Source: a virus
Virus record (IMG/VR): IMGVR_UViG_3300050821_002691
Span: 1 to 20,834 of that record
DNA: 20,834 bases
Strand: one strand, 5' to 3'
Shown here: positions 1-20,834 of the stretch, one piece after another
Position numbering within the stretch: position 1 is the first letter of the stretch
Layout: each line of letters starts with the position of its first letter
Notes under the pieces: generated by a model
What the model was told of the DNA's origin: nothing
The model's database searches: none
What the model saw: only the letters and a program-made list of their open reading frames with translations
Position numbers and translations under genes: made by a program

Positions 1-602
1 AGGATCGCGGCGCCAACCGTGGCCGTCAGGTAGCCGGCCCCGAAGTTGTCCAGCGTGACCGCCGACACCGTGCCATTCGCGATGGTCGCGTGGGCACTGG
101 CCGGTATGCCCGGAGACGGCGGCAGCGCGATGTGCACGATCGGTGGCAGCGTGTAGTTGGCCCCGACTGCCGAGATGGTCGAGACCGACAGTGAGCCGCC
201 GACGATGGCCTGCCACGTCGAGCCGCCGATGTTCGCGGTGATCGTGGCCGTCGCCTGCGCGAAGCCAGTGCCGCCGCCCGCGATGATCGCCGAAACGGGG
301 CAACCGGTCAGGTTCGCGACGCGGCGGGTGAAGCCGTCCGACGTGATGTGCTGGACGCCACCGGTAACGCGCTGATCGAGACGCCAGACGCCCGTTACGG
401 GGTCAAGCCATTGCGACACGCAAACCGCGCCAGTGTCGAACAGGATGCCATTGGCGTTCGTCGCCGGGAACACCAGCGCGCCACCAGGCGGAATGCCGAT
501 GTAGTTGCTGTTTACGTCAAGCGGCGCCCCGTTCAGATTCGGGGGATACAAGGCGGCCGGTAGCGGAAGCCCGACTCCTGGCCCACTTATAATCGTCGGC
601 AT
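1..602 (-). CDS. Phage structural protein with beta-repeats, 3' end cut by window edge
   Basis: An open frame starts at ATG 602 and runs off the left edge without a stop (200 codons visible). A purine-rich GGGAAAGGG lies just upstream of the ATG. The N terminus is Pro/Gly-rich (MPTIISGPGVGLPLP). From about residue 105 the protein is rich in Gly, Ala, Thr and Val, with strand-like segments such as AGGGTGFAQATATI and ATIANGTVSAVTLDNFGAGY. These resemble the repeats in the proteins at 3308-3760 and 20593-20834. It is the first minus-strand gene after the major capsid gene, which fits a minor head, decoration, fibre or adaptor protein, but I cannot name the role. The plus-strand HNH gene starts only 60 bases upstream, so any promoter here is divergent or the gene is read through from the capsid operon. 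Confidence 0.8.
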   Translation of the reverse strand, partial: MPTIISGPGVGLPLPAALYPPNLNGAPLDVNSNYIGIPPGGALVFPATNANGILFDTGAVCVSQWLDPVTGVWRLDQRVTGGVQHITSDGFTRRVANLTGCPVSAIIAGGGTGFAQATATITANIGGSTWQAIVGGSLSVSTISAVGANYTLPPIVHIALPPSPGIPASAHATIANGTVSAVTLDNFGAGYLTATVGAAI

Positions 603-662
603 CTTATCCCTTTCCCCACCGCACTAGGAGTGGTATGTTGTCGTGACAGTCAGGAGACCGTA

Positions 663-1355
663 ATGAGACGCACCCAGCAGACCCATGGCGAACAAAAGCA
701 AGCGCCGTGCGAGACATGCGGAACCATCTTTCCGAAGAAAAGATTCGACCAAAGGTATTGCTCAAAACCGTGTAAGGTGCGCGGAGACGTTCTCGCAAAA
801 CCTCGTTGGGCTGATAGCCCCTACCGAGAAAAAGCGAACGAGAGGCGCAAGTTACGCTATCATTTGAACAGAGATGCCGAAACGCAAAGACACCGCGACG
901 ATCGAGCTGCCAACCCAGAGAAATACCGCGCGGCAGATCATGCAAAATATCTCCGAAGAAAGCCACAAGTTGCAGATGCCGTGAAGGCATACCGAGCCGC
1001 GCACCCCGATATGCGGAAGCGAGAATACCGGAAGCGCAAGGAAAAGCTCCCTTGGACATTCCTTGTAGCTTCCGCCAAGAAGCGGTCACGCGAAGGCACC
1101 ATCGAGTTCGATCTGACGCGCGAATGGGCCGAGTCCATCTGGACTGGGCGATGCGCCATAAGTGGCATCGAGTTTGAGCGCGGCACTACCGGACATTACC
1201 CGCGCTCCCCCAGCGTTGATCGTATCGACCCAGCAAAAGGATACACGCAAGCGAACTGTCGCTTCGTCCTCTTCGCGGTAAACTCGCTGAAGGGTGCGGG
1301 AACTGACGCCGAAATGTTGGAGATAGCCAAGGCCATTGTTAGTGCTTTTTCCTAG
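663..1355 (+). CDS. HNH endonuclease-like protein with N-terminal zinc finger
   Basis: A 230-residue protein. An N-terminal zinc finger uses C16-x2-C19 and C33-x3-C37. A highly basic, Arg/Lys-rich helical middle follows (about residues 45-145). The C-terminal part contains CAISGIEF, then PSVDRIDPAKGYTQANCRFV and AVNSLKG, a pattern I know from phage-borne HNH-type nucleases with the DRIDP..GY...NC signature. ATG 663 is preferred over the in-frame GTG at 630 because AGGAGA sits about 6 bases upstream of the ATG. It lies alone on the plus strand inside a minus-strand structural module, facing the capsid gene with 19 bases between the stops. That is typical of a selfish homing-type insertion. Cleavage activity is inferred from family, not shown. 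Confidence 0.82.
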   Translation: MRRTQQTHGEQKQAPCETCGTIFPKKRFDQRYCSKPCKVRGDVLAKPRWADSPYREKANERRKLRYHLNRDAETQRHRDDRAANPEKYRAADHAKYLRRKPQVADAVKAYRAAHPDMRKREYRKRKEKLPWTFLVASAKKRSREGTIEFDLTREWAESIWTGRCAISGIEFERGTTGHYPRSPSVDRIDPAKGYTQANCRFVLFAVNSLKGAGTDAEMLEIAKAIVSAFS

Positions 1356-1374
1356 TTTATAGGATTGTTTTCCA

Positions 1375-2430
1375 TCAGTAGGCATTTCCGCCATACCCGT
1401 ACACCCAGGCACCAGACGAAGATTTAGCCGAAATTAGGTCGTAACCCAAAACGACTATACCCTGCTGCCCGATCTGACCCAGCGGAACTAACGAATAGAA
1501 GCCAGAAAAGTCCATGGCGGCATCTTCGCTGAGGTACAGATTCGTGTACTTACAGTTGCAAGCGAAAAGATTCCCGACCGGCGTGAAGTGGTCTGCAAAG
1601 ATCGGGATGCCCGACACGTTCAAGTTCGGGAAACTCGACCGGATCGGCGTGTCCGCTGTGTAAGAACGGCCCGGCGTAGTGAACGCCTCTTCAATCCCCT
1701 GGAAATCATTGTTCAGGGTGGCGTAGTCGGCGGGGTTCATTACGACAAACGTCGGCGCCTCGCCGCCTGCTGTGTCAGTGATTTTCGACAACAGCGACGA
1801 CATAGCCTTCCGGTTCCAGCCCAACGTAGCGGTTGAGTAGGTCGTGTTCCACGTCGTGCCAGCGCCCGCGTTGATATACTGGCCCTGAAACGCCGAATTG
1901 CCGGCCGTCGTGCGGTTGATCCCGCCGTAGGTCGGGACGTTCGTGCCGTTGTCGAACGCGTCTATGAAGCTGTTCGGATACGTCGGCTGTGCCGAGTTGT
2001 TCGTATATAGCAGCCGCGCGATGTTCTGCCGCGTCACCGCATAGGCGTCGTTCATCCTGACTTTCAGGAGCGAAACCTCGCGGTCAGTCGCTTGTAGGAT
2101 CGTTTCGCCGAAGGGCAGCGGGATTGGGACAACCCAGTAGGCTAGGTTCCACTGGCCGTTCTGGACGCCGGGGGTAACTACTGGGCTGTTAAAGCCGCCG
2201 CCGTAGTTAGTAAAGCTACCTTGCACCACGCTTTGACCCTGCAACGGGATAGTTACCTGGTTCAAACCGCCCGCAGCTTTCTGTGCATTCCCCCACAAAT
2301 AGAACAGGCTAGGAGACGCAAAGTACAGTTGTACGAACAATTTTCTGACGAAAGCGCGCCTAGTGACCGCCGTCAGCTCATTGTAGACTGACCCGGCCGA
2401 AGGGGCTACACCGATTCCAGGCAACGGCAC
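1375..2430 (-). CDS. Major capsid protein
   Basis: A 351-residue protein that I assign as the major head protein. The N-terminal NELTAVTRRAFVRKLFVQLY, the middle IPLPFGETILQATDREVSLL and the C-terminal GQQGIVVLGYDLISAKSSSG are of the kind seen in phage major capsid proteins with HK97-like folds. The fold itself is inference. It has no N-terminal delta-like extension long enough to act as a built-in scaffold, which fits the separate scaffold-like gene immediately upstream (2467-3117). The start is GTG at 2430 with AGGAGA seven to eight bases upstream (GTAGGAGAGTCCAAGTG). Size (about 37 kDa) and position after the scaffold gene support the call. The following minus-strand gene (602-1) is separated from it by the plus-strand HNH gene. 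Confidence 0.85.
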   Translation of the reverse strand: MPLPGIGVAPSAGSVYNELTAVTRRAFVRKLFVQLYFASPSLFYLWGNAQKAAGGLNQVTIPLQGQSVVQGSFTNYGGGFNSPVVTPGVQNGQWNLAYWVVPIPLPFGETILQATDREVSLLKVRMNDAYAVTRQNIARLLYTNNSAQPTYPNSFIDAFDNGTNVPTYGGINRTTAGNSAFQGQYINAGAGTTWNTTYSTATLGWNRKAMSSLLSKITDTAGGEAPTFVVMNPADYATLNNDFQGIEEAFTTPGRSYTADTPIRSSFPNLNVSGIPIFADHFTPVGNLFACNCKYTNLYLSEDAAMDFSGFYSLVPLGQIGQQGIVVLGYDLISAKSSSGAWVYGYGGNAY

Positions 2431-2466
2431 TTGGACTCTCCTACAATGTGTGCGGGGATGGCGTCA

Positions 2467-3117
2467 TTAGCGCCGCGACCCCTGTTGCTGCGCCCGGAAA
2501 TCTCGAAGCGACGCGCTGATCTCTTGGTTCAACGCGCTCTCATCCTCACCCTTGGACGCGATCATCGCTTTGACGAACTTGTCGTCATCCGGAATGTTGT
2601 CCATGAAGCCCCACGAACCGGTCGAGTTCGGCTGGACCGGTTCGGCGGGCGGGTGAAGCTTCTCCCAGTGCGCGGCGGCGATTTCCAGATCGGCGATGCC
2701 GTTCTTCTCGGCGTGCGCGACAATCTCGTCGATACCCTCGTCGCGCCAGCCCTCTTGGCGAAGCGCGGCCTTCTGCCGCGTCCAGTTGGCCTCGAAGTCT
2801 GCAACCAGTTTGGCCTGCTCGGCCGCCTGCTTCTCGGCGGCAGCCTGGGCCTTCTCTTCCTCGCGCTCCTTGCGGGCAGCGGCGCGCTCGGCGGCGGCGG
2901 CTTCCTTCTCCGCTGCCATCGCGGCGCGGATTTCGTCAAGCGTCGTGTTGATCGGCGCAGCGGCGTCGATCTCGGGGATGACGGCATTCGGATCAGCGGT
3001 CTTGCGAGCCTGGAGTAGCAGCTTGCGCGATGCCGGGTTGGCAAGCATTCCGTTGACGGCGCTGATTGTCGCCCGGCTGGCTAGATATTCGGCCTCGTCG
3101 ATTTCGCGGGTTGCCAC
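2467..3117 (-). CDS. Probable capsid scaffolding/assembly protein
   Basis: A 216-residue, strongly helical and charged protein. Residues about 60-110 form a long Ala/Glu/Lys/Arg-rich helix (EIRAAMAAEKEAAAAERAAA onwards) predicted to be a coiled coil. The C-terminal half is acidic with a Gln/Arg-rich tail (RAQQQGSRR). Its position directly upstream of the major capsid gene and downstream of the portal and head genes is the usual place for a scaffolding protein. The start is GTG at 3117, two codons after the stop of the upstream gene, with AAGGG as a modest ribosome-binding site. No protease motif is visible in it. The function rests on composition and gene order rather than on a sequence signature; the alternative is another capsid-assembly or head-decoration protein. 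Confidence 0.6.
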   Translation of the reverse strand: MATREIDEAEYLASRATISAVNGMLANPASRKLLLQARKTADPNAVIPEIDAAAPINTTLDEIRAAMAAEKEAAAAERAAARKEREEEKAQAAAEKQAAEQAKLVADFEANWTRQKAALRQEGWRDEGIDEIVAHAEKNGIADLEIAAAHWEKLHPPAEPVQPNSTGSWGFMDNIPDDDKFVKAMIASKGEDESALNQEISASLRDFRAQQQGSRR

Positions 3118-3120
3118 CGG

Positions 3121-3294
3121 TTAGCCCTTGCTGCCGGCGTTCGGTACGTGCGCGATCGCCATATCGCCGGACTTCTCGCCGGCCGGAAGGTGCGACTTGC
3201 GCCCGCCAATGTCGAGCTGTTCCATGTCCACGCGGACGATCTGCTCGTCGGACTTGGGGACGCTTTTTGTAGTATCTTGGAATACGTTCACCAT
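3121..3294 (-). CDS. Small hypothetical head-module protein
   Basis: A 57-residue hydrophilic protein (begins MVNVFQDTTKSVPKSDEQ, ends HVPNAGSKG). ATG 3294 has AAGGA seven to eight bases upstream and lies 13 bases past the stop of the preceding gene, so I prefer it to the in-frame start at 3366, which would overlap the upstream gene by about 60 bases. It ends three bases before the GTG of the scaffold-like gene. There is no membrane segment, cysteine motif or recognised domain. Its place among head genes suggests a virion or assembly role. Confidence 0.6.
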   Translation of the reverse strand: MVNVFQDTTKSVPKSDEQIVRVDMEQLDIGGRKSHLPAGEKSGDMAIAHVPNAGSKG

Positions 3295-3307
3295 CGTAAC
3301 GTTCCTT

Positions 3308-3760
3308 CTACGGAGTAACGGGTTCGGCGAGCGTCGCAACGGCGCTCGCACCACTGCCACCGCCACCGGTGATGGTGATCGTCGGCGGCACCGCGTAAAC
3401 GCCCGGCTTCTTGACTGCGATGCTGGTCACCACGCCGTTGGTCACGGTGGCGGCTGCCTGTGCGCTACCGTCCGAGAACACGACAGTCGGGGCGGTCGAG
3501 TAACCCTGCCCACCATCAACGACGGTAATCTGCACGATCCCGAACTTCTCCCAGTTGCCCGTGAGGAACTGGGCGTAGGAGATGGCGCGAGTGACAACCT
3601 GATCCGGCGTCTCGGTATGCTGCATCTGCACAGCGTATTCGAGGGCCGTTTCGAGGCGCGCGCTCGGCGCGACTGGCTTGACTGGCGGGATGACGGGAGG
3701 CGTTGGCGGGGTAACGGGAGGCGTCGGCGGCGTAGGAGGCGTTGGCGTCGTTCCAGACAT
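3308..3760 (-). CDS. Pro-rich head-module protein with Gly-rich beta-repeats
   Basis: A 150-residue protein in three parts. Residues 1-30 are a Thr/Pro repeat tract (PTPPTPPTPPVTPPTPPV). Residues about 33-70 look helical (ARLETALEYAVQMQHTETPD). The rest holds two related beta-repeats: VVDGGQGYSTAPTVVFSDGS, then NGVVTSIAVKKPGVY and PPTITITGGGGSGASAVATL. The GGxGYxxxPTVxF and GGGGSGASA motifs are familiar from repeat modules of phage virion proteins. The 20593-20834 and 1-602 genes share this style. ATG 3760 is chosen because AGGAAACG lies just upstream, overlapping the stop of the 3771-4190 gene. The function is probably structural (decoration, fibre or adaptor); that is inference. Confidence 0.72.
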   Translation of the reverse strand: MSGTTPTPPTPPTPPVTPPTPPVIPPVKPVAPSARLETALEYAVQMQHTETPDQVVTRAISYAQFLTGNWEKFGIVQITVVDGGQGYSTAPTVVFSDGSAQAAATVTNGVVTSIAVKKPGVYAVPPTITITGGGGSGASAVATLAEPVTP

Positions 3761-3770
3761 TTTGCGTTTC

Positions 3771-4190
3771 CTATGCTGCCGCAGCGCCCGGTGGCGCACC
3801 ACCAGGAGGCGGCGCCCCCGGCGGTCTCTGCATCCCACCAGCGGCGGCCTGATGAGGCGCCATCTGCTGCTGACGCAGCGCCATCTGCTTCATGAAGTTG
3901 TTCTGGCCCTGCGGCGAGGACGCCCCAGGTGGGATATGCTTGCCGATATCGGCGATCGACTTGTTCAGAGCCTGCCCGAGAGGGGTCTCGGGGCCGACCA
4001 TCGCCATCACCATAGCCATGCCTTGAAGCAAGGCGCCCGCCGCCTGGATACCTTGCGCCATCTTCCCGAGATTCTGAGATGGACCTGTGGCCGGGGAGGA
4101 GCCGATAGGCGGCTGACCCGATTGAGGCCCCCCAGGCGGGGGTGTTGGCGGGGCACCAGGCGTCGGTGCGGGCGTTTGCGCTCCGGACAT
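3771..4190 (-). CDS. Pro/Gln/Ala-rich hypothetical head-module protein
   Basis: A 139-residue protein of low complexity. The N terminus (about residues 5-40) is rich in Pro, Gly, Ser and Thr. The middle is helical with an amphipathic or hydrophobic stretch (AGALLQGMAMVMAMVG). The C terminus is rich in Met, Gln, Pro and Gly and ends AAAA. The start at ATG 4190 has no visible Shine-Dalgarno sequence. Instead a stable hairpin (4195-4220) ends four bases before it, and the tiny ORF 4206-4262 stops in that hairpin's loop, so initiation may depend on coupling. It is the first gene of the head block after the plus-strand cassette. I do not recognise a family; a head-assembly role is inferred from position. 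Confidence 0.6.
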   Translation of the reverse strand: MSGAQTPAPTPGAPPTPPPGGPQSGQPPIGSSPATGPSQNLGKMAQGIQAAGALLQGMAMVMAMVGPETPLGQALNKSIADIGKHIPPGASSPQGQNNFMKQMALRQQQMAPHQAAAGGMQRPPGAPPPGGAPPGAAAA

Positions 4191-4194
4191 GACT

Positions 4195-4220
4195 AAGGGC
4201 CGGAGTTACTTCCGACCCTT
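4195..4220 (-). promoter_or_regulatory. RNA hairpin next to a start codon
   Basis: On the minus-strand transcript AAGGGTCGGA pairs with TCCGGCCCTT. This gives a 10-bp stem (nine Watson-Crick pairs and one U-G wobble) with a six-base loop, AGUAAC. The stem ends four bases before ATG 4190. The UAA in the loop is the stop of the 4206-4262 ORF. No U tract follows, so it is not a typical intrinsic terminator. A translational control or mRNA-processing role is inference. Confidence 0.5.
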
Positions 4221-4262
4221 GCGGTGCATCTTGCGCTTGGCGCGGACGCGATCAGCGACCAC
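4206..4262 (-). CDS. Tiny basic ORF, 18 residues, possible coupling peptide
   Basis: GTG 4262 opens an 18-residue ORF (MVADRVRAKRKMHRKGRK) in which half the residues are Lys, Arg or His. It overlaps the end of the 14-residue ORF 4252-4296 by 11 bases and stops in the loop of the 4195-4220 hairpin, 15 bases before ATG 4190. It has no ribosome-binding site of its own, so it would need coupling or a frameshift from the upstream ORF. Such short stretches arise by chance; its case rests on the position and the shared basic composition. Confidence 0.25.
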   Translation of the reverse strand: MVADRVRAKRKMHRKGRK

Positions 4263-4296
4263 GACGGTGAGACTTCCGACGATTGCGAATGTTCAT
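4252..4296 (-). CDS. Tiny basic ORF, 14 residues, with strong ribosome-binding site
   Basis: ATG 4296 is preceded by a canonical GGAGG with seven bases of spacing (CGGAGGTTCTGTCATG), one of the clearest ribosome-binding sites in the window. It opens only MNIRNRRKSHRRGR before a stop. Its composition (seven Arg, one Lys, one His) matches that of the next overlapping ORF. The two could be separate leader peptides, or one short basic protein broken by a frameshift or sequencing error. It sits just before the first head gene after the plus-strand cassette. Confidence 0.35.
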   Translation of the reverse strand: MNIRNRRKSHRRGR

Positions 4297-4495
4297 GACA
4301 GAACCTCCGTTGGGGTTGCACGATGCCCAGGCGCTCCTCGTTATGCCGCCACCCGGACCGGAACCCGGCTCGGGAGACTGGTAAATGTCTGGGCGTTTCT
4401 AGTGGCGCCGGTTGTGGTCGGGGTCGCAACTGATTTTGCGGCGTGCCACGCGTAAATAGCTTGTGCGGCTTAATTAGACGGTGTATCAGCCGGTT
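4297..4495. other. Divergent intergenic region
   Basis: About 200 bases with no convincing gene, between the minus-strand head block and the divergent plus-strand cassette. It must hold at least the plus-strand promoter. An AT-rich patch (TTAATTAGAC, 4470-4479) about 20 bases before ATG 4496 could be a -10 region, but no good -35 partner is evident. The minus-facing ribosome-binding site GGAGG lies at 4304-4308. A 120-codon minus-strand frame across the area (4193-4555) has an Arg/Pro/His-rich, non-protein-like composition and runs into the opposite gene. Confidence 0.4.
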
Positions 4496-4693
4496 ATGAG
4501 CAAGCCCAGCGCGGCGGACCCCGAACAATACCTGACGCCGAAGCGCGGCGCCCATCTCGCCGGCATGTCAGTTCGGTCCCTCTACGAGCGGTTACGCGGG
4601 CCGAATCCGCCGCCATATAAACGCCGGGGGAAACTTTGGTTGCTCCCGATCCAGGAATTTACCGAGTGGGCGAGTCGGACGGTGATTGAGTGA
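4496..4693 (+). CDS. Excisionase/MerR-like helix-turn-helix DNA-binding protein
   Basis: A 65-residue protein. After a short leader, YLTPKRGAHLAGMSVRSLYE fits the 'yLtpkeaAellgvSvrtlyr' helix-turn-helix of the small excisionase/AlpA-type proteins. It is followed by a wing-like YKRRGKLWLLPIQEFTEWAS, where the last part corresponds to the usual 'hhhpksdlerWl' ending. It probably binds DNA as a small regulator or recombination directionality factor. No recombinase is in the window, so a regulator of its own cassette is more likely. ATG 4496 is preferred by protein similarity, but it lacks an obvious ribosome-binding site; the in-frame GTG at 4481 is an alternative. It is the first gene of a three-gene plus-strand unit, and its stop overlaps the next start as GTGA. 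Confidence 0.75.
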   Translation: MSKPSAADPEQYLTPKRGAHLAGMSVRSLYERLRGPNPPPYKRRGKLWLLPIQEFTEWASRTVIE

Positions 4694-5010
4694 CCACCCG
4701 CGCCGACTTCCCCCGCCACGGCACCTATCGTCCGGCCAATCATCCACGGACGCCTAGCCGGCAACTGGTTTGCATCCACATCAACCCAAACGATACGAAA
4801 GTCTCCTACCGTCATCCCAATCATCCGAAACGCTATTACATACTTCTGGAGGTTTGGAATCAGTGGGTGAAGACGAACAGACCTTCTTTTGAGCCTCCGC
4901 CGCCGTCGAAGAAATCCAAGCGAGTTGCGGAAGTCGCGGCCGATACCGAACGCGACGTTGGTGTAGTTGGATGGGTCAATGAACTAATGAACTGGAGTCC
5001 TGAGCGGTGA
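4690..5010 (+). CDS. Hypothetical protein in plus-strand cassette
   Basis: A 106-residue protein starting at GTG 4690, which overlaps the stop of the HTH gene (GTGA). The N-terminal half is rich in His, Pro, Arg and aromatic residues, with repeated Asn-His-Pro (RPANHPRTP and YRHPNHPKRYYILL). A Pro/Lys tract follows (FEPPPPSKKSKR), then an acidic, Trp-containing end. There is no membrane segment or recognised domain. The overlaps on both sides (GTGA at each end) show that it is a translated member of the same operon as the HTH protein and the methyltransferase. Confidence 0.62.
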   Translation: MTTRADFPRHGTYRPANHPRTPSRQLVCIHINPNDTKVSYRHPNHPKRYYILLEVWNQWVKTNRPSFEPPPPSKKSKRVAEVAADTERDVGVVGWVNELMNWSPER

Positions 5011-5564
5011 GGCTGGCGCCTCTCTTTGAAAAATACGGCACAGATAAGCTGGCGCATGGATATGCCGACTTCTACGAAGTCCTGCTAGGACGCTGGCGAG
5101 AAGATACAAAGCTGCTGCTGGAAATCGGCGTCGGAACGCTAAATCCTAACGCATGGTCAAACATGGTTGGGTTCGGCGGTCCTGGATATCGTCCCGGAGG
5201 TTCGTTGAGGGCCTGGCGTGACTGGATGCCGAACGCCATGATTTACGGGTTGGACACGCAGCCGGATTGCATGATCACAGACGAGGAGAGGATCACTACG
5301 ATCCTCGTTGACTCGTGCAAACCTATATCTGTGCCGTGGACAGCGGATGTCATCATAGACGATGGGTCACACAGCTACACCGACCAGATGGCGACCTTCC
5401 GCGCCCAGTGGCCGCATCTTCGATCTGGTGGCCTTTACGTGATAGAAGACCTCACAAGCCCTGAAATGATCAACAACTGGCGTGAGTTGCGTCACGCGTC
5501 TGGCGGTTCGCCGCTGTTCTTTATCGGACCGGCAAATCAGGCTGTGGTGATCGCGAAGATTTAG
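5007..5564 (+). CDS. TylF/CmcI-like class I SAM-dependent methyltransferase
   Basis: A 185-residue protein starting at GTG 5007 (GTGA overlap with the previous gene). The N-terminal FEKYGTDK and HGYADFYE are typical of the family of macrocin/mycinamicin-type O-methyltransferases. Motif I is LLEIGVG (37-43), the acidic end of strand 2 is IYGLD (79-83), the metal-site motif is DVIIDDGSH (114-122), and GGLYVIEDL (141-149) follows. These enzymes transfer methyl groups from S-adenosylmethionine to sugar or small-molecule hydroxyls, usually with a divalent metal. The substrate here is unknown; a sugar on virion, host surface or DNA is a guess based on the two glycosyltransferase-like genes in the window. 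The stop overlaps that of the convergent portal gene. It is shorter than most family members, but the core motifs are intact. Confidence 0.8.
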   Translation: MRLAPLFEKYGTDKLAHGYADFYEVLLGRWREDTKLLLEIGVGTLNPNAWSNMVGFGGPGYRPGGSLRAWRDWMPNAMIYGLDTQPDCMITDEERITTILVDSCKPISVPWTADVIIDDGSHSYTDQMATFRAQWPHLRSGGLYVIEDLTSPEMINNWRELRHASGGSPLFFIGPANQAVVIAKI

Positions 5565-7357
5565 CGCCTCTTCCCGCCGCTGTGCTCAAGCAACTTCGCG
5601 TAAACGTCGGGGTGTTTCTCTTCCAACTGCTTCATCATCGCCTCTTGCTTCGCTGCTTTCGCGCGTAATCTGGTTAGGATTATGTCGCGGTTCTGGAACG
5701 GCGCCTGCTCAATGTAGCTTTCAGGATCAACCACGCCGGCCTTCAACCCGTTCGTCAGAAGGTTCAGGTGATCATTGGCGAAGATAGGCGATGTGGTGTG
5801 GCCATCCACCACCACCCTCCCATCGTCTGGCACGTCGCCTAGAAGGAACGATGTGGCTTCGGGATGGTCTCTATCCGTCCAATAGTTGCGGCCGTCCTTA
5901 GCCTGCATGACGTGGAATTGCAGGTCTGCCGCTGAAGCGCACTGCCGTTCCGTGATCAGGGCACGATCGCCGATAGGAGCGCCGGCCGTCTTCATCATAG
6001 GATTGGCCTGCACGCCGGAGCGGACGCCAGTCTCGCCGCGCCCTGACAGCATGTTGTCGAAGCCGCTGATCATTTCCATGAGCTGGATGATCTTGTCCAC
6101 CAAAGGCAACGCCTCGGCGGGGAAATTCGGCGTCAGATCCTGTGCCGATCCTCCGGGGCCAAGGTTGAGGAACCCAGCTTGCCGCATCGCGTCATACTGT
6201 TCGTCGGTGATGCCGTCGCCAGTTAGGGCGAGGAACTTGTCCACCTGCAAGCCGAACAGACGACGGATGTCTGCGGCCGTCGTGGATAGGAAATCCTGGG
6301 GGGCGATCAGGTCTTGAATCTCAGACCGGCCCCAGATGCTTCCGTGGGTCTGGTTCGGCTGGATCAGCGTGTAGGGATGCAGACCGGAATCGCCTCCTGA
6401 GATTAGCAGGTTCGATCGGCGATATCTGGGCGCTATCAGGATATCAGGCTCGATGATCTGGATCGTGGTGTAGTCGTTCTCGCCCCACATCCATAGCTCG
6501 TGCATCATGACGCCCAGCGCGGCGTCCGTGGGACCGATGCCGCCGAAGGTCGGGTCCTGATTGAGTTGCACGATACCGCCGACCGTGGGCCTCGTGGGGC
6601 CGCCGATGCCGGTCTGGATTTGCGAGGTCGATAAGACTTGATGGAAGAAGCTGTTGTTGATGTCCGACGATGACCCCGGTGCAGCGTGCGTCATGATCCG
6701 GTCGAACAACTGCTTGGCGTCCGGCATGTGGTAGATGCGGCGCCACACCTCTGGCATCGTCAGATAGATCGTCTCGACCATCGCGGACTGGGCATCAAGG
6801 CTGGCTACGGACGGTTTGTAGACGCCGAACTGCCACGGCATGATCAGGCCGCTGGAATAGACCGGAAGGCGGTCAGGACCTTCCTGACGGACGCCCTGCT
6901 TGAGGATCGCCGCGCCGTATTTAAGGCTCTCGAATACGCCCTGAGCGAATAGGATATCAGTGTTGGTTCGCTCCCATGAGCGGGATACCAGACGCGCAGA
7001 CACCGCGCCACGTTGCAGGATTTGATCGCCGTATTCGTTCTCGAAATCCATCGCGAAGCGGATTTCGGTGGGAGAGAACAGAAGCGACGAGAGGCGGTCC
7101 ACCATCCGGTAGAGCAGGTTGAGCAGCGAGCGGGAGCCGTCCGAGCGGCCGGTCTCAATGACTTGGTTGAGGGATCGGTAGTAGGCCGCGCGAGCCGCAG
7201 AATCGGACCGGCACGTCTCGATGATCTTGATGCACTCTCGGACGAGTTGTCGGTTGTCGGATGGAAGTTCGACGAAGGCTTCTGGACGGCTCGCCATGGA
7301 TTTCTGGCGGCGACGCTCTCCGAAGGGGATGATTTCGGCGGTTTGGGTGGCGCTCAT
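5561..7357 (-). CDS. Portal protein
   Basis: A 598-residue protein with the features of phage portals. The N-terminal region has RSLLNLLYRMVDRLSSLLFS, the middle has KYGAAILKQGV and a large beta-rich wing, and the third quarter has a helical stem/crown (PLVDKIIQLMEMISGFDNML). The Ala/Lys/Glu-rich C-terminal tail (AKAAKQEAMMKQLEEKHPD) resembles portal crown ends. Portals form the dodecameric ring through which the terminase pumps DNA. ATG 7357 is chosen because it forms an ATGA overlap with the upstream stop; an in-frame GTG at 7393 would overlap the neighbour by 40 bases. The gene lies five small genes after the terminase, consistent with a head-packaging module. Its stop overlaps that of the plus-strand methyltransferase. 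Confidence 0.85.
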   Translation of the reverse strand: MSATQTAEIIPFGERRRQKSMASRPEAFVELPSDNRQLVRECIKIIETCRSDSAARAAYYRSLNQVIETGRSDGSRSLLNLLYRMVDRLSSLLFSPTEIRFAMDFENEYGDQILQRGAVSARLVSRSWERTNTDILFAQGVFESLKYGAAILKQGVRQEGPDRLPVYSSGLIMPWQFGVYKPSVASLDAQSAMVETIYLTMPEVWRRIYHMPDAKQLFDRIMTHAAPGSSSDINNSFFHQVLSTSQIQTGIGGPTRPTVGGIVQLNQDPTFGGIGPTDAALGVMMHELWMWGENDYTTIQIIEPDILIAPRYRRSNLLISGGDSGLHPYTLIQPNQTHGSIWGRSEIQDLIAPQDFLSTTAADIRRLFGLQVDKFLALTGDGITDEQYDAMRQAGFLNLGPGGSAQDLTPNFPAEALPLVDKIIQLMEMISGFDNMLSGRGETGVRSGVQANPMMKTAGAPIGDRALITERQCASAADLQFHVMQAKDGRNYWTDRDHPEATSFLLGDVPDDGRVVVDGHTTSPIFANDHLNLLTNGLKAGVVDPESYIEQAPFQNRDIILTRLRAKAAKQEAMMKQLEEKHPDVYAKLLEHSGGKRR

Positions 7358-7650
7358 GCTGGTATAGCGATCCGCACATCGCCATAAGGCCACGTCAAAC
7401 TTGCGATGGTATCATACACATAGCTACCTGGGCCGAATTCATGCCACGCGCCAGTTTGTGGGTCTTGCCTGCAAAAACCAAGCTTACCAATCGGCACCAT
7501 GGAATGGAATTCAGTCCATGGAACCCATAAAAACGGGGATGACACATGCCGGGCTACCGGCATGAGGCGACCGAACTCAGGGGCACGTAAGATAGTCGGC
7601 GTAGCTAGAGACGCCCCTAAACCAGCCAACAAACCTCGGCGACCAATCAT
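7354..7650 (-). CDS. Small protein with Tat-like N-terminal signal
   Basis: A 98-residue protein whose N terminus (MIGRRGLLAGLGASLATPTI) combines a twin-arginine pair, a mildly hydrophobic run of about 14 residues and a Pro/Arg-containing end. This resembles a Tat signal sequence, though the core is short. The remainder is rich in Trp, Pro, Phe and Gly with a single Cys. It starts at ATG 7650 (ATGA overlap with the upstream gene) and ends in an ATGA overlap with the portal start. No family recognised. A periplasmic destination is unusual for a gene between terminase and portal; the motif could also be coincidental and the protein a virion component. Confidence 0.6.
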   Translation of the reverse strand: MIGRRGLLAGLGASLATPTILRAPEFGRLMPVARHVSSPFLWVPWTEFHSMVPIGKLGFCRQDPQTGAWHEFGPGSYVYDTIASLTWPYGDVRIAIPA

Positions 7651-8264
7651 CGGACCCGCACCCTATAACCCGGTTGCGTCGTCTCCAACGCCGGCACCGA
7701 CGATACCTTGTGCCCGACATGCCGTGGGTCAGCCGTATTCTGCACATGCGCCTCTCTAACCGCCTTCTGGGTCCGCGCGCCCATGTTGGGGAACGGGCCT
7801 TGGGAGACGGGTCCAGAGTAGCCTACACCCTGGCCGCCCTGAAACCCAAACATTCCTGGGGGGGCCGCTGTCATCAGACGGGAGATGTCGTTTTGGACCG
7901 GCACGTCGGACGTGTCGCCAGCGCGTAGGCCGTCCTTCATGTCGCCGAGCTTCATTGAGTTTGCGTCGGCTGTGTCCAGGCCGAATTGCTCCTGGGCCTT
8001 CTGGGCGCGAAACTCGGCGCCGGCCTCCATTTCACGATGCAGGTTATCCACTACTCCCTTGATAGATAACGCAATATGCGGGGACGTGACGGCGGGGATG
8101 GGTTCCTCGTCCTCTGAATCGAGTCCGCATTTGGGGCAGTAGCGTGGGACCGGATCGTGCTCCAAGCTTGGGTGCGCCAGGTGAGTGAACTGGTGGGGGG
8201 CGCGTAGCGATGGATTGCGCTGATCGGGGTTGCCAGGGCAGGCGAAGGTGTAGGCTTTGGTCAT
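7647..8264 (-). CDS. Hypothetical protein with zinc-ribbon knuckle
   Basis: A 205-residue protein. The start is ATG 8264 (ATGA overlap with the upstream stop) rather than the upstream in-frame start at 8363, which would overlap the neighbour by 100 bases. The N-terminal MTKAYTFACPGNPDQRNPSL contains one Cys; a CPKCG knuckle lies near residue 45 and is followed by an acidic patch (LDSEDEE). The middle is a charged helix (REMEAGAEFRAQKAQEQFG). The C terminus is Gly/Pro/Gln-rich (GFQGGQGVGYSGPVSQGPFP), as in many virion-associated proteins. It could bind zinc. It lies between terminase and portal in the coupled head operon. No family name can be given. Confidence 0.6.
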   Translation of the reverse strand: MTKAYTFACPGNPDQRNPSLRAPHQFTHLAHPSLEHDPVPRYCPKCGLDSEDEEPIPAVTSPHIALSIKGVVDNLHREMEAGAEFRAQKAQEQFGLDTADANSMKLGDMKDGLRAGDTSDVPVQNDISRLMTAAPPGMFGFQGGQGVGYSGPVSQGPFPNMGARTQKAVREAHVQNTADPRHVGHKVSSVPALETTQPGYRVRVR

Positions 8265-8518
8265 GACGGCAACCACTCCCCAATCCAGTAGGCCGCGTCC
8301 GGCGTCGGCCACAGACGAACGGCATCCGTAGCCACTCGGGCAAAGCTGGTCGGGATACCCCACCTGTCGGAGTCAGGCAGTTTAGTTGGCTGGCGGGGAC
8401 TAAGCTCCTGCCACATATCAACGCCAAGTAGCAACACGAACAGCCTCGGGTTGCCCGCAGGATTGACCGGATGTTCTGGCTTACCTCGCTCCGTTTCCAC
8501 GACGGTCCAATGGGTCAC
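8261..8518 (-). CDS. Hypothetical protein
   Basis: An 85-residue protein starting at GTG 8518, which overlaps the stop of the 31-residue membrane ORF (GTGA) and has GGAGG five bases upstream. This is better than the in-frame GTG at 8530, which sits inside that ribosome-binding site. The sequence begins MTHWTVVETERGKPEHP, has a hydrophobic strand (RLFVLLLGVDMW) near the middle and ends with a Trp-rich segment (AAYWIGEWLPS). No domain recognised. It ends in an ATGA overlap with the next gene. Confidence 0.6.
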   Translation of the reverse strand: MTHWTVVETERGKPEHPVNPAGNPRLFVLLLGVDMWQELSPRQPTKLPDSDRWGIPTSFARVATDAVRLWPTPDAAYWIGEWLPS

Positions 8519-8610
8519 CCTTTCCTCCACAGATCAATCGCAGCGGGCGCCAACACGATCGCCGCACCCACACCTACCGACAGAAGAGACCACACCAACA
8601 GACCTACCAT
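8515..8610 (-). CDS. 31-residue single-pass membrane peptide
   Basis: A very short gene found by tiling. ATG 8610 overlaps the stop region of the upstream gene (8604-8960) and has AAGGGG six bases upstream; its TGA overlaps the next GTG start (GTGA, 8515-8518). It encodes mostly one hydrophobic helix (VGLLVWSLLSVGVGAAIVLA) followed by PAAIDLWRKG with a basic end. The precise fit at both ends, a good ribosome-binding site and a coherent transmembrane composition argue that it is real. The role is unknown; small phage membrane peptides are often accessory. Confidence 0.62.
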   Translation of the reverse strand: MVGLLVWSLLSVGVGAAIVLAPAAIDLWRKG

Positions 8611-8960
8611 ACGCACCCCTTCACCGAGTATTCGCCGACATCAGCGGGCGGCGGACCAAGGCGCACGATGCACATCCCGTGATGCTTTAGCGCCAACATG
8701 GCGCATAGCGCCGCCTTGACGTGCTCGATCGTGACGTGAGGCGGATCGCCGACCACACCGACTGGCGCGACGCCAGCCATCCTCATCCCCATGGCAAGCG
8801 TCCACAGAGGCGCGTCCACGGCGCGAAGGTCCGCGCGAACGATTGGTTGGTTGGCGTCGAAGTTCTGGCACCAAGGAACGCGGCAGAAGTCTCCGGTCGG
8901 GTACCTGCATCTCTCTCGGTCATACTTGCCGACAAACGGACAGGCGGTAGGCCCGATCAT
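8604..8960 (-). CDS. Cysteine-rich hypothetical protein downstream of terminase
   Basis: A 118-residue protein with several cysteines in the N-terminal part (C7, C18, C27 and C31, ending in a CRVPWC pair), which suggests a zinc- or iron-binding cluster. A small alpha/beta-like middle follows (ADLRAVDAPLWTLAMGMRMA), then a His/Cys-containing C terminus. ATG 8960 overlaps the terminase stop (ATGA) and has GGAGG eight bases upstream. Its place right after the terminase is where accessory packaging proteins sit, but no family is recognised. Confidence 0.58.
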   Translation of the reverse strand: MIGPTACPFVGKYDRERCRYPTGDFCRVPWCQNFDANQPIVRADLRAVDAPLWTLAMGMRMAGVAPVGVVGDPPHVTIEHVKAALCAMLALKHHGMCIVRLGPPPADVGEYSVKGCVW

Positions 8961-10873
8961 CGTCCAGACCTCCAGCTCTGCTTGCGAGCCGCCTGCAATG
9001 CTCTACGGCGTGCGACAGATTGTCCGCCGAGGAAGCTTTCAAACTGATTCTGGTTATACATCTGAAACTGATCCTGGATAGATAGGCGGCGCCTTGCCGT
9101 CTCGAACTCTCTGGTGCGCTTTGCTGTGATCAGACCACGACGGGCGCGTTCGTCCCACGCTCGGACGCCCAACGCCAATGAAAATACCCGATCGTCTTTA
9201 GCCGAACCTTGAGCCTCAATAGAGTCTCCATCTCGCGCAACGGTTCGCATTTCCTCCAGCGTGTCTTGCGATCGGACTCGGAGCATTCCGTTATTGGTGA
9301 AGTCTCTAAGACGCTCGAAGATAGCTACCTTCAACTGCTGAGTCGTTTTCCACATGTACGCCTGACCTTGCGACATACTATCCGATCGCGTGTAGATATA
9401 GTTCCGCACATTCTGCTGAATGCGCGCTAGACCGCGTTCTTCGCCGGTCTTGCCGAAATATCCAAACCGCAATTGATGGCGTAGACTGGTTAGCTCCCGC
9501 CACGTCGCCTCACCAGGGCCGTTGATCTCCACGATACGATAGACCTCAGACTTGTCGCCGGCATACCAGCCTTCCAGCGAGGCGATGACCCACGCGAACT
9601 GTCGGCTATCGATCAGCGGCCACGCATACTCGGCCACTTGATCGATACCGTCGGCGAAGCAGCGGAGGACTTGGACGGCGCTGCGGTCGTTATATTCGCT
9701 GTGGCCGAACGCAACGTCGGCGGCTACGACGTAGACTGATTCCTCGACAGGCTCTTCCCAGACTTTTAGTTGCGTTGAGCGGGCGTTAGGGGATGGGAAG
9801 ACGCGGAAATCGGTGAACTCCGTGCCGGTTACGTAAGAATAAGTTTTGTATTTCCGGCTGACGTTCTTAGACGACTGGTCCGTAAGACTCTGTGGATCAA
9901 AGAATACTGATCCTGTTTGCTGAAAGCTCTCTTGTTCAGTCCAAGGCTGTTCCTGGACTCGTTCCGATGTCCCAGTAAAATCTGGATCAGCGTCGCCATC
10001 TGTGGACGCGGCGGGGTTCATCTCTCGCCTTATCCACGCGAGTTGCTCTGGCGTGATCTCATGTCCATACTGCGCCTTAACGGCGCGTATCTTCATAATT
10101 TCGTCTTTGGTGCAGGGTGGCGTGCCGTATCTTTCGAAGTCTGGCTCGTCTCGTTCAATTAACTGCCTATTGTGACTCCACCATCCGCAGAACAATCTAA
10201 CACATCCCGAGTCATTGGCAGCTTCGGTCCAGCATTCATGCCAGTAATTAAATCCTCGCGCGGTCGACTCGTCGACGAACAGACGGTTCGGATTGGTTCT
10301 GGCCATAGAATGCCGGAAGGACTCCATCCCAGCAATGTTGCCGTAATTCGACAACTCAGAACGGTGCGCCATCGCTATAGCGGAACCCGCACCCAGCGCG
10401 TTGCCACCTTTTGACTCTTTTACGCCAGCAGCCACCAGATTGACGCGAGACCTGTTGTCAAGCGTCAAAGCGTATCTATTATCGCCGACTTTACGTGGAA
10501 ACTTGAACTTTTCTGGTAGACGTTCTAGCATGTCTATCAACTCAGCACGAGCATCTGTTAGGTGAGCCGTGCTATCAAAGCACAAAGTACCAGTCATCGG
10601 AAACTTACCCAACCAGAACAGCATCAGTGCCCGGATAATGGTAGAGACGCCTAACTGTCGGCTCTTGAGCACGAGAAAATGGTGCTTATCGCGCCCCAGG
10701 CCCTCGAAGATGCCATCTATAACGGTCGTCTGCGCTCCGTATAGGTTGTCGCGGCTTAACTTCATCCACGACTCGGCGCTTTCTTTCGATTTTATTTCTA
10801 CAAAGGAAAGAAAGCTGTAGAACTGATGACGCACTTCATCGGCGTATTCTGGACTCCATCCTGACTTAGCCAT
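8957..10873 (-). CDS. Terminase large subunit
   Basis: A 638-residue DNA-packaging motor. The ATPase domain has the deviant Walker A KSRQLGVST (70-78), an SE pair at 172-173 in MAHRSELSNYG as the Walker B/catalytic-Glu candidate, and ESTARG (202-207) in the place of the coupling motif. The C-terminal RNase H-like nuclease is marked by VVAADVAFG with its Asp (about residue 390), EINGPGEATW, and KDDRVFSLALG with Asp. The protein cuts concatemeric DNA and pumps it through the portal encoded downstream. ATG 10873 overlaps the end of the HNH gene by eight bases (ATGGCTAA), with GAGG about ten bases upstream. I saw no clear small terminase nearby; the HTH protein at 20387-20596 or an unrecognised small gene could fill that role. 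Confidence 0.92.
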   Translation of the reverse strand: MAKSGWSPEYADEVRHQFYSFLSFVEIKSKESAESWMKLSRDNLYGAQTTVIDGIFEGLGRDKHHFLVLKSRQLGVSTIIRALMLFWLGKFPMTGTLCFDSTAHLTDARAELIDMLERLPEKFKFPRKVGDNRYALTLDNRSRVNLVAAGVKESKGGNALGAGSAIAMAHRSELSNYGNIAGMESFRHSMARTNPNRLFVDESTARGFNYWHECWTEAANDSGCVRLFCGWWSHNRQLIERDEPDFERYGTPPCTKDEIMKIRAVKAQYGHEITPEQLAWIRREMNPAASTDGDADPDFTGTSERVQEQPWTEQESFQQTGSVFFDPQSLTDQSSKNVSRKYKTYSYVTGTEFTDFRVFPSPNARSTQLKVWEEPVEESVYVVAADVAFGHSEYNDRSAVQVLRCFADGIDQVAEYAWPLIDSRQFAWVIASLEGWYAGDKSEVYRIVEINGPGEATWRELTSLRHQLRFGYFGKTGEERGLARIQQNVRNYIYTRSDSMSQGQAYMWKTTQQLKVAIFERLRDFTNNGMLRVRSQDTLEEMRTVARDGDSIEAQGSAKDDRVFSLALGVRAWDERARRGLITAKRTREFETARRRLSIQDQFQMYNQNQFESFLGGQSVARRRALQAARKQSWRSGR

Positions 10874-11720
10874 AGCGATTTGTCCTCACAGCGAGGTTCA
10901 TCGCTTCTTCTGCCGACCAACCCCGATCAACGATGCGGCTTCTTACTAGCTCATATTTCACGCCCTCTTTTTCTGCCGCCTGGGTGATAGTCATTCTCTC
11001 GCCTTTCCAATAGATGACCTGATTGTTCCTTCTGTTGTTCCCTTGTTGTTTTGTTGTAGCCCATCGACAATTTGACGGGCTATAGTTCTTATCGTTGTCG
11101 ATTTTATCTAAGCTATGGTTTGGCGTTGGGCGCCGCCCCATATCAGATAGAAACTGCGCATAGCCACCATCGCCACGCCACTGGTCGCATACGCCGATAC
11201 CTCTACCTCCATAGAGGTGGTATCCGCTGGCGCCTGAATGATAACATCTGGATATCATTGACTTATATGTAGCGAATTCTGGAGACCATTTCCCGCCAAC
11301 AGACTCTCCGTGCCTCGTATTTCTGGCGACCGTCAGTTCGCGCTTGTAGCAACCGCAACTTTCCGTGTTGCCAGATCGAAGGTTGTTTTGGGCAACCTGT
11401 ATTTCCTTGCCGCACGAGCACCTACACATCCACTCTCTAATTCGGCCATTAGGCACTGGGCCGACGCACCAAAGAACCGTAAGGCGCCCATAGACATCAC
11501 CTATAAGATCGAGCAGTAACTCTGGCTTCCTGGGTTTTTTAGGAGCGCACCCGCAACTTTGGGTATTCCCAGACTTCAGGTTGTTGGCACCCGTGACGTA
11601 CTCTTTGCCGCAATCGCAGCGACAGTGCCACATAGTTCTATATCTTGGCCCGGATGGAGCTTTACTCACAGCAGTCAAAAGGCCGAACCTCTGCCCTGAT
11701 ATATCATCCCACTTTTGCAT
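10866..11720 (-). CDS. HNH endonuclease with two Cys4 modules
   Basis: A 284-residue protein. Two zinc-binding modules of the same design come first: C33-x-C35-x-C37-GK ... SCGC (C56, C58), and C99-x-C101-x-C103-GK ... SCGC (C122, C124); each ends in NNL(K/R)SGNT(Q/E)SCGC. Then come YGGRGIGVCDQW, SLDKIDNDKNYSPSNCRWAT and NNRRNN, the HNH nuclease core known from many phage and intron endonucleases. The C terminus (MTITQAAEKEGVKYELVRSR) resembles a NUMOD-type helix-turn-helix for DNA recognition. The start is ATG 11720, whose A is shared with the TGA of the upstream gene. It ends inside the terminase start. It is probably a free-standing homing endonuclease next to the terminase; a packaging-linked HNH nickase is an alternative. 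Codons look more AT-rich than in the neighbours. Confidence 0.85.
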   Translation of the reverse strand: MQKWDDISGQRFGLLTAVSKAPSGPRYRTMWHCRCDCGKEYVTGANNLKSGNTQSCGCAPKKPRKPELLLDLIGDVYGRLTVLWCVGPVPNGRIREWMCRCSCGKEIQVAQNNLRSGNTESCGCYKRELTVARNTRHGESVGGKWSPEFATYKSMISRCYHSGASGYHLYGGRGIGVCDQWRGDGGYAQFLSDMGRRPTPNHSLDKIDNDKNYSPSNCRWATTKQQGNNRRNNQVIYWKGERMTITQAAEKEGVKYELVRSRIVDRGWSAEEAMNLAVRTNRYG

Positions 11721-11953
11721 CAATACTCGCCCCACACATGAATGTCGCCGACCTTCTGGATGGCCTCAACAAACTCCGACCACGGGCCTTCTGGATCGAC
11801 CACGGCCATAGCTTCCAACTTCGGCAAGTCAGTTTCCGTCATATCGAGGGGGAAGCGGCCGAACGCAGCCTTAATCTGCGCCACAACACGAGACTGCCCG
11901 CGAACCCTTGTGCCGTCAGACTTTACTGGCTGCCAGTGGATGCCAACGCTCAC
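11720..11953 (-). CDS. Hypothetical protein
   Basis: A 77-residue protein starting at GTG 11953 (GTGA overlap, with GGGAGG close upstream) and ending at a TGATG junction with the HNH gene. It begins MSVGIHWQPVKSDG, carries a basic helix (RVVAQIKAAFGRFP) and then an acidic helical part (LPKLEAMAVVDPEGPW). It looks like a compact, soluble alpha/beta protein. No family recognised, and no cysteines or membrane segments. Confidence 0.58.
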   Translation of the reverse strand: MSVGIHWQPVKSDGTRVRGQSRVVAQIKAAFGRFPLDMTETDLPKLEAMAVVDPEGPWSEFVEAIQKVGDIHVWGEY

Positions 11954-12231
11954 CGCCTCCCTCCCCCATACCCAAACCCACCGCCCTGAGCAGCTTGCTG
12001 ATTGGCCTCCGCCTCGGCAATCGCGATCTGGCTTTTCGTTGCTATCAGACTCCAGAACGCCGCAACATTAGGAGATCCGTCCAGAATCAGCGTCGCCTCA
12101 ACCTCCCCACCAGGCCCAACTATCACGAACGCGCCGGCAAATCCGTTGTCTCGGTTGGTTGTGATCTTGGCGGCCATCGCGAGGAACGGCGCTGCGTGGT
12201 CTGGGGGTGGGGGTGCGTCTAGGTCAGACAT
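11950..12231 (-). CDS. Hypothetical protein with Gly-rich tail
   Basis: A 93-residue protein. Three start codons stand in a row (GTG 12237, ATG 12234, ATG 12231). I choose 12231 because it makes the eight-base ATGTCTGA overlap seen at other junctions here. The N terminus is Asp/Pro-rich, the middle has a beta-like segment (GAFVIVGPGGEVEATLILDG), then comes an Ala/Gln-rich helix and a GGGFGYGGGRR tail. No family recognised. Confidence 0.56.
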   Translation of the reverse strand: MSDLDAPPPPDHAAPFLAMAAKITTNRDNGFAGAFVIVGPGGEVEATLILDGSPNVAAFWSLIATKSQIAIAEAEANQQAAQGGGFGYGGGRR

Positions 12232-12541
12232 CATCACATCCAGTCTGCGGCTCGATGAGCCAGTCCGGCCTTTCTAGTTCAAAGTCACCAAACCCGATAG
12301 CAATCGCAAGAAGGGCCGCATTGACAGCGTGTCGCATCGCTTCCTCTGGCGTTCCGCCGTAGCGCCGGAAGAGCGGTTTTGTAGTGCTGGATGAGGAAGT
12401 CAGGTCTGCGTTAACTGTGCAGTAGCTAAGGCATCCCGGAGCGTGGACGTTCGCGAAAAACCTCCCGTCGTCGCAACTTCGCAACAACCATTCCCATCCG
12501 GCCGGGACTCGCTTGATTTCGGCGATCAGACCATCAGACAC
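12224..12541 (-). CDS. Hypothetical protein
   Basis: A 105-residue protein starting at GTG 12541, with a perfect AGGAGG six bases upstream. The start overlaps the preceding gene by eight bases (GTGTCTGA). It begins MSDGLIAEIKRVPAGWEWLL, has three Cys in the middle, and a C-terminal helix (TPEEAMRHAVNAALLAIAIG) followed by an acidic end. The pattern of a short beta-sheet then a helix with 'GxTPEEAM' resembles small phage proteins of unknown role. Function not assignable. Confidence 0.6.
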   Translation of the reverse strand: MSDGLIAEIKRVPAGWEWLLRSCDDGRFFANVHAPGCLSYCTVNADLTSSSSTTKPLFRRYGGTPEEAMRHAVNAALLAIAIGFGDFELERPDWLIEPQTGCDDV

Positions 12542-12782
12542 GCCAAGCCTCCTGCGTAAATGTGCGCGTCGGATTGAACACCTTGCGGCGCTGCCAGAAC
12601 GGCTTCCGTCTGGTGCGCGCCAGCGATCTAAGTTCAGGCAGCGGATAGCGCCACCTTGGGCCGCGCCATAGACACCAGAAGTCTCGTGGGTTCACGATAG
12701 CGAAGTCTGGCCGTTCGCTACCGGATACTGCGGTAACGTTGGCTAGCAGTTCGATGATAGTCTTTTGGCTGACGTCAGACAC
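12534..12782 (-). CDS. Hypothetical protein, basic Trp/Arg-rich C terminus
   Basis: An 82-residue protein starting at GTG 12782, which overlaps the upstream stop by eight bases (GTGTCTGA). The N-terminal half looks like an alpha/beta fold (KTIIELLANVTAVSGSERPD). The C-terminal half is very basic and aromatic (WCLWRGPRWRYPLPELR, then TRRKPFWQRRK), which suggests nucleic-acid or membrane contact. No recognisable motif. Confidence 0.55.
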   Translation of the reverse strand: MSDVSQKTIIELLANVTAVSGSERPDFAIVNPRDFWCLWRGPRWRYPLPELRSLARTRRKPFWQRRKVFNPTRTFTQEAWRV

Positions 12783-12999
12783 TCTCTGCCGCCTCTTTGC
12801 TAGGGTAGATCAACGTCTCCCCGGCCATCATGACTGTATAAGCCTCCGGCCCGTAGGGATGCCGGCGAGGACCCGCGATTATCCGGCGCAACTCCGCCTC
12901 GGACTTCGGCCGAGCGGCATCGCTGGCCAGAGCGTGCCACTCAGTGTCTTTCCACTCGCCTGCCACGACGTAGGGCGGTAGTTCGGTAGCCTCGCTCAT
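12775..12999 (-). CDS. Hypothetical protein
   Basis: A 74-residue protein. ATG 12999 is chosen because it forms an ATGA overlap with the glycosyltransferase-like gene upstream; the in-frame start at 13029 would overlap more. It is acidic at the N terminus (MSEATELPPYVVAGEWKDTE) and carries PKSEAELRRIIAGPRRHPYG in the middle. No family recognised. Confidence 0.56.
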   Translation of the reverse strand: MSEATELPPYVVAGEWKDTEWHALASDAARPKSEAELRRIIAGPRRHPYGPEAYTVMMAGETLIYPSKEAAESV

Positions 13000-13667
13000 A
13001 GCCCGTTCATCCTCAAGAACTCGCGGCAAACTGCCGGATCGGCATGTGTAATCCAGTCTATCCCTGTCGGGAAATAGCGCCGCATGTTCTGCGCCGTCAC
13101 AGAACCTAGATCGTTCCTGTAGCCCCGGAACGGTAGGGCGAACACTTCCCCCTCGGTCAGTTTCTCAAGCCTGACTTCCGGGAAGTCGGTCGGGGTGACG
13201 TTCTCCCAGTCGTAGCGTTCGACCAGATCGCATCTCTCCACCCACCACGTGTCGGCGAACCATAGAGCCGTTTCCATCCACTGCCAGGGATGCGCTACGG
13301 GCGCCGCCACCTTCACCCCCGATCGGCCCATCTTGTTCAGTGTGGCCGCCACAGGATGGGAGAACAGCAAGTCCGTCTCGATATGCACCACCCAGTCATA
13401 CCGTCCGTCCACAGCTTCCTGTAGCCCTGCACAGAACGCCCTGCCCCAGCCGTCGCGCCCCGTCTTAGTCAGGTGCCCGATGTTGTCGCCGAGTTGCAGG
13501 ACGCGGGCGCGGCCGGTGTCCGGTAGGTCGGGGGACGCGCTATCCACGACGAGGATATCAGCGTCCGGGTTCAACTTGGTTACTAGGTCCAGCCATTGGG
13601 TGAATAGGTGGCGGGCCGGTTGGCCCTCCACATATGAAGTTCCGAACAGTAAAACGCGATTAGACAT
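12996..13667 (-). CDS. Probable GT-A-type glycosyltransferase
   Basis: A 223-residue protein whose N terminus (RVLLFGTSYV, then NPDADILVVDSASPD) reads like the first strands of a nucleotide-sugar-binding Rossmann-like fold. DWVVHIETDLLFSHP has a Glu-Thr-Asp in the place where GT-A enzymes carry the DxD metal/nucleotide motif. Trp/Asp-rich segments follow (HPWQWMETALWFADTWW). It would transfer a sugar from a nucleotide donor; acceptor unknown. It starts at ATG 13667, overlapping the KTSC gene by eight bases (ATGTCTAA), and ends in ATGA with the next gene. No membrane segment, so cytoplasmic. Family assignment is by pattern only; the ETD motif is not a perfect DxD. Confidence 0.6.
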   Translation of the reverse strand: MSNRVLLFGTSYVEGQPARHLFTQWLDLVTKLNPDADILVVDSASPDLPDTGRARVLQLGDNIGHLTKTGRDGWGRAFCAGLQEAVDGRYDWVVHIETDLLFSHPVAATLNKMGRSGVKVAAPVAHPWQWMETALWFADTWWVERCDLVERYDWENVTPTDFPEVRLEKLTEGEVFALPFRGYRNDLGSVTAQNMRRYFPTGIDWITHADPAVCREFLRMNGL

Positions 13668-13878
13668 ATCGGTGTGGAAAATTCTGTTTTACCTGCTCCG
13701 TCAGCGCCTTGCCGACCGACCAGGAGTTGGTCACTTCGTCCGCGAGTTTCGGTGGCACGCCGCTGTACACAGATGTTTTGCCCGAATCCCAGGTTACGTA
13801 TAACTCTTGCGTCTCGGCTGAATAGCCAACTGAGTCTACGTGTGAACTATAAATAGATCGCATCGGCGGCATAGACAT
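13660..13878 (-). CDS. KTSC-domain protein
   Basis: A 72-residue protein matching the KTSC pattern: a Ser-Ser start (RSIYSSHVDSVGYSAETQEL), a YVTWDSGKTSVYSGVP strand pair, and a final helix with SVGKALTEQVKQNF ending in a Tyr. KTSC domains are small and occur alone in many phages and bacteria, sometimes fused to nucleic-acid enzymes; their function is not well defined. The start is ATG 13878 at a TGATG junction; GTG 13881 directly before it is equally possible. It overlaps the following glycosyltransferase-like gene by eight bases. Confidence 0.78.
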   Translation of the reverse strand: MSMPPMRSIYSSHVDSVGYSAETQELYVTWDSGKTSVYSGVPPKLADEVTNSWSVGKALTEQVKQNFPHRYV

Positions 13879-14057
13879 CACTGCCTCACATCAAGTTCAT
13901 GAATGAACGTCTTGGGATTGGCCGCCCGTCGCGCTCGTAGGATCAACATCCTGGCAGACATATCTGCGAGCTTGCCCGACACAGACCGCCTCCCGTGGCA
14001 ATATCCGATCAGGTAGCAGATCGGGGGAATGAGAGGCAGGACGATCCAGGCAAGCAT
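13878..14057 (-). CDS. Small single-pass membrane protein
   Basis: A 59-residue protein with an N-terminal hydrophobic segment (MLAWIVLPLIPPICYLIGYC) followed by a basic stretch (HGRRSVSGK) and a charged helical tail (RMLILRARRAANPKTF). The charge distribution predicts an N-out, C-in inner-membrane protein; the segment could also be an uncleaved signal. It starts at ATG 14057 (TGATG junction with the previous gene; GTG 14060 also possible). Its role is unknown; lysis or host-interaction functions would be guesses. Confidence 0.62.
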   Translation of the reverse strand: MLAWIVLPLIPPICYLIGYCHGRRSVSGKLADMSARMLILRARRAANPKTFIHELDVRQ

Positions 14058-14371
14058 CACTCATCCACCTGGTCAGCCCAGACTGCCAACGCGGCGAGAT
14101 TGGCGAACAGAGGTTCCCACCAAGCGCCCTCCGTGCCGCAGAATTGGTGGCCTCTCACATCGCTCCCAGTGACGGTGTAATGACGACCTGGGGCCATGGC
14201 CCGTAGGTATTTCATTTGCAGATATTCAATCTCGGATGGCTCGCCCGTCACCGGATCATTGGGGCGTTGCTGCCTGCTTAGGAGATGCAGACAACGCCCG
14301 CCAAACCGCACCGAACGCCCATCATCCTCGCGCTCCGCGTGACGGCAGTCTCGGCAGAAACGGTCACTCAT
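14057..14371 (-). CDS. Cysteine-containing zinc-binding-like phage protein
   Basis: A 104-residue protein. It begins MSDRFCRDCRHAE with a C-x2-C pair, has a third Cys in GGRCLHLL and a fourth in HQFCGTEGAWWEP. Such short four-Cys proteins with the CG..G.WWEP ending recur in phage genomes and are thought to bind zinc. ATG 14371 makes an eight-base overlap (ATGAGTGA) with the upstream gene and has GAGG six to seven bases upstream, so it is preferred over the start at 14383. Function unknown. Confidence 0.65.
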   Translation of the reverse strand: MSDRFCRDCRHAEREDDGRSVRFGGRCLHLLSRQQRPNDPVTGEPSEIEYLQMKYLRAMAPGRHYTVTGSDVRGHQFCGTEGAWWEPLFANLAALAVWADQVDE

Positions 14372-14630
14372 CTTCGGCCTCACCCTCTATCGTCAATCCG
14401 TCGAAGTCATCTGCTGGCTTCTGCGCACCTAGGACGGCCGCCAACTCGCCAGCCTCGAATGCTTCGAATGCTTCCTGGCCGGCTGGGGTGGATCGGTGCC
14501 AGACACCGGTAACTTGCCGCGCGTATCCTTTGGCGACCAGCGACTTGATCGTCTCTTCCCAGTGGCCGACTGCCATGAGATCGTCTGTTCGCATAATCTC
14601 AAGTGCAACGGCCTCGCGGTCCGTAATCAT
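14364..14630 (-). CDS. Hypothetical, possibly winged-helix-like protein
   Basis: An 88-residue, acidic protein. ATG 14630 forms an ATGA overlap with the stop of the short Trp-rich gene upstream (14627-14776). The first 55 residues (TDREAVALEIMRTDDLMAVG, HWEETIKSLVAKGYARQV) have the helix-helix-helix-wing look of small winged-helix proteins. The rest is a low-complexity acidic tail (AFEAFEAGELAAVLG, then GEAEDE). DNA binding is only suggested by this pattern. Confidence 0.58.
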   Translation of the reverse strand: MITDREAVALEIMRTDDLMAVGHWEETIKSLVAKGYARQVTGVWHRSTPAGQEAFEAFEAGELAAVLGAQKPADDFDGLTIEGEAEDE

Positions 14631-14776
14631 TTGAAGAACCGCCTCCACTTGCCGCGAGTTTTACACCAGAACATATAGACAGCAGGCTTGTGACGCGGGC
14701 GCCATGGGACCCAAACAGCGACACCTCGGCACCACGTTGACCATTCGACGCTGACGTGTTTACTGGCCCACAACAT
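14627..14776 (-). CDS. 49-residue Trp-rich basic protein
   Basis: A short gene that fits exactly between its neighbours. ATG 14776 is shared with the TAA of the upstream gene (TAATG), AAGG lies eight bases upstream, and its TGA overlaps the next ATG (ATGA). It encodes seven Trp in 49 residues together with many Arg/Lys and three Phe near the C terminus (YMFWCKTRGKWRRFFK). The composition is like a membrane-interacting or nucleic-acid-binding peptide. No family recognised. The perfect start/stop fit makes a real gene likely. Confidence 0.62.
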   Translation of the reverse strand: MLWASKHVSVEWSTWCRGVAVWVPWRPRHKPAVYMFWCKTRGKWRRFFK

Positions 14777-15072
14777 TATCGGCGCCTTACATTATCGTTC
14801 GCCTTAGCCGCATTCAGCATGATTTCCCGTATCACAGGCAGCAGGACGGCATCGGTGTCCTCAACCGATTCATCGCTGAAAAGAACGAATGGGATAGGCA
14901 TTAGCATCCCCCGATGCGGCCCATCGGGCACACGCTGGATCAGTATTCTGCGACGGTCGGCACGGTGGGAGCCAAGAGAAGCAAACGCGAACTCTTCCTC
15001 GTTAGGGTTCGGCAGCCTGATCCGCGTGAGGCGATCCGGGTGCGCGATGAAGAACTGGGTATCATTGAGCAT
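14776..15072 (-). CDS. Hypothetical protein
   Basis: A 98-residue protein with ATG 15072 and a strong GGAGGG six bases upstream. It begins MLNDTQFFIAHPDRLTRIRL and reads as a compact alpha/beta protein with a charged, polar surface. Two-thirds along it has PIPFVLFSDESVEDTDAVLL, and it ends in a basic NVRRR. It overlaps the end of the 14940-15314 frame by 133 bases, which is exceptional here. Of the two frames, this one has the more protein-like composition in the shared part. No family recognised. Confidence 0.62.
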   Translation of the reverse strand: MLNDTQFFIAHPDRLTRIRLPNPNEEEFAFASLGSHRADRRRILIQRVPDGPHRGMLMPIPFVLFSDESVEDTDAVLLPVIREIMLNAAKANDNVRRR

Positions 15073-15314
15073 TCCATCCCTCCTGCCGCCTTGACGAATA
15101 CCTGGCCGCTGTCTCGGACTTCCTTCACGGTGTCGCGGGCGTTATGCTCGCGATAAAATGCCAGCGTCGCAACGCAGCAAATCTCGAATGGCGCTTCGTC
15201 TAGAGCGCGGCGGACCGTCACTGGTAGGGCGTCGTAGGCACGCATCTGACGCGCGCGGTCCGCCACGCCGGAGAAGTCGTAGCCTGGGACTGCGACGGAG
15301 TTACCCTGCGGCAT
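14940..15314 (-). CDS. Hypothetical protein with doubtful C terminus
   Basis: A 124-residue frame beginning at ATG 15314, which overlaps the end of the glycosyltransferase-HNH fusion by 14 bases. The first 80 residues look genuine (ADRARQMRAYDALPVTVRRA; two adjacent Cys at EICCVATLAFYREHN; then a helix). The last 44 (SMIPSSSSRTRIASRGSG onward) are Ser/Arg/Leu-rich and coincide with the out-of-frame neighbour 14776-15072, so they may be an antiframe by-product. A frameshift near 15060-15090, natural or from sequencing, would end this gene just past the neighbour's start. The natural end is thus uncertain. Confidence 0.5.
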   Translation of the reverse strand: MPQGNSVAVPGYDFSGVADRARQMRAYDALPVTVRRALDEAPFEICCVATLAFYREHNARDTVKEVRDSGQVFVKAAGGMECSMIPSSSSRTRIASRGSGCRTLTRKSSRLLLLAPTVPTVAEY

Positions 15315-15846
15315 CTTCTTCTGGCTCGTCTTCCGGCCTATCTGGCGGCCCGTCGGGGAAATTGAGAACTGCAAATTTACCAAAGTGTTTAGTGGCGCCG
15401 GCATCATATGCGATGGCGGCATCTGTTGCTGACGGGAATGTCCCCAGATGGACGTCCTTTTGGGACACGCTTAACTTCGCCGTCCAGTTTCCAGAGCGCT
15501 CTTCTGTTACACCCCTGAACCCGCTTCGTCCTATCACGAAGGACTTATTTGCGCAGTTCTGTTCCCTAGACGCCTTCCTTAGATTGACCCATCTATTATC
15601 CATTCCGTCTCTATTCACGTGGTCAATTTCATGGCTGGGCCACTCACCTGTCATGAGAAGCCACGCAACCCTATGGGCGGCATACCGAACCCTGGAGACT
15701 CTCAGATCAATGTAACCCCCTGTAGTTTTATGACCAACAACTCCTCCAATACGACCTTTCCCATACTTATTCGGCTTTACTCTCCATGTGAACAAACCGC
15801 TTTCTGGGTCGTAGTTCCATAGTGACGCAGCCATATCATACGTCAT
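15301..15846 (-). other. HNH-AP2 homing-endonuclease module, C-terminal part of the fusion gene
   Basis: Residues 486-666 of the 15301-17301 protein reproduce a complete free-standing HNH-AP2 endonuclease. It begins MTYDMAASLWNYDPESGLF, continues with AAHRVAWLLMTGEWPSHEID and HVNRDGMDNRWVNLRKASRE (HNH_3-like), and ends with the AP2-like DNA-binding GFRGVTEERSGNWTAKL and LGTFPSATDAAIAYD. ATG 15846 is a possible internal start but has only a weak ribosome-binding site. The stretch looks AT-richer than the preceding glycosyltransferase part, consistent with a mobile gene captured at the 3' end. Confidence 0.72.
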
Positions 15847-17301
15847 AACTTTTGCTACTTGTCCCAAAATAGTTATAGGACCGTCGCGCTTAGTAGTTTT
15901 CTCGGTAAGAGCTATGACCATCCTATCAAACACAGGTCCCCAAGAACAATCTAGACCCTGCCTCATGATCTTTGTCTTGGGATACCAAAGAGCCTGATGA
16001 CCTACGCGACCCATTCTATAATCGCCGCCAAGCCTAGACAGCGGAACCCAGCATTCGATGCCAGTCGCAGCCGCTAGATGCGCAACGAAAGACTCGCACG
16101 AGATAACGAGATCGACCTCGCGCAAGATCGCCACCGTATCGGTTGAATCCTTGATCCAGTTGGAAAGATCGCGGATTAACGAAGCACACCCAGCGTCATG
16201 AAGATCCTTCACGCGCTCCCCAACCTGGACACTGTAAATTTGAATGCCAGGCACCTGATACAGCGCCAAAAACTCGGTTACGGGGATAGACCGATACTTA
16301 TCTATATCGTTCATCGGACTGCCGGCATAAGCAATCGCGATGTTGAACCGTCCTGGTATCTTCCATCCTTGCGGAACACCAGACCGGCATGGCGGCATCT
16401 CCCACACCTGCCGTTGATCCCGTATTTGCTCCGTTGTAAGGCCAAGAGCATCAGGAAGACTGACAACCGGGCACCAATACGCCGCGATCGGAAACGTCGG
16501 CGACTGCGGGATAACCTCGACGTTCTTCAGCCCAGAGAACGCCGATGTCATCATGCGGAGGATTTCAGGCTGCACGCGGAATATCAGCTTCTTGACGCGC
16601 TTGGATGCGGCGGAGATGAACCGCGCAAAACTCAAAGTATCCCCAGCACCCTGGTCAGCCTCGACCAGCAATTCCACGCCGGTCTCGCCGTCCCACTTGA
16701 TATACGGCATAGAAAGGAACTGGGGGATTCTGTAGGCGAATCGCGAGTGGAAATGCCTCAACCCCTCCGCGTAATCGCCGGCAAACAGGTGAGCAAACGC
16801 CAGGCCAGTTTCAATGATCGGCTCCTTGGACATCTCGAACGCCATCTTGGCGTATTCTAGGGACTCACCGATCTTTCCCTGTATGGACAGCGCCAAGGAC
16901 AGGTTCGTCCACGCGAACGCGCGACCTTCCTGATCTAGTGTCGGATCGGCCTCCAGCAACTTGATTGCATCTCGTGCGACCGTCTCAGCCTCGTCTATCT
17001 GGCCATTATTTACCAGACGATGCCCAAGGTTGACCATCGCCTTGGCTTGCAGTTCTGGCGTCAGGTCGCCTTTCTCGTCGCCGGTGGGGCATTCCAGGCA
17101 GCGTCGGAATGCCGAGATGGACGCCGGCAGTTGGTGTAGATCGGCCAGCGCATTCCCCATGGCGTACCAGCCCACAGCCATCGTGGGATCGGCGACTGTA
17201 GCGCTACAAAGCAAGCGATAGGCGAGTTGCGTGTCCGACTTGACTACTTCTATCGCCTTATTGTGGAATGATATCGATTGATTGCGCGCCTCGATGTTCA
17301 T
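15301..17301 (-). CDS. TPR-glycosyltransferase fused to HNH-AP2 endonuclease
   Basis: A 666-residue fusion. Residues about 1-200 are TPR-like helical repeats (GWYAMGNALADLHQLPASIS; AWTNLSLALSIQGKIGESLE). Residues about 210-470 resemble the heptosyl/O-GlcNAc-type (GT-B) transferase that often follows TPRs in phages and bacteria: KWDGETGVELLVEADQGAGD, NIAIAYAGSP, then VDLVISCESFVAHLAAATGI, and a final WYPKTKIMRQ. Residues 486-666 are a full HNH-AP2 endonuclease. The TPR part would hold a partner or acceptor, and the GT part would glycosylate an unknown target in the cytoplasm. It starts at ATG 17301 (ATGA overlap with the upstream gene; GGAGG seven bases before). No stop or break separates the parts. 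The fusion is unusual and may be a recent capture; the GT C terminus appears complete. Confidence 0.78.
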   Translation of the reverse strand: MNIEARNQSISFHNKAIEVVKSDTQLAYRLLCSATVADPTMAVGWYAMGNALADLHQLPASISAFRRCLECPTGDEKGDLTPELQAKAMVNLGHRLVNNGQIDEAETVARDAIKLLEADPTLDQEGRAFAWTNLSLALSIQGKIGESLEYAKMAFEMSKEPIIETGLAFAHLFAGDYAEGLRHFHSRFAYRIPQFLSMPYIKWDGETGVELLVEADQGAGDTLSFARFISAASKRVKKLIFRVQPEILRMMTSAFSGLKNVEVIPQSPTFPIAAYWCPVVSLPDALGLTTEQIRDQRQVWEMPPCRSGVPQGWKIPGRFNIAIAYAGSPMNDIDKYRSIPVTEFLALYQVPGIQIYSVQVGERVKDLHDAGCASLIRDLSNWIKDSTDTVAILREVDLVISCESFVAHLAAATGIECWVPLSRLGGDYRMGRVGHQALWYPKTKIMRQGLDCSWGPVFDRMVIALTEKTTKRDGPITILGQVAKVMTYDMAASLWNYDPESGLFTWRVKPNKYGKGRIGGVVGHKTTGGYIDLRVSRVRYAAHRVAWLLMTGEWPSHEIDHVNRDGMDNRWVNLRKASREQNCANKSFVIGRSGFRGVTEERSGNWTAKLSVSQKDVHLGTFPSATDAAIAYDAGATKHFGKFAVLNFPDGPPDRPEDEPEEDAAG

Positions 17302-17774
17302 TCCGCCGCCTCCGAGAGTGCGGGGTGGAGATGTTCGACTTGAACGGGACCGCGTATATTGACCACCATATTACATGCCAACTGGACGGCTTCCTCCGCT
17401 GACCTGCCGAGCCGCATTGCGGTCTCCGCGACAATGCAGGCGGACTGACTACCTATCACCGAAATCTTACCTTCTGGCACGAACCCAGATACGCCTTTTG
17501 AGTTTCGCCAAAGTGTGCCGTCTGGTTTCAGAAGCAGGATATCTAGCGAGTTGTCTCCTTCCGCGTCGGATAAGAATGCCGGCTGCTTTTCTGGTCTGCC
17601 CTCTCTAAGCCACTCCATCGCCAGCCAGCAATCGGCGGTGAACCCAGACATGCCAGCTAACGTGCCGTCTTGCAGGCGAAGTATCTTTGGAAATACGCAC
17701 ATCGAAAATAGCGATCCTGATATCTCAGCGCTATCGGCAGCCATTACGCCGTCCTTTACGGCTATCAGAGTCAC
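17298..17774 (-). CDS. HslV/Anbu-like Ntn-hydrolase (proteasome-type peptidase)
   Basis: A 158-residue protein. With the start at GTG 17774 (GTGA overlap with the upstream stop) it begins Met-Thr, so Met removal would expose an N-terminal Thr nucleophile as in HslV. In mature numbering the motifs are T1 (TLIAVKDGVMAADS), D13, G19, K29 (PKILRLQDG), a Gly-rich AGMSGFTAD (39-47) and IGSQSA with S108. The D13-to-K29 spacing of 16 equals HslV's D17-to-K33. An in-frame TTG at 17780 would add two residues before the Thr. The length is close to the 174 residues of HslV. It would be a cytoplasmic threonine peptidase; no HslU-type ATPase is seen here. Its target (host protein or phage assembly component) is unknown. 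It overlaps the fusion gene by ATGA. Confidence 0.78.
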   Translation of the reverse strand: MTLIAVKDGVMAADSAEISGSLFSMCVFPKILRLQDGTLAGMSGFTADCWLAMEWLREGRPEKQPAFLSDAEGDNSLDILLLKPDGTLWRNSKGVSGFVPEGKISVIGSQSACIVAETAMRLGRSAEEAVQLACNMVVNIRGPVQVEHLHPALSEAAE

Positions 17775-18715
17775 CGCCAAACCCCCATCGGCAATGGCGC
17801 CGCACTCTCCATCTTCGCGATACGCCCAATCGCGGCGTCACTGGCAGCGCGGCCCTGCGGCGGGGCCTCAGCCTTGTCTAGCGCGCCGCGCAGAGCCTTG
17901 CGGGCCGGCTGGTTTACCTTGCCGCCAGCGATGTGGCCGATGACGCGCTCGACTTCCTGGTGGATTGCGTCGGTGGGGTTGGTCGGCGCGGGATCGTCGC
18001 TTATTTGGGCCGGCAGAGCAATGGGCGTGACATACCTAGAGTCAATCGGTGCATCGTCATGCGTCGCTGGTACATTGAACGTCGCGGGCTTGGGATCGTC
18101 TACTGGGCCGCCGGTGCAGGGGTCGAATGCGACGACGACAGGCCCCGAGTTACCGGTCAGAAGAGGCCATTGGGCGAGAGTGTGGCCCGCGCGGTGCATC
18201 TCGGCATAATCGCGCAGCTTACGGTTCTCTGCCTCTAGCTCGGCGATGCGGGTCGTTTCGTGTAAGACGCGTTGCCCTGGTTCGCCGTCGAATAGCGGCG
18301 GTCCCAACTCGTCGGGCCACCAGACGCGATGCCCAGCCATAGCTCGGCCTTCCGATTCGTCGCGCCACTCTGCCGGGCCAAGGTAGCGATATTCCGACGT
18401 CTCGGCTGCCGACATAGCCCGGGCATCACCATGAGCCAGCCATGAGCCATCACACCATTCCCAAGGCTCCGGCGTGTTTGTGGGTATGTCCAGCAGCCAG
18501 TGATAGGTCTTGTCGGCATGCTCCGGCGGCGGTCGGAGTTCACCAGCAACCGCAGCCATTACTGCCGGCGCCGCCGTTCCTTCTGCGCCGCTCATGGCAT
18601 TCTCCTGCAATATCCTCAGAAACGAATTGGCGCCGTAGAGTTCGGCCATGGTGCCATGAGCGACATTCTCCAACAATCGGCGGGTGACCTCGTTCAGCTC
18701 GTTCTCAATGCTCAT
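17771..18715 (-). CDS. Hypothetical protein with coiled-coil segment
   Basis: A 314-residue protein starting at ATG 18715 with GGGAGG upstream (ATGA overlap). The N-terminal part is helical (ENELNEVTRRLLENVAHGTM). A Trp-rich middle follows (PEPWEWCDGSWLAHGD; AMAGHRVWWPDELGP). Then comes a short coiled coil (TTRIAELEAENRKLRDYAEM), and finally an Asp/Pro/Ala-rich, largely disordered end. No known family. Its length and layout (helix, compact Trp-rich part, coiled coil, disordered tail) fit a phage accessory or structural protein, with no firm evidence for either. Confidence 0.6.
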   Translation of the reverse strand: MSIENELNEVTRRLLENVAHGTMAELYGANSFLRILQENAMSGAEGTAAPAVMAAVAGELRPPPEHADKTYHWLLDIPTNTPEPWEWCDGSWLAHGDARAMSAAETSEYRYLGPAEWRDESEGRAMAGHRVWWPDELGPPLFDGEPGQRVLHETTRIAELEAENRKLRDYAEMHRAGHTLAQWPLLTGNSGPVVVAFDPCTGGPVDDPKPATFNVPATHDDAPIDSRYVTPIALPAQISDDPAPTNPTDAIHQEVERVIGHIAGGKVNQPARKALRGALDKAEAPPQGRAASDAAIGRIAKMESAAPLPMGVWR

Positions 18716-19116
18716 CCCGCAACCTCCCTGGCCGCCGCCAGAAACTTCCCGCTTGGCACTGGTTTAGCTTCCGGAGCTGGCGGTGCCACCACCGGCCGCC
18801 GCAGATATTCCGCGCTAGGCAGGAACGCGAAGCCGGGTTCGGCGCTGATTTCCTCTGGTGTGATCATTATGAGAGTCAGCATATCCATGCTCTCTATCTT
18901 CCAGCATTCAGTGATAATAAATGGCGATATTTCAATGGTGTTACTCATCGTCACGTGGTCTGTAAAAAATCTAGGCATGCGTGGTCTGCGATAGCGTTGA
19001 ACGGAACGTTCGTGTTTCTTCTCGAACGCGTCAGACACATCCTCTGGCACCATCAACAGCCCGATATACACACCCCTATCGTCCGCCAACTTGAACCACG
19101 CACCCGACAGCCTCAT
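18712..19116 (-). CDS. Hypothetical protein
   Basis: A 134-residue protein with ATG 19116 (ATGA overlap; GGAGGG seven bases upstream). This start is preferred over 19155 because the 13 extra residues would overlap the zinc-ribbon-like gene. It begins MRLSGAWFKLADDRGVYIGL, has a beta-rich middle (NTIEISPFIITECWKIESMD) and a Pro/Ala-rich C terminus (PVVAPPAPEAKPVPSGKF). No family recognised and no metal motif. Confidence 0.6.
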   Translation of the reverse strand: MRLSGAWFKLADDRGVYIGLLMVPEDVSDAFEKKHERSVQRYRRPRMPRFFTDHVTMSNTIEISPFIITECWKIESMDMLTLIMITPEEISAEPGFAFLPSAEYLRRPVVAPPAPEAKPVPSGKFLAAAREVAG

Positions 19117-19313
19117 CCCCCAACCCTCCGCACACCCACGTTCTTCTCCACGCAAAGCACCACCGAGAACCGCGTTCCTGCCGGACCTACCGAGCCGTCA
19201 GGGCGGGCGACGACGGTGGACCATGTGTGCTGCCACTCGCCAGTCTCAACCCGCCGCGTAGGGGCGTGGCCGTTAGCGCAATGAACGCAAGTAGGGCGGC
19301 TGGCGGTGGTCAC
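19113..19313 (-). CDS. Small zinc-ribbon-like protein
   Basis: A 66-residue protein starting at GTG 19313 (GTGA overlap with the 14-codon ORF; GGGAGG two bases upstream). It has TCVHCANGHAPTRRVETGEW, where a C-x2-C pair and a His could hold zinc, and a third Cys in VVLCVEKN. Only three cysteines are present, so a complete zinc ribbon is not certain. The middle contains WSTVVARPDGSVGPAGTRFS. No function assigned. Confidence 0.58.
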   Translation of the reverse strand: MTTASRPTCVHCANGHAPTRRVETGEWQHTWSTVVARPDGSVGPAGTRFSVVLCVEKNVGVRRVGG

Positions 19314-19354
19314 CGCCTCCCACCCCGCCCTTTATGCGGCCGACCGCAAGCCAT
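19310..19354 (-). CDS. 14-codon coupling ORF
   Basis: ATG 19354 is shared with the TGA of the upstream gene (TGATG), and its own TGA is shared with the next GTG start (GTGA). It would encode only MACGRPHKGRGGRR. It exactly bridges the 40-base gap between two genes. It may serve to pass ribosomes along rather than make a functional peptide, or may be chance. Confidence 0.35.
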   Translation of the reverse strand: MACGRPHKGRGGRR

Positions 19355-19494
19355 CACCCAGCCCGCCCCTGCTTGTTCAGCTTGAAATCGGGGCTATCAG
19401 ACCGCCACGCCGGCTCAGCCTTCTCGCCCCGATCGCAGACGCCGACGGGTCGGGTGATGATGATGTGTTTCGTTTCGGGTTTGGTTTCAGCCAT
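19354..19494 (-). CDS. 46-residue hypothetical protein
   Basis: ATG 19494 with AGGAGC eight to nine bases upstream. The ribosome-binding site overlaps the stop of the membrane gene upstream. The protein is polar and basic (MAETKPETKHIIITRPVGV, then DRGEKAEPAWRSDSPDFKLN) with one Cys. A longer frame from 19719 exists, but its extra N-terminal part is Arg/His-rich and overlaps two better-supported genes. Function unknown. Confidence 0.6.
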   Translation of the reverse strand: MAETKPETKHIIITRPVGVCDRGEKAEPAWRSDSPDFKLNKQGRAG

Positions 19495-19505
19495 GTTCGT
19501 TGCTC

Positions 19506-19667
19506 CTATTTGGTAAAGATTGCGGCCACCATCTGCGGTAAGTCGGGAACCCAGAAGACAGCCAGAACAAGCACCGCCACCAAGATGCCTGCAAACACGA
19601 TACCGTCTATGACGATGCCTTGCATCTGCATGTCCATGACGGTGCGGTCTGGCGGCGGGATGTCCAT
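19506..19667 (-). CDS. 53-residue single-pass membrane protein
   Basis: A small gene with ATG 19667 (TGATG junction with the upstream gene, GAGGG four bases before) and stop TAG at 19506. The N terminus is Pro/Asp/Met-rich (MDIPPPDRTVMDMQMQ), then a strong hydrophobic helix (IVFAGILVAVLVLAVFWV), then a short polar end (PDLPQMVAAIFTK). It is predicted to be a single-span membrane protein. The role is unknown; a lysis-associated or anchoring role would be a guess. Confidence 0.65.
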   Translation of the reverse strand: MDIPPPDRTVMDMQMQGIVIDGIVFAGILVAVLVLAVFWVPDLPQMVAAIFTK

Positions 19668-19819
19668 CAGGCCCTCTTGGAACGCCGCTTGCCGCGCTTC
19701 GACTTCCGTTGCTGGGCATACGCAGCCGCGATGCTTTGCGCGCGCGGATGCCCGGCGCGGCGCATTTCGGCTATGTTGGCCGAGCGCGTCGCATCCGAGG
19801 CCCCCGATTTTAGCGGCAC
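19667..19819 (-). CDS. Short basic phage protein of the MPLKSG type
   Basis: A 50-residue gene starting at GTG 19819, just past the stop of the upstream gene, and ending in TGATG with the membrane protein. It begins VPLKSGASDATRSANIAEMR (initiator Met from GTG), followed by RRAGHPRAQSIAAAYAQQRK and a Lys/Arg-rich end. This matches a class of tiny phage proteins whose consensus is 'MPLKKGSSrktISaNIkemhaGkP..QAvAIAlnkArk'. They recur in head-tail gene clusters of podoviruses and siphoviruses. The function is not known to me. Confidence 0.7.
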   Translation of the reverse strand: MPLKSGASDATRSANIAEMRRAGHPRAQSIAAAYAQQRKSKRGKRRSKRA

Positions 19820-19822
19820 AAC

Positions 19823-20107
19823 TCAGCCCGCCGGAGCAACCGGTGGCGCTGCCAAGGCCGCCTGGCGATCGGCCTCGTCCTGCTTTTCACGAGCGGTGGC
19901 GTCGTCGGCGATCTTCTTGTCCGCCGCTTCTTTCGCTGCCGCTGCATCGGCCGCAGGATTAGCGGGCGTCTTGCCGCTCAACTTTGCGATCTCCGCCGTG
20001 AAGTGGAGCCACAGGGCCTCAAGTGGGTTGGCCGTCCCGTGCCACGGCCTGGCGTCCTCGCCCGTCATTGGGTTAACGGCCGGTAGTGGTGCGTTTGAAT
20101 CACTCAT
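19823..20107 (-). CDS. Hypothetical protein, Ala/Lys-rich helical
   Basis: A 94-residue protein starting at ATG 20107 (ATGA overlap, AGGAG eight bases upstream). After a polar N terminus (MSDSNAPLPAVNPMTGEDAR) it is dominated by a long Ala/Lys/Asp/Glu helix (AAKEAADKKIADDATAREKQ), likely a coiled coil, and ends Pro/Ala-rich. No family recognised; a structural or assembly role is a guess. Confidence 0.6.
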   Translation of the reverse strand: MSDSNAPLPAVNPMTGEDARPWHGTANPLEALWLHFTAEIAKLSGKTPANPAADAAAAKEAADKKIADDATAREKQDEADRQAALAAPPVAPAG

Positions 20108-20382
20108 TTTTCGTCTCCTGTTGTGCCGTCACGTAGGTAGGCTTCGATCTTGGCGGCGGCGCGGATGAGCGCATCCACATCCTGCTGCCATTGGCCGTTT
20201 CTCATCGCGACGTCCAGCGCAGTGTGGCGCCGCGTCTGAGCTTGTATTCTCACTTGCTCAGCGAACTGGTCGATACCTGATTGTTGGCCGGGAGACCAAC
20301 CCATCCCGGCCGCCGCACTGGCGCCTATATTCCGCCCTCCCTGCGCCGCGCTAGCCCGCCCCGCCGTCTCTATATCGTTCAT
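20104..20382 (-). CDS. Hypothetical protein
   Basis: A 92-residue protein with ATG 20382; AGGAG overlaps the upstream gene's stop and lies about nine bases before the ATG. Gly/Ala-rich first part (GGRNIGASAAAGMGWSPGQQ), then a mainly helical region (QFAEQVRIQAQTRRHTALD; VDALIRAAAKIEAYLRDG). No motif recognised. It is four bases downstream of the HTH gene and probably cotranscribed with it. Confidence 0.58.
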   Translation of the reverse strand: MNDIETAGRASAAQGGRNIGASAAAGMGWSPGQQSGIDQFAEQVRIQAQTRRHTALDVAMRNGQWQQDVDALIRAAAKIEAYLRDGTTGDEK

Positions 20383-20386
20383 TCTC

Positions 20387-20596
20387 TCACTCTCCTGCCG
20401 TCAGCCGTTCAATCCGTTTCGCGTTCTCGCCAAGAAGCCGGACCATCTCGCTCTCAACCCAATCAGGTATCGGCCACGTCCCGCTAATCCAGTGCCTCAC
20501 CGTCCGATCGTGCCGCCCGAGCGCCCGAGCAGTTGCGGACTGCCACATTTCCCCGTAGAGCGCGCGACCCATTTCGGTTAGGCGAGTGGGGGTCAT
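20387..20596 (-). CDS. Helix-turn-helix DNA-binding protein
   Basis: A 69-residue protein. Residues about 13-42 (LYGEMWQSATARALGRHDRT, then VRHWISGTWPIP) match a compact HTH that I associate with small alphaproteobacterial and phage regulators reading 'LYGprWQSeLARaLGvsdRTVRrWvaGe.piP'. The recognition helix is RHDRTVRHWISG. A short helical tail follows (VRLLGENAKRIERLTAGE). ATG 20596 forms an ATGA overlap with the preceding gene, and is preferred over the in-frame start at 20650. It could be a transcription regulator; a small-terminase role for DNA recognition cannot be excluded. Confidence 0.72.
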   Translation of the reverse strand: MTPTRLTEMGRALYGEMWQSATARALGRHDRTVRHWISGTWPIPDWVESEMVRLLGENAKRIERLTAGE

Positions 20597-20834
20597 GGCG
20601 CGGTGATGGTCACTGCCGTGATCACGCCGTCTACAATTGTTGGCACGCACGTCGCGCCCGATCCAGAGCCACCCGTGACTGTGACGGAACCATGCGGAGG
20701 ACGTTCCTTCGCTGGCAACTGCTCACCAATAATTTTCGCCAACACGTATCGGTTCCACGGATACGTCCCCGCCAACTCGACAAGATTCTTCTGGGCATCC
20801 TCCAAAGTCTCAAACGTCTCGTAGTCGGCATACC
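20593..20834 (-). CDS. Beta-repeat structural protein, N terminus beyond window edge
   Basis: The frame is open to the right edge with no plausible start there, so only the last 79 residues are seen. The visible N-terminal part is helical (YADYETFETLEDAQKNLVEL; YVLAKIIGEQLPAKE). It then switches to a Gly/Val/Thr-rich beta-repeat (GSVTVTGGSGSGATCVPTIV, then DGVITAVTITAP). The same helix-then-repeat plan is in the 3308-3760 gene, and related strands occur in 1-602. Likely a virion protein. It ends in an ATGA overlap with the HTH gene. Confidence 0.68.
   Translation of the reverse strand, partial: YADYETFETLEDAQKNLVELAGTYPWNRYVLAKIIGEQLPAKERPPHGSVTVTGGSGSGATCVPTIVDGVITAVTITAP

Follow-up and report, generated by a model that had tools for sequence, protein, structure and literature searches.

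The window, i.e., the whole analyzed stretch of 20,834 nucleotides from the IMG/VR virus record IMGVR_UViG_3300050821_002691, carries on its minus strand a GTG-initiated gene for a proteasome-like peptidase of the PPH type (17298..17774, 158 amino acids plus stop), which is flanked by two overlapping genes of the same strand. The upstream gene (17771..18715, minus strand; 314 amino acids) has no match in PHROG or Pfam, and its TGA (17773-17771) forms a GTGA overlap with the GTG of the peptidase gene (17774-17772; overlap at 17771..17774, minus strand). The downstream gene (15301..17301, minus strand; phrog_99) combines TPR repeats with a C-terminal HNH endonuclease part, possibly a homing-endonuclease fusion, and its ATG at 17301 shares an ATGA overlap with the peptidase stop. 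From these overlaps at both ends of the peptidase gene, the three genes look translationally coupled. The same strand bears genes for the terminase large subunit (8957..10873, minus strand), directly preceded by an HNH endonuclease gene (10866-11735, minus strand; phrog_374), for the portal protein (5561..7393, minus strand) and for the major capsid protein (1375..2430, minus strand). Relative to these packaging and head genes, the peptidase gene stands upstream, and it does not fall between portal and capsid.

Start codon, family and fold

A prior sequence-only reading had placed the start at the GTG at 17774 within the GTGA overlap, yielding a predicted protein that begins Met-Thr, and this is borne out by the sequence, with the aligned starts of relatives in agreement. 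There is also an in-frame TTG two codons 5' of the GTG (17780); the GTG is favored because a ribosome-binding-site-like GGGGG, read from the sequence (17782..17786, minus strand), stands 7 nucleotides before it, versus only 1 nucleotide before the TTG. Across the 31 related IMG/VR contigs, which include some near duplicates, the aligned start is in every case ATG, GTG or TTG, followed by Thr (25) or Ser (6). In named phages, sampled as 15 genes from 13 of the 26 records found by tblastn (the second PPH copies of W09 and W12 being left out), the aligned residue is always Thr (12) or Ser (3), and a start codon precedes it in 14 of the 15 genes. The exception is an ATA at L072 301-303 (Brevundimonas phage Kabachok), a record whose annotation begins 27 bases later, such that the Thr would be lost. 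The start codon directly before the Thr or Ser in relatives also upholds the earlier proposal that no propeptide is needed.

At the level of sequence profiles, the window protein is recognized by phrog_1040 ("peptidase HslV family"; E 5.3e-22, residues 1-153) and by the Pfam Proteasome model PF00227 (23.2 bits; cut-off 22.4), with zero matches in NCBIfam, including its curated HslV model, at E up to 10. All 27 aligned members are recognized by phrog_1040 and just 8 of the 27 by Pfam at E 0.01; however, phrog_1040 is broad, scoring also in 9 of 14 control genomes, and hence does not single out PPHs by itself. A single-sequence search of the PDB returned designed repeats and a lectin at the top, with weak proteasome matches, whereas the profile of the 27 aligned members retrieved HslV as the top match (E 1.8e-8), and hhalign of the profile against E. 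coli HslV gave E 3.6e-9. Relatives recovered by tblastn lie in 26 phage records, several already so annotated, and the window as a whole has no megablast match among phages. Scans of genome contigs confirmed no relative, a result that is uninformative given that bacterial and prophage copies are already known (PMC8665760, PMC4936722), such as the "proteasome subunit beta" three genes before the terminase in a published Pseudomonas prophage table (PMC4936722).

Multiple copies also occur within single phages: phrog_1040 matches more than one place in 4 of the 13 phage records searched. Caulobacter phage C1 (MZ574429.2) has three different PPH genes, gp345, gp097 and gp001 (L060, L074, L075), all of which keep the Thr/Ser, Asp and Lys; gp001 recurs in the other terminal repeat, and gp345 alone carries an NTN hydrolase annotation. 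Vibrio phage 501E54-1 has another PPH-like frame (L076 3541-4095) that is broken by a stop codon; its annotation splits the frame into two separate proteins, neither with a named function.

An AlphaFold2 monomer model built from the members' alignment (mean pLDDT 86.7, pTM 0.83) found exclusively proteasome, HslV or BPH chains among the 50 Foldseek matches listed. Superposition with VIA-align gave S. aureus HslV at Z 18.1, with an rmsd of 2.6 for 144 residues, and HslV overall at Z about 17-18; in many of the rows for HslV and proteasome chains, the alignment opens with model residue 2 opposite residue 1 of the chain. The second helix (H2) is absent from the model, which has only a 4-residue helix between the helix at 46-57 and the strand at 78-82, in a stretch of low confidence (block pLDDT 64 and 72); the C-terminal helix, also of low confidence, spans just 5 residues, 152-156. 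The HslV/proteasome fold proposed earlier is thus corroborated by HMM and superposition alike (phrog_1040, PF00227, Foldseek and the VIA Z of 18.1), and membership of the window protein in this family and fold is close to certain. The proposal had named both HslV and Anbu as the type; the HslV half stands, but Anbu is not the nearest among the matches listed by Foldseek and VIA. The fold also admits a reading in which the protein catalyzes protein ligation or transpeptidation in place of hydrolysis, in that the archaeal connectase proves a proteasome-like fold able to ligate (PMC8665760). However, in the strand pattern of the model, no connectase-type insertion is seen between strands 3 and 4, and we consider a ligase highly improbable.

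The active site and the second triad

The alignments place Thr-2 (17769..17771, minus strand) over HslV Thr1 as the predicted nucleophile of the mature protein, Asp-14 (17733..17735, minus strand) at Asp17, Lys-30 (17685..17687, minus strand) at Lys33 and Gly-44 (17643..17645, minus strand) at Gly47 of the oxyanion hole. Over 27 aligned viral members, namely the window and 26 relatives (L011 and L025 as near duplicates and L014, L015 and L016 with truncated or frameshifted C-termini being left out), these positions hold Thr in 23 and Ser in 4, Asp in 26 and Glu in 1, Lys in all 27, and Gly in 24 and Ser in 3. Nearly all aligned members therefore keep the Thr or Ser, the Asp and the Lys, in line with the sequence-only reading, so that neither of the two outcomes that would have refuted it, a different predicted fold or homologues without these residues, was observed; of the conserved triad spacing that it had claimed, the Asp-to-Lys distance of 16 is the same as in HslV, but the Thr-to-Asp distance is 12 as opposed to 16. 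As the IMG/VR relatives were found mostly with patterns containing KDGVMAAD or its core, the conservation of the Asp among them is partly a matter of selection. The named phages, found by tblastn and covering 13 of the 26 records, are free of this pattern bias.

Unlike these positions, the proteasomal second triad, Asp166/Ser129, is not retained in the window protein, which has Val-137 (17364..17366, minus strand) at the Asp166 position. Counted by eye from the alignment rows, this column holds Asp in 23, Cys in 2, Glu in 1 and Val in 1 of the 27 members, the Val being that of the window, and Asp in all 12 of the named-phage rows (L066, L071 and L072, which nearly duplicate included rows, being left out). 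Additionally, among the rows aligned, an insertion of 2 residues lengthens the Ser129 loop in only the window protein and L002, its nearest relative at 38% identity. Proteasome activity drops strongly with D166N and, in the archaeal enzyme, is blocked by D166A (PMC4792962). Hence, the Val together with the loop insertion suggests that peptidase activity in the window protein may be weak or altered.

These two changes are also what speaks for a catalytically weak or dead protein that would act by binding, for instance by co-assembling with the HslV of the host and spoiling it. This is set against the presence of the Thr1, Asp17, Lys33 and Gly47 equivalents, all four, in the window protein and against the Cys that the alignment places at the Asp166 position of E. 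coli HslV itself; a weak or dead enzyme appears unlikely to us on this balance. The loss of Asp166 was likewise rejected as proof of inactivity on account of that Cys, which, as judged by the HslV alignment only, shows that an active relative can apparently dispense with Asp166. No assay of any PPH was found in the open-licence literature searched; the window protein is probably an active peptidase.

Unfoldases and genomic neighbors

The absence of a visible unfoldase, as previously suggested, was recovered on a wider sample: the HslU/Clp-type family AAA_2 was found in 0 of 34 PPH-bearing records, the window included, as against 14 of 14 controls, although many of these records, again including the window, may be fragments. 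The sample comprises the window, 27 IMG/VR contigs and 6 phage genomes, with L011, L014, L015 and L016 left out. The general AAA family PF00004 does match in 9 of the 34 records, in 6 of them over its cut-off; most of these matches are partial P-loops, but they are nearly full-domain in W06 (E 1.2e-13), in G012 and in one case in G024, on account of which an unfoldase of another kind is possible in PPH-bearing records. One PF00004 match over the cut-off falls in the gene directly before the PPH of Roseobacter phage DSS3P8 (gp106, L062 5489-6004), a small AAA/P-loop protein gene that overlaps the PPH gene start and whose annotation reads hypothetical, NK superfamily, AAA domain.

The lack of an HslU/Clp-type unfoldase in these 34 records means that an ATPase of the host could be borrowed, and one alternative accordingly sees the window protein as a phage HslV that docks on the HslU, or on a different ATPase, of its host and so turns the unfoldase on substrates chosen by the phage. 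Consistent with this, HslV tops the solved folds by Z, and the window protein lacks Asp166 as HslV does. However, its identity to HslV is just ~19-25%, the second helix of HslV is missing from the model, and Fuchs et al. report that a co-occurring AAA+ partner was not found (PMC8665760). We regard docking on a host ATPase as doubtful. A more specific scenario, in which the subclade of the window and L002 would have moved from the second triad in the direction of an HslV-like site, co-assembling with host HslUV or borrowing its ATPase to retarget host degradation, strikes us as still less probable.

The position of the gene relative to the head module bears on another alternative, namely a prohead maturation or scaffold-degrading protease of the window phage. 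In its favor, a head, packaging or connector gene occurs within two genes of the PPH in 6 of 13 relatives scanned, viz. capsid and head-tail adaptor in L002, adaptor in L016 and L018, small terminase in L020, portal in L023, and large terminase and portal in L024; these neighbors come from a PHROGs scan of 20 proteins chosen by eye, with ORFs called by simple scripts. Further, the distance between PPH and terminase is modestly below random (Fisher P 0.03 over 10 lineage groups drawn up informally; 0.018 without the window). This test used 17 records treated as linear, i.e., the 16 of 34 with phrog_2 at no less than 70 bits (phrog_2 reached E 0.001 in 20 of the 34, of which the 4 weak ones were set aside) plus the window, whose terminase was missed by phrog_2 and found otherwise. 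Also, the PHROGs scan recognized no protease family among the other 19 window ORFs.

Against it, the PPH of the window itself is not close to the terminase (P 0.70) and does not lie between portal and capsid, and elsewhere the PPH adjoins exonuclease (L007, and by similarity L005, L009, L013 and L039), endolysin (L004), PhoH (L036), HNH (L010) or DNA-transfer (L021) genes. More tellingly, MW202753 and MW202825 (the latter record labeled UNVERIFIED_CONTAM), which are the closest phages in the collection, share with the window the terminase (38/37% identity), portal (28/29%) and capsid (34/33%), but neither has a match to phrog_1040 at E up to 1. An essential part in head maturation is therefore unlikely: the PPH is an accessory gene in the window lineage, outside the core head machinery. 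On this comparison, the maturation role that had been floated earlier is disfavored and was rejected as the main role, and we hold a prohead protease to be very improbable.

Genomic context in general was set aside as a clue to function, as the lineages differ in having head, lysis, exonuclease, PhoH or HNH neighbors. In L036, L038, L044, L063 and L071, the PPH has a PhoH-like gene next to it or no more than three genes away, as identified by PHROGs (L036), by clustering with L036 (L038, L044, L063) or by annotation (L063, L071).

Proposed function and comparison with known systems

The reading that we favor, and which we hold to be reasonably probable as a whole, is that of an accessory N-terminal-threonine peptidase of the PPH type without an unfoldase of its own. 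The peptidase would be made in coupling with its neighboring genes and act during infection. Its Met1 would be removed by the host methionine aminopeptidase, thereby exposing Thr1 with no propeptide needed; removal of the Met is known from E. coli HslV, and the specificity of methionine aminopeptidase is known as well. Thr1 would then be activated by the equivalents of Lys33 and Asp17, with the Gly47 equivalent providing the oxyanion hole, and the subunits probably form a ring as those of HslV and BPH do. Such an assembly could hydrolyze peptides and proteins that are small or unfolded, with no unfoldase dedicated to it in the phage; as a guess, its most likely substrates during infection are proteins of phage or host that are unfolded or short-lived. 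That two near relatives lack the PPH narrows its role to an accessory one, as opposed to core head maturation. Further, being compact, with its start and triad fixed and the Asp166 position different, the window PPH offers a clean test of the need for the second triad in an enzyme without a propeptide.

The sequence-only reading had presented the gene as a novelty with a new target, and this finds no support in the literature and in other phages. The PPH family of phages was described in 2021 by Fuchs, Alva and Lupas (PMC8665760), HslV genes without HslU were reported in 2020 in a jumbo-phage paper (PMC7823757), and relatives are present in 26 phage records. Hence, the window protein is not a novel kind of protein; rather, a known phage family gains another member. 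In the 2021 paper, PPHs are described as proteins of ~140 residues from tailed phages with a Proteobacterial host, with Thr/Ser1, Asp17, Lys33 and Gly47 on a proteasome-like beta-sheet core, the propeptide and H2 missing and, unlike RPC, no C-terminal extension (PMC8665760). The window protein is assigned to the PPH family by those of the published features that concern sequence, fold and origin in a tailed phage.

Among the related systems, Anbu differs in its long C-terminal helix H5 with a coiled-coil contact, which the 158-amino-acid window protein does not have. The RPC shares the absence of H2 (PMC8665760) and differs in its C-terminal extension, which is absent from the window protein, yet present in L063 and L071, two of the relatives from Vibrio phages. 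A strongly basic Lys/Arg tail, e.g., PKKRKK, is found at the C-terminus of many PPHs (L003-L009, L011, L013, L023, L069) but not of the window protein. The BPH of Thiobacillus denitrificans is the top Foldseek match, among the matches listed, and is a group I neighbor of PPH, but it comes from a bacterium, and its pore loop is acidic and longer (PMC8665760). HslV shares the fold, the Thr1-Asp17-Lys33 triad and, in E. coli, the Met-Thr start and the lack of an Asp at Asp166; the window protein differs from it in its low identity, in a Thr-to-Asp distance shorter by 4 residues, in the missing H2, and in having no NCBIfam match; nor was an hslU gene found in its record, which may be a fragment. 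From the PPHs themselves, the window protein differs in its Val at Asp166, which is Asp in most of the relatives aligned, and in the Ser129-loop insertion that it has in common with L002 only. In other respects, it resembles them: it is short (157 residues without the Met), with neither propeptide nor C-terminal extension, has no HslU/Clp-type partner found for it in a record that may be a fragment, lacks H2 in the model, albeit in a low-confidence stretch, retains the core with the catalytic triad and Gly47, and stems from a tailed phage, with terminase, portal and capsid genes in the window.
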